Positions 1 through 64,000 of a DNA stretch of 64,000 nt are shown one piece after another. The notes beneath the pieces were generated by a model, which was not told the origin of the DNA, did no database searches, and saw nothing but the letters and a program-made list of their open reading frames with translations. This DNA comes from an uncultured Mucispirillum sp. Lineage in GTDB: Bacteria; Chrysiogenota; Deferribacteres; Deferribacterales; Mucispirillaceae. The stretch's first letter is position 1; every line of letters begins with the position of its first letter. The stretch lies in the NCBI GenBank assembly GCA_944324465.1, contig CALUWI010000002.1, positions 1 through 64,000 of the forward strand. Reading direction: 5' to 3'. The translations under genes and the position numbers were made by a program.

Positions 1-100
1 CAATAATAAAAAATACTTCCCTGTATTTTTTATTTAATCGCTTAGTCGCAGTAAATGCTCCAGCGCTCACTAAAGCATGTGCTTCCTGCACCTATATTAA
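1..100 (-). other. GC-rich hairpin island, possible small RNA end or repeat
   Basis: Bases 41-92 are about 52% GC (27 of 52 by hand count), far above the surrounding DNA. Read on the minus strand the stretch folds into three successive hairpins: GTGC/GCAC, then a 9-bp stem ATGCTTTAG/CTGGAGCAT with two G:U pairs around a 6-nt loop, then a terminator-like 9-bp stem AAAAAATAC/GTATTTTTT (8-31) with loop AGGGAA. A GTG-initiated frame from 91 is also open to the window edge (about 30 codons), so a truncated coding region cannot be excluded. No known RNA family was recognised. Confidence 0.35.
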
Positions 101-108
101 AAAAACAC

Positions 109-1287
109 CTATCTTATATCCTCATCTGGCATTATCACAGCTGCTATAGCTTTAAATATCCATGGGAACACAATAGCAGAAATCATTGAGGCTAAAAGCA
201 CTGCTGATGTCTGCATTTTATCTATTAAATTTAAATCATAAAAGATACTTGATACAACAACAAGCATAGTAAGTGGAAAAGAAAGACCTGTTGCAACAAG
301 TACAAGTTTCTGCTTTGGAATAGATGAAAATAAAAGCAGTATTGTGCCAGCTACTTTTGATATAAACAATGAAGTAATAATCACAAGGGATAGTAAAATA
401 ACATCTTTCTGCAGAAAATCATCAAATGTTACACGCATACCAACTGATATAAAAAATATTGGTATGAAAAACCCGTAACCTACTCCGCCAAGTTTATCAA
501 GTACACCATCTCTGCCAGCAAAAACAAGAGCAAACATCATACCCCCAACGAATGCTCCCACAACAAACTCTATTTCTAAAACAGCTGCAAAAGCAACAAA
601 TGCAAAAAGTATTACAAAGTTTGCCCGCATACCTGTTTCTGTTGGGTTGCCTACTTCTAAAAATATAGACTGTAAATTAGGTTTCCACCAAAGAGCAACC
701 TTTAATATTTTCATAAACAAATATATTACTATGAAAAATACTGCTAAATATAAAATCTGCCTTGCACTGTTTATAGTATAGCCATATTTAGATACAATAG
801 TAAATACAGTAAGTCCTGCAAGAGTTAATATCTCGCCTATCATTGTAATAATTAAAAGTTTCTGTCCAAAATCTGTCTTTATAAGCTCAGTATCTCTAAG
901 TACTGGAAATAAAAGTCCTATACCTGATGTAAAAAATATAATAGCAAATGACCAGTGCAGATTAAGATAAAATGATAAATACCAGGCAACAACTGCAACA
1001 GGAATAAATGCTAATACATAAAGCCAGAATTCTTTCCGTGATAAATCCCTGAATTTTTCAAAATCTATCTCAAGCCCTGCTAAATACATCAATATTAAAA
1101 AACCAAGGGCAGAAAAATATTCCACCATCTCAAGCTGGTTTTCTCCGTGAGGCAAAAGCGATGCTATAATTATTCCATATATTATTTCCCCAACAGCAGC
1201 AGGCAGTAAAAGCCGTTTGCTGATAAATGGCATAAAAAAAGCACCTATTGCCATAAAAAATAAAAACAGTGCTTCATGCTCAGTCAT
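109..1287 (-). CDS. CPA2-family monovalent cation:proton antiporter membrane subunit (Kef-like)
   Basis: A protein of 392 aa made almost entirely of hydrophobic segments (about 12), typical of the Na+/H+ exchanger fold of the CPA2 (KefB/GerN/NapA) family. These inner-membrane proteins exchange K+ or Na+ for protons. I chose the ATG at 1287 because the upstream in-frame starts lie deeper inside the preceding gene and this one gives an 8-nt overlap with it. The RCK-type protein immediately upstream (1280-2695) is the expected nucleotide- or ion-sensing gate, so the two probably form one antiporter. Which cation is carried cannot be read from the sequence. The C-terminal RCK domain found in full-length KefB/KefC is absent and is supplied in trans by the neighbour. 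Confidence 0.8.
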   Translation of the reverse strand: MTEHEALFLFFMAIGAFFMPFISKRLLLPAAVGEIIYGIIIASLLPHGENQLEMVEYFSALGFLILMYLAGLEIDFEKFRDLSRKEFWLYVLAFIPVAVVAWYLSFYLNLHWSFAIIFFTSGIGLLFPVLRDTELIKTDFGQKLLIITMIGEILTLAGLTVFTIVSKYGYTINSARQILYLAVFFIVIYLFMKILKVALWWKPNLQSIFLEVGNPTETGMRANFVILFAFVAFAAVLEIEFVVGAFVGGMMFALVFAGRDGVLDKLGGVGYGFFIPIFFISVGMRVTFDDFLQKDVILLSLVIITSLFISKVAGTILLLFSSIPKQKLVLVATGLSFPLTMLVVVSSIFYDLNLIDKMQTSAVLLASMISAIVFPWIFKAIAAVIMPDEDIR

Positions 1288-2695
1288 TAGAATCCTCATC
1301 AGGCAGCACAAGTACACTGTTATTTGCACGAGATGCTATTAAAAAAGACGCATGAGGATTTAAAAATGAAATACTGTCTTTTGAGTTAGCAGCTACTATT
1401 AAAAGACTGTTTAACTTATCGTCCACTTCAGCTAAAACTTTATGAACAGGGTTACCTTCTAATATTAAAAGAGGTATTTTTGTTCTTGTTAAATTTTCAT
1501 AATCCCTTACAAAATTTTTACGGGACTCCATATCATGAGTATCTTGATTAGTTTTTAATGCACCAGGTGGCACAACATATATACATCTGCAAGGCACACC
1601 AAAATGTGCGGCAATTTCTGCACCTGTTTCAATAAGCCTTTCTGGAATACTGCCGTTTAATGATACTATCACTTCATCATAAGGTGTTCTGCCCCTGCAT
1701 ATAAGGATAGGATGATGAGTTTTTTTAAAGTAATATTTTAATTTCCTGTTAAATAAGCCAAAACCAGCACTGCCTGAAACTGCTAATGTACCCACATCAT
1801 GAAGATATGCAGCACTGCGGAAATTTTTAAGAGTACCGCCAAACTCACAGCCTGCTTTTTGTATTATCTCTATTTCTTTTGTATCTGTAACTTTATGATT
1901 TTCTGTATCATACCATAAATATTTTTTTGCTTTTGTATTATTAAAAAAGTAATTAATTTCAACAGAATCTTTTTCTATTAAGCCACCTGTAAGAACAGCA
2001 AAACTTTGACCATACTGCAGTGGAAATTCAGGCTTGCCTATCATTAAAATATTTACAATATTTTCTACCACCTTTGGCTCGCCAACAAGAACAACTCTGT
2101 CGCCTATCTGCAGCTTAAAATCACCATCAGGCACCATAAATGAGCCATTTCTGTATGCTGCAGCCACTTTCCATCTGCTTGGTGCTAAAAACCGCATTTT
2201 CCTGTCTACTATATGAGAACGCCTGCGAATAATAACTTCTACAATCTCACCATTGCCAAGTCCTATATTATTAGGCCTTGCATAGTTTTTTTGTATAATA
2301 TTTAAAACAGATTCTGAAGCAATAAGTATAGGATTAATAACTTTTACATCAAACTGTTCTAGTTCTTCACGCCTGTCGTTTTTATAAAGCATTAAAATAA
2401 TTGGTATTTGAAGATTATATACTTGACGAGCTATCCTGCATATTTCTAATACAACATCAAAATCCTGCAGAGATGACACAATATGGGAAATATCTTCTAT
2501 ATTGATTTTCTTCCAGATAACGATACTGGAAGCTTCCCCTTCTATTCCTGTTACATTACTATATTCATTAGTAACCCGCTCCACAAGGTCACCATTTATA
2601 TCTACAACAACACATGGTCTTTCATCAGCCAGCATTTTTAATAATCTGCGTTGAAAAAAACCAAGCCCAAAAAGTAACACTTTTTTTGCTGCCAC
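1280..2695 (-). CDS. TrkA-N/RCK-type regulatory protein with C-terminal USP-like domain
   Basis: A soluble protein of 471 aa. Residues 5-120 form a Rossmann fold of TrkA-N type, with a nucleotide-binding glycine turn (GLGFF) near residue 10 followed by VVDIN. Residues about 140-225 look like a TrkA-C domain. The last 130 residues or so, with ILICRG and LLIVAAN stretches, resemble a universal-stress-protein fold. This arrangement fits the cytoplasmic gating subunit of the antiporter encoded immediately downstream, with which it overlaps by 8 nt. The start is GTG, supported by GGAG 7-8 nt upstream. NAD(H) or ATP binding is inferred from the family and was not demonstrated from residues. Confidence 0.75.
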   Translation of the reverse strand: MAAKKVLLFGLGFFQRRLLKMLADERPCVVVDINGDLVERVTNEYSNVTGIEGEASSIVIWKKINIEDISHIVSSLQDFDVVLEICRIARQVYNLQIPIILMLYKNDRREELEQFDVKVINPILIASESVLNIIQKNYARPNNIGLGNGEIVEVIIRRRSHIVDRKMRFLAPSRWKVAAAYRNGSFMVPDGDFKLQIGDRVVLVGEPKVVENIVNILMIGKPEFPLQYGQSFAVLTGGLIEKDSVEINYFFNNTKAKKYLWYDTENHKVTDTKEIEIIQKAGCEFGGTLKNFRSAAYLHDVGTLAVSGSAGFGLFNRKLKYYFKKTHHPILICRGRTPYDEVIVSLNGSIPERLIETGAEIAAHFGVPCRCIYVVPPGALKTNQDTHDMESRKNFVRDYENLTRTKIPLLILEGNPVHKVLAEVDDKLNSLLIVAANSKDSISFLNPHASFLIASRANNSVLVLPDEDSND

Positions 2696-3118
2696 AGTAA
2701 TGCTCCATGAATATATTTTTTAGTATTTTAATATGATTATTTTTATATGTCAATACAGCCATTATTTTATTTTAAATTTTTTAAACTAAATTTCTACTTT
2801 CCTGAAAATCACTTATATTTCAATTGGTTATAAAAACTAAAAATATCTTTTTATCCCCAATCCCCACCCCCTTATTTAACTATTGCCAAATGTATAGAAA
2901 ATATGTAGATTACATAAATTCTTTTTTGAATTTTTTAATAATAATATTATTCTCTGCATTAAATTATTTATTATATTCAATATATAAACATATTTATTAA
3001 TAAAAAATAATACACTTCTCTAATATGTGATATATTATAAATATGCTCTATATTGCATATTAATCAATTTAAATCTATTAATATTGTACTTTTTTTTAAT
3101 TTACCGGGGGGATTAGGT
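2696..3118 (+). other. AT-rich intergenic region with a candidate mcp promoter
   Basis: This 423-bp stretch separates two divergent genes and contains no credible ORF. A weak sigma-70-like site, TTGCAT (3053-3058), 17 nt, TATTAA (3076-3081), precedes the chemoreceptor. In DNA this AT-rich it could be chance. No sigma-28 CGATA-type box was seen here, unlike upstream of 17785. Confidence 0.3.
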
Positions 3119-5116
3119 ATGTCCATTGCTAAAAAAATCAATATATTTACCATTTCATTGGCACTGCTTTGTATTATTAGCAATATTTTTTCAGTTTTCT
3201 CAAGTTTTTCTTCTTTAAATTCATCAAAAAAACTTGATGAATTATACTTAACAGCTAATCAGCTTTTATCTGAAGTAAGTGTAAATGTTAATGAAACTTC
3301 TGCTCTTTTACTGCAGTTTGTTACTCAGAAAAAAGACGAAGACTTAAGCAAATTAAAGCAGATTTCAGAAAGCCCTGCTTTGACTAACTATATTAAATTT
3401 ATTACTCAGCATAAAAATGAGTTTAAACTATTAAATGATACATATAACACATCAAGTGAATATTTTAACTCATATAAAATGCATGTTCAGCAAAGCTATA
3501 ATGTGTTTTCAGGTTTTGCTTCTAAAGGGGAAGATTTCTTAAAAAGACTAAATACTACCCGTACTCTCGTTTATGAAATAAACCAGACAGCTAATAGAAA
3601 TGCTAGAAATTTCTTAGAGCAGGATATTGATACAAGATTATTCTATGCTGAATTTTTAAACTCACTTTCTTCCATGAAAGAAATAATAAATAAAGTACAG
3701 AATGATGCCAACCAAATTTTATCAGGAACAAATACTAATGAACTGCTTTTTGAAAATATTGGTAAAGATTTGCTTGAATTACGAAAAACTACTCAAAATC
3801 TTTATGATGTATCAAGAGTTGAAAGCAATAGAAAACTTTTAAATACTATATTAGAAAATGTTAATGAGATGATTAAAATTGCAAAACAGGTTTCTCCAAC
3901 ATTTAAAGTTTATGTAAAAGCCTTTATTGATGCAAGAGAAGAAGGCAGTGTTATATCTGCTGATTTATTAACAATGTCATCTGCTCTTAATGACATTATG
4001 CGTTCAGATGCAAAAGCAACAATAGTTTCTCAGTATACATCATTTACTATTTCTGTTGCATTCGTTATTATGTCTATTGTTTTTGCATTAATCATTATGT
4101 ATGTGCTTAATAGAAGTGTTATATCTCCACTTAAATATACTACAAAATTAATAAGCAGCTTAACTCAAGGCGATGGCGATTTAACAAAACGAGTTAATAT
4201 TCACTCTAAAGATGAACTTGGTGAACTTGCAGGCTATATTAATATGTTTATTTCTAATGTTCAGGAAATAATTATTGAAGTAAAATCATCAAGTGAAGAA
4301 GTTGCAAGCAGCAGTGTTCAGCTTTCTGCTACTATGGAAGAATTATCAACAACATTTTCTGCTCAGGCTCAGCAGCTTTCTACAATGGCAGAAAGTATTG
4401 ATACAATCAAACAAATTTCTCAAAACACATCAAATGCACTTGAAACTAATATGAATATATTAGAAAATACAGCTAATGAAACAGACAGTGGTGCACAATC
4501 TCTTAATGGTGTTCAGGAAAATATGGTGAAAATTAAAAATGAAACTATTTCATTATCAGAAGCCATTGACAGACTTGCATCAAGCTCTAATCAGATAGGC
4601 GAAATACTTGGTGTTATTAATGATATTGCAAACCAGACAAACCTTTTAGCTCTTAATGCTGCTATTGAGGCTGCAAGAGCAGGCGATGCAGGCCGCGGGT
4701 TTGCTGTAGTTGCTGATGAAGTAAGAAAACTTGCTGAAAGAACACAGCATGCAACTGGCGAAATTGAACAGATTATCTCATCACTGCAGAAAGATACTGA
4801 AACAGTTTCTACTGAAATGGGTAAATCTATTGACAGCGTTCAGCAGGGTGTTGATAATATCGGTGAAACAAACAGCGGCTTTATTCAAGTTGTAAGCGGT
4901 ATTAAAGAACTCCAGTCTGATATGGTTCATGTGGCAGAACAGGTTTCTAACCAGTTTACTACAATTGTAAAAACAAATGATGATGCACAGGCTATTGTTG
5001 CAGGAGTTGAAGAAAGCAGCTCTGCAGTTAATGAAATAGCTTCTACTGTAGAACATCTGCAAATGAGAACTGAACAGCTTAAAAATATTATAAGCAGATT
5101 TAATGTAGGCAGATAA
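3119..5116 (+). CDS. methyl-accepting chemotaxis protein
   Basis: A transmembrane chemoreceptor of 665 aa. It has an N-terminal membrane helix (about 9-31) and a long helical extracytoplasmic sensor (about 32-305) resembling four-helix or helical-bimodular ligand domains. A second membrane helix (about 305-327), a HAMP domain (about 328-380) and the cytoplasmic signalling coiled coil follow. The highly conserved hairpin tip is present ([18 protein letters not shown], then [18 protein letters not shown]). I chose the ATG at 3119 because a strong GGGGGGA ribosome site lies 6 nt before it; an earlier in-frame start lacks one. There is no C-terminal CheR/CheB-tethering pentapeptide. The ligand is unknown. 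It presumably signals to the CheA encoded at 24328-26487. Confidence 0.93.
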
Positions 5117-5139
5117 TTTTTATAATTTTAATACTATTT

Positions 5140-5167
5140 AAGCCTGTAATTTACTGATTACAGGCTT
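5140..5167 (+). terminator. rho-independent terminator of the chemoreceptor gene
   Basis: A perfect 11-bp inverted repeat, AAGCCTGTAAT / ATTACAGGCTT, with a 6-nt loop and a T-rich tail, 24 nt after the stop codon. Confidence 0.85.
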
Positions 5168-5287
5168 TATTTATTATTTATTAAATCATTATAAGTCAAT
5201 TTGTCTGCTTTTAAATAAAATAACTTGACTATTTATTAAAAAAAAGGCAAAAGAGTAGATTGTTACTTTTAATATATTTGAGGTTAT

Positions 5288-7141
5288 ATGAAAAATTTAT
5301 CACAAAATGATTCCTTAAGAAATATTGCGATTATTGCCCATGTTGACCATGGTAAAACAACTCTTGTTGATGCTATGTTTAAACAAAGCGGTGTATACAG
5401 AGATAATCAAGTTACTGAAGAAAGAGCAATGGATAGTATGGATATTGAAAGAGAAAGAGGTATCACTATCACTGCTAAAAACTGCTCTGTTAACTGGCAC
5501 GGCACTAAAATCAATATTTTGGATACTCCAGGACACGCCGATTTTGGCGGTGAAGTAGAACGCGCATTATCTATGGTAGATGGTGCTATTCTTTTAGTAG
5601 ATGCTTCTGAAGGCCCGCTTCCACAGACTAGATTTGTTCTTAAAAAAGCACTGGAACGAGGTTTAAGAGTAATAGTATGTATTAATAAAATTGATAGAAA
5701 AGATGCAAGACCTCATGAAGTTATAGATGAAGTATTAGACTTATTTATAGATTTAGATTCAACAGAAGAACAGCTTGATTTTCCTATCCTTTATGCAGTA
5801 GGCAGAGATGGTGTTGCATCCCTTACTCTTGAAGAACCAGGAAAAGATTTAAAACCACTTTTTGATATGATTTTAAAAGAAATTCCTGCTCCAAGCTATG
5901 ATGAAGAATCTACTTTTAAAATGCTTGTATCAGATTTAGGATATTCTGATTATCTTGGCAGGCTTGCAATTGGTAAAATCAGAAGTAATGTTACTAACAT
6001 TAATGATGGTCTTATCATATTCAACGAAAAAGGTGAAGCAAAAGCAGCAAGAGTTTCTAAAATTCAGTCATATTCTGGTATGGAATTAGTAGACAACCCT
6101 AACCCACAGCCGGGTGATATTTTAGTTGTTGCAGGTATTGCAGAAGTAACTATTGGCGATACTATATGTTCTAAAGATAATACTGAACCACTTCCTAGAA
6201 TATCAGTAGATGAACCAACAGTTGCTATGAAATTTACTATCAATAAATCTCCACTTGCTGGTAAAGAAGGTAAAATTGTACAGGCTGCAAAAATTAAAGA
6301 AAGGCTCGCAAAAGAAGTGCTTAGAAATGTTTCTATTAAAGTAGAAGATGCTGCAGAAAAGGACAGCTTTATAGTTAAAGGCAGAGGCGAACTTCAGCTT
6401 GCTATTTTAATTGAAGAAATGAGACGCGAAGGCTTTGAATTAAATGTTGGAAGACCACAGGTAATCTTTAAAAAACAAGACGGCATTCGTTTAGAACCTG
6501 TTGAAAATGTATATATTGACTGCGAAGAACCATATCTTGGTGTTATTACTGAAAAACTTTCTATGAGAAAAGGCAGAATGACTAACCTTGTAAATAAAGG
6601 AACAGGCAGAGTTAGAGCCGAGTTTTCAGTTCCATCCCGCGGTCTTATTGGATACAGAGATGATTTTCTTACAGATACAAAAGGAACTGGTATTATGAAT
6701 ACTCTTTTTGCAGGCTATGAAGAATACAGAGGTGATTTTCCAGTTCGTCATACTGGCTCATTAGTATCTGACAGAGCAGGTGTTGCTGTAGGTTATGGAC
6801 TTTTCCACTTAGAGCCTAGAGGCCAGCTTTTTGTTGTTCCTGGAGATGCTGTATATGAAGGTATGGTTATCGGTGAATATAATAAAGATAACGATTTAAA
6901 TGTAAACCCTTGCAAAGAGAAAAAACTTACAAATATGCGTGCATCAGGTAAAGATGAGGCACTTACTCTCCGCCCTATTCTTCCTATGACACTTGAAAAA
7001 GCAATACATTTTATTGCAGATGATGAAATGGTGGAAGTAACACCACAGTCTATCCGCATTAGAAAAACTATTCTTTCTGCTCAAGAAAGGCACACTCTCC
7101 GCGGTAAAATGCTGCAGGGTATTGAAGATTTAGATGATTAA
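5288..7141 (+). CDS. typA: translational GTPase TypA/BipA
   Basis: A ribosome-associated GTPase of 617 aa, the usual length for BipA. The GTPase domain shows P-loop AHVDHGKT (17-24), DTPGHADF (about 79-86) and NKID (about 133-136). It is followed by EF-G-like domains II, III and V and the BipA-specific C-terminus. The family acts in ribosome assembly and in translation under stress such as cold. GAGG lies 5-8 nt before the ATG. The gene is monocistronic between two terminators, and nothing unusual was seen. Confidence 0.97.
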   Translation: MKNLSQNDSLRNIAIIAHVDHGKTTLVDAMFKQSGVYRDNQVTEERAMDSMDIERERGITITAKNCSVNWHGTKINILDTPGHADFGGEVERALSMVDGAILLVDASEGPLPQTRFVLKKALERGLRVIVCINKIDRKDARPHEVIDEVLDLFIDLDSTEEQLDFPILYAVGRDGVASLTLEEPGKDLKPLFDMILKEIPAPSYDEESTFKMLVSDLGYSDYLGRLAIGKIRSNVTNINDGLIIFNEKGEAKAARVSKIQSYSGMELVDNPNPQPGDILVVAGIAEVTIGDTICSKDNTEPLPRISVDEPTVAMKFTINKSPLAGKEGKIVQAAKIKERLAKEVLRNVSIKVEDAAEKDSFIVKGRGELQLAILIEEMRREGFELNVGRPQVIFKKQDGIRLEPVENVYIDCEEPYLGVITEKLSMRKGRMTNLVNKGTGRVRAEFSVPSRGLIGYRDDFLTDTKGTGIMNTLFAGYEEYRGDFPVRHTGSLVSDRAGVAVGYGLFHLEPRGQLFVVPGDAVYEGMVIGEYNKDNDLNVNPCKEKKLTNMRASGKDEALTLRPILPMTLEKAIHFIADDEMVEVTPQSIRIRKTILSAQERHTLRGKMLQGIEDLDD

Positions 7142-7170
7142 TTACATTAAGTAATCCTTTTTTATAAAAA

Positions 7171-7197
7171 AACCCGTGTGATTTTGTTACACGGGTT
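7171..7197 (+). terminator. bidirectional terminator between typA and the broken secreted-protein gene
   Basis: A 9-bp stem AACCCGTGT/ACACGGGTT flanked by A-runs on the left and T-runs on the right. It can therefore stop transcription arriving from typA (+) and from 7762-7253 (-). Confidence 0.85.
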
Positions 7198-7252
7198 TTT
7201 AGTATCTATCAGTATTGTTTATTTTTATCTTATTATATATTCTTAAATATTA

Positions 7253-7762
7253 TTAAAAATCAGGACACTCTGCTTTTACTTTATCTGATAATATTTTTAA
7301 ACTGCCATTTTCTATTTTCATTTTCTGCTCATAGCATATATCATCACTTCCAGTTACTGGGTAATATTTCATAATTATTCCATAACTATCTGCCTTTGAT
7401 ACTGGTATAGATAAATATTTTTCATTATTAATCATTATACCGCCTGCTTCTGATAAGCTGTAATCTGAAAATATTGAACTGTTTTCACTGCCATTTGATA
7501 AATTAATTAATGTTATATAAGAACATCCTGTGCCGCAGCTGTGGCGGACTATACTGTATCTGCCATTAAAATTAAGCTGAATATCTACAGCTTTTCCTAG
7601 ACTGTCAAATATCATTCCTTCTTTTTTACTGTATTCATTAGGAAGAATATTTTTACCATTATATATATCTTTTACCGGCATTTATTTAAAAAATGCTTCA
7701 TCAGCTGCCGCATTTAATGCAGAAAATATAATAATACACATTAATACATATATTTTTTTCAT
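7253..7762 (-). pseudogene. small secreted protein gene interrupted by an in-frame TAA
   Basis: Read from ATG 7762 (AAGGAA ribosome site just upstream), the frame encodes a clear signal peptide: MKK, a hydrophobic run, then SALNAAADEAFFK. It meets TAA at 7684-7682. The same frame resumes with ATG 7681 and runs 142 codons to 7253. Restoring one sense codon would give an exported protein of about 169 aa. The body contains GTGCSY and two further cysteines near the C-terminus. No family was recognised. The 142-aa part alone lacks a signal peptide, so this is probably a nonsense-mutated gene; re-initiation at TAAATG, readthrough or a sequencing error are alternatives. Confidence 0.7.
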
Positions 7763-7788
7763 TGATATTCCTTATTATTATAAAAAAA

Positions 7789-7811
7789 GGGTATGCTTTA
7801 AAAGCATACCC
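7789..7811 (-). terminator. terminator of the hydrogenase operon
   Basis: An inverted repeat GGGTATGCTTT/AAAGCATACCC, followed on the minus strand by seven T residues, 23 nt after the hybC stop codon. Confidence 0.85.
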
Positions 7812-7834
7812 CATTAGAATTTATCAGGTTTATA

Positions 7835-9544
7835 TTATCTGATTTTTACATTCACTATTTCTTTGCCTTCTGGGTCAATAGTGTGAACTGCACAAGCTAT
7901 GCAAGGGTCAAAAGAGTGAATAGAACGGATAACTTCAAGTGGTTTTTCCATTTCTGCAACAGGAAGGTTCATTAATGATTCTTCATAAGGACCTTTTCTG
8001 CCTTTGTCATCTCTAGGACCTGCTGTCCATGTAGAAGGAACTACAGCACTGTAGTTTTCTATTACACCATTTTTAATTTTAATCCAGTGAGAAAGCATAC
8101 CGCGTGGAGCTTCGTTAAAGCCAACACCGATATATTCTTTATCAGTTGGAACTTCTTTTAAGTAGTTTACATAGCTTTGGTCTGTTTTGCAGTTATCAAG
8201 TAATTTCTCTAAGCAGAGATATGCATGGTCTACCATTAATAATGCTCTGATAGCTCTTGCTGCATTACGACCCATTACAGAGTTAAGTTGTGGAATTGTT
8301 ACACCTACTTTTGCTGCAACAAAGTCTACATATTTTTTAACAAGTGGGTCGCCAGCCATATAGCCTGCTAATACTTGAGCAATAGGACCAGTTTGAGTTA
8401 CATTATCTTCAAAGCGTGGTGCTTTTGCCCATGAATATTTACCATTTTCCTGCCAATCAGTATATGCTGGAATTTGGTCACCATCATAAGGGTGTAATGT
8501 ATCTTTTGCATTTTTGTACCAAGCATGAGTAGTATTTTCTGTAATACCTTTTCTTAATGCATCGTCTTTCCAGTCTTTAATTTCTCTGAATGTATCGCCG
8601 ATGATAACGCCACCTTTCATACCAAATTCAGTTAATTCTGAATTCATTGGTACATCTGGTACTGCAATATAGTTAGGTGAACATTTACCAAGGTCAAACC
8701 AGTCTTTATATGCACCTGCAATTGCAATAACATCTGGAATATATACACATCTTACGAAATCAGCTGTTTCATCAAGAAGTTTTTTAATCCATTGAACTCT
8801 TTCCATGTTAAGAGCTGCCATGCTGTCAAAGTTAATTGCAGTAGATACACCACCAACAGTTAAGTTTTGAATGTGTGGGTTTTTACTACCGATGATTGCA
8901 ACAGCTTCTGCAATTTTGCGTTGATATTCTAATGCTTCTAAATAGTGAGCAAAAGCAAGTAAGTTTATTTCTGGAGTAAGTCTCATATCTTTGTGACCCC
9001 AGTAACCAGAGCCATAAATACCTAAGTTTTTAGTACCTACGAAAGCAGCTAAACGGTCTTTAGCATTTTTCATAGTGTTAAATGAGTTTGCTGGCCATGC
9101 TTTGCCTATTGGTGAAAAAGCAGCAAGGCTTTCTGCAATTTTACCAGCTTTAGCAGGGTCTGCAGATAATGCACTTACAATATCAACCCAGTCTAATGCT
9201 GTTAAGTGGTAGAAGTGAACTATATGGTCTTGTAAAGACTGCATAGTCATTACTAAGTTTCTAAGCATATGTGCATTAACTGGAACAGGTACATTTAATG
9301 CATCTTCAACTGACCTGATAGAGCATAATGCGTGAGTAGTAGTACAAACACCACAGAAACGCTGAGTCATAGCCCATGCACTGCGTGGGTCTTTACCTCT
9401 CATAATAGTTTCAATACCTCTAAATGCTTGAGCAGATGACCAAGAGTTAGAAACTTTACCGCCTTCTACTTCAACATCTATACGCAGGTGACCTTCAATC
9501 CTTGTGATTGGGTCTACTGTAATTCTATTTCCATTAACTGGCAT
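7835..9544 (-). CDS. hybC: [NiFe]-hydrogenase large subunit (HybC-like)
   Basis: The catalytic subunit, 569 aa, of a membrane-bound uptake hydrogenase that splits H2 at a NiFe(CN)2CO centre. The N-terminal metal motif RFCGVCTTTH has Cys64 and Cys67. The C-terminal motif DPCIACAVH has Cys548, Cys551 and His554, and a 15-residue tail after His554 is the peptide removed by a maturation protease. The gene is last in the order small subunit, ferredoxin, membrane subunit, large subunit, which matches hybOABC of E. coli hydrogenase-2. The protein has no signal peptide and would be co-exported with the Tat-targeted small subunit. No maturation gene (hyp or endopeptidase) lies nearby. Confidence 0.97.
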   Translation of the reverse strand: MPVNGNRITVDPITRIEGHLRIDVEVEGGKVSNSWSSAQAFRGIETIMRGKDPRSAWAMTQRFCGVCTTTHALCSIRSVEDALNVPVPVNAHMLRNLVMTMQSLQDHIVHFYHLTALDWVDIVSALSADPAKAGKIAESLAAFSPIGKAWPANSFNTMKNAKDRLAAFVGTKNLGIYGSGYWGHKDMRLTPEINLLAFAHYLEALEYQRKIAEAVAIIGSKNPHIQNLTVGGVSTAINFDSMAALNMERVQWIKKLLDETADFVRCVYIPDVIAIAGAYKDWFDLGKCSPNYIAVPDVPMNSELTEFGMKGGVIIGDTFREIKDWKDDALRKGITENTTHAWYKNAKDTLHPYDGDQIPAYTDWQENGKYSWAKAPRFEDNVTQTGPIAQVLAGYMAGDPLVKKYVDFVAAKVGVTIPQLNSVMGRNAARAIRALLMVDHAYLCLEKLLDNCKTDQSYVNYLKEVPTDKEYIGVGFNEAPRGMLSHWIKIKNGVIENYSAVVPSTWTAGPRDDKGRKGPYEESLMNLPVAEMEKPLEVIRSIHSFDPCIACAVHTIDPEGKEIVNVKIR

Positions 9545-9571
9545 ATAAATCTCCTTTTTTTATAATCTTTT

Positions 9572-9627
9572 AGGCTCAAAAGCCTTCTTCGCATATATTT
9601 ATATGCAATTTATAGGCTTAAAGCCTA
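9572..9627 (-). promoter_or_regulatory. array of three small hairpins between hybB and hybC
   Basis: The short hybB-hybC gap holds AGGCT/AGCCT (9572-9585), GCATAT/ATATGC (9591-9606) and TAGGCTT/AAGCCTA (9613-9627, including the hybB stop codon). The first and third share nearly the same arms and could pair with each other instead. They may act in mRNA processing or in setting the relative level of the large subunit. None has a proper T-tract, so they are not ordinary terminators. Confidence 0.5.
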
Positions 9628-10821
9628 GTGATGATGCCCATGGTTTTCCAGATTTGGAAGCACAGGGGTTAATTTAACAAGTACCATATATCCCAATACT
9701 TCTATAGCAATAAAGCTTAAAGTTATTAAAAACTCTGCTACACTTGGGAAATATGTATGCCATTCTGGTCCAGGATTAAAGCCTACATTGTATACGCCAA
9801 TCCTGTACATACCACCGCCGATTAAAAGAAGCATACCAATTAAGAATATACCGCTTTCACTTTTAGCATATTTGCATGTTAATATCATAAGTGATGGTAC
9901 TATAACTAATATAAGTTCAAGCCAGAACCATACTGATTGAGTAGAAAATGCAAAAGCATTTGCCCAGCCGCCGTTTAAAGTAACTGAGATAACCCTTACG
10001 ATAAGCCAGAAACCTACTACATAAGGAATAACTTTTGATAAATCTACTATTTCTTTTTCAAATGGTCTTTTTAATAATCTTGTAGAAAGAACTGTTTCAA
10101 AAGCTGTTATAGAAAAGCCCATTAAATAAGCATTGCTTAAAAATAACAGTGGTAAGAAACCAGTCTGCCACATTGGGTCAAGTTTGTAACCCATTAATAC
10201 ATATAATGTACCTAATGAAGATTGGTGCATTGTTGGCAGAGTAGCACCGATTGCAACAATTACAAAAAGTGCTTTAGAAAATCTTCTTTCCCATGTTTTA
10301 CCAAACTCTACAAGTTTTGGAGATTTTGATTTATCACTGTCTGCAAATCTTTCAAATACTGCAGGAAGATATTCAAGTATTAATACCACACAGTATGCCA
10401 TAATACAAAGAGCAACTTCAAAAAGTGCTGAATTAGGGTTCATTCTGCTAGGCATAAAAAAGCCGTATGAGTTCCAGTAACGGCCAATATCAACCATAAC
10501 TGAAAGACCTGCTAAACTGTATCCAAACATACTTGCAAGAACTGCTGACCTAACCATTGTGTGATATTTAAAATTATTCATTACATATACTGTAACTGCT
10601 AATACATAACCACCGCAGGCAATTGCAGAGCCAGTTGCAACATCATAAGAAAGCCAGATACCCCAAGGATAGCCGTTTGAAAGGTTAGATACAGGACCAA
10701 TACCTACAAAATATCTGTAAACAACAAGAGCCATACCTATGCATATTACTGCTAATACAATAAAAAAAGCAGGAGTTAATATAGGGGCTTTATGAATTGC
10801 ATATTCTCTTTGCTTACTCAT
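9625..10821 (-). CDS. hybB: hydrogenase membrane subunit, NrfD/PsrC-like (HybB)
   Basis: An integral membrane protein of 398 aa with about ten hydrophobic helices, of the NrfD/PsrC/HybB type. In hydrogenase-2-type enzymes this subunit has no heme and links the iron-sulfur partner to the menaquinone pool. The N-terminal region carries the family-like NGYPWGIWLSYDV stretch and ends of helices rich in Arg, Tyr and Trp. It starts 2 nt after the hybA stop and is clearly co-translated. The histidine-rich end (HGHHH) is a minor oddity with no assigned role. Confidence 0.93.
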   Translation of the reverse strand: MSKQREYAIHKAPILTPAFFIVLAVICIGMALVVYRYFVGIGPVSNLSNGYPWGIWLSYDVATGSAIACGGYVLAVTVYVMNNFKYHTMVRSAVLASMFGYSLAGLSVMVDIGRYWNSYGFFMPSRMNPNSALFEVALCIMAYCVVLILEYLPAVFERFADSDKSKSPKLVEFGKTWERRFSKALFVIVAIGATLPTMHQSSLGTLYVLMGYKLDPMWQTGFLPLLFLSNAYLMGFSITAFETVLSTRLLKRPFEKEIVDLSKVIPYVVGFWLIVRVISVTLNGGWANAFAFSTQSVWFWLELILVIVPSLMILTCKYAKSESGIFLIGMLLLIGGGMYRIGVYNVGFNPGPEWHTYFPSVAEFLITLSFIAIEVLGYMVLVKLTPVLPNLENHGHHH

Positions 10822-10823
10822 TA

Positions 10824-11888
10824 TTAGTCCTCCTCATGTTCGTGATGTTTTTTAACATTTCTACGAACAACTAAAGATAATGCTGTAAAAAGGGCTATTG
10901 GAGCAATACCATATTTATAAATTGTGTGCTGGATGCCTTCTGATTTATAAGCAGTAGCTCTATCACCTATTTTATCAACAGGGAAGTCAAGTTTTCTGAA
11001 ATCAACAGCAGAAATTACAAGCTCGCCTGTTCCACCGTAAACTTTTTCACCAAGAACAGATTCGCCTCTAGCTGTATCTTCATAGTATTTGTTTTCGCCT
11101 TTTTCTTTTGATTTATTAATACGGTCATGAGCAAGTTTAAGTAAATCTTCCCTTCTGCCATATAATACAGCACCAGTAGGACATACTTTTGTACATGCAG
11201 TCCCTTTATCAGGGTTATCTTTGTATGTAGCATTGCCTTCTGCATCAATATCAAAATCATTAGTTTTAGGGTTAACTGTTGAGCGGCACATATCGCATTT
11301 AGTAATTTTTGGATTAGCTCTGTGCCATTCAAATGCTGGTATGTTAAATGGACAAGCCATTTGACAGTAACGGCAGCCTATGCAGCGGTTAGGGTCATAA
11401 GTAACAACACCATCATCTTTATCTTTTTGTAATGCACTTACAGGACATGCAGATACACAGCCCGGTTTTTTACAGTGCATACAGTTTTGTTTAATAAAAT
11501 GAGACTGCTCATTTTCATCAACATATTTTTTTATGATAGTTCTTAATCTGTAATCTAAACCATTAATACGAAGCCAAGGATGCTGTGGGTCAAACTGGTC
11601 TTCCTCAGCTAAAACAGGAATAACATCATTATTTTCAATAAAGTTACGTTCCTCTTTTGGTTTATTAAGAGTATCAGCTCTATTTACAAAGTTTGTTTCA
11701 TAGCATGCTACAACGCAAGCCTGGCAGCCAACACATACAGTTGAATCATAAAATTTAGCCATAGTGTCTTTAGCAAAAGGTTCACCTTCATCTGAAGCCA
11801 TTGCATAAGACGGAGCTAAAGTTAGCGCACCTGCTGTTGCTACAGAGCCTGCTGCTGCCTTTAAAAAATCTCGTCTATTTGTTTTCAT
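10824..11888 (-). CDS. hybA: hydrogenase iron-sulfur (ferredoxin-type) subunit, Tat-exported (HybA)
   Basis: A protein of 354 aa beginning with a Tat signal (NRRDFLKAA, then a hydrophobic run ending near SYAMA). Four cysteine groups typical of a four-cluster ferredoxin follow: CVGCQACVVAC, CMHCKKPGC, CIGCRYCQMACPF and CDMC with CTKVCP. A C-terminal hydrophobic helix (IAPIALFTALSLVV) anchors it. I chose the ATG at 11888 because it has AAAGGAG upstream and starts directly at the Tat signal; longer forms would bury it. It overlaps hybO by 14 nt. It passes electrons from the small subunit to HybB. Confidence 0.93.
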   Translation of the reverse strand: MKTNRRDFLKAAAGSVATAGALTLAPSYAMASDEGEPFAKDTMAKFYDSTVCVGCQACVVACYETNFVNRADTLNKPKEERNFIENNDVIPVLAEEDQFDPQHPWLRINGLDYRLRTIIKKYVDENEQSHFIKQNCMHCKKPGCVSACPVSALQKDKDDGVVTYDPNRCIGCRYCQMACPFNIPAFEWHRANPKITKCDMCRSTVNPKTNDFDIDAEGNATYKDNPDKGTACTKVCPTGAVLYGRREDLLKLAHDRINKSKEKGENKYYEDTARGESVLGEKVYGGTGELVISAVDFRKLDFPVDKIGDRATAYKSEGIQHTIYKYGIAPIALFTALSLVVRRNVKKHHEHEED

Positions 11889-13041
11889 CCTCTGGCTCCT
11901 TTGGAAGTTTACTTGCAAAAACTGCTCCTGCACCAATTGCAGCACCAACAAGACCACCAACTACTGCTGCTTGTGCAACAGAAGATTCTTTACCTCTGCC
12001 TTGTGTTTCATTTATTGGTGAAGCTGGTCTTACTTGAGCCACCTTAGCTAATGAGAATAAACTGTTTTGGAATAAAACTGTGCCTTCTGTACATCCAATA
12101 CATGGAGAACCGTTACCGATAGGCCATGCAGCACCATCATTGAAATGGATGATTGAACAGTTAGCATAAGTTTCAGGACCTTTACATCCTAAATGATATA
12201 AGCACCATCCGTTTCTGTGGCCTTCATCACCAAATTCTTTTGCAAAACGGCCAGCATCAAAGTGAGGTCTGCGTTCGCAGTGTTCGTGAATTAATCTGCC
12301 ATAAGCAAATGTTGGACGGTGTGCTCTTTCATCTTTTTTAGAAAGATTTGCAATTGCAGGTATTTTTAAACCTTTTTCTGGCAGTTTGCCAAAAGTTGCA
12401 ACATATAAAATAACGCTTAATATATTGTATGGGTTAGGTGGGCAGCCTGGGAGAGAAATGTATTTTGCATCTAATTCATCATCAGACCATTTCATATCAC
12501 CAGCAAGAATATCTATAACACCTTTAGCTTTTGTTGGGTTTGGCTCAATAGCAACAATACCACCAGAACATGCACATGCACCAAGAGATACAACAACAGC
12601 AGCTTTTGCAGCAGCTTCTTTGAAAGAATCTAATGCAGTTTTACCGCCTACCTGACAGCATACTACCATATCTTCTGTTGGAATAGAGCCTTCTACTACA
12701 AGTATGTATTTACCTGCGTGTTTTTCAATAGCATCATGAAGTGATTTTTCAGCCTGGTCACCAGCACCAGCCATTAATGTTTCTTGATATTCAAGGTTAA
12801 TAATATCAAGAACAACTTCTGCAATGCTTGGATGGTTAGCTCTTAATAATGCTTCAGAACAACCAGTACATTCCTGAAAGTGAAGCCATATTACAGGCGG
12901 ACGTTTATCTTCTTTGCCTGCTTGAGCAACAACTTCTTCAGCCATTGCAAGTGGTAATCCCATGATTGCAGTTGCTGTAGAAACTGTCTTCATGAAATCC
13001 CGCCTAGACATCCCGGCGGATAATAAACTACGTTCGATCAT
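11875..13041 (-). CDS. hybO: [NiFe]-hydrogenase small subunit, Tat-exported (HybO)
   Basis: The electron-transfer subunit, 388 aa. A Tat motif SRRDFMK (12-18) leads a hydrophobic signal. The proximal cluster motif is ECTGCSE (Cys58, Cys61), with later cysteines in GACACSGG and LPGCPPNPYN. The medial and distal cluster ligands follow, including CIGCTEG near the end. A C-terminal hydrophobic anchor (AVVGGLVGAAIGAGAVF) precedes a charged tail. Oxygen-tolerant group 1d enzymes have an extra Cys inside the first motif (CTCC); here it is Gly, so an oxygen-sensitive uptake enzyme is expected. I chose the ATG at 13041, preceded by an AGGGGG ribosome site. Confidence 0.96.
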   Translation of the reverse strand: MIERSLLSAGMSRRDFMKTVSTATAIMGLPLAMAEEVVAQAGKEDKRPPVIWLHFQECTGCSEALLRANHPSIAEVVLDIINLEYQETLMAGAGDQAEKSLHDAIEKHAGKYILVVEGSIPTEDMVVCCQVGGKTALDSFKEAAAKAAVVVSLGACACSGGIVAIEPNPTKAKGVIDILAGDMKWSDDELDAKYISLPGCPPNPYNILSVILYVATFGKLPEKGLKIPAIANLSKKDERAHRPTFAYGRLIHEHCERRPHFDAGRFAKEFGDEGHRNGWCLYHLGCKGPETYANCSIIHFNDGAAWPIGNGSPCIGCTEGTVLFQNSLFSLAKVAQVRPASPINETQGRGKESSVAQAAVVGGLVGAAIGAGAVFASKLPKEPEDENK

Positions 13042-13610
13042 ACAAACCCCCTGGTGCATACCACATCATATATGGTGCGTTTGCACTTATTTAATTTGAA
13101 ATATGATATATTCTTATCATGGATAAACCATGTAAAATACCATCTGTAATATACAAAGATACTTACTTAGTTACTATGATTTATAATGTATATCAGTATA
13201 GGCACACACTGATAATATTCTCTTATAGCACACTTTTAAAAATAAAACAATAGATATAATTATTTAACCTTAAAAAAATCAAATTTTTAAAAAAACTTTT
13301 TCTTCATATTAAATTATTGATAAATAAGAAATATGCATTCATATAAAATTACTATAAATTAATTTTCTAGTTATATTTTTCATTTTTTATCTATTTTTAT
13401 TTTCTTTTTTATGTTTTTCTGCTTATATTATTTTTCCAAAATAACAGAAATTCATTTTAAATGGATAGTAATTATCTTTTTTACTTATAAATATCCTAAT
13501 ATTTACTAGACTATTACATAAAATTAAAATATAATTTTATGCCTTATTTTTTTAGGCAATATATAAAAAACCTTTATTATGGACTATAAATTGACTATGT
13601 TAATATATTA
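13042..13610. other. long AT-rich intergenic region upstream of the hydrogenase operon
   Basis: About 570 bp without a credible ORF lie between hybO and the pyk terminator. Close to hybO there are two adjoining inverted repeats, ATGATA/TATCAT (13102-13119) and CATGG/CCATG (13118-13132). A weak promoter (TTTACA at 13131-13136 on the minus strand) overlaps them. The remainder is AT-rich, with no recognised RNA or repeat. Confidence 0.4.
13102..13132 (-). promoter_or_regulatory. overlapping palindromes, possible operator of the hydrogenase operon
   Basis: ATGATA-6 nt-TATCAT overlaps CATGG-ATAAA-CCATG by two bases, about 60-90 nt upstream of the hybO start. The second palindrome lies beside a TTTACA -35-like element. 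The factor is unknown, and neither repeat matches an FNR box. Confidence 0.35.
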
Positions 13611-13639
13611 AAAAAGACGGAAAAATTTTCCGTCTTTTT
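13611..13639 (-). terminator. terminator of pyk
   Basis: A long near-perfect inverted repeat AAAAAGACGGAAAA/TTTTCCGTCTTTTT sits 12 nt after the pyk stop codon. On the minus strand the stem ends in a run of T residues. Confidence 0.85.
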
Positions 13640-13651
13640 GGTAATCTTATT

Positions 13652-15070
13652 TTATAATTGAATTAATCGGAGAAGGCTTGTTGTGCCTGTTTTACCAAAA
13701 GGCATACCTGCTGTAACTATTATTGTATCGCCCTGTTCTGCAAGACCTGCTTCAATAGCCTTAATTTTTGCTGTTTCCATTACAGAATCTAAATCAGTCA
13801 TTACTTCAGATATTACACCCTGAGCTCCCCAGATAAGGCTTGTCATATTACATACTTTTTCATCATAAGTAAGAACTAAAAGCTCACATTCCGGGCGAAA
13901 CCTTGAGATACAGTATGGAGCAAGCCCTGTTGAAGAATAGCATACAATACATTTTGCACCAACATCTTTTGCAAGCCAGCACGCAGCCCTGCCTATTGCA
14001 AGAGTAAATGTATGACTTTCCCTGAAAAGTGAATAATCAAAATCTGGTGTATGTTTATTATACCTTTCTGCAGCACTTGCAATACGAGCTAAGGTAGCAA
14101 CTGCCGTATCTGGATAATCACCATTTGCTGTTTCATCTGAAAGCATTAATGCATCTGTACCGTCAATTACAGCATTTGCCACATCTGTAGTTTCGCCCCT
14201 TGTTGGACGCTGCGCTTTTACCATACTTGCAAGCATCTGTGTAGCTGTAATTGTTATTCTGCCAGCTTTTTTCGCCTGCTTAATAATATATTTCTGTACA
14301 TGAGGTATTTCTTCTAAAGGCATTTCAACACCTAAATCACCCCGTGCAACCATTACACCATTTACCACATCAAGTATTTCTTCTAAATTATCAACCGCCT
14401 GCGGTTTTTCTATTTTTGCAATAAGAAGCGGCTTATGTTCGCTTTTATCTATAATGCTTTTTATTTCCTCTAAATCTTTTGCAGAGCGTACAAAAGAAAG
14501 TGCTACAAAATCCAGCTTTTCTTCTAAAGCCATCTGCAAATCAACCCTGTCTTTTTCGCTGAATGCAGGAACATGTAAATCAGACTGAGGCATATTTACA
14601 CCTTTCTTTGTATAAGCCACACCGCCTGTTATTACCTCACATATTACCTTAACACCATCTATTCCAGTAACACGCAGCTCCATCATACCGTCTGCTAAAA
14701 GTATTCTTTCCCCAATATTTACTTCCTTGTGTAAATCATCATACTCTACAGGAAGTGCGTTTTCACATTTTTCTTTTGTAGAAGCAAGTGCAATATAATC
14801 ACCGACAATTAACCTGACACCTTCTTCAGGCAGTTTTCCAAGCCGTATTTTTGGTCCGCATAAGTCCTGCAGAAAGCCAACACGCACGCCCATTTCTCGA
14901 GCTATACTTCTAACAAGTTTAATTGTGGCTCTATGGCTTTCATGTGTACCGTGAGAAAAATTAAGACGAGCCACATTCATACCATTTTCAATCATTTTTC
15001 TAATTATTGCAGGGTCATTAGATGCAGGCCCTATTGTGCATATCAGCTTTGTTTTCGTGATTGCTTTCAT
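13652..15070 (-). CDS. pyk: pyruvate kinase
   Basis: A cytoplasmic enzyme of 472 aa converting phosphoenolpyruvate and ADP to pyruvate and ATP. It has the family N-terminus TKLICTIGPASNDP, the active-site region MVARGDLGVEMPLEEIP and the TITATQMLASM segment, with a C-terminal allosteric domain from about residue 350. Length is normal. GGAG lies about 8 nt before the ATG and a well-spaced sigma-70-like promoter lies upstream. It is transcribed alone, ending at its own terminator. Confidence 0.97.
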   Translation of the reverse strand: MKAITKTKLICTIGPASNDPAIIRKMIENGMNVARLNFSHGTHESHRATIKLVRSIAREMGVRVGFLQDLCGPKIRLGKLPEEGVRLIVGDYIALASTKEKCENALPVEYDDLHKEVNIGERILLADGMMELRVTGIDGVKVICEVITGGVAYTKKGVNMPQSDLHVPAFSEKDRVDLQMALEEKLDFVALSFVRSAKDLEEIKSIIDKSEHKPLLIAKIEKPQAVDNLEEILDVVNGVMVARGDLGVEMPLEEIPHVQKYIIKQAKKAGRITITATQMLASMVKAQRPTRGETTDVANAVIDGTDALMLSDETANGDYPDTAVATLARIASAAERYNKHTPDFDYSLFRESHTFTLAIGRAACWLAKDVGAKCIVCYSSTGLAPYCISRFRPECELLVLTYDEKVCNMTSLIWGAQGVISEVMTDLDSVMETAKIKAIEAGLAEQGDTIIVTAGMPFGKTGTTSLLRLIQL

Positions 15071-15100
15071 TATTTACTACTCCAATAATTTAATCCATTA

Positions 15101-15129
15101 AGAATATTATTTTTTATTTTATATTTCAA
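15101..15129 (-). promoter_or_regulatory. candidate sigma-70 promoter of pyk
   Basis: On the minus strand TTGAAA (15129-15124), 17 nt, TATTCT (15106-15101), about 30 nt before the pyk ATG. Confidence 0.45.
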
Positions 15130-15148
15130 GAATTATTATACTTACATA

Positions 15149-16180
15149 TTAACCTATTCTTTCAAATCCATTCATTTCTTTTAAATTTTCTTTTTTGATT
15201 TGAAAAAAATCAGCATCCTTTTCCTGCATTTCTTTCCAGACTACACGACAGTTTTTTATCCTAAGCCTTGAAAGCTCTGCACTTATATTCACTTTTGAGC
15301 GGACAGTTATTAAATATGAATTTTCATAGTGCTTTATTATACTGATAATGGTTTCCCCTATTTTTGTAAAATTCATCTTGATATATACAGAATATGAGTT
15401 ACCGCCGTTTTTTACTACCTTTATTATGCCATCTTCAAAATCAAGCTCATCATTTTCAAAAAAGGAAAAAAAATCACTACCCATTAATGCATTTGCAATC
15501 TGCATTTTACTTATAGCACTTTCTGCACTGATGTTTTGCTGAGTATAAGCAGCCAGCTTCATATCCCCATCAAGCGATAACCCTTTTGACAGCTTGTATT
15601 CAAAAAACTGACCACTATTTTTTAATGTTTTTTTAATATCATCAGCCATAAAAGATGATAAATGAATTGCACCAAACACTTTTAATACTGCAGCAGTTTC
15701 TTTCTGATTAAATACAGATATTTCTTTTGCCATAGCAGCAAGAGCAGTCTGTTTTGGAGTAATATTTATTTCCTTTAGCATTAAAAGGGGCTCTGTTTTA
15801 ATAACTTCTGCCATTATTCTGGCACTGCCAGAATTTGCAAGGATACCAGCTGTATAAGTTTTTCCGCCGATTTCTACACTGAAAATGCCGTTATTTGATG
15901 ATAATATTTTGACAGGCAGCTTATCCCCTGTTTGAAATAAACTATTGCTGCTCTGCTGTTTTAAAAGCTCTACTTCTAAAGGATTTGTTTTTAATACCAT
16001 TAATTTCAGATTATTTCCAAAAAGCAAGTCTTTTGAAAATGCTTCTACATTTCTGCCATTAATATTTAAAATGTAACTGCCGTTTCTTCCTGCCTTAGCA
16101 CTTGCTGCATAAACTATATCGCCGGCATTTATGTCTGCCTGCTGCATACTTGATTTATAAGCAGAAACACTTATATCCAC
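15149..16180 (-). CDS. hypothetical protein, possibly FliK-like
   Basis: A protein of 343 aa without signal peptide or membrane helix. It has alternating beta-rich segments at the N-terminus, a helical middle and a C-terminal part (about 250-330). The pattern there, KMNFTKIGETIISIIKHYENSYLITV, followed by a helical SRLRIKNCRV stretch, is reminiscent of the C-terminal domain of the flagellar hook-length protein FliK. The similarity is weak and was judged by eye. It is the last of four genes behind a sigma-28-like promoter (17816-17842), which supports a flagellar role. It starts 3 nt after the upstream stop codon. Confidence 0.5.
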   Translation of the reverse strand: MDISVSAYKSSMQQADINAGDIVYAASAKAGRNGSYILNINGRNVEAFSKDLLFGNNLKLMVLKTNPLEVELLKQQSSNSLFQTGDKLPVKILSSNNGIFSVEIGGKTYTAGILANSGSARIMAEVIKTEPLLMLKEINITPKQTALAAMAKEISVFNQKETAAVLKVFGAIHLSSFMADDIKKTLKNSGQFFEYKLSKGLSLDGDMKLAAYTQQNISAESAISKMQIANALMGSDFFSFFENDELDFEDGIIKVVKNGGNSYSVYIKMNFTKIGETIISIIKHYENSYLITVRSKVNISAELSRLRIKNCRVVWKEMQEKDADFFQIKKENLKEMNGFERIG

Positions 16181-16183
16181 TTG

Positions 16184-16714
16184 TTACTGCTCCTTAGGAG
16201 TGAGCCTTAATGCAAGCTGAACTTCTGTAATTGATATACCCAGTTCTCTTGCAATATCTATGCTTGATTTACCTGCAGCATTGAGAGAAAGTATTTTTGT
16301 TTTTAAGTCTTTTTTATTATCCTGCTGCACAACCTGTTCTTTTGGTGTTTCCTGCTTTTTCAATACTGTTTCTAAATGTATCTGTTCAGTTTTAACTTCT
16401 TTTTTCTCTTTTGGAATACCTGTAAATTTTTCACCAGAGAGTTTCTCATATCTTAATATTTTCTCATCAACTAAATCTGATAAATCTTCAAGGACTGCTT
16501 CCCTTGCTTTTATAGATGACTCTAAACTGTCTGCAAGCCGCTGGCTTTCAAGCACCATTTCATGCATATTTTCCATTATACTGTATGCTTCTGTTGGTGA
16601 AAAATTAATCAGTTTCCTTTCCAGATTCCTTATTCTTAAAAGCAGACTTATTATTAATATTATTAATATGAAATTTAAAATATAACTTAGAAGTATTATT
16701 AAAGTATTTCCCAT
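16184..16714 (-). CDS. membrane-anchored coiled-coil protein with C-terminal HTH (DUF6115-like)
   Basis: A protein of 176 aa with an N-terminal membrane helix (about 5-27), a charged coiled coil (about 28-90), a Lys/Gln-rich linker and a C-terminal helix-turn-helix-like end (SSIDIARELGISITEVQLAL). This layout is that of small proteins often found beside flagellar genes in Firmicutes and related phyla, where the function is unknown. Its start codon touches the stop of the 257-aa gene upstream by 1 nt, which indicates coupling. Confidence 0.6.
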   Translation of the reverse strand: MGNTLIILLSYILNFILIILIISLLLRIRNLERKLINFSPTEAYSIMENMHEMVLESQRLADSLESSIKAREAVLEDLSDLVDEKILRYEKLSGEKFTGIPKEKKEVKTEQIHLETVLKKQETPKEQVVQQDNKKDLKTKILSLNAAGKSSIDIARELGISITEVQLALRLTPKEQ

Positions 16715-17487
16715 TATTTATTAGCCTCTTTTAACATTTCTCTTTCAAGCCTGAATATACATTTTATTATTTTATCCTGAGCATCAAGACTTAAATCAGT
16801 AAACATTCCTTTATATATTATATATTCACCAGAATCCATTAATTTTTCCACACTGCATAATGATGCAAACGAAAAAAAGCCGCCGCTGTCTCTGATAGTG
16901 GTATATGCAAAAGTTTTACTGCATAATATTTCTTTTTTACAGGCAAATATAATACCTTCTTCAGATAAGATTAGTGAAAGATATTCTTCTGCACCTTCTA
17001 TATTTTCTTTCGGCTTAAGAAGATGCAGTATTTCATCCAGCTTGGAATTTATATCAATTAAAAATGTTATAATCTCTCTATTTTCTACTTCATCTCTTGA
17101 AAATACTTCTTTTAAGCGCGATGCTGTAGAATTAAGCTCCTGCCTGTTAATATTTGCAGCAAGTGCTTTATATTTCAGCTCATTATGACTGTCTACTTCT
17201 GCTATGCTGAATATATGACTGAATTCTATGTAATGATTTTTAAAAAAGATATCATCAATTCTTTTTACTCTTTCAAATACTACTGTATTATCTGCAGTAT
17301 TTTTCACTTTAAGGATATGTATTTCTCTATTATTATCCACTGTTTCAGGAAAAATAATAATGCTGTTTTCCTTAAAATTATCAGCCTGTTCACACTGGAT
17401 AGTAAGCGGATTTAAGTTTAAAATAAACCCATATACTGCATTAATCTGATTTTCTTTTATAACTGAAAGTTTTACCCGTTTCTGCAT
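16714..17487 (-). CDS. PilZ-like protein (degenerate), unknown function
   Basis: A soluble protein of 257 aa. The first third is beta-rich. The final segment FTDLSLDAQDKIIKCIFRLE closely resembles the closing strand and helix of PilZ domains, the c-di-GMP receptors such as YcgR. No RxxxR plus D/NxSxxG c-di-GMP motif is evident, so it may not bind the nucleotide. A helical insert (about 115-165) separates the two parts. The position in a four-gene cluster behind a sigma-28-like promoter suggests a role in flagellar function. Confidence 0.5.
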   Translation of the reverse strand: MQKRVKLSVIKENQINAVYGFILNLNPLTIQCEQADNFKENSIIIFPETVDNNREIHILKVKNTADNTVVFERVKRIDDIFFKNHYIEFSHIFSIAEVDSHNELKYKALAANINRQELNSTASRLKEVFSRDEVENREIITFLIDINSKLDEILHLLKPKENIEGAEEYLSLILSEEGIIFACKKEILCSKTFAYTTIRDSGGFFSFASLCSVEKLMDSGEYIIYKGMFTDLSLDAQDKIIKCIFRLEREMLKEANK

Positions 17488-17488
17488 T

Positions 17489-17785
17489 TTATGCCTGAAT
17501 ATCTATGCCGCCATGTTTTTCTTTTTTAGCTTCCTGCTGTTTTTGTTTTCTGCGTTTTTCTCTTTTTTTGCGTTCTTCTTCCATTTTAATGGACTTATCT
17601 GCAACACCAGTACTTTCTGTTTTTATAGTGCCGCTTACTTCTTTCTGCTTTTTCTCAAATTCTCTTTGAAATTCTGCCAAAAAAGCAACATTTTTCTGTT
17701 CCTGACCTTTCTGCATACTGTCCTGCATCTGCTCAGGAATATAGCTTCTTGATACTACTGTGGATACATCATAGGGAGTTGACAT
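17489..17785 (-). CDS. small charged protein of a flagellar-linked cluster
   Basis: A protein of 98 aa. The N-terminus (STVVSRSYIPEQMQ) is followed by a Lys/Glu-rich helix and ends in HGGIDIQA. Short proteins with this plan, a VSRS-like start, a charged middle and a hydrophobic H-x-D-I end, occur next to FliK and DUF6115-type genes; this is my recollection of the pattern, not a search result. A very strong AAAAGGAGG site precedes the ATG. It is the first gene behind the sigma-28-like promoter. Confidence 0.55.
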   Translation of the reverse strand: MSTPYDVSTVVSRSYIPEQMQDSMQKGQEQKNVAFLAEFQREFEKKQKEVSGTIKTESTGVADKSIKMEEERKKREKRRKQKQQEAKKEKHGGIDIQA

Positions 17786-17815
17786 AGAGCCTCCTTTTGA
17801 GTGTTCTTTTATTTA

Positions 17816-17842
17816 ATATCGCTTTTTCTGTGTAAAACTTAA
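17816..17842 (-). promoter_or_regulatory. candidate sigma-28 (FliA) promoter
   Basis: On the minus strand TTAAGTTT (17842-17835), 11 nt, AGCGATAT (17823-17816). The first box matches the TAAAGTTT consensus at 7 of 8 positions. The second keeps the CGATA core of GCCGATAA, close to the -10 box used in Campylobacter. FliA itself is encoded at 30791-31504. The box lies about 31 nt upstream of the 98-aa gene. Confidence 0.6.
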
Positions 17843-17940
17843 CTTATTATTATAGACTATATTATATAATATAATCAAAATATTTTTAAACAGCAAGTAT
17901 ATAAAATTTCAGTATAGTATAAGAAACTGTGTGATGTAAA

Positions 17941-17964
17941 AAGCCCAGAGAATTCTCTGGGCTT
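17941..17964 (-). terminator. terminator of the cheR operon
   Basis: A perfect 24-nt palindrome, AAGCCCAGAGAA/TTCTCTGGGCTT, immediately after cheR. On the minus strand the repeat ends in TTTTT. Confidence 0.85.
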
Positions 17965-17967
17965 ATA

Positions 17968-18798
17968 TTATTTTTTCTTCATATAGATTATGCATGTACC
18001 TGCATTTTTCATTGTAAAATCTTCTGAGATTTTATTCAATGTTTCTGAGTGACCAAGACAAAGATATCCTGGCTCTGTAAGCATATTATAGAAGTTTTTA
18101 ATTGTTCTTTGTTTGCCGTCCATGTCAAAATAGATAAGAACATTACGGCAGAAAATAACATCTACTTTGCCAATAAGGCTTGTAATTGCTGGAGTTGTAA
18201 TATTGCCAGTATTAAAGCGTACATGTCTTTTAATGTCTTCTTTAATAAAATAGCTTTGCCCCTGCACATCAAAGTTCCGCATAAAATCAGCAGGGACACC
18301 TCTAAAAGATGCCTGTCTGTATTCACCTTTTTTAGCTAATGCTACAACTTCAGAGTTAATATCTGTTGCAATAATATCTATTGATGCTTTATCAAATAAA
18401 CCTGCATTTTTGAGCAGTATTGCAATAGAATAAGGTTCTTCACCTGTTGAGCATGGTGCAGACCACACTTTTATACTTTTTTTACCAGCCTTGATTAAAT
18501 CAGGAACTATATTTGACACAAGATAATCAAGCTGACCTCGTTCCCTTAAGAAATATGTTTCATTAATAGTAACAAGGTTAATTAATGTATCAAGCTCCTG
18601 CCTTTTTTTGATATCATATTTTAAGTAATAAATATAATCTTTAAAAGTAGTAAAGTTAAGGTCCGCAAGTCTTTTTGAAAGCCTGTTTTCAAGCAGGTAT
18701 TTTTTGTTTTCTGCAAACATTATACCTGAATTTCTATAAATTATATCCTTTAACTCTACAAACTCTTGGTCATTAATTTTGATTGAATTTAAAAGCAT
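17968..18798 (-). CDS. cheR: chemotaxis protein methyltransferase CheR
   Basis: A protein of 276 aa with the CheR N-terminal helical domain and a SAM-dependent methyltransferase domain. The SAM site is SAPCSTGEEPYSI, and FCRNVLIYFD and LGHSETL lie downstream. It methylates glutamates of chemoreceptors, opposing the CheB encoded at 29656-30798. It has no TPR or pentapeptide-linked extension. It is last in an operon with a PP2C phosphatase and two STAS proteins, an unusual setting suggesting that this module tunes adaptation. A GGAGAG site precedes the ATG. Confidence 0.95.
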   Translation of the reverse strand: MLLNSIKINDQEFVELKDIIYRNSGIMFAENKKYLLENRLSKRLADLNFTTFKDYIYYLKYDIKKRQELDTLINLVTINETYFLRERGQLDYLVSNIVPDLIKAGKKSIKVWSAPCSTGEEPYSIAILLKNAGLFDKASIDIIATDINSEVVALAKKGEYRQASFRGVPADFMRNFDVQGQSYFIKEDIKRHVRFNTGNITTPAITSLIGKVDVIFCRNVLIYFDMDGKQRTIKNFYNMLTEPGYLCLGHSETLNKISEDFTMKNAGTCIIYMKKK

Positions 18799-18803
18799 AA
18801 CAT

Positions 18804-20222
18804 CTACTCTCCAATTTCGCCTATGATATGCTCAAGGATATATTTATTAGTTTCATCTTTAAGTCTAGCTCTCAATAAACTATCATAGCCCACTGGTTTC
18901 TGCTCAAGTATAATATTTACTGCTTTATACCTGACAAGCCAGCTTTCGTCTGTATTATACAACTTTATAGCAGCAGTTAATGCAACAGGGCCATGCATAA
19001 GGTTTAATGAGTTTAATGCTTCTTTTCTTATATCCTCGTTTGCATCATCCAGTTTTGATAATAAAAACGAAGGGTCAACACCTTTACATTTTCCTAATAC
19101 TTCTATGATTGCAAGCTTAACATTCTGCTCTACTTTATCATAATAGCTTTCAATTTTTTTGATAATGCTTTCATCATCTATACCAGCTAATGATTTAGCA
19201 GCAAAAAAGCCAACCCAGTTATCACTGTCGCCAATTTTTTCAACAAGTGTTGAAGTAAATTCACCACTGCCGCGTCTTGATAAACCAGAAGCAGCCGCCT
19301 CTCTTAATGGTATAGAATCATCATCAAGTAAACCAAGTAATATTTTACCTACACGCTCATCTTTAAATAATGCTATTTTTTTAGCAAGCTGAACACGAAC
19401 AGCTTCATTTTTTTCTTCTTTAATTGCATTTGATAAATATTCAAAAGCCTTATCATCATTAATAAGTGATAAAGCATATATTGCAACAAGACGAATACGC
19501 TCATCGCTGTCATGCAGGTATTTAGCAAGTTTTTCAGAATCAGTATCATCAGAAAGCAGTGCAATAGAAGCTGCTGCAGCCTCTGGTACACCTATCTCTT
19601 TACTTGTAAGGTAGCTGTAGAGCTGTTCTTTAGAGTGAGTATCGCCTATCCAGCCAAGAACTAATATAGCTGCAGATTTAACACTTGCTTCATTAGCATT
19701 AAGTGCCTTTCTGTATATTTCTATATTCTGATAATCCTGTGCTCTGCCCATAGTAAGTAATGCATATTCTACAAGCAGCGGATTACCGCCTTCTATGATT
19801 TCTATAAGTTTATTTTGTATTTTTTCATCATAGTTAGCTGCTAAATATTCTGAAACAGTGCCTGCTTTTTCTGTATCTAAAAATCTTTCAAAAAGAGCAT
19901 CAAGTGGATATGATGCAAAATCATCTTTAATTACAAATAATTTTTGAAGATTAGTAGACTGCAGCACCTGTGCTATCTGGTCACAAACATTTAAAAGCTC
20001 AATGTTTATTTTCCTAACCATAGCTAATTTTTTAACAGCAACAAGCCCTGCTAAAAATTTACTTTGTATATAGGAGCATTTATATAAATCAATACCTATC
20101 AATACAACTTCACTGTGTCCTTCAACAATATTGCATACTTCTGAAATATCAGATAAGTCGTTATCAGGGTTTATATGAGCTTTAAATACTCCATTTTTAA
20201 TTTCGTATTGTAACTCACCCAT
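18804..20222 (-). CDS. STAS-domain protein with C-terminal HEAT repeats
   Basis: A protein of 472 aa. Residues 1-100 resemble a STAS (anti-sigma-antagonist) fold. IQSKFLAGL sits where the phosphorylated DSSGL motif of SpoIIAA/RsbV lies, keeping one serine (Ser54). From about residue 115 to the end it is built of repeated helical pairs of about 31 residues (for example SVKSAAILVLGWIGD and RIRLVAIYALSLINDD), typical of PBS/HEAT repeats used for protein binding. It lies between the stand-alone STAS gene and cheR with 4-5 nt gaps. I infer a switchable scaffold. The partner is unknown. Confidence 0.7.
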   Translation of the reverse strand: MGELQYEIKNGVFKAHINPDNDLSDISEVCNIVEGHSEVVLIGIDLYKCSYIQSKFLAGLVAVKKLAMVRKINIELLNVCDQIAQVLQSTNLQKLFVIKDDFASYPLDALFERFLDTEKAGTVSEYLAANYDEKIQNKLIEIIEGGNPLLVEYALLTMGRAQDYQNIEIYRKALNANEASVKSAAILVLGWIGDTHSKEQLYSYLTSKEIGVPEAAAASIALLSDDTDSEKLAKYLHDSDERIRLVAIYALSLINDDKAFEYLSNAIKEEKNEAVRVQLAKKIALFKDERVGKILLGLLDDDSIPLREAAASGLSRRGSGEFTSTLVEKIGDSDNWVGFFAAKSLAGIDDESIIKKIESYYDKVEQNVKLAIIEVLGKCKGVDPSFLLSKLDDANEDIRKEALNSLNLMHGPVALTAAIKLYNTDESWLVRYKAVNIILEQKPVGYDSLLRARLKDETNKYILEHIIGEIGE

Positions 20223-20226
20223 AATC

Positions 20227-20544
20227 TTAACCTATTGCAGCTGCTTCTGTATCGTAAATTTTAAATACTTTATCAAGCCCTGTAAAAGAGAACATTTCTC
20301 TGATATCTGAGTTCATATCGCAAAGAGATACTTCTTTTTTATTTTTGCTTGCAGTTTTAAATAAGTCTATTATTTCTCTTAAACCAGATGAGTTCATATA
20401 TACTACACTTTTGAAAGATAAAACAACAGCATTGCCTTTATCAAGCAGTGTGTTTATTTCTGCTTTTACCTGTGCACCAGTTTGTGCATTAATTTCACCT
20501 TCAAGGTATGCTACATTCTTTCCGTTTACATTTTTAATATTCAT
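20227..20544 (-). CDS. STAS-domain anti-sigma factor antagonist-like protein
   Basis: A protein of 105 aa, the full length of a SpoIIAA/RsbV-type STAS domain. The motif VVYMNSSGLREI carries Ser52 at the position phosphorylated in the family; the usual preceding Asp is Asn here. Its phosphorylated form is expected to be the substrate of the PP2C phosphatase encoded just upstream. No anti-sigma kinase (RsbW/SpoIIAB-like) lies in this operon, so the kinase must be elsewhere or the partner is not a sigma-factor system. Confidence 0.85.
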   Translation of the reverse strand: MNIKNVNGKNVAYLEGEINAQTGAQVKAEINTLLDKGNAVVLSFKSVVYMNSSGLREIIDLFKTASKNKKEVSLCDMNSDIREMFSFTGLDKVFKIYDTEAAAIG

Positions 20545-20573
20545 ATCATATCCTCCTGACTTTATTAATATGA

Positions 20574-22178
20574 CTATTTATTTTCAATTTCTTTTTCTTT
20601 TTTATTTCTTTTGATTACAAGTATTGTAATATCATCTTCAAAAGGTGCTCCAGCGGTAAAATCTCTAACATCTTCCATAACTTCTTTGATAAGACGCTCT
20701 GCAGGATAGTCGCTGAACATCATCAGCTTTGATACAAGCCTGTCATAACCATACTGCTCACGCTGGCTGTTCATAGCTTCAACTAAACCGTCTGTATACA
20801 TAAAGAATATATCACCTTCTTCTATATGCCATTTCTTTTCTTCAAAATTTAACCCTTCAAATGTTCCTAAAAACATACCAGAAGCTGTTATTTTTTTAAC
20901 AATAAATTCTGATGAATCAAAGAAAAGAACAGGGTTATGACCTGCTGAAGCAAGATTAAACATACCATTATTAGTGTTTAATACTGCATAAAACATTGTA
21001 ACAAAGTCTTTTGTATGTATATTATCACATAATATGTCGTTAACCATAGTAAGAGCATCTGATGCAGAAATTACATCAAATGTATAGCTTCGCATTATAG
21101 CCCTTGTAATTGCCATAATAACTGCTGCAGGTGTTCCATGACCTGATACATCTGCTACAACAAAACCCCAGTAGTTATTACTCATCTGAATACAGTCGTA
21201 ATAGTCACCGCCTGCCTGTTCTGCAGGAATATATGTAGCACCAAAGTCATAGCCTGAAACCTGTGGAAGATTTTCCGGCAGCAGACTTTCCTGAATATGT
21301 CCAACCTGTTTTAATTCGTCTTCTATTAATGCCTGAACTGTTTTTAATTTCTCATTCATGCGTAAAAGGTCTGTATTCATTATAGACATCTGACGCTGCT
21401 TTTCTTTAATTTCTTCCTGACTTTCCCTAATATCATCAATAAGTTTGATTTCTCTTGTTGTATCCCTTAAACTTTCAACAATAAACTTATCAAATTTAGA
21501 AAACATAATTGTCATATGTTTATCATGCATCTGCCTTAATGCTTTGCTGTTATTTGTTTTAAAAGGACAGTCTTTACAAGGTTCATCAAAGCCGTACACA
21601 TTGTAGCATTTTATATTTTCAAAATCTTTTTTACCAAGCTGAGAAGTTTCTTTCAGCATTTTATTGATAGTTTTAATGTTATAGCTGTCATCAACTATCA
21701 TAATGCCCTGAGCCATATTATCAATAGCTTTTTCTAAAAATGTTATTTCATTATCTCTGATATTTCTTTCATGGGCTAATCTGAAATTATTTGCTTTTGA
21801 TTCTTTACTTGAGTGAGTTAATTCTAAACGTTCTTTTTCAATATCTGTAATATCAATAAAAGAGGAAACATATAAATCATCAGATATACGAGTAAAGGCT
21901 GAACGAGCAAACATTCTATCCCCTTTATATGTAACAATATCTTTTATGATAACTTTTGTGCCTGTAAAATCTTTATTTTCTGCTATAGGACAGTTTTTGC
22001 ATGGTTTATTATATCCATGTATCACACTATAGCACTTTCTATTAAGCATCTCATCAGGATGTCTGCCAGAAATTAATGACACTCTGCCGTTTGCGAATTT
22101 TATATTAAATTCACTGTCAACTGCTATAATGTATGAATCAAGACCATCAAAAAGCCTTGTTAATGTGTTTAAATCCAT
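20574..22178 (-). CDS. PAS-PAS-PP2C (SpoIIE/RsbU-type) serine phosphatase
   Basis: A cytoplasmic sensor phosphatase of 534 aa. PAS domains lie at about 1-110 and 145-240, each with a cysteine cluster: Cys49, Cys60 and Cys63 in the first, Cys191, Cys201 and Cys204 in the second, both ending PCxxCP. A coiled-coil linker (about 250-295) leads to the SpoIIE domain with metal-binding GGDYYD, ADVSGHG, TDGLVEA and DDITIL. It should dephosphorylate the STAS proteins encoded downstream in response to a signal, perhaps redox or metal, sensed through the cysteines. Confidence 0.88.
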   Translation of the reverse strand: MDLNTLTRLFDGLDSYIIAVDSEFNIKFANGRVSLISGRHPDEMLNRKCYSVIHGYNKPCKNCPIAENKDFTGTKVIIKDIVTYKGDRMFARSAFTRISDDLYVSSFIDITDIEKERLELTHSSKESKANNFRLAHERNIRDNEITFLEKAIDNMAQGIMIVDDSYNIKTINKMLKETSQLGKKDFENIKCYNVYGFDEPCKDCPFKTNNSKALRQMHDKHMTIMFSKFDKFIVESLRDTTREIKLIDDIRESQEEIKEKQRQMSIMNTDLLRMNEKLKTVQALIEDELKQVGHIQESLLPENLPQVSGYDFGATYIPAEQAGGDYYDCIQMSNNYWGFVVADVSGHGTPAAVIMAITRAIMRSYTFDVISASDALTMVNDILCDNIHTKDFVTMFYAVLNTNNGMFNLASAGHNPVLFFDSSEFIVKKITASGMFLGTFEGLNFEEKKWHIEEGDIFFMYTDGLVEAMNSQREQYGYDRLVSKLMMFSDYPAERLIKEVMEDVRDFTAGAPFEDDITILVIKRNKKEKEIENK

Positions 22179-22280
22179 ATACCCACTCTGTAATATACTT
22201 CTTTTACTTATTTTATAATTACTTGATTATACAAAAAAGATTTTTATTTTACAATAGCAAGATTTAATTTTTTTTAATTT

Positions 22281-22307
22281 TTATCGCTGAAATACTGGAT
22301 AATATAA
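22281..22307 (-). promoter_or_regulatory. possible sigma-28 promoter of the phosphatase-STAS-cheR operon
   Basis: On the minus strand AGCGATAA (22288-22281) matches 6 of 8 positions of the FliA -10 box. The -35 region, 11 nt further upstream (TTATATTA), matches only 5 of 8. It lies about 100 nt before the start codon. Confidence 0.35.
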
Positions 22308-22365
22308 CTATTTATAAGATGATTGTTTCAAATTCTTATGTATTTAATAAAATAATACTCTTTTA

Positions 22366-23340
22366 TTATCTTGTAAATTTTAAAACAATCATAATAAAGA
22401 TAGCTGCAATACTGAATACTGCTGCATACATTATTAATTTTAATGCTACTTTTTCAGAAGTAAACATTAAATCTGATTTATAATTTGCAATTTCTTCATC
22501 TACATTATCAAGTTTGCTCATAATTTCTTCTATTACTTCTCTATTTTTCTTTAAATCATCCTCTGCTTCATATTCAATAACATTACCTATATATATTATT
22601 GTATATTCAATTAAAGAAAAAAGAGCATTTCTTAGATATACAAACTGATATGTAAAAGTATAATATGGAGTTTTTAAAAGCTCTGGAAGCAAATCATACT
22701 GTATTTTTTTAAGACGCTCTCTTGACTGTGCTGGAATATCATTAATATCTGGTATTCTGTCTATTTCATTTAATACTCTGCGTATAAGTTTATAATACTG
22801 AGATGCCAGCTCTGGAACAGCACTTGTTTTCAGCTTAATTTCACGCCTTGATACCTTGTTGGCTTTTAAGAAATTTTTAATTAATACCATAGCAGAAGGC
22901 ACTTTTACTTTTTTACGCTTACGCACTACTTTAATAGAGCGTTTCATATCTATGGCTATTAATGTTTCTACTATTTCATCTGTTCCGAAAACAAAGTGAT
23001 TAGAGCCTTCTAAAACATCTTTTTCTTCAGGACCCATTTGTCCGTTTGTAAAAAAGAAAAGACGAGTAACATTTTCATCGTTCATTGTTCTAAGAACATC
23101 TGTTGTAATATAAGGGTCTAAGATTTCTCCCGGTTTTACAACTTCTATCCAAACAACTGCTGCCTGGTCTTCACGGCTTTGATATGCCCATATTTCTATA
23201 CGGCGTTTATTTTCTATATCTTTTACTGTTCTGTGAAGCGAGTAATTAAAATCACCCATAACTTCACTGACAAAGTTATAAAAATCAGTAAGTTTAATAT
23301 TATAAAGCTGCTCGTACCTAGCTTTGCGTTCTGAATCCAT
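22366..23340 (-). CDS. membrane-tail-anchored protein with restriction-endonuclease-like N-domain
   Basis: A protein of 324 aa. Residues about 20-130 follow the pattern of the PD-(D/E)xK/Mrr fold: a strand RRIEIWAYQ, then VVWIEVVK at the usual E/Q-x-K strand, then LFFFTNGQMGPEE. The catalytic set is imperfect (E-x-x-K), so nuclease activity is doubtful. A basic stretch (about 132-145) and a helical domain (about 155-300) follow, and one membrane helix at the extreme C-terminus (about 303-321) anchors it. It overlaps the OmpA-like gene by 23 nt and so belongs to the cheYZA operon. Function unknown. Confidence 0.6.
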   Translation of the reverse strand: MDSERKARYEQLYNIKLTDFYNFVSEVMGDFNYSLHRTVKDIENKRRIEIWAYQSREDQAAVVWIEVVKPGEILDPYITTDVLRTMNDENVTRLFFFTNGQMGPEEKDVLEGSNHFVFGTDEIVETLIAIDMKRSIKVVRKRKKVKVPSAMVLIKNFLKANKVSRREIKLKTSAVPELASQYYKLIRRVLNEIDRIPDINDIPAQSRERLKKIQYDLLPELLKTPYYTFTYQFVYLRNALFSLIEYTIIYIGNVIEYEAEDDLKKNREVIEEIMSKLDNVDEEIANYKSDLMFTSEKVALKLIMYAAVFSIAAIFIMIVLKFTR

Positions 23341-24106
23341 ATATCTCTACTCGTCTGTTTTTAAGGCTGCCTTTTTTACCGCTTTTTTCTAAAGGATAGC
23401 CTGTACCTAAGCCTATTGTTTTTATTTTATCGGCATTATATCCTTTTTCAATAAGCAGTTTTTTTATGTGGTCAGCTCTTAAATATGATAACTCATAGTT
23501 ATTGCTGTATGTAGCGTTTCTGCCTACTGCCACATCATCTGCATTACCAAAAAGCACATAAGTTCTGTCTTTAGGCAGACTGTCAAATAATTTTGATATT
23601 TTATCATCAAATATTGGTGCTACATCACCAAGCTGAAAATGGATTGTTAATATTAACTCTAAATCTTTTGAGGTAGGAACAAGGTTTAAATTATCTGCCA
23701 CATTTTTATTACCGCTTTCTTTTGATACAACCATACTTTTTTCTTTTAAAGGCTCTTTTTCTGCAGGTATTTCTATGGCATCTTCAAGCTCTATTTTATT
23801 TGGAATTTCTGTTTTTATATAATCTGTAGAAAGAGTATATTCATCTTTCACTCTTTCTTTTATCAATCTGACACCAATAACAGTCCAGCCGTTTAAAGCT
23901 ACATTATCATATGCTTCCTGCTCCGTCATAGCCATTACTGTCATAGTAGTAATAACTTTTGACATATTATTCTCTATTTTAACTTCATACATATTCTGCT
24001 CCTCATAAGTAGCAGCATACAAATTATCTCCACCAATAATATGGTTTTTTGGGTATGTTGCGAGGAACAGGACTGTGAACAAGGCTATTACTGTTATTTT
24101 CTTCAA
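23318..24106 (-). CDS. OmpA-family (peptidoglycan-binding) exported protein
   Basis: A protein of 262 aa with a signal peptide (MKKITVIALFTVLFLA). A small domain (about 35-85) with a TEQEAYDNVALNGWTVIGV stretch and a linker follow. A C-terminal OmpA/MotB-like domain (about 165-260) contains ELSYLRADHIKKLL and NRRVEIYG, the residues that grip peptidoglycan. The start is TTG, supported by AAAGGA 8 nt upstream, and leaves an 83-nt overlap with the preceding gene. It lacks a membrane-embedded proton-channel helix, so it is not a MotB. Inferred role: an envelope anchor linked to the chemotaxis operon. Confidence 0.75.
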   Translation of the reverse strand: MKKITVIALFTVLFLATYPKNHIIGGDNLYAATYEEQNMYEVKIENNMSKVITTMTVMAMTEQEAYDNVALNGWTVIGVRLIKERVKDEYTLSTDYIKTEIPNKIELEDAIEIPAEKEPLKEKSMVVSKESGNKNVADNLNLVPTSKDLELILTIHFQLGDVAPIFDDKISKLFDSLPKDRTYVLFGNADDVAVGRNATYSNNYELSYLRADHIKKLLIEKGYNADKIKTIGLGTGYPLEKSGKKGSLKNRRVEIYGFRTQS

Positions 24107-24362
24107 GATTATAATCCTTTAATGCCTGAGCCATTTTTTCATCAGGATATGTGGCAATTACTTTTAGGTCATATATTACATCATAGCCGCCATTATAATA
24201 TAAAAAAGCATCAGGCGGCAGTTTTGATGCTGTTTGAAAACGAGTTGCTGCAGTGGTTACTTCATATACATAAACCCGAGCTGCAGCAACTTGAACTAAT
24301 AATATTAATAATATTACAACAGTAAAACTAACCGTTGTTATTTTTTTGCGAGATAAGCTCAT
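24024..24362 (-). CDS. small exported or membrane-anchored protein of the cheA operon
   Basis: A protein of 112 aa from the ATG at 24362. It begins with a basic N-terminus and one hydrophobic helix (about 8-28) that could be a signal peptide or anchor. A short domain follows (VYVYEVTTAATRFQTASKL and later IATYPDEKMAQALKDY), with a Pro- and Trp-containing tail. It overlaps cheA by 35 nt and the OmpA-like gene by 83 nt, and tight packing supports co-translation. No family was recognised. Confidence 0.55.
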   Translation of the reverse strand: MSLSRKKITTVSFTVVILLILLVQVAAARVYVYEVTTAATRFQTASKLPPDAFLYYNGGYDVIYDLKVIATYPDEKMAQALKDYNLEENNSNSLVHSPVPRNIPKKPYYWWR

Positions 24363-26487
24363 CAATTTTATCCACCAGCAGCTGCTGATTGATAGGTTTT
24401 TGAATAAATGCATTCATACCAGAAGCATTCATTTTTTTCCTGTCAGCAGGCTCCATTCTTGCAGACATTGCAATTATAGGTATATCATAACCTTTTTCTC
24501 TTATGCTGCGTGCAAGTCTGAAACCATCCATATCAGGCATCATAATATCGCTGATTATTAAATCAACACTGTTATCTCTTTCAAGAATATTTAATGCATC
24601 TTTAGCAGATGGTGCTTCAACAGTTTCTATCCAGTCTTGAGATTCAAGAATCTTTTTAGTAATTTTCCTATCTGTTGATGAATCATCACAAACTAATATT
24701 TTAACTGCATTTGTTTTCTTAGCTGCTGCCTGAACAGTAGAGCGTTTATTTGAAGAAAGTTTTTTAGTATTTCTAATTCTTCTAGGCATATTTTGTGCAA
24801 CTTCAATTACACCTGCCACATCTAAGATTAATCTTACACGGCCGTCACCAGTAATTGTAGCACCTGCAATCCCAGGGTTTCCGCCTAAGTAATCGCCAAG
24901 TGATTTAATAACGATTTCTTCCTGTCCGATTAACTTATCAACAATAAAGCCTAATTGTTTTTCAGCCAGTGCAACAACAACTACATATATTTCATCCTGC
25001 TCAAGTTCATCAAGAGCAAATGCTTCATCAAGTCTGATAAGAGATAATACTCTGTCTCTTAATTTTAATACTTCCCTGCCTTCAAATGAGTGAATTTCTT
25101 CATTTGTAATACGAACAGTTTCTACAACTGATGCAAGTGGTATTGCGAATGTTTCACCTGCCACTTCAACAAGAAGTGCTTGAATAATAGCAAGTGTTAA
25201 TGGAAGTTTTAAATAGAATGTTGAACCTTCATTTATTTTAGAATCAATAGTAATAATACCATTTAATTTTTCAATATTTGTGCGGACAACATCCATACCA
25301 ACGCCACGGCCTGAAATATTTGTAATTTTTTCAGCAGTAGAAAAGCCTGGTTTAAAAATAAGAGAAAAAGCCTGTTTATCATCCATACTGTTTGCTTCAT
25401 CAACAGTAATAACACCTTTTTCTATAGCTTTGCGTTTTAATTTATCAGGGTCCATACCAGCGCCGTCATCTTTAATTTCAATAACAACATGGTTACCTTC
25501 ATGGTATGCTGATAAGTTTACTGTACCCATTCTTGGTTTGCCTTTTGCAAGACGAACTTCTGGAGTTTCTACACCATGGTCGCATGAGTTTCTAATCATG
25601 TGTAAAAGTGGGTCGCCAATAGATTCAATAACTTGTTTATCAAGCTCTGTTTCTTCACCTGATATAATTAATTCAATCTCTTTACCTGTATCTCTTGCAA
25701 TATCACGAACAACCCTTGGGAATTTATTGAATACTTTACCAATTGCAATCATTCTTGTTTTCATAATTGCAAGCTGTAATTCTGTTGTATTCATACCTAT
25801 TGAGTTTGTAGCTACTAAAAGCTGCTCAACAAGATATTCGTTTTCAAATTTATTTTCAAGTTCACCAGCAATCTGAGAAAGCATATTTCTGCTTAAAACA
25901 AGCTCACCAACTAAGTTTACAAGAGAGTCTAAACGGCTTACATCAACACGAATTGTCTGTTCAACCTGTGTTGCCTGATGAGTTGGTTTTACTGCTTCCT
26001 GTTTAGGTGCTGCCTGTGGTGCAGGAGCTGCAGCAGGCTGTGCTGCCTGTGGTGCTTGAGCAGGCTGTGCTGCTGAAGTATTTTTTGTTTTTGATGTGAG
26101 CTTGCCTTCACTTGCAAGTTTTAAGTCATTAATTACAGAAGAACAATCTGTTGAATCTGTTCCGTTTTCTATATCACTGATAATCTGTTTTGTTTTATCT
26201 ACGAACTCTAAAAGAGTATCCATAATTTCACGGGTAACTACCATTTCACCTTTACGGAGTTTATTTAATATGTCTTCAGCATGGTGAGTCAGCTCCGCCA
26301 ATTTATTAAACCCAAGGAATGAAGATGAACCTTTCATTGTATGGGCGCCACGGAAGATTTTGTTTAAAAGCTCCAAATCATTTTGGTTGCTTTCAAGCTC
26401 AACAAGGTCGTGGTCTAAATTTTCAATTATTTCATTAGTTTCAACCAAAAAGTCCTGAACTAATTCCTGCATATCATCATTATTCAT
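24328..26487 (-). CDS. cheA: chemotaxis histidine kinase CheA with C-terminal receiver domain
   Basis: A protein of 719 aa with an HPt domain whose phosphorylated histidine is His49 (AHTMKGSS), then an Ala/Pro/Gln-rich linker (about 137-178). Dimerisation, an ATPase domain (LHMIRNSCDHGVE, DDGAGMDP, GRGVGMDVV), a CheW-like domain and a receiver domain (about 600-715, ISDIMMPDMDG) follow. No CheY-binding P2 domain is visible between HPt and dimerisation. The fused receiver may be a phosphate sink or feedback element. It autophosphorylates under receptor control and passes phosphate to CheY (27139-27516). AGGTG precedes the ATG. Confidence 0.96.
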   Translation of the reverse strand: MNNDDMQELVQDFLVETNEIIENLDHDLVELESNQNDLELLNKIFRGAHTMKGSSSFLGFNKLAELTHHAEDILNKLRKGEMVVTREIMDTLLEFVDKTKQIISDIENGTDSTDCSSVINDLKLASEGKLTSKTKNTSAAQPAQAPQAAQPAAAPAPQAAPKQEAVKPTHQATQVEQTIRVDVSRLDSLVNLVGELVLSRNMLSQIAGELENKFENEYLVEQLLVATNSIGMNTTELQLAIMKTRMIAIGKVFNKFPRVVRDIARDTGKEIELIISGEETELDKQVIESIGDPLLHMIRNSCDHGVETPEVRLAKGKPRMGTVNLSAYHEGNHVVIEIKDDGAGMDPDKLKRKAIEKGVITVDEANSMDDKQAFSLIFKPGFSTAEKITNISGRGVGMDVVRTNIEKLNGIITIDSKINEGSTFYLKLPLTLAIIQALLVEVAGETFAIPLASVVETVRITNEEIHSFEGREVLKLRDRVLSLIRLDEAFALDELEQDEIYVVVVALAEKQLGFIVDKLIGQEEIVIKSLGDYLGGNPGIAGATITGDGRVRLILDVAGVIEVAQNMPRRIRNTKKLSSNKRSTVQAAAKKTNAVKILVCDDSSTDRKITKKILESQDWIETVEAPSAKDALNILERDNSVDLIISDIMMPDMDGFRLARSIREKGYDIPIIAMSARMEPADRKKMNASGMNAFIQKPINQQLLVDKIDELISQKNNNG

Positions 26488-26504
26488 ATATTCACCTGCT
26501 TTCC

Positions 26505-27137
26505 TTATACACCAAATTCTTTAAGGAGTTTATCAACTAAATCTTGGTCTTGCAATATTTCTTTAGTATCTTTAAATTTATCTAAAACATCAACATCAAT
26601 AACATTCTGTTTAATACCCAGTTTAATTAAAACAGATGCCAGTCTTTCTTCTAATGAGTTTACAACTTTTATACTTTCATTAATCTTGGCTTTAGTAACC
26701 TCTTTAAACTCTAAAGAAGAAACTATGTCACAGCATATATCTTGACCTTGAATGGCACACTCCGACAGTCTGTCCAGCATACCGCCAGCACGCGCATAAT
26801 CCCCTGATGTTATAAACTGCCTTACAAGCTCAAGATTTTCTTTAATATCATCAATATTAAAGTTTATCTTATCCACAAATGCCAGAACATCTTCTGATGC
26901 ACTTTTAGAATCATTAATTACACCGTTAAGCACTTTTTCAAAAGCAGGCAGGTCGCTGTATGCTCCCTCTATAGCTGATGAAACAGTCTGTAATTTTTTT
27001 AATGAATCATTAAAATACTGAGCTATATCATACAGCTCGCTTTCAGGCTCAACAGTAACATCTACAACATCATATTTACCTTCATTAATGTTGCGTGCTA
27101 TGCTCAATAATTCATTCAGGTCTTTGAATTCGCTCAT
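26505..27137 (-). CDS. cheZ: CheZ-like protein (CheY phosphatase family)
   Basis: A helical protein of 210 aa, close to the 214 of E. coli CheZ, located between cheY and cheA. The C-terminal LQDQDLVDKLLKEFGV closely matches the CheY-binding tail of E. coli CheZ (DQVDDLLDSLGF, from memory). The central helix EFKEVTKAKI aligns with CheZ QDLTGQVI, but the catalytic Asp143 and Gln147 positions appear as Glu146 and Ala150. It may therefore be an altered phosphatase or a CheY-binding protein without normal activity. The alignment is by eye and could be shifted. It starts 1 nt after the cheY stop. Confidence 0.75.
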   Translation of the reverse strand: MSEFKDLNELLSIARNINEGKYDVVDVTVEPESELYDIAQYFNDSLKKLQTVSSAIEGAYSDLPAFEKVLNGVINDSKSASEDVLAFVDKINFNIDDIKENLELVRQFITSGDYARAGGMLDRLSECAIQGQDICCDIVSSLEFKEVTKAKINESIKVVNSLEERLASVLIKLGIKQNVIDVDVLDKFKDTKEILQDQDLVDKLLKEFGV

Positions 27138-27138
27138 T

Positions 27139-27516
27139 TTATAAATCCAGTAATTTAAATACCTTTTCTTGTAATGTTTCAGGGGTAAAAGGTTTTACAA
27201 CATAGTTATTAACACCGCTGCGTAATGCTGTTAAAATATCTTCTTTTGCAGCTTCTGTTGTAATCATTAATATAGGTAAATCTTTATACTCATCTTTTGC
27301 TCTAACTGCCTTAACAAAAGTAAGTCCATCCATTTCCGGCATATTCCAGTCTGTAACAATCATATCTACTTTATTTTTAGACATAACTTCCAGAGCTTCT
27401 ACACCATTGCCTGCTTCAAGTATAGTTTCAAAACCAAGCTTTTGAAGCGTATTTTTAATAATTCTTCTCATAGTAGAAGAATCATCAACTGTTATAATTG
27501 AGTGTTCGTAACCCAT
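27139..27516 (-). CDS. cheY: chemotaxis response regulator CheY
   Basis: A single receiver domain of 125 aa. Acidic pocket Asp11/Asp12, phosphorylation site Asp56 (VTDWNMPEMDG), the Thr pair at 86-87 and Lys108 (YVVKPF) are all in place. Phospho-CheY binds the flagellar switch proteins FliM/FliN encoded just upstream and changes motor rotation. It has a strong GCGGAGG ribosome site, and a 59-nt gap separates it from fliN. Confidence 0.97.
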   Translation of the reverse strand: MGYEHSIITVDDSSTMRRIIKNTLQKLGFETILEAGNGVEALEVMSKNKVDMIVTDWNMPEMDGLTFVKAVRAKDEYKDLPILMITTEAAKEDILTALRSGVNNYVVKPFTPETLQEKVFKLLDL

Positions 27517-27575
27517 TTAAACCTCCGCAAATATAGGTTAGTATCCTTTATATTTATTCATTATTTTTAAATATG

Positions 27576-28487
27576 TCAATCTTTTAATTTTCTTATACGC
27601 TCTGCTTTGCTGACAATCTCTTTAATTCTAAAGCCAAAATAGCCGTCAACAATAACAACTTCCCCTCTTGCAATTACCTTATCATTAATGGCAAGCTCAA
27701 TAGGGTCATCAGCATTCTGCTCTAATTCTACAATGTTACCAGGTCCAAGTCCTAAAATATCTTTTAAGAATAATTTAGCACTGCCCATTCTAACACTTAT
27801 TGGTATATCAATATCAAGCAGCAAGTCAAGATTTTTCGGTGTATTGCCGCTGCTTTCTGCAGGCTCATCATCAAATGAAATGCCGGCATTTCCAAGCAGT
27901 GCCTCAATACTGCCGTCATCTACTAAGTTATTATCCTCCTGACCGCCAAGTTTTGCTTCAATATTTGTATCACATACAAATCTGAAATTTAATTCAGCAC
28001 CATCAACATCACCAGTTAAATCTATACAGTAATATTCAGAGCACTGAAAAAGAGATGATGATGTATTTTTTATAACATCTTCACTTTTAAATGAAAACTT
28101 ATTACTGAATGCTTCCTCAAAAGGAACATTTAAACTGCTGAGAAGCTGAGAAGTTAATTCCTGCACAGCATCTTTTGTATCATCATCTATTTCATCTTTA
28201 CTTTCGCCGTCACCTGCAAGCATAAAATCTGCAAGTTTCGTAATATCTCTTGTTCTAAAAAGCAGCCCTGTTTCATAACCGCCGTTATCTTCTTTTGCAA
28301 CAACAAGTGTTTCATTTTCATAAGCAGCAAACAGCGTGTCTGCATCACATTTAACCATCTCACCAAGAGATAAATTTACTGTCCTAGAGCTTATGGCTGA
28401 TAAAGAAGATGCAAATGTGGAAACAACAAGTCCTGAAAACTTTTCCAGACTTGGACTGTTAAGAAAATTAACCGTTTCTGTCATCAT
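27576..28487 (-). CDS. fliN: flagellar motor switch protein FliN (FliY-like, extended N-terminus)
   Basis: A protein of 303 aa, far longer than enteric FliN (about 137). The last 80 residues are the FliN/SpoA C-ring domain (LLLDIDIPISVRMGSAKLFL, then ARGEVVIVDGYFGFRI). The N-terminal 180 residues resemble a CheC/CheX-type fold as in Bacillus FliY, but no clear CheY-phosphatase motif was identified. It overlaps fliM by 20 nt. It starts with two consecutive ATGs behind GGAG, either of which could be used. Confidence 0.87.
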   Translation of the reverse strand: MMTETVNFLNSPSLEKFSGLVVSTFASSLSAISSRTVNLSLGEMVKCDADTLFAAYENETLVVAKEDNGGYETGLLFRTRDITKLADFMLAGDGESKDEIDDDTKDAVQELTSQLLSSLNVPFEEAFSNKFSFKSEDVIKNTSSSLFQCSEYYCIDLTGDVDGAELNFRFVCDTNIEAKLGGQEDNNLVDDGSIEALLGNAGISFDDEPAESSGNTPKNLDLLLDIDIPISVRMGSAKLFLKDILGLGPGNIVELEQNADDPIELAINDKVIARGEVVIVDGYFGFRIKEIVSKAERIRKLKD

Positions 28488-29499
28488 CCTGCTCCGTAGT
28501 TGCTCTTGTTATCTTGATAGCTTTTTTTATACCAAGAATACCCAAAGCTCCAAAAAATTTATGTTTATTACTAATATATATGTTTAAAGGGCGTTTAGCT
28601 TTTTTACTGAGAATAACAGTATCGTTTTCCCTTAAGTTAAGTATTTCCCCTATTTTTAATTTTGTTCTGCCAAGCTCTACAATTAGTGGTACATTAATAT
28701 TTTCAAGCAGCTCTAATATGCGGGATTCATATTCCCCTGACCTGCCTTTTTTTGCACCAATAAGCCAGTCCTGCGAGCTGATTTTATTAAGTATAGGCTC
28801 TAAAATAAGTGCAGGCAGACAAATATTCATCATACCAGTAGCCTCGCCAAACTTAACTTCAAATACTACAAGCACAACTACTTCATTTTGTGCAACAATC
28901 TGTATTACATGGGGGCTGTTTTCACTTAATTCTTTTTTAAGCCTTACATTTGGAATAATCTGTTTCCACACATCTTCCAAATCTTTTAAAATAAGTGTAA
29001 TAATACTGTCTATAATTGTCATTTCCAAAGGTGTAAGCTCACGCACATGGAAAAGAGGAAGCCCCTGCCCGCCTAAAAGTTTATCTACTATAGGGAAGAT
29101 AAGTGACGGGTTAATCTCTAAAACAGCATTACCCTGCAAAGGTATCATAGAGATAATATTAAAACTTGTTGGGTCCGGCAGTGACATAAGGAATTCACCA
29201 TAAGTCATCTGGTCAACACCTACAAGAGAAATATCTGTAATTGTTCTTAAAAAGCTGGATAAGTTTGAGCTGAAGTTTCTTGCAAACTTATCATGCAGGT
29301 TTCTAATAGAACGCAGCTGCTCTTTTGAAACCCTGTCTGGCCTTCTAAAATCATATACAGAGATTTTTTTCGGGACGAAATCGGGAGCATAGTCGTCAAA
29401 ATCATCATCGCCATCTCCACCACTTCCGCTGCCTGTTGGGTCATCTGAAACAGTTGATAACAGGGCGTCAATTTCATCCTGACTTAATATATCAGCCAT
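28468..29499 (-). CDS. fliM: flagellar motor switch protein FliM
   Basis: A protein of 343 aa. It begins with the CheY-binding peptide (ILSQDEIDALLS), followed by an acidic linker, the middle CheC-like domain (about 45-230) and the C-terminal SpoA domain (about 250-335). It forms the middle ring of the motor switch and receives phospho-CheY. It is first in the fliM-fliN unit, with a palindrome-bearing promoter 40-80 nt upstream. Confidence 0.97.
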   Translation of the reverse strand: MADILSQDEIDALLSTVSDDPTGSGSGGDGDDDFDDYAPDFVPKKISVYDFRRPDRVSKEQLRSIRNLHDKFARNFSSNLSSFLRTITDISLVGVDQMTYGEFLMSLPDPTSFNIISMIPLQGNAVLEINPSLIFPIVDKLLGGQGLPLFHVRELTPLEMTIIDSIITLILKDLEDVWKQIIPNVRLKKELSENSPHVIQIVAQNEVVVLVVFEVKFGEATGMMNICLPALILEPILNKISSQDWLIGAKKGRSGEYESRILELLENINVPLIVELGRTKLKIGEILNLRENDTVILSKKAKRPLNIYISNKHKFFGALGILGIKKAIKITRATTEQDDDRNG

Positions 29500-29537
29500 T
29501 AATCACCTTTATATAGTACTAATTTACTTACAAACTA

Positions 29538-29549
29538 GACACTAGTGTC
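29538..29549 (-). promoter_or_regulatory. palindromic operator candidate at the fliM start site
   Basis: A perfect 12-bp palindrome GACACTAGTGTC begins 3 bp downstream of the fliM -10 box and covers the expected transcription start. The position is typical of a repressor site. The regulator is unknown. Confidence 0.5.
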
Positions 29550-29552
29550 ATT

Positions 29553-29582
29553 ATATTACAATTATTTTATGCTAATAGTCAA
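29553..29582 (-). promoter_or_regulatory. candidate sigma-70 promoter of fliM-fliN
   Basis: On the minus strand TTGACT (29582-29577), 18 nt, TAATAT (29558-29553), about 54 nt from the fliM start codon. Confidence 0.5.
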
Positions 29583-29655
29583 TTAAATATTTTATTTACT
29601 GGTTGTATTTAATCTTATTAACAAATTTCTTTAACTTTTATTTAACCTTTAATTT

Positions 29656-30798
29656 TTATTTAACATGATATGCAATTCTTGCAGCGATTTCATCCAGCGG
29701 AACAATCTCATCTGCAATACCTGCTTCAACAACAGCACGCGGCATACCATAAACAATACATGATGGTTCGTTTTGTGCTATAATTGTACCGCCCATTCTT
29801 TTAAGGTTAGTTAAGCCTTTGCAGCCGTCACTTCCCATACCAGTCATAATTACGCCTAAACATTCTTTGCCGTATAATTCTGCAATAGAGTCTACCATTA
29901 CATCAACGCCAGGAATATTAAACACATTACTTGGCTCTGTTGAAAGTTCTGTATAAACTGATGGACCTACTTTTTTAAATTTTAAGTGATATCCGCCTTT
30001 TGCAATATATACAACATTTGGCTCTAATTTTTCTTTACCTTGAGCTTCTACTACTTCTACTTTAGATAATGTATTAAGCCTTGAAGCAAGTGACTGAGTA
30101 AAGTTTGGCGGCATGTGCTGAGTAACAACAACAGGTACACCTAAATCAGCAGGAAGTAATGGAATTACTCTCTGCAGTGACTGTGGGCCGCCAGTTGATG
30201 TTCCTAATGCTACCACTCTTTTTATACCTGTTTTATTAACAACAACTCTTTTTGAGCCGTCAATATTTCCGTTTTGTGCTCCATGAGCAAAAGGTGTAGA
30301 AACATGTGGAGCTTGAGCAGCAAACGAACCTGATAATCTGTAAGATGGAGTCTGCTGCTGTGGCTGAGAAGACGCAGAATGAGTTAAAAGTCTTACAACA
30401 CCTTTATTTTTTGCAAATTTTCTAATTTTATCTTTTAATCCTCTTTCAATATCTGCTCCGCCGAATGATTGAGAATCTTTTGTCATAAAATCAACAGCAC
30501 CTAAATCTAATGCTTTTAATGTAGCGTCTGCCCCTTCTTTTGTAAGTGAGCTTACCATAATTACAGGTGTTGGATTATTTTTCATAATGATTTCTAAGGC
30601 TGTAATACCATCCATTGTAGGCATTTCGATATCCATAGTAATAACATCTGGGTGGAACTGTGCTGCCATGTCAACACCTTCTTTACCATTTTTGGCAAGC
30701 CCTACTATTTCAATATCAGGTTCTCCTGAAAGTAAAGATTCCAGTGCTTTTCTCATAAAAATAGAATCATCTACAATTAAGACTTTTATTTTATTCAT
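29656..30798 (-). CDS. cheB: chemotaxis protein-glutamate methylesterase CheB
   Basis: A protein of 380 aa. The receiver domain has Asp56 (ITMDIEMPTMDG). A Gln/Ser-rich linker (about 140-185) leads to a CheB esterase domain with the catalytic serine in GTSTGGPQ, histidine in TQHMPPNF and aspartate in TGMGSDG. It removes methyl groups from chemoreceptors and deamidates glutamine; phosphorylation by CheA activates it. It overlaps fliA by 8 nt and is the last gene of the flhF operon. Confidence 0.96.
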   Translation of the reverse strand: MNKIKVLIVDDSIFMRKALESLLSGEPDIEIVGLAKNGKEGVDMAAQFHPDVITMDIEMPTMDGITALEIIMKNNPTPVIMVSSLTKEGADATLKALDLGAVDFMTKDSQSFGGADIERGLKDKIRKFAKNKGVVRLLTHSASSQPQQQTPSYRLSGSFAAQAPHVSTPFAHGAQNGNIDGSKRVVVNKTGIKRVVALGTSTGGPQSLQRVIPLLPADLGVPVVVTQHMPPNFTQSLASRLNTLSKVEVVEAQGKEKLEPNVVYIAKGGYHLKFKKVGPSVYTELSTEPSNVFNIPGVDVMVDSIAELYGKECLGVIMTGMGSDGCKGLTNLKRMGGTIIAQNEPSCIVYGMPRAVVEAGIADEIVPLDEIAARIAYHVK

Positions 30799-31504
30799 AA
30801 ATATCTTTTAGCCTCCTTTTTAACTTCTGCATAGCTGATGTATGAATCTGTGATACTCTTGACTCTGTAATATCTAAAACTTCTGCAACCTCTTTCATAG
30901 TAAGTTCTTCATAATAGTAAAGCGTTACTACCTGACGCTCTTTTTCAGAAAGTTTATCTATTTCTTCTGCCATTCTTTCTGTAAGATTGTTTTTCATAAC
31001 TTCATCTTCTGGAGTTAATCCTGTACTTCTTACAAAATCTACAAGACTTGTTTCTTCCCCATCGCCAACAGTTTCATCTAATGATAACATTTTTTCATTT
31101 TCTTGTAAACCCATAAGACGATAAATGTCTTCTTCATTGTATTCTGTATTATCTATTATTTCCTGAACTGTCGGTTTCCGTCCAAGTTTTCCTGCAAGTT
31201 CATTAACAGCTGCATCAAGAGCTTTTAATCTTGTTCTAACATTTCTAGGCAGAAAATCAAGGTTGCGTAAAGAATCTAATATAGCACCTTTTATGCGTCT
31301 TTCCGCATAAGTGCTGAAACTAACATTACGGCTTTTATCAAACCTGTCCATTGATTCTATTAAACCAATAGATGCTGCAGAAAAAAGGTCATCAACATCA
31401 ACACTGTCAGGCAGTGTACCTTTAAGCCTGATTGTCCATGACTTTATCTTAGGCAGAAATTCTGCTACAATATTCTGCTTTTCTTCTTCACTAAACTTTT
31501 CCAC
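30791..31504 (-). CDS. fliA: flagellar sigma factor FliA (sigma-28)
   Basis: An RNA polymerase sigma factor of 237 aa for late flagellar genes. Region 2 (VDDLFSAASIGLIESMDRFD, then FSTYAERRIKGAILDSLR), region 3 and a region 4 helix-turn-helix (LTMKEVAEVLDITESRVSQ) are complete. It starts at GTG with GGGAG 6 nt upstream. The sigma-28-like boxes at 17816-17842 and perhaps 22281-22307 are likely targets. No FlgM anti-sigma gene was seen in the window. Confidence 0.96.
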   Translation of the reverse strand: MEKFSEEEKQNIVAEFLPKIKSWTIRLKGTLPDSVDVDDLFSAASIGLIESMDRFDKSRNVSFSTYAERRIKGAILDSLRNLDFLPRNVRTRLKALDAAVNELAGKLGRKPTVQEIIDNTEYNEEDIYRLMGLQENEKMLSLDETVGDGEETSLVDFVRSTGLTPEDEVMKNNLTERMAEEIDKLSEKERQVVTLYYYEELTMKEVAEVLDITESRVSQIHTSAMQKLKRRLKDIYE

Positions 31505-31519
31505 CTACTGCTCCCTGAA

Positions 31520-31726
31520 TTAAAGGATTTTCCAATAGTTTTTAAGTATTCTTGCAAGGCTGTTTGTTAATACTTTTACAACATAATATACAATAAAAAA
31601 TAAAACAATATCCCTTGCAAAATATGTAACTTTCAAGTCTGGCACCAATAGTACTTTAAATAAAAAAGATGCCATCATAACAATAGATGCGATTAATATA
31701 GGATAATATTTAAGAGATGTAATCAT
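31520..31726 (-). CDS. small membrane protein between flhG and fliA
   Basis: A protein of 68 aa with two hydrophobic helices (about 8-25 and 35-55) joined by a short loop and ending in a basic tail. It overlaps the flhG stop by 4 nt (ATGA), so translation is coupled, and it precedes fliA by 15 nt. No known family was recognised, but conservation of the tight spacing suggests a real gene. Confidence 0.65.
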   Translation of the reverse strand: MITSLKYYPILIASIVMMASFLFKVLLVPDLKVTYFARDIVLFFIVYYVVKVLTNSLARILKNYWKIL

Positions 31727-32568
31727 TTAAATACTCCTTTAAATAAATCATACACATTGGCACTTTTTTGTTTTTCTACAGGCGCTCCAATAAAGCGTCT
31801 TGCACAATCCTGTATATCTTTTGAAAATGCTGTTTTTGGGTCTAATATACTAACAGGTTTTTGAGCTCTAATAGCTTTGCGGACATTTTTATCATCACGA
31901 AGATGACCTAAAAGCCGTAAATCCATATTTAAAAACTTAGATGCAACATTTTTAAGGCTTGCAAAAACATTGTCTGAGTTTTGTATATCATCCACCCTGT
32001 TAAAAACAACATTAACAAGTTTAATATCGTAAGTCTGCTTAATAACTTTCATAAATGCATAAGCATCAGTAATTGCTGTAGGCTCTGGCTGAGTTACTAC
32101 AATTATTGTATCCGAAATTGAACTGAACCTGACAACAGAATCAGAAATACCTGCACCAGTATCAAATATTATAAAATCATATCTGTCATCAAGAGTAATG
32201 AAAATATTAAATATTTTATCAAAATCTTCATCAGATAAATGAGCAAGCTCCATAAAACCGCTTGAGGCTGGGAAAACATCAAAGCCATATATATCTTTTT
32301 TCAATATATCATCAATAGTTGCTCTGCCTTCTAAATATTTTTTTATTGTAGCAGTTACTGATAAAGATAACATAATATCCACATTGGCAAGCCCTAAGTC
32401 TGCATCAAATACAAGAACTTTCTTGCCAAGATTTGCCAGCTGGCACGCAAAGTTAACTGTAAAGTTAGTTTTACCAACGCCACCTTTTCCACTGGATACA
32501 GAAATATAATGGCTGTTTCTGTTAGCTTCCCATGCTCGTCTTCTTAAAGTAAATGCCTGATCTGTCAT
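31723..32568 (-). CDS. flhG: MinD-like ATPase FlhG (flagellar number regulator)
   Basis: A protein of 281 aa of the ParA/MinD family with a deviant Walker A (SSGKGGVGKTN) and the switch segment FIIFDTGAG. The N-terminal activator helix (QAFTLRRRAWEANRN) resembles the FlhF-stimulating DQAxxLR motif. With FlhF it sets flagellar number and position, usually at the pole. I chose the ATG at 32568 because it gives the ATGA overlap with flhF and has GGAG 6 nt upstream; the earlier in-frame start includes that GGAG. Confidence 0.93.
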   Translation of the reverse strand: MTDQAFTLRRRAWEANRNSHYISVSSGKGGVGKTNFTVNFACQLANLGKKVLVFDADLGLANVDIMLSLSVTATIKKYLEGRATIDDILKKDIYGFDVFPASSGFMELAHLSDEDFDKIFNIFITLDDRYDFIIFDTGAGISDSVVRFSSISDTIIVVTQPEPTAITDAYAFMKVIKQTYDIKLVNVVFNRVDDIQNSDNVFASLKNVASKFLNMDLRLLGHLRDDKNVRKAIRAQKPVSILDPKTAFSKDIQDCARRFIGAPVEKQKSANVYDLFKGVFK

Positions 32569-34157
32569 TTGTCGCTCCATAAAGTAGGTATTTCCTGTAA
32601 CATTCTCTTAGCAATTTTCCTGCCATCTGGTATTTCCATATCATCAGGCACATTCTGCCCTGTCGTAACAAGCAAAAGCGGCAGCTTTTTCTTTACAGGA
32701 ATATTTATAAGCGGTCCAAAATATTTCGTTTCGTCCAGCTTTGTAAAAATAAGATAATCCGGCTCTAATACCTCATATCTTTCAAATGTATCATAAAGCT
32801 CTATATGGTTTGATGCCATAGAAAGCACTAATGCTGTAGTAATACGGGAATCAACCTTAAAAAAGTCCCTTATGCCCGCTATCTGGCTTGTATCAAACTG
32901 ACCCCGTCCCATAGAGTCTATCAGCACACAGTCATATTTATCTTTTACTTTAGTAACAACTCTTAAAAGTTCTTCAGGGCTTGTAGCAACATAAAGGGGC
33001 AGATTAACTATTTCTGCATAAGTCTTTAACTGCTCAACAGCACCTATTCTGAAATTATCAACAGTAATAAGGCACACTTTTTTGCCGTATTTTAATGTCA
33101 TAGTTGCTGCTATTTTTGCAATAGTAGTAGTTTTACCAACACCTGTAGGGCCTGCAAGAGCTACTATTTTATTCATCATAACATCATAATAGCTTTTTTC
33201 TACAGGTATAAGTTCTGCCAGCTTATCTATTGCTATACTTTTTATCTGAGCAGAGGTTGCTTCCTTGCCCTCTATCCTTGCTTCAATATCTTTTAACAGC
33301 CTGTAGGATATTATATCATCTACACCGTTTTTTAAAAACAGTGCATGATAATCTTTTAATTTTGCAGGTAAATCTATAACTATATTATCGGATATATTGC
33401 TCTGCATATTAGCAAGCTGTTTTTTAATATCTCCTATATCCTCAAGCAAATCAGTAAATTTATCAAGCCCCACTGCCTTAATTACAGCAGCCATTCTTTC
33501 TGCATTTAACTCTGCCTGAGTTTTAGCCTGTTCCTGCTGTTTTTTAATATCCTTTTCATCATCTTCATACTTATGATGCTTTACCTGTTTTTTAGGTGCA
33601 GGCTCTCTGTAATCTTCTTCATCATCAATAGGGGGCATATATGCTGCAGGTATTTCATCATCTTCTATAACCTGCCGTTTTCTAACAGGCGGTGCATAAA
33701 ATGATTCATCATCTGTAATACCTGCTTCTGCCATTGCTTCTGCTAAATAATCATCATGCATATCATAAGTATTTTTATACTTTTGATGTGCATAAGGACC
33801 ATAAGATGCACTTTGTGCTGCCGGCTGTTTTTTTACAGGCTGCACTGCCGGCTGCTGCTCTGTATATACCGGCCTTTTAACTGGCTGTTTTTTTACTGTT
33901 TTAGTAGTGTATGCAGAAGGATAACTTTCATACCCATAACCACTGCCGCTTTGTGATGATGTTTTCTGTTTATTAAGAGGTATACCGTCATACTCTACTG
34001 CAGCAGTAACCTCTAAAACAGGGCGGGCAAAAAGTCCAAAATTATTGCTTTTCATTACCTTGCGTGTAGATAAAATTACAGCATCAGGACCTAAATCCTC
34101 TTTTATCATACGCAGTGCTTCTTTCATATCTGATACTTCATATTTTTTTATCTTCAT
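32565..34157 (-). CDS. flhF: SRP-type GTPase FlhF
   Basis: A flagellar-placement GTPase of 530 aa. The N-terminal basic domain (1-70, with DLGPDAVILSTRKV) is followed by a long Gln/Pro/Lys/Tyr-rich low-complexity region (about 75-215). The NG domain has P-loop GPTGVGKTTT, DSMGRGQ and TKLDE. It recruits the first flagellar basal-body parts to the cell pole. It heads the operon flhF-flhG-orf68-fliA-cheB. A strong AGGAG site lies upstream of the ATG. Confidence 0.95.
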   Translation of the reverse strand: MKIKKYEVSDMKEALRMIKEDLGPDAVILSTRKVMKSNNFGLFARPVLEVTAAVEYDGIPLNKQKTSSQSGSGYGYESYPSAYTTKTVKKQPVKRPVYTEQQPAVQPVKKQPAAQSASYGPYAHQKYKNTYDMHDDYLAEAMAEAGITDDESFYAPPVRKRQVIEDDEIPAAYMPPIDDEEDYREPAPKKQVKHHKYEDDEKDIKKQQEQAKTQAELNAERMAAVIKAVGLDKFTDLLEDIGDIKKQLANMQSNISDNIVIDLPAKLKDYHALFLKNGVDDIISYRLLKDIEARIEGKEATSAQIKSIAIDKLAELIPVEKSYYDVMMNKIVALAGPTGVGKTTTIAKIAATMTLKYGKKVCLITVDNFRIGAVEQLKTYAEIVNLPLYVATSPEELLRVVTKVKDKYDCVLIDSMGRGQFDTSQIAGIRDFFKVDSRITTALVLSMASNHIELYDTFERYEVLEPDYLIFTKLDETKYFGPLINIPVKKKLPLLLVTTGQNVPDDMEIPDGRKIAKRMLQEIPTLWSDK

Positions 34158-34338
34158 ATAAAGATAAAGCTCCTTTTTAGGATGCTGCCGCCCCTTTTAT
34201 ACAATACTTCAATATATAGTATAGATTAATATATTAAGAAATGCAACAATTAGAAATGATTTTTATAAAATTTCTTTTCTGTAAAATACTTGCACTTTTA
34301 TTAAAACCACATAAAAATTCATTGTTTATTTATAAAAA

Positions 34339-35238
34339 TCAGTCTTTTTGTATATTTTTTTTAGATTTTTTTAGCTGTATTATACCGTCAGCAGAGTATA
34401 TTATAAGACCTGCCCATATTAATACAAATGTAATAAGCATATTTGCACTGAAATATTCATGATACACAAATACTCCCAGTAAAAATGCTATAGTTGGTGT
34501 AATATACTGCAGAATACCAAGAGTGCTTAAATGCAGAATTTTTGCACTGTATGAAAAACCAAGCAGTGGAAGTGTAGTAACTACACCGCCGCATACAAGC
34601 AGAAAAGTGATAAATGAATCTCCCCTTAAAATCGCGCTTTCACCAGTTGAAATAAGGTATAATACATATATTACAGAAGGCACTGAAATAATTAATGTTT
34701 CCACAAACAGACCTGTAACAGCACTTGCAGGAACAAGTTTTTTAATTATGCCGTATGTGCAGAAAGTAACAGCAAAAAATAAGGCAATATATGGCACTTT
34801 TCCATATATTATAATCATATATATAACACCTGAAAAAGCTAAAAGAACTGATAATTTTTGATATTTATTTAATGCTACTTTAAATATAATGGCTGATGCT
34901 GCCACATTTAAAAGCGGGGTAATATAGTTACCCATACTGCTTTCTAATATTTTATCATGAGCTACTGCCCATATAAAAAGCCCCCAGTTGCAGGCAATCA
35001 GTATGCTTGATAATATAAGAGGCAGTATATTTTTAGGATTTTTTAATATACGGATAACTTCTCCTGCCTTTTGAGTTACAAGCACTAAAACAGCAGTTAA
35101 TACTAAACTCCATACAGCACGATGAGCTACAACTTCTAAAGGATTAACACTGGAAAGCTGGTGCCAGTATATAACTAATGCACCCCATATTAAAAATGAA
35201 AAAAAAGCAACAATAAATGCAAATGTTTTTTTATCCAT
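34339..35238 (-). CDS. rarD: EamA/RarD-family transporter
   Basis: An inner-membrane protein of 299 aa with ten hydrophobic helices in two repeated EamA halves. The N-terminus (FFSFLIWGALVIYWHQL, then VVAHRAVWSL) is characteristic of the RarD subgroup, drug/metabolite-superfamily exporters of unsettled substrate. I chose the ATG at 35238, with AGG upstream at a rather long distance; a TTG four codons earlier is possible. It is transcribed alone. Confidence 0.87.
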   Translation of the reverse strand: MDKKTFAFIVAFFSFLIWGALVIYWHQLSSVNPLEVVAHRAVWSLVLTAVLVLVTQKAGEVIRILKNPKNILPLILSSILIACNWGLFIWAVAHDKILESSMGNYITPLLNVAASAIIFKVALNKYQKLSVLLAFSGVIYMIIIYGKVPYIALFFAVTFCTYGIIKKLVPASAVTGLFVETLIISVPSVIYVLYLISTGESAILRGDSFITFLLVCGGVVTTLPLLGFSYSAKILHLSTLGILQYITPTIAFLLGVFVYHEYFSANMLITFVLIWAGLIIYSADGIIQLKKSKKNIQKD

Positions 35239-35415
35239 AAAAAGAAACAACCTGTCTAAAACTTAATAATATCAACTTGCGAATATTATTATAACTTTTT
35301 ATTTCATTTAGCAAGTGTTTTTATTTTTGGCTTATTTACTATTAGATAGTTATAATTATTCTTATAAAAAAATGAGGATAAGGCAGTTTCTATTTACTGC
35401 TTCAAACAAAAATAT

Positions 35416-36099
35416 TTATTTCCGTTTCATTTTTTTTACAAGTTCTTTATCTTCCTTTGTTACCCTTAAAGACTCCCTAATTTTCTGCAGGGTCTTATTA
35501 TATGTAAAATCATCAAGGCTGTTGTTATTAAGATATGATAAAGTATAATCTCTGTATTTTACAAACATTACAGATATAAGCCAGGCAGCAGCCATCTGAG
35601 AGTAATATTTATCAAACTTTTCTGTTTCTAATATTTCTTTTATGTTATCAAGATATTCTTCTTTTATAAAATTAAAAAGCATTACTATCATAAATCTTGT
35701 TTCATATTCATTTTTAGAATATCTGTATTTCATTATAAAATCATATACCTTCTTTAATTCATCATCTGAACATTTAAGAGTAGATATTACAATATCACAG
35801 CCAGACCAGTCATATATTTCAGGTACATATTTTTCAAGATATATTAATTTTTCTTCCAAAGGAAGTTTAGAGGAAAATATCACTATACCTTTCAGCAGAA
35901 ATTCTTCATGGGTTTCTATAATATAGTTATCAAGAAAATCTTTTACATCGCCTTTTATAATCTCTTTTGAGAGTTTTCTTAAATAAGGTACACGAACACC
36001 AGTAACATTTTTAGCCTGCGGCGATATTTTTAAAAAAAATGCTGCATTTTTTTCATCATAAGCTGACTGCAGTTTACTTTTTATCTCATTTAAATCCAT
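35416..36099 (-). CDS. DNA alkylation repair protein, AlkD-like
   Basis: A helical protein of 227 aa of the AlkD/HEAT-like glycosylase family. It shows the family GVRVPYLRKLSKEI segment near residue 35 and YDWSGCDIVIST in the middle. AlkD enzymes remove positively charged alkylated bases. The aromatic and acidic cleft residues were not matched one by one, so a structural or non-catalytic homolog is possible. It follows the fumarase terminator and may rely on leaky readthrough or its own weak promoter. Confidence 0.85.
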   Translation of the reverse strand: MDLNEIKSKLQSAYDEKNAAFFLKISPQAKNVTGVRVPYLRKLSKEIIKGDVKDFLDNYIIETHEEFLLKGIVIFSSKLPLEEKLIYLEKYVPEIYDWSGCDIVISTLKCSDDELKKVYDFIMKYRYSKNEYETRFMIVMLFNFIKEEYLDNIKEILETEKFDKYYSQMAAAWLISVMFVKYRDYTLSYLNNNSLDDFTYNKTLQKIRESLRVTKEDKELVKKMKRK

Positions 36100-36117
36100 A
36101 AATTAAACCATAAAAAA

Positions 36118-36144
36118 AGCGGTATAAGCATAACCTATACCGCT
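36118..36144 (-). terminator. terminator of the fumarase operon
   Basis: A 9-bp stem AGCGGTATA/TATACCGCT with a 9-nt loop, followed on the minus strand by seven T residues, 17 nt after the stop codon. Confidence 0.88.
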
Positions 36145-36160
36145 TGAATTTTACTTATTA

Positions 36161-36742
36161 TTATTTGCCAAGCAGCTCTTTATAAACCTTGCCGCTTTCT
36201 TCTAATATGTTTGCATGAAGGCTGTTGCCGTGAGCATCCATTGTAACAATTACTGGGAAATCTTCCACATCAATTACCCAGAATGCTTCTGGTGTGCCAA
36301 ATTCTTCCATCATGAAAACTTTTTCTACTTTTTTAACTCTTGATGCAGTTAATGAGCCGGAGCCGCCTATTGCATGCAGATATACTGCACCATGCTCTTT
36401 TAAGCCTGCAAGAGTTTTAGGTCCCATACCGCCTTTACCAATTACTGCACGAACTCCATATTCGCCAATAACTGTACTTTGGTATGGTTCTTCTCTTGAT
36501 GAAGTAGTAGGCCCTGCAGAAACAAATGACCATTCGCCTTTTGCATCCTGCTTAACAACAGGTCCGCAGTGATATATTACCGCATCTTTTAAATATTCCC
36601 TGATAAAATCAGGTTTTTCTTCTACCATTAATTTATGAGCAGCATCCCTTGCTGTAACTATTCTGCCTGAAAGTAATACAGAATCACCTACTTTTAATGA
36701 TTTGATAGTTTCTTCTGATATTGGAGTAGTAATTTTAAGCAT
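36161..36742 (-). CDS. class I fumarate hydratase, beta subunit
   Basis: A protein of 193 aa, the C-terminal part of class I fumarase encoded separately. GRIVTARDAAH, HCGPVV, GPTTSSR and GKGGMGPKT are the family landmarks. With the alpha subunit it interconverts fumarate and malate in the cytoplasm. Two-subunit L(+)-tartrate dehydratase looks similar, but the nearby malate dehydrogenase favours fumarase. It overlaps the alpha gene by 8 nt. Confidence 0.93.
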   Translation of the reverse strand: MLKITTPISEETIKSLKVGDSVLLSGRIVTARDAAHKLMVEEKPDFIREYLKDAVIYHCGPVVKQDAKGEWSFVSAGPTTSSREEPYQSTVIGEYGVRAVIGKGGMGPKTLAGLKEHGAVYLHAIGGSGSLTASRVKKVEKVFMMEEFGTPEAFWVIDVEDFPVIVTMDAHGNSLHANILEESGKVYKELLGK

Positions 36743-37601
36743 AAGTCACCTCGCCGTCTTTAATAGTCATCATTTTTCTTCTATTTGCCCAGCACATATA
36801 AGCAATAGAAACATAGAATGTAGCAGGGTGACGGTGCTGATAACCAATAAATACTTCAAGTGCTGTAGTTTTTCCGCCAAAGCCCATAGGACCTATGCCT
36901 AATTTATTAATATCTTTTAATACATTTTCTTCCAGTGCTGCAATTTCAGGGTCAATATTTCTTTCGCCCATTTTTCTAAAAAGCTGCTCTTTTGCAAGAA
37001 TATGTGATAATGCTCTGTCGCCGCCTATACCTACACCGATTATACCAGGTGCACAGCCCTGACCTTGAGCATTATAGATTGCATCAATAATACATTTTCT
37101 TACGCCTTTTAAATCTCTGCCTGCTCCAAGAGTAATATCCGGCAGTCTATATTGTGTGCCGCAGTTTTCGCAGCCGCCGCCTTTCTGCATAAAGCGTATG
37201 CGGGTATAATCTTTATCCCACTGATGAAAGTGAATATATGGTGCATTTGTACCAGTATTATTGCCACTGTTTTTACCAGTAACAGGGTCAACCGCATTTG
37301 GACGAAGATATTGTTTTGCAGTAGCCTCTTTAACAGCTTCCTGAATAGCTTCAATATATACTTTTTCTTCTCCGCCAGCTTTATAGTCTACATAAAATAT
37401 TAATGCACCAGTATCCTGACATATTGGTGTAGACTGCTGCCTTGCAAGCATAATGTTTTCAATAATAGTATTTAAAGCATTTTTTGCAGGGCTGCCTTCA
37501 TCTTCTTTTGCTGCAGCATCAATTATTGCTTTTTCTACATCTGTAGAAAGGTTTGTAGATGATAAGCGAATCATTTCTAAAATCTGTGTTTTCAGCTCCA
37601 T
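36735..37601 (-). CDS. class I fumarate hydratase, alpha subunit
   Basis: The iron-sulfur subunit, 288 aa, of an oxygen-labile hydratase. Cluster cysteines lie in ICQDTG, GCENCGTQYRL and GQGCAPGIIGVG. It binds a [4Fe-4S] cluster that acts as Lewis acid on fumarate or malate. Its oxygen sensitivity fits the anaerobic lifestyle indicated by the hydrogenase. An excellent sigma-70-like promoter lies about 35-65 nt upstream, and AGAGAGGG precedes the ATG. Confidence 0.93.
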   Translation of the reverse strand: MELKTQILEMIRLSSTNLSTDVEKAIIDAAAKEDEGSPAKNALNTIIENIMLARQQSTPICQDTGALIFYVDYKAGGEEKVYIEAIQEAVKEATAKQYLRPNAVDPVTGKNSGNNTGTNAPYIHFHQWDKDYTRIRFMQKGGGCENCGTQYRLPDITLGAGRDLKGVRKCIIDAIYNAQGQGCAPGIIGVGIGGDRALSHILAKEQLFRKMGERNIDPEIAALEENVLKDINKLGIGPMGFGGKTTALEVFIGYQHRHPATFYVSIAYMCWANRRKMMTIKDGEVTYA

Positions 37602-37636
37602 ATATCCCTCTCTATATTTATTGCTTTATTTAATTA

Positions 37637-37665
37637 ATTATAACACTAATTTATTATTTATTCAA
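37637..37665 (-). promoter_or_regulatory. candidate sigma-70 promoter of the fumarase operon
   Basis: On the minus strand TTGAAT (37665-37660), 17 nt, TATAAT (37642-37637), a consensus -10, about 36 nt from the start codon. Confidence 0.6.
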
Positions 37666-37840
37666 GCACCTTTCATTATTTATACTGAAAATATCTGTTT
37701 TTATAAGTCCTAGTAAATATGTATTTTAAATGAATTATCAATAACTTCTTTAATATAAAAAAATTATTTTTACTTTTTTTAATTTTTTATTAGACTATTT
37801 TATCAAGTTGGATTAATATAGTAGTTGCAATCGGAAGATA

Positions 37841-37868
37841 TTGCTAAAATAAAATTGCATTATATTAA
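37841..37868 (+). promoter_or_regulatory. candidate promoter of mdh
   Basis: TTGCTA (37841-37846), 16 nt, TATTAA (37863-37868), followed by the AAAGGAGG ribosome site. The AT-rich context lowers confidence. Confidence 0.35.
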
Positions 37869-37890
37869 AGTCTAAAAGGAGGCTTATTCT

Positions 37891-38865
37891 ATGGAATTTA
37901 AAAGACCTAAAATCGCTCTTATTGGCGGCGGACAAATCGGCGGCGTAATGGCACAAATTATTGCAAAAAGAGAACTTGGCGATGTTGTTATGCTGGATAT
38001 CGTTGAAAACTTACCACAAGGTAAAACATTAGATATTTCTGAGGCTTCTAAAACTGACCATTTTGATGTTTCTGTTACTGGTACAAATGATTATAAAGAT
38101 ATTGAAGGTGCAGGCGTTGTTATTGTTACTTCAGGTGTGCCAAGAAAACCTGGTATGAGCCGTGATGACCTTTTAGGCATTAACTCTGGTATTATTAAAA
38201 CTGTTGGTGAAAACATTAAAAAATACGCACCAGATGCTTATGTTATTGTTATTTCTAACCCACTTGATGCAATGGTTACTCTTATGCGTCAAGTTACAGG
38301 TTTCCCTGCAAATAGAGTTTTAGGACAAGCTGGTGTTCTTGACTCATCTCGCTTTGCTTCTTTTATCGCATGGGAATTAGGCGTGTCTGTTAAAGATGTA
38401 AGTGCATTAGTTTTAGGCGGCCACGGCGATACTATGGTTCCACTTGTTAGATATGCAAATGTTGCTGGTATCCCTGCTCTTGAACTTTTTGAACGCAAAT
38501 ACGGCAGCAAAGAAAAAGCTAAAGAAGTTATGGATAAAATAGTTGAAAGAACAGCAAAAGCAGGCGGCGAAGTTGTTGCATTATTAAAAACTGGCTCTGC
38601 TTTCTATTCTCCAGCTGCCTCAGCTATTGAAATGGCTGAAGCTATCATTAAAGACCAAAAAAGAGTTTTAGCAGTATGTGCATATCTTGACGGCGAATAT
38701 GGCGTTAACGGCTACTATGTAGGTGTTCCTGCAGTTCTTGGCGGAAAAGGTGTTGAAAAAATCGTTGAATTAACTTTAAATGCTGAAGAACAGGCTCTTT
38801 TTGATAACTCTGTTAATGCTGTTAAAACATTAATAGAAGATATGAAAAAATTAAACTTATTATAA
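37891..38865 (+). CDS. mdh: malate dehydrogenase (LDH-like type)
   Basis: A protein of 324 aa with an NAD-binding Rossmann turn ([10 protein letters not shown]), Asp of the LDIVE motif selecting NAD, a substrate loop with [10 protein letters not shown] and the catalytic histidine in [11 protein letters not shown]. It interconverts malate and oxaloacetate. The RKPGM substrate loop is typical of malate, not lactate, dehydrogenases. The ribosome site AAAGGAGG is strong. The gene is divergent from fumarase, a paired arrangement of two consecutive TCA steps. Confidence 0.96.
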
Positions 38866-38872
38866 TATTTAT

Positions 38873-38898
38873 GCAGCTGTCTTTTACAAGGCAGCTGC
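38873..38898 (+). terminator. terminator of mdh
   Basis: An 11-bp stem GCAGCTGTCTT/AAGGCAGCTGC with one G:U pair and a 4-nt loop. The T-tract is short. Confidence 0.7.
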
Positions 38899-38946
38899 CT
38901 TATTACCAAACTAACACATTAATTTTCTGACTTATTTTAAAAATTC

Positions 38947-39480
38947 CTACAAATCTCCACAGTTATATGCATAAATTAATAATGTAAACCCAACAGCTGA
39001 TGCAAATAAAAAATAAATCACAGCATAAAGCATTTTTTCTTTTAATCTTTTATTATACATATTTATTATATATGTGCCTGTTAATGTAAAATAACCAGCA
39101 CTGGCTGGAAGTACTGCATAAAAAAGCACACCAAACAGATAATTTTCTCCACCACATATATGAGCAGCTGTTTCAACAAATTTGAGCAGAGGATAACCTG
39201 CACCAATAAAAACTGGAAGAAGTGCAGCAGAAATTATAGACAGACCTATACGCTTATTTGATTTCTTTTTATAGAAATATATACCTAAAATAATCAGCAG
39301 CAGTATAAATAAAGGATAGAAATACATATTATATGTATCTGATATATTATAAACTGATAAATGAATAAAAATACTTAATGCAGCTGCAGGAATTGCAGCA
39401 GCCGATGAAGTAATAACAAACAAAGCTACTGATAATAATGTATTAATTATAGAATTAGAAAATGATAATTTACTTTGCAA
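38947..39480 (-). CDS. hypothetical membrane protein
   Basis: A protein of 177 aa with about five hydrophobic helices and short loops, no soluble domain and no recognised family. The start is TTG with GGTGG 4 nt upstream; no ATG is available near the N-terminus. It follows the symporter gene on the same strand after a terminator and 227 bp. Confidence 0.6.
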   Translation of the reverse strand: MQSKLSFSNSIINTLLSVALFVITSSAAAIPAAALSIFIHLSVYNISDTYNMYFYPLFILLLIILGIYFYKKKSNKRIGLSIISAALLPVFIGAGYPLLKFVETAAHICGGENYLFGVLFYAVLPASAGYFTLTGTYIINMYNKRLKEKMLYAVIYFLFASAVGFTLLIYAYNCGDL

Positions 39481-39648
39481 TTTTCCACCAAAAAATTTGT
39501 AAAGATTTTAATTATTTAAAATTTATTTTGAAACTATATAAATAACACATTCAAAATATTATTTAATAAGTTGAACACATACTTTATTGTATCCTGCTGT
39601 AAGCTATTTGCTTTAGTTCAACAAAAATTTATAAATTATTACATAAAA

Positions 39649-39677
39649 AAGTGCCGAAAAAATAATTTTCAACACTT
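39649..39677 (-). terminator. terminator of the symporter gene
   Basis: A 12-bp stem AAGTGCCGAAAA/TTTTCAACACTT with two G:U pairs and a 5-nt loop, ending in six T residues on the minus strand. Confidence 0.8.
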
Positions 39678-39707
39678 TATATTATTTAAATACACTGTAT
39701 ATATAAA

Positions 39708-40946
39708 CTATGCTTCAGTTTCATCTTCTGTAATATGATGGTCATGTTTATAGATTTTATCAAGAATTACTGCAATTGCACCATCGCCTGTAACATTTGC
39801 TGCTGTGCCAAAGCTGTCCATAACAATATATAATGCTATCATTAACGCATTTGTTTCCTGAGAAAAACCAAGCACTGCTGATAATGGAGCAAGGGCTGTC
39901 ATAATCGCACCACCTGGAACACCAGGAGCTGCAACCATTGTAACTGCTAATGTAAATATAAATGCAGAATACTGAGAAAATGATATTTCCATACCAGTTG
40001 TATAAATAACTGCCAACGAACATGCTACTATCTTTAACATAGAGCCGGGCATATTAATTGTAGCACAAAGTGGAATAACAAAGCTGGCAATAGAGTTTCT
40101 TACACCATTTGATAAAGTAGACTCTAATGTAACAGGAATTGTTGCAGCCGAAGAAGATGTGCCAAGAGCTGTAATATAAGCAGGCATCATTCTTTTAAGG
40201 AGAGTAAGTGGATTTTTCTTTGCTACAATACCAGCAATGCTGAAAAATATTAAAAGCAGTATTACTGTTAACACAAATATTAAAATAATAATTTTAATAA
40301 ATACTACAAGCACTTTACTGATTTCACCAACATAAGTTATGCTCATAAAAATAGTTAAAATATAAAGTGGAAGTAATGGAATAATAACTGATGAAATAAT
40401 TTTATTTATAATTATTCTTAAATCATCAACAACATCCATGATTTTTTCTGTTTTTGTAACAGCTAAGCCAAAACCTAATACAAAAGCAAATATTAATGCT
40501 GATGTAACAGACATTATTGGCGGCATATCTATTGTAAAGTATGGTTTAATAACACTTGATACATCTGCATCTGGAGAAATAAGTGCTGCACCATCAAGCA
40601 TAAATGGATAAAGTAAAGATGTAACCCCATAAGTAGAAAAGCCAGAGAAAAGCGTAAAAGCATAAGCCATTGCAATAGTAATAAGTAACAGTTTACCAGC
40701 ATCCCTTCCAAGATGACCAATACCAGGTGCTACAAGCCCTACGATTAAAAGCGGAATAATAAAACTGAGAAAATTACTAAAAATAGAATTAAAAATCATC
40801 AGTATTTTTGCAATTACAATACCGCCTGAAAATAGACTTAACACAAGCCCCAGTGCAATACCAAGAATTATTGCTATAATAATTTTAATAAGTAAGTCTG
40901 CCTGAAATTTTACAGGCATTTGAGTGGATTGATTTTCTAAACTCAT
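39708..40946 (-). CDS. dicarboxylate/amino acid:cation symporter (DAACS family)
   Basis: A membrane protein of 412 aa of the GltP/SstT/DctA family. Landmarks are the serine-rich loop GTSSSAATIP, the tip AGVPGGAIMTALAPL and the substrate/ion helix DSFGTAANVTGDGAI. It takes up glutamate, serine or C4-dicarboxylates with Na+ or H+; the substrate cannot be fixed from sequence. A C4-dicarboxylate would suit the adjacent mdh and fumarase. I chose the ATG at 40946 with AGGAAA upstream. Confidence 0.9.
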   Translation of the reverse strand: MSLENQSTQMPVKFQADLLIKIIIAIILGIALGLVLSLFSGGIVIAKILMIFNSIFSNFLSFIIPLLIVGLVAPGIGHLGRDAGKLLLITIAMAYAFTLFSGFSTYGVTSLLYPFMLDGAALISPDADVSSVIKPYFTIDMPPIMSVTSALIFAFVLGFGLAVTKTEKIMDVVDDLRIIINKIISSVIIPLLPLYILTIFMSITYVGEISKVLVVFIKIIILIFVLTVILLLIFFSIAGIVAKKNPLTLLKRMMPAYITALGTSSSAATIPVTLESTLSNGVRNSIASFVIPLCATINMPGSMLKIVACSLAVIYTTGMEISFSQYSAFIFTLAVTMVAAPGVPGGAIMTALAPLSAVLGFSQETNALMIALYIVMDSFGTAANVTGDGAIAVILDKIYKHDHHITEDETEA

Positions 40947-40991
40947 AGTATTTCCTATTAATAATTTATTTGCACGCAAGCATACCTTGAA

Positions 40992-41020
40992 ATATTAAAC
41001 TAATAATTATTATTTGTAAA
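40992..41020 (-). promoter_or_regulatory. candidate promoter of the symporter gene
   Basis: On the minus strand TTTACA (41020-41015), 17 nt, TAATAT (40997-40992), about 46 nt from the start codon. Confidence 0.45.
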
Positions 41021-41120
41021 TAATTAATTAAAATATCATTATAAAATATATTTTAAAATATACTAATAAAACAATCAATCTTTAATTGTTCGGACTAGGA
41101 TTTTAAAACAATTAATATCC

Positions 41121-41149
41121 TTGCAATTATTTTAATAACATAGTAGAAT
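41121..41149 (+). promoter_or_regulatory. candidate promoter of the metallophosphoesterase operon
   Basis: TTGCAA (41121-41126), 17 nt, TAGAAT (41144-41149), 28 nt before the ATG. Confidence 0.45.
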
Positions 41150-41177
41150 ATCTAATAATATATTTTTAAGGTGTTTA

Positions 41178-42059
41178 ATGAAAAATATTCTCAAAAAAGC
41201 AGCATATATTATTATAATTCTTTTAATTATATTTATTTTACTTTCTATATTTTTATACTTTTTTACAAGGCATCATCTTGATTTTCAACCAGAAAATAAA
41301 GATATTGAAAAAATTGTTATATACGGCGATGTCCGCTCTGGTTATTTAACCCATATTAAAATTGCTGATATGATTTATCAAGAAAAACCTGATATGGTTA
41401 TTTTTACTGGTGATATTGCATCAAACAGCAGAAATTATATTCATTACCTGCAGCACACTATTTTTGAAAAAAAATTATGGGATAACGCGGAATATTATCC
41501 TGTAAGGGGAAATCATGAGTCTACATACTGGCTCTATGATGCATTTTTTGAGTTACCAAATAATAAGTCATATTACTCTTTTGATAGAATGGGTATGCAT
41601 TTTATTGTACTTGACTGCTGGAATGTTTATGTTCCCCTTGAAAAAAATCAGCTTGAATGGCTTAAAAAAGATTTAGAAGCAAATAAAGGTAAACCTATAT
41701 CAGTTGCTATGCATGTTCCTCTTTTTACATCAGGCAAATATGAGCCCTATAATGAGCCTGACTTATTAGAGCTTTTTGATAAATATAATGTAATGTTTGT
41801 TTTTTCTGCCCATGTTCATTCTTACGAAAGGTCATTGTATAAAGGCACAAACTATATTGTTACAGCTGGCGGCGGTGCTCCACTTTATCCTGTTACAAGA
41901 GATAACCCTTATAAACAGGTAAGAGAAAATGTTCACCATTATACTGTCCTTACAAAAGATAATGACACTTACACTTTAAAGGCTGTAGATATAAACGGCA
42001 GTATTATAGATACTGTTAGTTCTTCATTAGAAGATATAATAAAAAATAAGGGAAAATAA
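41178..42059 (+). CDS. membrane-anchored metallophosphoesterase (first paralog)
   Basis: A protein of 293 aa with one N-terminal membrane helix (about 8-30) and an outward calcineurin-like phosphoesterase domain. Metal ligands appear in order: YGDVR, FTGDIAS, RGNHES, MHVPLF and AHVHSYER, a set resembling purple acid phosphatases. It heads a five-gene operon with an LTA-synthase-like transferase, so an envelope phosphate or phosphoglycerol substrate is likely but unproven. The next gene is a close paralog with 1 nt between them. Confidence 0.85.
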   Translation: MKNILKKAAYIIIILLIIFILLSIFLYFFTRHHLDFQPENKDIEKIVIYGDVRSGYLTHIKIADMIYQEKPDMVIFTGDIASNSRNYIHYLQHTIFEKKLWDNAEYYPVRGNHESTYWLYDAFFELPNNKSYYSFDRMGMHFIVLDCWNVYVPLEKNQLEWLKKDLEANKGKPISVAMHVPLFTSGKYEPYNEPDLLELFDKYNVMFVFSAHVHSYERSLYKGTNYIVTAGGGAPLYPVTRDNPYKQVRENVHHYTVLTKDNDTYTLKAVDINGSIIDTVSSSLEDIIKNKGK

Positions 42060-42060
42060 G

Positions 42061-42939
42061 ATGATATTAGATGTTATGTTTGTTGTATTATTTATACTTT
42101 GTGCTGTTTTTGCACTGATTTTAGTTGTTTATTTTCTTGTCCGCCACAGACTTAATTTTAACCCTGCTGATAAAGATATTAATAAAATAGTAATATATGG
42201 TGATGTACGGTCAAGCTATAAAATGCATAACCATATTGCAAATATGATAAAAAAAGAAAATCCTGATATGATACTTTTTACTGGTGATATTGCTTCTAAC
42301 AGCCATAATTTTCTTCACTATTTAATATTCAGTATTATAGAAAACAAGCTGTGGAAAAAATGCGAATATTATCCTATAAGAGGAAATCATGAATCAGAAA
42401 TATATCACTATCAAATATTTTTAGATTTACCTAAGAATAAAACTTACTATTCTTTTGACAGAATGGGTATGCATTTTATTGTGCTTGATGTGGTTGATGA
42501 AAGCATACATACAGAACTGATTACATGGCTTAAAGACGATTTAGAAAAAAATAAAACAAAAAATATCAGTGTAGGACTTCACTATCCGCTTTTTACATCT
42601 GGCAAATATTACCCATACCATGCTCCATATTTACTGGAACTTTTTGAAACATATAATGTAATATTTGTATTTTCTGCCCATGTTCATTCTTATGAACGCT
42701 CTATATATAAAGGCACTAACTATATTGTAACAGCTGGAGGTGGTGCACCACTTTATCCTGCAACTATTGAAAATAAATATAAAGTATGCAGAGTTAATGA
42801 CCACCATTACTGTGTTATGACTAGAAACAATGATGATGAATATACTATAAAAGTAATAGATAAAGACGGCAATCAGATAGATGAAGTAACCTCATCTAAA
42901 GCAGCAATGATAGCAGGCAACTTATGCACAGATATTTAA
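42061..42939 (+). CDS. membrane-anchored metallophosphoesterase (second paralog)
   Basis: A protein of 292 aa with the same architecture as its upstream neighbour: a membrane helix at about 5-27 and all metal-binding motifs kept (YGDVRS, FTGDIAS, RGNHES, LHYPLF, AHVHSYER). Long identical stretches around FSAHVHSYER and the following GTNYIVTAGGGAPLYP show tandem duplication. Differences cluster between residues 110 and 180. Two intact copies suggest distinct substrates or dosage. It overlaps the LTA-synthase-like gene by 16 nt. Confidence 0.85.
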   Translation: MILDVMFVVLFILCAVFALILVVYFLVRHRLNFNPADKDINKIVIYGDVRSSYKMHNHIANMIKKENPDMILFTGDIASNSHNFLHYLIFSIIENKLWKKCEYYPIRGNHESEIYHYQIFLDLPKNKTYYSFDRMGMHFIVLDVVDESIHTELITWLKDDLEKNKTKNISVGLHYPLFTSGKYYPYHAPYLLELFETYNVIFVFSAHVHSYERSIYKGTNYIVTAGGGAPLYPATIENKYKVCRVNDHHYCVMTRNNDDEYTIKVIDKDGNQIDEVTSSKAAMIAGNLCTDI

Positions 42940-44792
42940 AACTTCTTTATGCTGTTTTAATAGGACTTGCAGTATTTACCATTATCAGACTTATAATTTT
43001 TACTGTTTATTATGATTTATTTAAAGAAAGCAGTGCCTGGAGTATATTTTTAGCAATTCTTCACGGCATCCGCTTTGATACATCTATATTTCTAACAATA
43101 ATTGCACCATTTATTGTGCTTCTGCTGCTGCCTGTAAACTCAGAGAAATACCAGAAAATTATATACTGGCTTATGTTTCCAGTGTATGCAGTAATCACTA
43201 TATATCTTGTAATTGATGCAGTATATTTTGGATATGTTTCAAGGCATCTGGCAGGGGAGTTTGCTACACTTGGCAACGATTATGAATTTATATATACAAT
43301 GGCAAAAACTTACTTTTATATGGTGTTTATTGTATTAGCCATAATTGCAGTGTGCGGTTTTTTCTGGAAAAAATTTGTTGATATTAAAGTAAAAGATGTA
43401 AATACTTCTAAAAAAGGTCTGCTTAAATCAGCACTTTATTTTGTACTTATAGGCGGCATTGTATTTATATTTATCAGAAGCAGTTTTGATATTAAGCCAA
43501 TAAGTACAATCAATGCTTTTGTAAGCGGCAATAATGCTCTTGCTAACCTTACATTAAATGGATTATTCACTTCACTTAGATATATGACAGAAAATGAAGC
43601 AGTATCTAAAGATATATACTCATTTTATGATGATATGCAGGCTCATGATTTTATTCTTTCATTAAAACATACAGACTGTACTCATCCTTTTACTGAAATT
43701 AAAAAACCGAATATAGTTTTTATTCTTCTTGAAAGCTGGAGCAGTTACTATGTAGATGCTTTTTCTGGTTCTAATATGCAGCTTACACCTAATCTAAACA
43801 GGCTTGCATCAGAAGGAATAATGTTTATGAACCATTACTCCCCTGAAAGACGCAGTATATCTGCTATACAGGCAATATTGCTGGGTATCCCGCCAATGGA
43901 TAATATTCCAAAACTTGGCTTTGGTCTTGAAACTATTGCAGGAAGCGGAAACCTTGCATCAAGCCTTAGTAAAAGCGGCTATGATACTATATTTATACAG
44001 TCATCAAAAAGAAACTCTTTCTACCTTGATGTTATTGCAAAATCAATAGGCTTTAAAGAATATTATGGTATGGAAGATATTAAGCAGATATTAGATTATC
44101 CAGACTATAAAGCATCTCAGTTTGGCTGGGATTATGAAACATATATGAAACTTGCAGAAGCTCTTAAAAATAAAGGTAAAAACAATCCGTTTTTTGCATT
44201 TTTATTTACAGGTACAACCCATGTGCCTTATGCTGAGCCTAATAAAATTAATGTAAAATTTCCACATGATATAAACAGCGAAAACGGCTTTAAAAATACC
44301 CTTGTATATGCTGACTGGAGTTTAGGCGAATTTATTAAAAAAATAGAAAATGAAGAATATTTTAAAAATACAATATTTATTTTTACAGCTGACCATGTGC
44401 TTGGTAATTTTGAAAAACAGGAATTTCCAAATGATTTTAAAGTACCCCTTTTAATATGGTCGCCAGCATTTAAAGATAACAAAAAAATTACTGCAACTAC
44501 TAACCATGTAGATTTACCGCCTACTATTTTAGGACTTGCAGGGCTTAACAATAATCTTTCAGAATATATTGGTGAAGATATATTCTGTAAAGATAATAAA
44601 AGCTATAGTGTAATACATACATGGGGTTCTGCAGCAATTATTAGAAATAATGAATGGCTTAAACATTCATTTAAATATATGCTTGAAAGTAACCCTAAAG
44701 ATATGGAACAAAATGAAAAAGATTATTTATCTAAAATACTGCTTTCATATTATCAGGAAAGTTACAATATAATGACAAAGGGGAAAAAATAA
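42924..44792 (+). CDS. LTA synthase/phosphoglycerol transferase family protein
   Basis: A protein of 622 aa with five N-terminal membrane helices (to about residue 190) and an extracytoplasmic sulfatase-like domain. Metal and nucleophile motifs are LLESWSSYYVD, SPERRSISAIQAIL (likely Ser nucleophile), TGTTHVPY and TADHVLG. Gram-negative relatives transfer phosphoglycerol or phosphoethanolamine to periplasmic glucans or lipid A. The adjacent phosphoesterases may recycle or trim the products. Its acceptor is unknown. Confidence 0.85.
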   Translation: MHRYLKLLYAVLIGLAVFTIIRLIIFTVYYDLFKESSAWSIFLAILHGIRFDTSIFLTIIAPFIVLLLLPVNSEKYQKIIYWLMFPVYAVITIYLVIDAVYFGYVSRHLAGEFATLGNDYEFIYTMAKTYFYMVFIVLAIIAVCGFFWKKFVDIKVKDVNTSKKGLLKSALYFVLIGGIVFIFIRSSFDIKPISTINAFVSGNNALANLTLNGLFTSLRYMTENEAVSKDIYSFYDDMQAHDFILSLKHTDCTHPFTEIKKPNIVFILLESWSSYYVDAFSGSNMQLTPNLNRLASEGIMFMNHYSPERRSISAIQAILLGIPPMDNIPKLGFGLETIAGSGNLASSLSKSGYDTIFIQSSKRNSFYLDVIAKSIGFKEYYGMEDIKQILDYPDYKASQFGWDYETYMKLAEALKNKGKNNPFFAFLFTGTTHVPYAEPNKINVKFPHDINSENGFKNTLVYADWSLGEFIKKIENEEYFKNTIFIFTADHVLGNFEKQEFPNDFKVPLLIWSPAFKDNKKITATTNHVDLPPTILGLAGLNNNLSEYIGEDIFCKDNKSYSVIHTWGSAAIIRNNEWLKHSFKYMLESNPKDMEQNEKDYLSKILLSYYQESYNIMTKGKK

Positions 44793-45373
44793 TGCGTGCT
44801 TTTATAGGATTTGAAATACCAGAAAATATCAGAAGTTTTTATGCCTCATCCTGCAAATCACTTCGCAAAAGTGCTGAAATGTCTTTTGTTCGTCTTGATA
44901 AAATGCACATAACACTTGCATTTTTCCCTGATTTGCCAGAAACATATATAAAGAATATAGAAGATATTTTTAAAGATTTAAAGAGAGAACAGTTTGAAAT
45001 AAAATGTGAAAATATTGGACTTTTTAAGAGAAAAGGTATACCATCAACTATATTTATTAAAATAATTTCTGATGAATTAAATATATATAGAGAAAAACTT
45101 CATCAAAAATTAAAAGAATTAAATATACCTTTTGATGACAGAAAACCATATACACCCCACATCACTCTTGGAAGAATAAAAGAAGTAACAAGTGAGCAGG
45201 ATTTTACAAGAAGTTACAGATATATCGCTCAAAATTTTAAGTCATCTTCTTTTATGGTAGATGCTGTTCATTTATTCAGCAGTGATATGATAAATTATAA
45301 AATAGAAGCAAGCCAAGACTTTATTAAAATATATTCAGAAGAAAGTGAAGATGAAAATACATGTGAAAACTAA
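44792..45373 (+). CDS. thpR: RNA 2',3'-cyclic phosphodiesterase (2H family)
   Basis: A cytoplasmic protein of 193 aa with the two catalytic H-x-T/S motifs of the LigT/2H superfamily: HITLAFF (about 38) and HITLGRI (about 117). It opens 2',3'-cyclic phosphate ends of RNA. Its start shares one base with the LTA-synthase stop, yet no functional link to the envelope genes is apparent. Confidence 0.9.
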   Translation: MRAFIGFEIPENIRSFYASSCKSLRKSAEMSFVRLDKMHITLAFFPDLPETYIKNIEDIFKDLKREQFEIKCENIGLFKRKGIPSTIFIKIISDELNIYREKLHQKLKELNIPFDDRKPYTPHITLGRIKEVTSEQDFTRSYRYIAQNFKSSSFMVDAVHLFSSDMINYKIEASQDFIKIYSEESEDENTCEN

Positions 45374-46313
45374 AAAATACAGTTTAATTATGTGTCTGCT
45401 TTTAGTTACTGCTGCAGCTGCATTTTATTTTGTATTAAATATGTTTTATAATATTGCTTTATCTCCAAAAACTGATAAAGGTGCAGTGTTTGAAAGCAAT
45501 CATAATTTACCTACACAAATTTATGATATGACTGATATTATAAACGATAACAATATATTTAAAAATAAAGCTCAAATGGTTAAAATAAAATCCTTTGATA
45601 ATTTATCTATAAATGCCTATAAACTTTCTCACAAAGAACCTTATGATAAATGGGTTATTATTAGCCACGGATATATGCAGCAGCCTTATCAGCTGGGGCA
45701 TGCAGGCTTAAAATTTTTTACAAATGGCTATAATGTACTTCTTCCCCATATGCGTGGCCATGGGGACAGCGAAGGCTCATATATTGGCATGGGATTTCAT
45801 GACAGCAAAGATATTATGAAATGGATTGATTATATATTATCACTTAACAGCCGTGCAGAAATAGTTTTATATGGAGTTTCAATGGGGGCAGCAGCTACAA
45901 TGATTACAAGCGGAGAAACTCTGCCCAGTAATGTAAAATGCTTTATAGAAGACTGTGGATATACTTCTGCCTGGGATGAATTTACATATCAGCTTAAAGC
46001 AGTATATGGTCTGCCCTCATTTCCTATTATGCATGGTGTAAATGAGCTTGTAAAAATTCGTGCAGGATATGACTTAAAAGATGCATCACCTATGCAGCAG
46101 GTGCAGAAATGCACAAAACCAATGCTTTTTATTCACGGGAACAAAGATAATTTTGTTCCTTTTCAAATGGCAGAAAAATTATATACTGCAGCCACATGCC
46201 CTGAAAAAGAGTTATTTATCACTCGCAATGCAGGGCATGCAGAATCATTTAAATTATATAAAGATATCTACTGGCAGAAAGTTTTAGATTTTGCAGATAA
46301 ATATACTAAATAG
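45351..46313 (+). CDS. alpha/beta hydrolase, membrane-anchored or exported
   Basis: A protein of 320 aa with an N-terminal hydrophobic helix (about 10-30) and an alpha/beta-hydrolase domain. Oxyanion region SHGYMQQP, nucleophile elbow YGVSMGAA (Ser), acid in IHGNKDNFVP and histidine in NAGHAESF form a full triad. It resembles bacterial lysophospholipase-like and BAAT-like peptidases or esterases; the substrate is unknown. I chose the ATG at 45351; a GTG two codons earlier is possible. It overlaps thpR by 23 nt and ends 1 nt from the convergent maf gene, with no terminator between them. Confidence 0.85.
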   Translation: MKIHVKTKKYSLIMCLLLVTAAAAFYFVLNMFYNIALSPKTDKGAVFESNHNLPTQIYDMTDIINDNNIFKNKAQMVKIKSFDNLSINAYKLSHKEPYDKWVIISHGYMQQPYQLGHAGLKFFTNGYNVLLPHMRGHGDSEGSYIGMGFHDSKDIMKWIDYILSLNSRAEIVLYGVSMGAAATMITSGETLPSNVKCFIEDCGYTSAWDEFTYQLKAVYGLPSFPIMHGVNELVKIRAGYDLKDASPMQQVQKCTKPMLFIHGNKDNFVPFQMAEKLYTAATCPEKELFITRNAGHAESFKLYKDIYWQKVLDFADKYTK

Positions 46314-46314
46314 C

Positions 46315-48210
46315 CTATTTTTCATTTCTTGCTGCAAAGTCTACTTTAAATTTTTCCATAATCTCAATAGATACATCAAATTCTTCTATCAGTTTTCTTA
46401 TTAAGCTGCTTAATACAGAATAAAGTTCTTTATATTTTAAGAGAAGTAAAACATCTCTTTCTGGTCCGTCATCCTGTTTATATTTAATGCTGTTTATATC
46501 CTGAAGTATTTTTATATAGATTGACTGTACATAATGCATTAAAATTAAATAAAAATCTTTTGTAGCAAATTTACTTACAGTATCTTCTATTATTTTCATA
46601 TTTGCTTTATATGTAGTGTAATCATCACCTGCTGGTTCCACATCTGTGCGTCTAAGTATTTCTTCCACTATGGTACATTTTTCTAAACCTTCATTACATA
46701 TACCAATAGTTTTATTGCAGAATTCTTTTGCATTATACAGTTTTTTTAATGTTTCTTTTATCTGCCTTTCTTTTTCTTTACTTTTTACCTGTTTTAAATG
46801 TTTTTTAATAACAGCAGTAGTGTTAATATCTTCTTTTATATATTTATCAATTGCTTCCTGAAATGTCATAATCTGGGTGCCGTGTATTTTTGCACCACCT
46901 TCTGTCGCATTTATTGCAGTGCCTTTATATGTGGCAATATCTCTTTCATAGTGAAGCAGGAACTGTTTATATACCCGTCTTGTTTTAACTGTTGGCTGAT
47001 AGTTACCTTCTATTTCAATAAGCCCAGTTTCATTTGATTTTGCATTACCATAGTGGAAGCCTGCTGCGTGGCTGACTAAATCATTACTCAAAGATAAATC
47101 CTGCCCTATCATAATGATAGGGTCACAGCCTAAATATTCTAATATTTTAAAAGCCATATTACCAGCTGATGGTCCAATATCTAATATACCTTTTTTAATA
47201 TCAAGCCATTCAAATGTTGCAAAATTACGATAAACTATAATTTTTTCACCAGGGAAATTTGCATAAGTTTCTGGAACTACTACAGGACATGCAGCTAAAT
47301 AAGAATCTTTTACATCTTCTTCTGTTAGTCCCTCAAAAAGATATGATGTTTCAATAACACGCTCTAAACTTGTAACAAGGTGAGCAGGCGGCAGGTTATG
47401 GTGTTTTAAGATTTTCACACTTCCATCTGCTGCGCATATTACAGCCTTTTCTCTAAGCCCTTCTAATAATTTAACATTTTTATCAAGAGATGGGCCAGAT
47501 GCTACAACAATACCTGGTTTTCCTTTAAATACATCTTTTAAATCAGCAATACCTGGATAATCAATAATAGTAGGAATATTTCTTAAAGTATATTTTATAC
47601 CTAAAAGACTGTCATAAGGGTCATTACCATAAAGCAGAAGAACCTGATTTATGGCTTCTTTCACCATTTTTAAAGAATTTAAATAATATTCTTTATTTGC
47701 ACCAAAAGAAACTGGCTGCTCTATAACATTTATAGCTTTTAAAAAATACATATTAGCTGTCATATTAAAAAAATTAAACATAACAGGATAAGATAATCTT
47801 ATATCTTCGCAGCCTGCAAAATAAACATTAGGGCTGTTAATTAAATCTGTACAATTAACTTTACTGAATGTAGTCTTTAAAAGCTCAGGGTCTCTTTCAA
47901 TAATTAATAACCTTGCTCTAGGACACTGTCTTATATATTCATGAGCCTCATAAGAAAGCCCAAAACCTAAAAATACTGCCACATCAGGAACATTTAATTT
48001 TCTTGATTTTATATCCTGCTCAGCAACACGGTATGGGTCTATATTATTATAAAAATTTTTATTAAATTTTACATCAACTATAGAAGGAAGTTTATCTTTT
48101 CTTTGAGATGGTGCAATTACATACCTGCCTGTTAATTTGGTATTATCAACAATTTGAGCAAGTCGTGGGTTGCGTTTTGCAAGTGCTTCTATATTTTTCT
48201 TATAAGGCAT
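46315..48210 (-). CDS. motility-associated glycosyltransferase (Maf/DUF115 family)
   Basis: A protein of 631 aa with the central Maf/MptE-like fold: GKPGIVVASGPSLDKNV (about 230), AADGSVKIL and later MIGQDLSLSND. An alpha-helical C-terminus follows. Maf proteins attach pseudaminic or legionaminic acid to flagellin in Campylobacter, Helicobacter and Aeromonas. Its place at the end of the nonulosonate operon makes flagellin the likely acceptor, though no flagellin gene is in the window. AAGGAGA precedes the ATG. Confidence 0.9.
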   Translation of the reverse strand: MPYKKNIEALAKRNPRLAQIVDNTKLTGRYVIAPSQRKDKLPSIVDVKFNKNFYNNIDPYRVAEQDIKSRKLNVPDVAVFLGFGLSYEAHEYIRQCPRARLLIIERDPELLKTTFSKVNCTDLINSPNVYFAGCEDIRLSYPVMFNFFNMTANMYFLKAINVIEQPVSFGANKEYYLNSLKMVKEAINQVLLLYGNDPYDSLLGIKYTLRNIPTIIDYPGIADLKDVFKGKPGIVVASGPSLDKNVKLLEGLREKAVICAADGSVKILKHHNLPPAHLVTSLERVIETSYLFEGLTEEDVKDSYLAACPVVVPETYANFPGEKIIVYRNFATFEWLDIKKGILDIGPSAGNMAFKILEYLGCDPIIMIGQDLSLSNDLVSHAAGFHYGNAKSNETGLIEIEGNYQPTVKTRRVYKQFLLHYERDIATYKGTAINATEGGAKIHGTQIMTFQEAIDKYIKEDINTTAVIKKHLKQVKSKEKERQIKETLKKLYNAKEFCNKTIGICNEGLEKCTIVEEILRRTDVEPAGDDYTTYKANMKIIEDTVSKFATKDFYLILMHYVQSIYIKILQDINSIKYKQDDGPERDVLLLLKYKELYSVLSSLIRKLIEEFDVSIEIMEKFKVDFAARNEK

Positions 48211-48220
48211 ATTATTCTCC

Positions 48221-49258
48221 TTAATCTATTAATTCTTTTTTTAATGGTGTATTTGCTTTTATATCTTTTACTGCTTTTCTGCCTAATATTTCATTATAAT
48301 ATTTTGGACTTATTCCTAAATTTGGACGATATGAGCCGATATTTTCAGAAGTAAAAATATCGCCTTTTTTCATATCTTTTATAACATAAAGGCTTCGCAT
48401 AAAGTGCCTGTTTTTCTGCCCTGCTAGGCTTATTTTATAATCTATTTTTCCAAGAGCTTTTTCAACTGTTCTAATATCATCTACAAGCTGCTTAAACTCT
48501 TTTTCATCAAGAGAAAATGCAGAATCTGGTGAGTTTATTGATTTATCAAGTATAAAATGCTTTTCAATAACTTTTGCTCCAAGTGCGACAGATGTTACAG
48601 CTGTAATATTAGAAAGTGTATGGTCAGAAAGACCAGTAATACAGTTAAAATCTTCACTCATCTTTTTTATCATTAAAAGATTTGCTTCTTCTATAGGGGC
48701 AGGATAACTGCTTGTACATTTTAAAAGTATAATATCATTATTTCCTGCATTTCTGCATGCATTAACTGCATCTTCTATTTCATTAAAATCTGCCACACCT
48801 GTTGAAATAATAACAGGTTTATTTTTTTTAGCAGCATATTCTATTAAAGGCAAATCATTTATTTCAAAAGATGCTATTTTATATGCTGGTACATTTAAGT
48901 CCTCTAAAAAATCTACTGCAGTTTTATCAAAAGGGGAAGAAAAAAATATAAGTCCAAGCCTGTCAGCAGTTTCTTTTAATGTTTTATGCCACTGCCATGG
49001 TGTATATGCTTTATCATAAAGCTGATAATATGTTAAGCCGTCCCATAAAGAGCCGCCTTTAATAATAAAATTTTCATCATCAGAATTTAATGTAATAGTA
49101 TCTGCACGGTATGTCTGCAACTTTACAGCATCTGCTCCAGCACGAGCAGCTGCCTCAATAGTCTTAACAGCTAAATCAAGGCTGCCGTTATGGTTTGCTG
49201 AAAGCTCTGCAATAATAAAAGTTTTTTCTTTTCCTATTTCAAAATCTGCTATTTTCAT
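48221..49258 (-). CDS. pseI: pseudaminic acid synthase (NeuB family)
   Basis: A protein of 345 aa with an N-terminal NeuB TIM barrel (AELSANHNGSLD, DAVKLQTY, IEKHFI) and a C-terminal antifreeze/SAF domain (about 285-345). It condenses a 6-deoxy-aldohexose with phosphoenolpyruvate to make a nine-carbon acid. The PseB and PseC encoded upstream point to pseudaminic rather than sialic or legionaminic acid. It overlaps the formyltransferase by 4 nt. Confidence 0.92.
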   Translation of the reverse strand: MKIADFEIGKEKTFIIAELSANHNGSLDLAVKTIEAAARAGADAVKLQTYRADTITLNSDDENFIIKGGSLWDGLTYYQLYDKAYTPWQWHKTLKETADRLGLIFFSSPFDKTAVDFLEDLNVPAYKIASFEINDLPLIEYAAKKNKPVIISTGVADFNEIEDAVNACRNAGNNDIILLKCTSSYPAPIEEANLLMIKKMSEDFNCITGLSDHTLSNITAVTSVALGAKVIEKHFILDKSINSPDSAFSLDEKEFKQLVDDIRTVEKALGKIDYKISLAGQKNRHFMRSLYVIKDMKKGDIFTSENIGSYRPNLGISPKYYNEILGRKAVKDIKANTPLKKELID

Positions 49259-49827
49259 ATTAATGCTTTTCCTGCCAGCTCTTTTACAAAAGTATCATAG
49301 CCTGCTGATTCAAGCAGGTATATATATTTTTCCTTGTCTTTTAAATAATGTATAGAGCCTGTACCCTGCTGCTTATATGATGTAATTTTATTATTTAAAA
49401 TATCTTCTGCATTATCTGCAAAGAGCTTTACAATTTCCTGTATCAGCCTGTCATAGCTTGTTTTAAGTGTATCATTTTCTATATCATCCTGCACTTTTTT
49501 CTGCAGAATAATATCTCCAGTATCAAGTCCTTTATCTATTTTATGGATTGTAACACCTTTTGGACTGTTTTCCAAATAACTCCATAAGTTAGGGTCTGCC
49601 CCTTTATTATATGGAAGAAGTGATATATGCATATTTATAATTTTATCAGGAAATAAGTCAATAATTTCCTGCCTTATAATATGTCTATAACCAAAGCTGA
49701 TAATAAAATCATAACCTTCTGTATCATCTTTGCTTAATTTATCAGTATATATATAAGTATCATGCCCACTTGATAATAAAAAATCATTTATTAAACTGCA
49801 TTTTTCCCCTAAAAGCAGTACTTTCAT
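49255..49827 (-). CDS. sugar N-formyltransferase in the pseudaminic acid operon
   Basis: A protein of 190 aa, the catalytic half of the methionyl-tRNA-formyltransferase fold without the tRNA-binding domain. The catalytic triad is present: Asn65 and His67 in INMHISLLP, and Asp102 in GLDTGDI. It should transfer formyl from N10-formyl-tetrahydrofolate to a sugar amine. It occupies the place of the acetyltransferase PseH, suggesting that the 4-amino group of the PseC product (C7 of the final sugar) is formylated. It is coupled by 4-nt overlaps on both sides. Confidence 0.85.
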   Translation of the reverse strand: MKVLLLGEKCSLINDFLLSSGHDTYIYTDKLSKDDTEGYDFIISFGYRHIIRQEIIDLFPDKIINMHISLLPYNKGADPNLWSYLENSPKGVTIHKIDKGLDTGDIILQKKVQDDIENDTLKTSYDRLIQEIVKLFADNAEDILNNKITSYKQQGTGSIHYLKDKEKYIYLLESAGYDTFVKELAGKALI

Positions 49828-50639
49828 TTATTATCCTCTATTATTTTTTTTGCATTATACATACTGTTTAATTCTAAGAGCTTTACAGCTTCTGCAAGTT
49901 CTTCTTCTCTGTTTTTAAATACATATTTCTGATATATATTATTATTTAATGCTTTAAGCCATGGATTTTTTTCAAAAAGATTAACTATATCTTTATAATT
50001 AAAATCATCTCCAAGCATAAAATAAATTAAATTCATTAATGCATAATCTTCATAAGTATCAACAGTAATGCGGATATCTGAATAATTTTGTCCGTTTTTT
50101 TCAAGTACATCTATTTTAGTATAGCTGTCATTTTTTCTTGCATGCCATGTTACATGCTCTCTGACTTTTATATCTTTTTCTTCTCTGTCTGTTCTTTTTA
50201 AAGCATCAAAAGTAATAACTTCAGTATCAAGTCCATGTGGAAAAGTTCTTTTTTCTACATTGGATACATAGTCAACTGAAGAATTTTCATGAATATTTAT
50301 ACATTCTTTTATTACTTCATAATCTATACAAGGGCAGTCTGCAGTAATGCGGACAACTCTCTCTATACCATATTTTTCGCAGGTCTTAATATACCGCATA
50401 AGTACATCTTCAAGGCTGCCTCTGAATACCTGTGCACCATATTTTAATGCTTCCTGCTCTGTTAAATCATCTTCTATATTATCGCTTGTAGCAAGAATAA
50501 CTGTATCGCATGCTTTTTTTGCACGCATTATTACTCTGCCAAGCATAGATATACCGCTTCCTGCAGGAAGTTCCATTAATATTTTATCTTTCAGCCTTGT
50601 AGATGAACGCCTTGCCTGAATAACAATACCTGTTTTCAT
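49824..50639 (-). CDS. cytidylyltransferase of the SpsF/PseF type
   Basis: A protein of 271 aa of the SpsF-like nucleotidyltransferase family. The N-terminal QARRSSTRLKDKIL carries the pyrophosphate-binding arginines, followed by RITADCPCID with catalytic acidic residues. In this operon it should activate the nonulosonate as the CMP-sugar. The C-terminal 50 residues or so are family-specific. It overlaps the formyltransferase by 4 nt. Confidence 0.87.
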   Translation of the reverse strand: MKTGIVIQARRSSTRLKDKILMELPAGSGISMLGRVIMRAKKACDTVILATSDNIEDDLTEQEALKYGAQVFRGSLEDVLMRYIKTCEKYGIERVVRITADCPCIDYEVIKECINIHENSSVDYVSNVEKRTFPHGLDTEVITFDALKRTDREEKDIKVREHVTWHARKNDSYTKIDVLEKNGQNYSDIRITVDTYEDYALMNLIYFMLGDDFNYKDIVNLFEKNPWLKALNNNIYQKYVFKNREEELAEAVKLLELNSMYNAKKIIEDNK

Positions 50640-50641
50640 GA

Positions 50642-51778
50642 TTATGCCTTTAATACAGTATTAATTTTATCTATTACAAAATAAACTTCTTCATTAGTTA
50701 AAAGCGGATAAACAGGCAGAGAAAGCTCACGCCTGTAAAAATCATAAGCAAGGGGCGTATCTTTATAATTAAAGCCTAAATCTTCGTAATAAGGGTGCTT
50801 GTTTACAGGCATATAGTGGATTTGAGTAAATATATTATTTTCTTTTAAATAATAAAATACTTTATCTCTTAACTGATTATTTTCAAAGACTACTGAAAAT
50901 AAGTGATGAGAGTTGCTTCTGTCACTATATCTTTTCTGCATTTTTATTTTACTGCTGTCTTTAAATGCTTCATAATATATATCTGCAATCTCTAATCTTC
51001 TTTTTACAAAACTATCTAATTTTTTAAGCTGGCTTATACCTAAAGCTGCCTGAATATCTGTCATTCTATAGTTATAGCCTAAAAGCTGCATTTCATGATA
51101 TGTGGGGCTGTCTGGTATATGTTTAAAATTAACTTTTTCCATACCATGACTGCGGAATAATAAACATTTTTTATATACTTCTTCATCATTTGTAAGAACA
51201 GCACCGCCCTCTGCTGTAGTAATGTGCTTTACTGGATGAAAGCTGAAAACTGCTGCATCAGAATAGAGACAGCTTCCAGTTTTGCTGTTTTTATAATAAC
51301 TGCCTAATGCATGACATGCATCTTCTACTATTTTTATATTATGATTTTTTGCAATTTTACTGATTTCCTCCATATTACAGGTAAGACCTGCATAGTGGAT
51401 AGGGGTAATTATTTTTGTATTTTTTGTAATAAGTGGATTTATTTTATTTTCATCAATGAGAAAATCATCTGCATTTATATCTGCAAACTTAACTTTAGCA
51501 TTTAAATAAAGGGCTGCATTACTTGTGGCAGCAAAAGTATTAGGACATGTAATTATTTCATCATTTTCTTTTAATCCTAAAGCAGCATAGGCAGTATGCA
51601 GTGCAGCAGTACCAGAAGATACTGCAACAGCATATTTTGCACTGGTATATTCTTTTAAAGCATTTTCAAAAGCAGGAACATATTCACCTTGAGTGATAGC
51701 TGGCGATTTTAATGCTTTTATAACTTCATCTATATCATCTTGATTAATAGTCTGTCTGCCGTAAGTAATTTTATTCAT
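50642..51778 (-). CDS. pseC: UDP-4-amino-4,6-dideoxy-N-acetyl-altrosamine transaminase PseC
   Basis: A PLP aminotransferase of 378 aa of the DegT/DnrJ/EryC1 family. The PLP lysine lies in FHPVKHITTAEGGA. It aminates the C4-keto sugar made by PseB. I chose the ATG at 51778 (MNKITYGRQTINQDDID) because it aligns with the start of characterised PseC proteins; the upstream in-frame start overlaps pseB by 17 nt. Confidence 0.94.
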   Translation of the reverse strand: MNKITYGRQTINQDDIDEVIKALKSPAITQGEYVPAFENALKEYTSAKYAVAVSSGTAALHTAYAALGLKENDEIITCPNTFAATSNAALYLNAKVKFADINADDFLIDENKINPLITKNTKIITPIHYAGLTCNMEEISKIAKNHNIKIVEDACHALGSYYKNSKTGSCLYSDAAVFSFHPVKHITTAEGGAVLTNDEEVYKKCLLFRSHGMEKVNFKHIPDSPTYHEMQLLGYNYRMTDIQAALGISQLKKLDSFVKRRLEIADIYYEAFKDSSKIKMQKRYSDRSNSHHLFSVVFENNQLRDKVFYYLKENNIFTQIHYMPVNKHPYYEDLGFNYKDTPLAYDFYRRELSLPVYPLLTNEEVYFVIDKINTVLKA

Positions 51779-51779
51779 C

Positions 51780-52781
51780 TTACTTTGCCATATCATTAAT
51801 TTTTTCCTGCACTTCCTCTGCCATTTTGCGTAAAAATTCAGGGTTTATTTTTTCAGGGTTATTATCACTTGAATAGCAGAAACCTTCTGGCAGAACTTTG
51901 CCATTAAATCGTTTTGAAGAATTTTCCCAGTTTCTAAATTCAGGCATAATTCTATAATGGTCATCAAATTCTAATGTATGGCGGGCATCATCGCTTGGTA
52001 TCATTACTTCATGCATTTTTTCACCAGGTCTAATGCCTATATCTTCTATTTTACATTCTGGTGCAATAATTTTTGCAAATTCTTCCATAGTAGCAGATGG
52101 AATTTTTGGAACAAATATTTCGCCCCCTTCCATTTCATAAAATGCTTTTATAACAAGCTCAATAGCCTGCTCTATAGTTATCCAAAACCTTGTCATCTGT
52201 CTGTTAGTTATGGTGATAACACCTTTTTTCTTCTGCTCTAAAAATAAAGGCAGAACAGAACCGCGGCTGCCAAGTACATTACCGTACCTTACAACGCTGA
52301 ATCTTGTAACTCTGCCGCCTGCATAAGCATTACCAGCTACAAATAATTTATCACTTGCAAGTTTTGTAGCACCATATAAGTTAATAGGGTTTGCAGCTTT
52401 ATCAGTAGATAATGCAACAACTTTTTTAACACCTGCATCAATAGCTGCTTCTATTACATTTTCTGCACCTATAATATTTGTTTTAATAGCTTCAAAAGGG
52501 TTATATTCTGCTGCAACTACCTGTTTAGATGCTGCTGCATGAACTATGTAATCTACACCATAAAATGCACGGTTTAATCTGTCCCTGTCTCTAACATCGC
52601 CTATAAAGAATCGGAGATTGCCTATATTTTTATACTTTCTTTCCATTTCATACTGTTTAAATTCATCTCTGGAAAAAATAATAATTTTATTTGGCTTATA
52701 GTGTTCGGCAATATATTTTACAAACTGTTTGCCAAAAGTGCCTGTACCGCCTGTAATTAAAATATTTTTCCCATTAAACAT
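51780..52781 (-). CDS. pseB: UDP-N-acetylglucosamine 4,6-dehydratase (inverting) PseB
   Basis: A protein of 333 aa of the short-chain dehydrogenase/reductase type. It has NADP site TGGTGTFGKQF, catalytic region ALSTDKAANPINLYGATKLA and the LGSRGSVLPLF segment. It makes UDP-2-acetamido-2,6-dideoxy-arabino-hexos-4-ulose, the first step of pseudaminic acid synthesis. It starts 16 nt after rel, so it shares the rel transcript. TTGGAGAT precedes the ATG. Confidence 0.95.
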   Translation of the reverse strand: MFNGKNILITGGTGTFGKQFVKYIAEHYKPNKIIIFSRDEFKQYEMERKYKNIGNLRFFIGDVRDRDRLNRAFYGVDYIVHAAASKQVVAAEYNPFEAIKTNIIGAENVIEAAIDAGVKKVVALSTDKAANPINLYGATKLASDKLFVAGNAYAGGRVTRFSVVRYGNVLGSRGSVLPLFLEQKKKGVITITNRQMTRFWITIEQAIELVIKAFYEMEGGEIFVPKIPSATMEEFAKIIAPECKIEDIGIRPGEKMHEVMIPSDDARHTLEFDDHYRIMPEFRNWENSSKRFNGKVLPEGFCYSSDNNPEKINPEFLRKMAEEVQEKINDMAK

Positions 52782-52797
52782 ATATACATCTCCAAAA

Positions 52798-54936
52798 TTA
52801 ACTTTGTTTTACTGAAATCACATGCTTATTACTGCATATTTTTTCAGAAAGCATATCTGCCTGCTGTTTATTTGTAACCATAACAACAAATTCCATTTTT
52901 GCTGTACCATCACCGTAATTTTTTATATTCATTTCATAAATATTTAAGCCCATATCTTTTATGATAGTGGATATTTCAACAAATACACCAGGCATATCTT
53001 CAAGTATTGCTTTATATTTAACAGGCATACTTAGTTTATTAGAACTATCCCACTCTACATCAACTATTCTGTCTTTATTGTCCTCTAATTTAGCAATATT
53101 TGGACAATCTGCTTTATGTACAATTATTCCTCTGCCTGTTGAAACATATCCTTTAATAGCATCCCCTGGAAGTGGTGAGCAGCATTTTGCGGTTTTTATC
53201 ATCATATTATCTACACCGCTTATTTTAAATGGCTCTGCTTTCCTGTTTGATGCCTGTTTAACTTCTATTTCTTCTTCTTTTACATCTGGTAAAAAAAGAT
53301 GTAGCAATTTTCTTGCCGAAATTTGACCAAACCCTACATGAGTTATTAATTCTTCAAGATTATGCATTGAAAATTTATCAAGAGCTTTCTTTAAATTCTG
53401 CTCATCTGCTATCACTTCGTCAAAATCAAGACCAGAATGTTTAAACTCTTTATTTAAAAGTTCTCTGCCTGTTAAGATAGCTTTTTCTGCATCTTTTTTC
53501 CGTAAAAATGCACTAATTCTTGAATGAGCTCTGTTAGTTTTTACAATGTTAAGCCAATCTTTTCTAGGCTCTTGAGTTTGTGATGTTAATATTTCTACTT
53601 TATCACCGCTATTTAATTTTGCCTTTAATGGTGCAATTCTGCCGTTAATTTTTGCACCAACACATGTATGACCAACCTGAGAGTGAATAGCATAGGCAAA
53701 ATCAATAGGTGTTGAGCCTACAGGAAGTTCTACCACATGGCCGTGCGGAGTAAATACAAATATCTGTTCCTGGAATACATCTTCTTTAATAGCATTTACA
53801 AACTCGGTAGGTGGTTTTTCCTTATTATCATCTTCTAATGCTTTTCTTAGCCATACAAACTGTTTATCTTCTTTAGGGTTAAATATACGGCCCTCTTTAT
53901 ATGCCCAGTGAGCTGCAACCCCTTCTTCTGCTATTTTATGCATTTCTTTTGTACGGATTTGAAATTCTACCATCATGCCGCCAGGTCCCATAACAGTAGT
54001 ATGTATTGACTGGTACATATTGGCTTTTGGGTTTGCAATATAGTCTTTTATTCTATGCGGTATTGGTGTCCATAAAGAGTGGATAATACCAAGGGCGGAA
54101 TAACAGTCTGATTTTGTATTAACAATAACACGCAGAGCCAGTAAATCAAAAATATCTTCAAAGGATGTGCCTTTTTTTATCATTTTAGAGTATATGCTGT
54201 AAAAATGTTTAGGTCTTCCTGATATTTCCCCTTCAATATTTGCTTTCTGCAAAGCAAGTGAAATAATATCTTTTACTTCGCTTAAATATTCTTCCCGCTC
54301 GCCCCGTTTCATTTTTACTTTCTGGTGTATTTCATAATACATTTCTGGATTTAATACACGGAATGCTCTATCTTCTAGCTCCCATTTTATCCAGGCAATA
54401 CCAAGCCTGTCTGCAAGTGGAGCATAAATATCCATAGTTTCTCTTGCTATGCGTTTCTGCTTATCTTCCCTTAAGCTCTCAATAGTCCGCATATTATGCA
54501 GTCTATCTGCAAGTTTGATAATAATAACCCTTATATCATCGCTCATAGAGATAAGCATTTTTCTAAAGGATTCTGCCTGTTTTTCTTCTTTTGACTGGAA
54601 TGGTATTTTACTGATTTTTGAAACTGCATCTACTAAAAATGCAACTGATAAGCCAAACATTTCCTCTATTACTTCATAAGTAGTATCAGTATCTTCAATA
54701 GTGTCATGCAGAAGACCTGCAATAATACAGTCCACATCCATCTTCATTTCAGCAAGAATATAGGCAACATTTAATGGGTGGGAAAGATATGCCTCCCCAC
54801 TCTGCCTAATCTGCCCTCTGTGCTGCTGGGCTGCATAAACATAAGCAATATTTAATTTATCTATCTGGGCTTCAGGATTATTGCTTAAAACTTTATCCTG
54901 AATATCCATAAGTCTGATTGTTTTTTGAATACTCAT
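52798..54936 (-). CDS. rel: bifunctional (p)ppGpp synthetase/hydrolase (Rel/SpoT)
   Basis: A protein of 712 aa with an HD hydrolase domain (His77-Asp78 in GLLHDTIEDT), a synthetase domain (RIKDYIANPKANMYQSIHT), TGS (about 395-455), a helical region and ACT (about 635-710). Both active sites appear intact, so it can make and degrade the stringent-response alarmone. It is the only such enzyme in the window. A consensus promoter lies upstream, and the pse genes follow within 16 nt. Confidence 0.95.
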   Translation of the reverse strand: MSIQKTIRLMDIQDKVLSNNPEAQIDKLNIAYVYAAQQHRGQIRQSGEAYLSHPLNVAYILAEMKMDVDCIIAGLLHDTIEDTDTTYEVIEEMFGLSVAFLVDAVSKISKIPFQSKEEKQAESFRKMLISMSDDIRVIIIKLADRLHNMRTIESLREDKQKRIARETMDIYAPLADRLGIAWIKWELEDRAFRVLNPEMYYEIHQKVKMKRGEREEYLSEVKDIISLALQKANIEGEISGRPKHFYSIYSKMIKKGTSFEDIFDLLALRVIVNTKSDCYSALGIIHSLWTPIPHRIKDYIANPKANMYQSIHTTVMGPGGMMVEFQIRTKEMHKIAEEGVAAHWAYKEGRIFNPKEDKQFVWLRKALEDDNKEKPPTEFVNAIKEDVFQEQIFVFTPHGHVVELPVGSTPIDFAYAIHSQVGHTCVGAKINGRIAPLKAKLNSGDKVEILTSQTQEPRKDWLNIVKTNRAHSRISAFLRKKDAEKAILTGRELLNKEFKHSGLDFDEVIADEQNLKKALDKFSMHNLEELITHVGFGQISARKLLHLFLPDVKEEEIEVKQASNRKAEPFKISGVDNMMIKTAKCCSPLPGDAIKGYVSTGRGIIVHKADCPNIAKLEDNKDRIVDVEWDSSNKLSMPVKYKAILEDMPGVFVEISTIIKDMGLNIYEMNIKNYGDGTAKMEFVVMVTNKQQADMLSEKICSNKHVISVKQS

Positions 54937-54963
54937 AAGCAAATACCATACAAATTAATATGT

Positions 54964-54992
54964 ATTATAAAATGGAATGATAGAAGTATCAA
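54964..54992 (-). promoter_or_regulatory. candidate sigma-70 promoter of rel and the pse operon
   Basis: On the minus strand TTGATA (54992-54987), 17 nt, TATAAT (54969-54964), about 28 nt before the rel start codon. Confidence 0.65.
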
Positions 54993-55024
54993 GTGATTTT
55001 AAAAATTAATTTGAATTTTTACCC

Positions 55025-56497
55025 TTAAAATCTAAAATATATAAAAGATTTAAAAGTAGAGCCAAATAATGGCATGATACATATTAAAAACAATAATAAA
55101 ATCATCAAACTACTTATACCTGCCATAGCTGTTTTTTTAACACTGCCTGCATTATTAAAAATAATCTGATATTTTGAACGTAAATATGGGAAAACAGGAG
55201 TTGATAAAATAATACCTGCAATTAAGGCAATAATATAATCTCCTGCAAATGCATTTAAATATACCATACTTTCTTTAATATGTTCTGGATAAAATCCAAA
55301 TAATGACTTATAATAATTTACAGCCTGTTCAAATGTATTTGCTCTAAAAAGCACCCATCCAAACATAAACATTAATATAACATAACAATGTTTCAATACT
55401 GATGGCAATTTCTCTATGAGTTTAGGAAACATTTTTTCAAGAGTTAAGAAAAAGCCATGATATAACCCCCATAAAACAAACATTATACTTGCACCATGCC
55501 ATAAACCACAAAGAAAAAATACAATAATTTGATTTATATAACTTCTAAATTGCCCTTTTCTATTTCCTCCAAGTGGTATATATACATAATCGCGAAACCA
55601 TGTTGATAAAGATATATGCCATCTTCTCCAAAACTCTTTTACACTTTTTGAAATATATGGATAATTAAAATTTTCTGGAAATTTAAATCCAAGCATATGT
55701 CCAATTCCTATTGCCATATCTGAATAACCAGAAAAATCAAAATAAATCTGCAGTGAATAGCTGATAATACCTAACCATGCACTAAATGCTGAAAGTTCTC
55801 CATTTGGAACAGCAAAAGCAGCATCCGCAACTCTACCTAATGTATCAGCTATTAATAATTTTTTAGCAAGCCCCATAATAAATCGGGAAGCACCATTGCT
55901 AAATCTTTCAATAGTAATATTTCTATATGTTAGCTCTTGCTCTATATGAGAATATCTTACTATTGGACCAGCGACAAGCTGTGGAAAAAGTGTTATGTAA
56001 CTTGCAAAATTGATAAAGTTATATGTAGCTTTAACTTCTCCTTTATATACATCAATTAAATAGCTGATGCTTTGAAATACATAAAAACTTATACCAAGTG
56101 GCAGTGCAACTTCAACAATAGATTTGATTTTTTCATTTTCAGACAAAAAGAAATTTACTAAATCAAGTCCTATTAAATCCATAAAAAAATTATAATATTT
56201 AAAATATCCTAATATTGATAAATTAAAGATTATACTTACAATAAGAACTATTTTTTTATATTTTAACTTATTTATTAATATTCCAGAAATATATGTAATA
56301 AATGTTACTGCAAGCATTATATAAATATGCTTAGGCTCTCCCCAGAAATAAAAAAGCAGACTGGATAAAAGTAAAAATAAATTTAAAATTACAAACTTAT
56401 TACTTTTTAATGAATATAAAGATAAATATATTAATGAAGCTGTAAGTAAAACTATAGGCAGAAAGACCATTAAAAATATTACAGAACTAAATACCAT
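55025..56497 (-). CDS. MBOAT-family O-acyltransferase (AlgI-like)
   Basis: A polytopic membrane protein of 490 aa with MBOAT hallmarks: FPQLVAGPIVRY, FSGYSDMAIGIG, FWRRWHISLSTWFRDYVYIP and the catalytic histidine in LCGLWHGAS. Such proteins move acetyl groups across the membrane for a periplasmic transferase, as in alginate acetylation. The AlgJ-like gene upstream (1 nt apart) is the expected partner. The sugar acetylated is unknown; the adjacent pseudaminic acid locus or a cell-surface polysaccharide are possibilities. Confidence 0.93.
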   Translation of the reverse strand: MVFSSVIFLMVFLPIVLLTASLIYLSLYSLKSNKFVILNLFLLLSSLLFYFWGEPKHIYIMLAVTFITYISGILINKLKYKKIVLIVSIIFNLSILGYFKYYNFFMDLIGLDLVNFFLSENEKIKSIVEVALPLGISFYVFQSISYLIDVYKGEVKATYNFINFASYITLFPQLVAGPIVRYSHIEQELTYRNITIERFSNGASRFIMGLAKKLLIADTLGRVADAAFAVPNGELSAFSAWLGIISYSLQIYFDFSGYSDMAIGIGHMLGFKFPENFNYPYISKSVKEFWRRWHISLSTWFRDYVYIPLGGNRKGQFRSYINQIIVFFLCGLWHGASIMFVLWGLYHGFFLTLEKMFPKLIEKLPSVLKHCYVILMFMFGWVLFRANTFEQAVNYYKSLFGFYPEHIKESMVYLNAFAGDYIIALIAGIILSTPVFPYLRSKYQIIFNNAGSVKKTAMAGISSLMILLLFLICIMPLFGSTFKSFIYFRF

Positions 56498-56498
56498 A

Positions 56499-58064
56499 CT
56501 AGTTTTTCTCCCTTAACTCTTTTATTTCTGCAAAAACATATTTACCATCAATATTACCAGGAATTAAACGAGCATATATAGTTTGGTTAGGATTAGATTT
56601 TATATAAAAGCTGATACCTTCTAAATTCCCCCCCCCATTAAGTTTAGCAGAAACTTTCTTACTATTACTAAAATCTTTATTGCTAGAATATTCAAGAACT
56701 GCTTTTGTTTTTTTGGGCGATTTATATCTAAAAGAAATATATATTTCGCCATTTTTATCTGTTATAAGCTGCTTATTAATGTTTACATACTTATTATTTT
56801 TATTAATTTCAATATCTGCTGAACTTATTTTTTCTGAACTGAAAACAATATCTTCAGGAAAAATAAAATTTTCATTTTTACCCAAAGCATATCTTCCTGC
56901 AATTTGAAAAATTTTATCTTTTGGGACTGCTCCAAGCATTCGTTCAGTAATAGCATAAACAAATGCATCTGCATTTATAAATTGAAGGTAGTTAATTAGA
57001 TATTCATAACTTATTTTTTCATAAAGCGATGTATGCATATATTTATTAACTCCATATATTAATGGAATTATTCTTCCATTGATTCCTTTAATATTTATAT
57101 TCATTCCAATGGATTTAAATGAAGAATCAGTTGATATTAAAAGGTTAATACCTCCATCATTTTTTTTATTAATTAAGTAATCAGCTATTTTAGTTTTATC
57201 TTTATTAATAATTTTATATGGATTTTCCTCAATTTTAATTGTTTTATTAAAATTTTCTTCAGCATATATAAACGGTATACTTTCATATTTATACTTACCA
57301 ACACGAGGAACGGCCTCTACTTTTTTATTTTTAAAAAAGTACCCATTTTCAAAATCATTATAATTAAATTTCTTATTATTAACGCCATCTATATGCCTGG
57401 CTATTTCTTTCATAGTTAAATCTAAACCATTGTGATTATAGTGGTAGTAATCAAACCTTTTTGCAAACAATTCTTGACTTGACTGCTTAAATGTTGTAAG
57501 TAAATCAATATCTGCAAAATCATAACCATGTATATGTTGATGAACATATTCATAAAATGATGGAATATAGTGTCTTCTTTTAAACTCCAGCATCCATTGA
57601 GGCAGATGATTTTCCCACAAAGAGATTTTATCAGGGATAGTTAAATATATAAATTTACAATTATAGTAATTTGTAATTAAATTTATACCACTTAAAATAT
57701 CAAGAATTGGTATAGCATCTAAACTTGGAGTGTCTAAATACCTTTTTATAAGTGGAGCAGCATATGCTTCATCATTAACACGAATAAAATAATCTGATAC
57801 AGGCGAATAAAGCTTCCATGCAAAAATATAATGATACATTTTTATTATCTGAGTTCTAAATACCATATTATCATTTAAATATTTTTCTATTTGCTTTGGA
57901 TAGTCTGATACAGAAGCATTTTGCAATATTTTTTTAGAAGCAAGTGCTCTATTTTCTCCTATATCTGTAGATGAAAATATATTAATATTAAATGCTGTAA
58001 AAAAAATAGGCACAGACATAATTAAGAAAAAAAGTAAAACGAAAAATATTCTCAATATTTTCAT
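56499..58064 (-). CDS. AlgJ/AlgX-like (DHHW) acetyltransferase partner, with G9 tract
   Basis: A protein of 521 aa with one N-terminal membrane helix (about 5-25) and an SGNH-like extracytoplasmic domain. STDSSF (about 315) fits the nucleophile block and RFDYYHYNHNGLDL the D-H-x-x region of AlgJ/AlgX. The C-terminal 130 residues form a beta-rich module. The coding strand contains nine consecutive G residues (56636-56628, encoding Gly-Gly-Gly). In AT-rich DNA this is a strong slippage candidate, and the present length keeps the frame open. Confidence 0.8.
   Translation of the reverse strand: MKILRIFFVLLFFLIMSVPIFFTAFNINIFSSTDIGENRALASKKILQNASVSDYPKQIEKYLNDNMVFRTQIIKMYHYIFAWKLYSPVSDYFIRVNDEAYAAPLIKRYLDTPSLDAIPILDILSGINLITNYYNCKFIYLTIPDKISLWENHLPQWMLEFKRRHYIPSFYEYVHQHIHGYDFADIDLLTTFKQSSQELFAKRFDYYHYNHNGLDLTMKEIARHIDGVNNKKFNYNDFENGYFFKNKKVEAVPRVGKYKYESIPFIYAEENFNKTIKIEENPYKIINKDKTKIADYLINKKNDGGINLLISTDSSFKSIGMNINIKGINGRIIPLIYGVNKYMHTSLYEKISYEYLINYLQFINADAFVYAITERMLGAVPKDKIFQIAGRYALGKNENFIFPEDIVFSSEKISSADIEINKNNKYVNINKQLITDKNGEIYISFRYKSPKKTKAVLEYSSNKDFSNSKKVSAKLNGGGNLEGISFYIKSNPNQTIYARLIPGNIDGKYVFAEIKELREKN
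56628..56636 (-). repeat. homopolymer G9 tract (possible phase-variation site)
   Basis: Nine C residues on the plus strand lie inside the AlgJ-like gene. A gain or loss of one base would shift the frame in the C-terminal third. Confidence 0.7.
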
Positions 58065-58127
58065 AAAATTAAATACACACCTTTTGCAGTATAACTATCT
58101 AAAAGTATCACATCTTTATTATTTTTG

Positions 58128-59888
58128 TCAATCAGCTTTTTTTATGTCTTTTAAGTTAAGCTGTATAGTTTTTGTATTTTTCCATGTATTATGTACAAGA
58201 GAAAAAAGAATATCAAATTTATCATTTTCTGCCATTAACGACTTATATTCTTTCATATTAAATCCAATAGCATCAAAAATAAGACCATTTTTTTCAAAAA
58301 AGCATTTTAAATGGTTTAAATCTTTGCCAACAAAAGATTCTACCTGATATTTATAAACATTTCTCATAAAAAATACAGGCTCTTTATTACCTTGACCGTA
58401 AGGTTCTAATTTTTCAAGCCACTGCATTATTTCATTTGTAATATCTTTAGAATCTATTTCTGCATCTATATATATTTCTGGTATAAAATCATCTTCTTTT
58501 AAGGAAGATTTTACCACTTCATCAAATCTGTTTCTAAATTCTTCCAGATTTTTCTTTTCTAATTTTACACCTGCTGCATATTTATGGCCGCCAAAGGATA
58601 TTAATATATCAGACAAACTGCTTAAACCTTCGTATAAATGAAAACCGGGAATACTTCTTGCCGAGCCTTTATATACACCATTATCTTCAGTTAAGATAAC
58701 TGTAGGTTTAAAATATTTATCAACCACTCTTGATGCCACTATACCAATAACACCCGAGTGCCAGTTATCAGAGGCTATTACAAGACCTGCCCTGTCTTCT
58801 GCATAGCGGTTTTTCTCTATTAAATCATAAGTCTGCTGCAGAATATCACGCTCTATCATCTGCCTGTATTTATTTTCATTATCAAGCTCTAAGGCAAGCT
58901 GTTTAGCTTCATTTCTGTTTTGAGTAACAAGTAGTTTTAAACTTTTATCTGAACTTGCCATTCTGCCCATAGCATTAATCCGCGGAGCAAGCTGAAAGCC
59001 AATATTTGATGTTTTCATTTTTTTAGATGATGCTAAACTTTCCACAGTTTTTTTAAGCTCATCTATACCTATACGGACATTTTCCCCGCTCATAAGCTCT
59101 AATCCATGGCGGACAAATATCCTGTTTTCATCTACAAGAGGCATAACATCTGCTATTGTACCAAGAGTAACAATATCTAAAAGGTTGCGGATATTTGGCA
59201 CTTCCTGTTTAAAAAAATCATATTTTTTAAGAACAAACCTAAGAGCCATAACAGTTTTAAAAGCTACACCCACACCTGCTAATGTTTTATTAGGGTAAGT
59301 ATCATCTTCACGCATAGGGTTTACTATTGCATAGGCTGCAACAGGCAGCTCTTTTGAGGGCTGGTGGTGGTCTGTAATAATTATATCCATGCCTAGCATA
59401 CTTGCTTCAAGCACTTCTTCTATAGCACTTATGCCGCAGTCTACTGTGATTATAAGGTTTGTTTTTCTAGCGGCTATTTCTTTTATAGCATCTTTATTAA
59501 GCCCATAGCCTTCTTCTAATCTGTTTGGTATATAGTAAGATACATTTGCACCGCACTGCATTAAAAATATATACATTAATGCCGTAGCAGTAACACCGTC
59601 AACATCATAATCCCCATAAATACATATACTTTCATGGTCCATAACAGCTTTTGCAATACGCTCTGCAGCTTTTTCCATATCACTGATTTCAAAAGGGTTT
59701 CTTAATGCTTTTAATGAGCCGTTAAAAAATATCTCAATATCATCTGGAGATGATATGCCTTTTTTCAGCATTAATTCTGCAACAGGCTTAGGCATATTAT
59801 GCCTGTAAGCTGTTTCTTCAAGCAAATTTTTATCAACAGGATTATATATCCATTTGTATTTTATACTTTTAAAGTTATTATTATTCAT
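58128..59888 (-). CDS. recJ: single-stranded-DNA-specific exonuclease RecJ
   Basis: A protein of 586 aa of the DHH family. Catalytic motifs are IYGDYDVDGVTAT, VDCGIS, TDHHQPS and the DHHA1 glycine motif SFGGHKYAAG, followed by an OB-like C-terminus. It degrades single-stranded DNA 5' to 3' in recombination and mismatch repair. Start choice is uncertain: ATG 59906 and ATG 59888 both lack a clear ribosome site. Confidence 0.94.
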   Translation of the reverse strand: MNNNNFKSIKYKWIYNPVDKNLLEETAYRHNMPKPVAELMLKKGISSPDDIEIFFNGSLKALRNPFEISDMEKAAERIAKAVMDHESICIYGDYDVDGVTATALMYIFLMQCGANVSYYIPNRLEEGYGLNKDAIKEIAARKTNLIITVDCGISAIEEVLEASMLGMDIIITDHHQPSKELPVAAYAIVNPMREDDTYPNKTLAGVGVAFKTVMALRFVLKKYDFFKQEVPNIRNLLDIVTLGTIADVMPLVDENRIFVRHGLELMSGENVRIGIDELKKTVESLASSKKMKTSNIGFQLAPRINAMGRMASSDKSLKLLVTQNRNEAKQLALELDNENKYRQMIERDILQQTYDLIEKNRYAEDRAGLVIASDNWHSGVIGIVASRVVDKYFKPTVILTEDNGVYKGSARSIPGFHLYEGLSSLSDILISFGGHKYAAGVKLEKKNLEEFRNRFDEVVKSSLKEDDFIPEIYIDAEIDSKDITNEIMQWLEKLEPYGQGNKEPVFFMRNVYKYQVESFVGKDLNHLKCFFEKNGLIFDAIGFNMKEYKSLMAENDKFDILFSLVHNTWKNTKTIQLNLKDIKKAD

Positions 59889-60006
59889 TTTATTATAATA
59901 TATCATTTTTATAAAAATATACAGTATATTTTATTGATTTATCAATATTTTTCCAAAATTGATAATTAAGCCTGTATTTTATTTTATTATTTCATAAAGA
60001 ATGTTC

Positions 60007-60042
60007 TATTGTCAACCACTAAAACAAAATAAGTTGACAATA
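60007..60042 (+). promoter_or_regulatory. BirA operator (biotin box)
   Basis: Perfect 10-bp inverted arms TATTGTCAAC (60007-60016) and GTTGACAATA (60033-60042) are 16 nt apart, matching the known BirA box plan TTGTNAACC-N14-16-GGTTNACAA. The right arm overlaps the -35 box of the operon promoter, so biotinoyl-AMP-bound BirA would block transcription. Confidence 0.85.
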
Positions 60043-60061
60043 ATATTTTTATGTGTATTAT
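60034..60061 (+). promoter_or_regulatory. promoter of the birA-bio operon
   Basis: TTGACA (60034-60039), 16 nt, TATTAT (60056-60061). Transcription would start about 10 nt before the birA ATG, giving a very short leader. Confidence 0.65.
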
Positions 60062-60079
60062 TATCTAAAAGGTGTAAAA

Positions 60080-61045
60080 ATGAAATTAAAAGAAAAAATA
60101 CTTAATCTTTTAAATGAAAAAGAAACAGAATTTATTTCAGGCCAGTATTTAGCAGAAACTTTTAATGTGAGCCGTAATGCTGTATGGAAAGCTGTAAACA
60201 GTCTTAGACAGGATGGATATAATATTTATGCTGTGCAGAATAAAGGCTACACATTAGACGGCGAAGGCATATTTACTGGCGAAATTATTCAATCATATAT
60301 TCATTCCCCTGTAAAAATAGAATATATCCCTAATGTAACTTCCACTAATGATATTATTATGGAATACGGCAGGCAGGGCATAGAAGAATTTATTACAGTT
60401 GTAGCAGACAGTCAAAGCAGCGGCAGGGGTAGAAAGGGTAGAATTTTTTATTCGCCGGATAATGCAGGCACTTATTTTTCCATACTTTTAAGACCAAATA
60501 TTAATTTTTCTGAAAGCCTGTATATTACAACGGCAGCAGCTGCAGCTGTTACAGAAGCTATGAAGCAGCTTTATAATATGGATACTGAAATAAAATGGGT
60601 AAACGATATTTATTATAAGGGCAAAAAAATATGCGGCATACTTACAGAAGCACATATTGATATGGAAAGCGGCACAGTAGATTATGCTGCCCTTGGTATC
60701 GGCATAAATGTATTTGAGCCTGAAAAAAGTTTTCATAATGATATAAAAAATATTGCTGGTGCTGCTTTTTGCAGAAGTATGTTTGATAATAAAATACGGT
60801 GTGAAATTACTGCAAAAGTAATTGATATATTTTATGAATATTATAAAAATTTATCTGATATGACATTTCTAAATACATATAAATCCCGTTCCTTTCTAAC
60901 TGGTAAAAATGTAACTATTGAAAAAAACGGCATTGTGCAGAAAGCCTTTGTAAAAGGTATTGATGATAAATGCAGACTTTCTGTAATGCTTGAAAACGGA
61001 ATAGAAGAAAATCTTAATTCATGCGAGGTAAATTTAAGTTTATGA
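60080..61045 (+). CDS. birA: biotin-protein ligase and biotin operon repressor BirA
   Basis: A protein of 321 aa with an N-terminal winged helix-turn-helix (about 1-60, SGQYLAETFNVSRNAVWKAV), which marks the repressor-type enzyme. A catalytic domain with the biotinoyl-AMP loop SSGRGRKGR and KWVNDIYYKGKKICGI, and a C-terminal SH3-like domain follow. It attaches biotin to carboxylase subunits and represses its own operon. I chose the ATG at 60080, with AAAGGTG upstream. Confidence 0.94.
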   Translation: MKLKEKILNLLNEKETEFISGQYLAETFNVSRNAVWKAVNSLRQDGYNIYAVQNKGYTLDGEGIFTGEIIQSYIHSPVKIEYIPNVTSTNDIIMEYGRQGIEEFITVVADSQSSGRGRKGRIFYSPDNAGTYFSILLRPNINFSESLYITTAAAAAVTEAMKQLYNMDTEIKWVNDIYYKGKKICGILTEAHIDMESGTVDYAALGIGINVFEPEKSFHNDIKNIAGAAFCRSMFDNKIRCEITAKVIDIFYEYYKNLSDMTFLNTYKSRSFLTGKNVTIEKNGIVQKAFVKGIDDKCRLSVMLENGIEENLNSCEVNLSL

Positions 61046-61602
61046 CACAAAATAATACACGGTATGCAGCTTATACTGGTCTTTTTACTACATTAATCAT
61101 ACTTGGGGCATTTATTAAAATCCCCGTTCCTGTTATTCCTTTTACACTGCAGTTTTTATTTGTTTCTCTTTCTGGTCTTTTACTTGGTCCAAAATACGGC
61201 GGATTAAGTGTGCTGCTTTATGCGGCTCTTGGTCTTATAGGGCTTCCTGTTTTTACTGCAGGGGGTGGTATTACTTATGTTTTATTTCCTACCTTTGGTT
61301 ATATTATAGGCTTTATTTTAGCTTCATTTTTTACAGGATTTATTTCTTCTAAAATGCAGGAAAATACAAAAAACTATATGTTTGCTTCATTCTGCGGGCT
61401 GATTATTCTACATATTACAGGTATCCCCTATTATTATATTATTTCCCACTATGTGATACAAAACACATTAACTTTTAAGGAAATTTTTCTTTTCTGCTTT
61501 GTATATACTGTGCCTGGCGATTTACTTTTATGCTTTATATCTGCCCGCATTGCTTTAAAACTTAAACCATTTATAAATAAGGGTAACAGCGATGATAAAT
61601 AA
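61042..61602 (+). CDS. bioY: biotin transporter BioY
   Basis: A membrane protein of 186 aa with six helices, the substrate-binding S component of energy-coupling-factor transporters. It contains the family segments KIPVPVIPFTLQ and LLGPKYG and the loop GGGITYVLFPTFGY. No bioM/bioN genes are adjacent, so it may use a shared ECF module or work alone. It overlaps birA by 4 nt (ATGA). Confidence 0.93.
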   Translation: MTQNNTRYAAYTGLFTTLIILGAFIKIPVPVIPFTLQFLFVSLSGLLLGPKYGGLSVLLYAALGLIGLPVFTAGGGITYVLFPTFGYIIGFILASFFTGFISSKMQENTKNYMFASFCGLIILHITGIPYYYIISHYVIQNTLTFKEIFLFCFVYTVPGDLLLCFISARIALKLKPFINKGNSDDK

Positions 61603-62554
61603 ATTAAAAGACAAAATTTTATCTGGTTATAATATAACTTATAATGAAGCTCTTTCATTAATAGAAACTCCATTAAATGAACTGCTAGAAGCAGCAGATG
61701 AAATTAGAAAACATTTCTGCAGTAATATTTTTGATATATGCTCTATTATTAATGCAAAAAGCGGCAAATGCAGTGAAAACTGTAAATTCTGTGCCCAGTC
61801 TGCCCACTATAAAACAAATATAAGTGAATACCCACTGCTTGATAAAGAAACCATTATAAAAAATGCTTTATATATGGCAGAAAAAGGTGTACTTCGTTTT
61901 TCCATTGTTACTTCTGGAAAAGCATTAACAGATAAAGATGTGGAAATATTAGCAGACACTATAAAAGAAATAAAATCAAAATCAAATATTTCAATATGTG
62001 CTTCCCTTGGGCTTTTAACTGATGAAAATTTCAAAAAATTAAAAGATGCAGGTCTTGAAAGAGTACATAATAACCTTGAAACTTCTGAAAACTTTTTCTC
62101 AAGTGTTTGCACAACCCATACTTTTGATGACAAGATAAATGCATTAAAGGCGGCTTTACAATCAGGACTTTCTGTATGCAGCGGCGGTATTATCGGACTT
62201 GGCGAAAGTATGCAGGACAGGATTGATTTAGCTTTTTCATTAAAAGAATTAGGAATAAAATCTGTTCCTGTAAATATTTTATCTCCAGTAAAAGGCACAC
62301 CTTATGAAAATAACAAGCCATTAAGTGAAGAAGAAATATTAAAAACTATATCTATATTCCGCTTTATTCTACCTGATGCTTTTATCCGACTTGCTGGCGG
62401 CAGAGCGCTTTTATCAGATAAAGGGAAAAAAGCATTTCTATCTGGAGCTAATGCTGCCATAACCGGTGATATGCTTACAACTTACGGGATATCTGTAGAT
62501 ACTGATATGCGGATTATAAAAGAAACTGGTTACATTGTGGAGCTGATAAAATGA
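61592..62554 (+). CDS. bioB: biotin synthase BioB
   Basis: A radical-SAM enzyme of 320 aa with the CxxxCxxC cluster motif CSENCKFC (about 50), SAM region and the second-cluster segment (VHNNLETS, GGIIGLGE). It inserts sulfur into dethiobiotin. It overlaps bioY by 11 nt and bioD by 4 nt. Confidence 0.96.
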   Translation: MINKLKDKILSGYNITYNEALSLIETPLNELLEAADEIRKHFCSNIFDICSIINAKSGKCSENCKFCAQSAHYKTNISEYPLLDKETIIKNALYMAEKGVLRFSIVTSGKALTDKDVEILADTIKEIKSKSNISICASLGLLTDENFKKLKDAGLERVHNNLETSENFFSSVCTTHTFDDKINALKAALQSGLSVCSGGIIGLGESMQDRIDLAFSLKELGIKSVPVNILSPVKGTPYENNKPLSEEEILKTISIFRFILPDAFIRLAGGRALLSDKGKKAFLSGANAAITGDMLTTYGISVDTDMRIIKETGYIVELIK

Positions 62555-63222
62555 GTAAATCAATATTTATTACAGGAACAGGCACAGATATTGGCAAAAC
62601 ATATGTTTCTGCATTAATTATGAAACAAATGATAAATGAAAATATAAACGCCTGCTACTTTAAGCCTGTTTTAAGCGGTGCAGAAAATAAAGATGGTAAA
62701 ATTTATGCAGGCGATATTGAATATGTAAAAGAAATAAGCGGCTTAAAAGAAGATACCAGCAATATGGGCTCTTTTATTTATGAATACCCTGCATCGCCTC
62801 ATCTTTCTGCAAGACTTGAAAATAAACCCTTTAATATGGAAAAAGTAGTGCAGGACTATAAAAAACTTTCAGAAAAATATGAATATATTTTAATAGAAGG
62901 TGCTGGCGGTATATTCTGCCCTTTTACTGATGATTTTAAGCCTGTTTATACAAAAGAAATTATAAAAACACTTAAGACTTCATGTATAATAGTAGCAAAT
63001 ACAGCTCTTGGAGCAATCAATGATGTTATGCTTTCTGTATATTATATGAGAGATAAGCAGATAGATATAAAAGGCATAATATTTAATGATTATAAAGACA
63101 GCCTGATAGAGCAGGAAAATATAAAATTTATTATAAAACATTCAAGGCTTAAACTGCTTGCAGTTGTAAAACATAAAGACAGCAGTATTAATGTAGACTT
63201 TAAAAGCATATTTGGAGAATAA
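62551..63222 (+). CDS. bioD: dethiobiotin synthetase BioD
   Basis: A protein of 223 aa with P-loop GTGTDIGKTYVSAL and the switch segment LIEGAGGIFCPF. It closes the ureido ring from diaminopelargonate, CO2 and ATP. Its stop codon is 1 nt before bioA. Confidence 0.96.
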   Translation: MSKSIFITGTGTDIGKTYVSALIMKQMINENINACYFKPVLSGAENKDGKIYAGDIEYVKEISGLKEDTSNMGSFIYEYPASPHLSARLENKPFNMEKVVQDYKKLSEKYEYILIEGAGGIFCPFTDDFKPVYTKEIIKTLKTSCIIVANTALGAINDVMLSVYYMRDKQIDIKGIIFNDYKDSLIEQENIKFIIKHSRLKLLAVVKHKDSSINVDFKSIFGE

Positions 63223-63223
63223 A

Positions 63224-64000
63224 ATGGCACAGAATATATCACTTGAAGAAAAAGACTTAAAATATATATGGCATCCATGCTCTCAAATGAAAGACTATGA
63301 AAGTCTGGCTCCGATAATTATAGAAAAAGGAAAAGGTATATATTTATATGATATATACGGCAAAGAATATATTGATATAATAAGTTCCTGGTGGTGCAAC
63401 CTTTTAGGGCACTGTAATGATAAAATAAGCTCTGCAGTAAAAGAACAGCTTGATAGATTAGAACATGTAATATTTGCAAACTTTTCACACACTGGTGCAG
63501 TTAATTTAAGTGAAAAATTAGTTAATATTGCTCCAAAAGGACTAAATAAATGCAATTTTTCTGACAACGGCTCAGCAGCTGTTGAAAGTGCATTAAAAAT
63601 GAGCTTTCAATACCAATACCAAAGCGGTCATCCAGAAAAAAGAAGATTTATGTGCTTAAGTGAAGGATACCACGGGGAAACAATAGGTGCATTATCTGTT
63701 GGTGCTCTTGATTTATATGCTAAAATTTATGAGCCTATTTTAATAGATTCCATTAGAATTACTGCCCCAGACTGCTACAGATGCCCTTTTAATAAACACA
63801 GAGATTCATGCAGCACAGAATGTTTTATATATGCAGAAGCTGCCTTTGAAAAATACGGCAGAGAAACATGTGCCATTATATTAGAACCACTTTTACAGGG
63901 CAGTGCGGGTATGAGAATATATCCAAAAGAGTATCTTATTAAGTTGAGAGAAATATGCAATAAATACGGAGTTATTTTAATAGCTGATGAAATAGCAACA
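63224..64000 (+). CDS. bioA: adenosylmethionine-8-amino-7-oxononanoate transaminase BioA (partial, runs off window)
   Basis: The first 259 codons of a PLP aminotransferase: IWHPCSQMKDYE and SSWWCNLLGH near the N-terminus, SDNGSAAVESALKM, GEGYHGETIGALSVG variants, and the start of the Asp-x-x-x-T motif (ADEIAT) at the window edge. It amination-converts 7-keto-8-aminopelargonate using SAM. The remaining 170 residues or so, including the PLP lysine, lie beyond 64000. Genes bioF and bioC/H are not in the window. Confidence 0.93.
   Translation, partial: MAQNISLEEKDLKYIWHPCSQMKDYESLAPIIIEKGKGIYLYDIYGKEYIDIISSWWCNLLGHCNDKISSAVKEQLDRLEHVIFANFSHTGAVNLSEKLVNIAPKGLNKCNFSDNGSAAVESALKMSFQYQYQSGHPEKRRFMCLSEGYHGETIGALSVGALDLYAKIYEPILIDSIRITAPDCYRCPFNKHRDSCSTECFIYAEAAFEKYGRETCAIILEPLLQGSAGMRIYPKEYLIKLREICNKYGVILIADEIAT

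Follow-up and report, generated by a model that had tools for sequence, protein, structure and literature searches.

A nine-guanine tract in an MBOAT/SGNH O-acetylation module as a probable phase-variable switch within a tract-rich genome

The best-known examples of poly-G phase variation come from Campylobacter, Helicobacter and Neisseria, and in phase variation of the Neisseria porA/opc type a poly-C run lies between the -35 and -10 hexamers. In O-acetylation systems such as AlgI/AlgJ/AlgX and PatA/PatB, an MBOAT protein carries acetyl groups across the membrane and an SGNH partner places them on the sugar. Pairs of this kind O-acetylate extracytoplasmic glycan (PMC9558356). Two phase-variable O-acetyltransferases have been described, namely NeuO of E. 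coli K1, which has heptanucleotide repeats (PMC8653822), and OafA of H. influenzae (PMC9558356). A phasome of tens of G/C tracts in an AT-rich gut bacterium, affecting genes for surface glycans among others and comprising both in-frame and out-of-frame alleles, is reported in PMC6321876 (PhasomeIt).

The locus analyzed here lies in a stretch of 64,000 nucleotides, which we refer to as the window. As in AlgI-AlgJ/AlgX and PatA-PatB, an MBOAT gene and the gene of its SGNH partner adjoin each other, the conserved His and Ser residues are present and the predicted structure matches. In contrast to those systems, the SGNH protein is highly divergent (it has no Pfam match), the Asp of its DxH motif is out of register, an additional C-terminal domain is present and the gene contains a run of nine guanines (G9). 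According to our proposal, surface-sugar O-acetylation would be switched at random, as it is by NeuO and OafA. In NeuO, however, the repeat unit is different and lies at the 5' end of the gene, whereas the mononucleotide tract described here is found near the 3' end, and OafA is an AT3-type enzyme rather than an MBOAT/SGNH pair. The surrounding genome shares the features of the published phasome listed above; it differs in belonging to another phylum (Deferribacterota, as we infer), in possessing MutS and in that many of its tracts lie within genes of Tat-exported reductases or in promoter spacers of the sigma-70 type. The latter resemble the Neisseria porA/opc type, from which the tract of the window differs by being coding.

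The sequence-only reading of this DNA had proposed a G9 tract at positions 56628-56636, and we found it at exactly this position, as C9 on the plus strand and G9 on the coding minus strand. The tract is in frame (ON) in this assembly, reads AAT GGG GGG GGG AAT in the coding strand and encodes Gly477-479 of a 521-residue open reading frame (56499-58064, minus strand), the stop codon following 42 residues further on. In the two shifted frames, stop codons occur 1 and 10 codons past the tract. The longest other G/C run in the 64-kb window is six bases, and GGG is the rarest glycine codon in the genes of the window, accounting for 10% of Gly codons.

The 521-residue protein is an AlgJ/AlgX/PatB-like SGNH protein, as judged by profile alignment, conserved residues and structure comparison; with an MBOAT as its partner as well, the earlier assignment of the gene to O-acetylation was right. 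It comprises a membrane anchor, an SGNH-like domain delimited by structure comparison (residues 88-381; 56922-57803, minus strand) and an additional C-terminal domain that holds the tract (residues 383-521; 56502-56918, minus strand; pLDDT <50 from residue 382). The protein yielded no Pfam or NCBIfam match even at loose thresholds, no match to Pfam ALGX (PF16822) at an E-value of 10 and no direct sequence match in a phmmer search of the PDB. Using hhalign, it aligned over 210 columns (probability 82, E = 1e-5) with a profile of six MBOAT partners from congeners, of which all four that were scanned match PF16822. His208 and Asp313-Ser314 align with conserved active-site positions in about 95 MBOAT-linked proteins of other bacteria: Ser314 of the GDS-type motif and His208 of the DxH motif are aligned in 93-94 of the 95 rows and are invariant in a 41-row alignment. 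The protein reads D-Y-Y-H, with the Asp three residues before the His instead of the two of DxH. Because this catalytic Asp is one residue out of register, activity of the SGNH protein is not assured.

Given 41 sequences, AlphaFold produced a model of moderate confidence that resolves the SGNH part only; over residues 82-382 its Z-scores were 16.6 with PatB1, 15.3 with a DHHW protein, 15.1 with AlgJ and 12.1-12.6 with AlgX. Without an alignment, the pLDDT was 34. At this moderate model confidence, the comparison supports an SGNH-like fold. In a protein search of 80 genomes, including nine congeners, the gene was found only in its own genome, and a contig scan with the SGNH protein as query revealed no relative.

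The partner is an AlgI/DltB-like MBOAT O-acyltransferase (55025-56497, minus strand; PF03062, E = 1.1e-32, 114 bits against a gathering cut-off of 27). Its ATG lies 1 nt past the SGNH stop codon and is preceded by a possible Shine-Dalgarno sequence, GGAG. The two genes form an additional segment (about 55011-58129, with the end point checked against the congener G003 only) between a relA/spoT homologue (52798-54942) and a recJ homologue (58128-59906), both on the minus strand and named from sequence. In all eight congeners in which the junction is visible, this segment is missing and relA directly adjoins recJ. On the same strand as the module are pseudaminic acid and flagellin glycosylation genes (46315-52781, minus strand), encoding PseB, PseC, a cytidylyltransferase, a formyltransferase-like protein, PseI and a PseD-like protein; PseB, PseC and PseI score above curated cut-offs, the PseD-like protein below its own. 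The empty relA-recJ site of the congener G006 (L061:1356-1500) contains a 33-bp alignment to the 3' end of the MBOAT gene that scored higher than all 500 AT-rich shuffles. The module is polymorphic among congeners, and this sequence is possibly a remnant of the MBOAT gene, in which case the module was probably lost in the G006 lineage. We considered a recent gain of the module; the possible remnant suggests loss instead, in the G006 lineage at least.

To the suggestion that the genome be scanned for other G/C tracts of at least eight bases, the answer is 35 tracts. Pattern searches with G6, G7 and G9 on both strands of the 2,416,792-base genome yielded seven runs of six bases, none of seven, two of eight, 24 of nine, eight of ten and one of eleven. 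Under an order-2 Markov model derived from the window, about 0.2 nine-base windows are expected in the genome; 43 were observed, in 33 tracts. Runs of three, four and five bases fall steeply (2016, 426 and 78 in 367 kb of sequence), yet 33 runs reach at least nine, so that lengths of 6-8 are depleted and those of at least nine hugely enriched. Since chance expects almost no G9, the tract is non-random and the gene that carries it very probably belongs to a large set that cells switch at random. Of the 35 tracts, 12 are coding and in frame and 11 coding and out of frame; three lie in the last codons of genes, six in promoter spacers and three in other non-coding positions.

The genus shows the same abundance, with 16-55 nine-G windows per genome in seven good-quality genomes, whereas most counts in other families of the order are 0-9, families f1 and f4 containing exceptions. 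Very high counts were seen in G037 (417) and G024 (family f4), and in G011 and G013 of the same family. The genome encodes MutS as an 859-residue open frame, and slippage rates should therefore be lower, perhaps below those of species without MutS. Mononucleotide switches work in MutS-proficient species too.

O-acetylation modules are a repeated target of such tracts within the genus. With the MBOAT as query, a protein search of ten genus members gave homologues in nine, 18 genes in all if the fragments L052/L055 are taken as one gene. Tracts are present in 13 of the 18 MBOAT/SGNH modules, at four gene positions, and five modules are tract-free. In 11 modules a G9-G11 run lies inside the MBOAT gene, nine near codons 71-77, a site common to two MBOAT subfamilies, and two at codon 229; in two modules the tract is in the SGNH partner, namely that of the window and L045 in G001. 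Among the tracted MBOAT genes, eight keep the reading frame and three (L046, L050 at G11 and L052/L055) do not. At codon 229, the tract is ON in G003 but OFF in G001, and the in-frame and out-of-frame alleles at homologous MBOAT tracts come from different species.

The sequence-only reading had taken mixed glycine codons in relatives to count against a switch. Such codons do occur at homologous sites: tract-free MBOAT genes read GGT GGG GAG or GGT GGT GAA at the codon-72 site, where others have AGT GCA GCT or AAA CAA GAC, and a glycosyltransferase gene adjoining an MBOAT paralogue reads AAT GGT GGA TAT in G003, AAT GGT followed by G9 in G000 and AAT followed by G9 in G006. They do not refute the idea, however, but show that the tract, which the lineage forms again and again, is dispensable for the protein. 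Relatives with ordinary codons, or with no glycines at all, argue for selection on the DNA tract itself. This evidence comes from homologous and sister tracts, the SGNH gene itself having no close relatives. Judged from these comparisons, other O-acetylation modules of the genus appear to have acquired a similar switch on several occasions.

The same conclusion was reached with a protein motif. We searched for E-I-I-Y-G-G-G with any glycine codons, D also being allowed at the first place; the reversed control gave no match. The 22 sites found in five genus genomes are all G8-G10 runs and none has mixed codons, although GGG makes up only 10% of Gly codons, which points to selection on the DNA and not on the protein. 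The reading frame is kept at five of these sites and broken at 17, and no genome has more than two that are ON. The four sites in the own genome belong to Tat-signal molybdopterin oxidoreductases, and the other genus sites listed show a Tat and lipobox sequence. It is possible that Tat-signal tracts, which are mostly OFF, make a random choice among respiratory reductases. In the own genome, the G8-G10 tracts at L009:5556, L015:4927, L016:5547, L022:5533 and L033:5518 immediately follow the Tat signal/lipobox of molybdopterin oxidoreductases, and that at L019:5421 just precedes the Tat motif of another. The Tat-signal sites of the genus are L176-L197; L015, which was found separately, is also ON.

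Assignment of the window tract to the phase-variation class is strongly supported: it is of a length at which hypermutability is expected and that exceeds chance, and a change of one unit would alter the product. Taken together, these data make it likely that the G9 run is a slipped-strand contingency locus that modulates glycan O-acetylation. Phase-variable O-acetylation, as first proposed from the letters of this DNA, thus stands as the best reading, given the 35 tracts in the genome and the repeated targeting of O-acetylation modules in the genus. That the SGNH gene is switched, and with what substrate and phenotype, is what we infer from this setting. Slipped-strand mispairing would add or drop one G, and out-of-frame cells would make an SGNH protein without its last 42 residues, which belong to the C-terminal domain and perhaps to a glycan-binding one. 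Ribosomes in a shifted frame would terminate some 95-125 nt upstream of the MBOAT start codon, and the resulting uncoupling may lower MBOAT translation. Cells would then switch back and forth between higher and lower O-acetylation of a glycan of the envelope or the flagellum. Most ON/OFF tracts are not placed behind a functional domain, whereas the window tract follows the SGNH domain; a frameshift would therefore clip the C-terminal domain and spare the active site, and the OFF state may be partial. Candidate substrates are a surface glycan, flagellar pseudaminic acid or peptidoglycan.

The tract could be genuinely hypermutable and yet exert its main effect on the downstream MBOAT gene, an early stop uncoupling translation so that the switch acts through the operon. 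The 1-nt distance between the SGNH stop and the MBOAT start and the closeness of both shifted stops to the tract fit this explanation, as do three other tracts of the genome that lie in last codons, two of them (L030:6505 and L037:5475) with an ATG close downstream. The GGAG motif of the MBOAT gene, however, would allow independent initiation, so that coupling may be weak, and we regard an effect mainly through MBOAT as possible but rather unlikely. A different target is also conceivable, in that the module might act on peptidoglycan, in the role of PatA/PatB, with the switch altering lysozyme resistance instead of a surface glycan. PatB1 is indeed the closest solved structure, but AlgJ and the DHHW protein are nearly as close, and the pair is accessory, being missing at this site in congeners, and shares its strand with the pseudaminic acid genes. 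This makes a peptidoglycan role doubtful.

Tolerated drift of a polyglycine loop that happens to use GGG, with no regulatory role, would account for nine in-frame Gs that merely encode three glycines in a domain of low pLDDT, and for the single tract length known for the SGNH gene, which comes from its own genome only. It does not explain why runs of seven are absent and runs of eight number two when 33 tracts have at least nine bases, why the rarest glycine codon is used, why every EIIYGGG site is a G run or why out-of-frame alleles are common at other tracts, and we consider it very improbable. Even less credible is a homopolymer length miscalled in assembly. This is a 31-contig draft assembly, and homopolymer errors exist; such an error, however, shifts a length by one base and cannot create a set of G9 tracts with no G7, and congener assemblies, including the single-contig G006, share the tract class and the peak at nine. 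The preferred reading therefore remains a contingency locus that modulates glycan O-acetylation.

What would surprise a specialist is the scale and content of the surrounding phasome. We lean slightly towards a broader view, in which a vertebrate-gut genus, apparently of the Deferribacterota, possesses a phasome of Campylobacter scale that does not appear in the literature searched. O-acetylation modules would have gained tracts at several independent positions, the same hypermutation would pick, cell by cell, Tat-exported reductases (mostly OFF) and promoter-spacer lipoproteins, and the window tract may also gate MBOAT translation. We found no report that connects Mucispirillum with phase variation or homopolymers in the literature searched, in which subscription papers are thinly covered, and the 2017 Mucispirillum genome paper mentions neither (PMC5285517). 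If the genus is Mucispirillum, as is probable, an inflammation-associated mucus dweller would have a repertoire comparable to those of Campylobacter, Helicobacter and Neisseria. Clonal cultures and mono-associated mice would then be mixed populations with respect to sugar acetylation, lipoproteins, restriction-modification and respiratory enzymes, and a phenotype ascribed to 'the strain' would consequently vary with the states of its tracts. The tracts provide concrete loci for genotyping in existing samples.

The promoter-spacer tracts follow a common design: TTGACA, a few nucleotides, C8-C10 and a TATAAT-like hexamer, with a spacing of mostly 15-16. They are found at L011:5508, L012:5551, L014:5583, L021:5388, L026:5530 and L027:5581 in the own genome, all being C-tracts save the G-tract of L027, and at L146-L175 in the genus. 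The type occurs in nine of ten genus members, mostly 5' of genes that start with a lipoprotein-like signal. Further tracts lie in two DNA methylase genes, one ON and one OFF, and in the gene of a type I specificity subunit, which is ON (L013:5556, L020:5177 and L036:5536); these are candidate phasevarions.

Tracts in the last codons of genes are those of an FdtA-like gene (L030:6505), L031:807 and a formyltransferase gene (L037:5475). The FdtA-like and formyltransferase genes are each followed closely by an ATG, so that their tracts may control coupling to, or fusion with, the next gene. Seven tracts are clustered within 14 kb of contig C9 of the own genome (L030:5168-10271 and L031:807-6830), in glycan genes encoding RgpF-like proteins (twice), an FdtA-like protein, a GT2, an MBOAT paralogue and a GT9, and in one further gene. 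The G11 run at L030:5168 is located immediately 5' of the GTG start of an RgpF-like gene, where it possibly alters the spacing of the ribosome-binding site.
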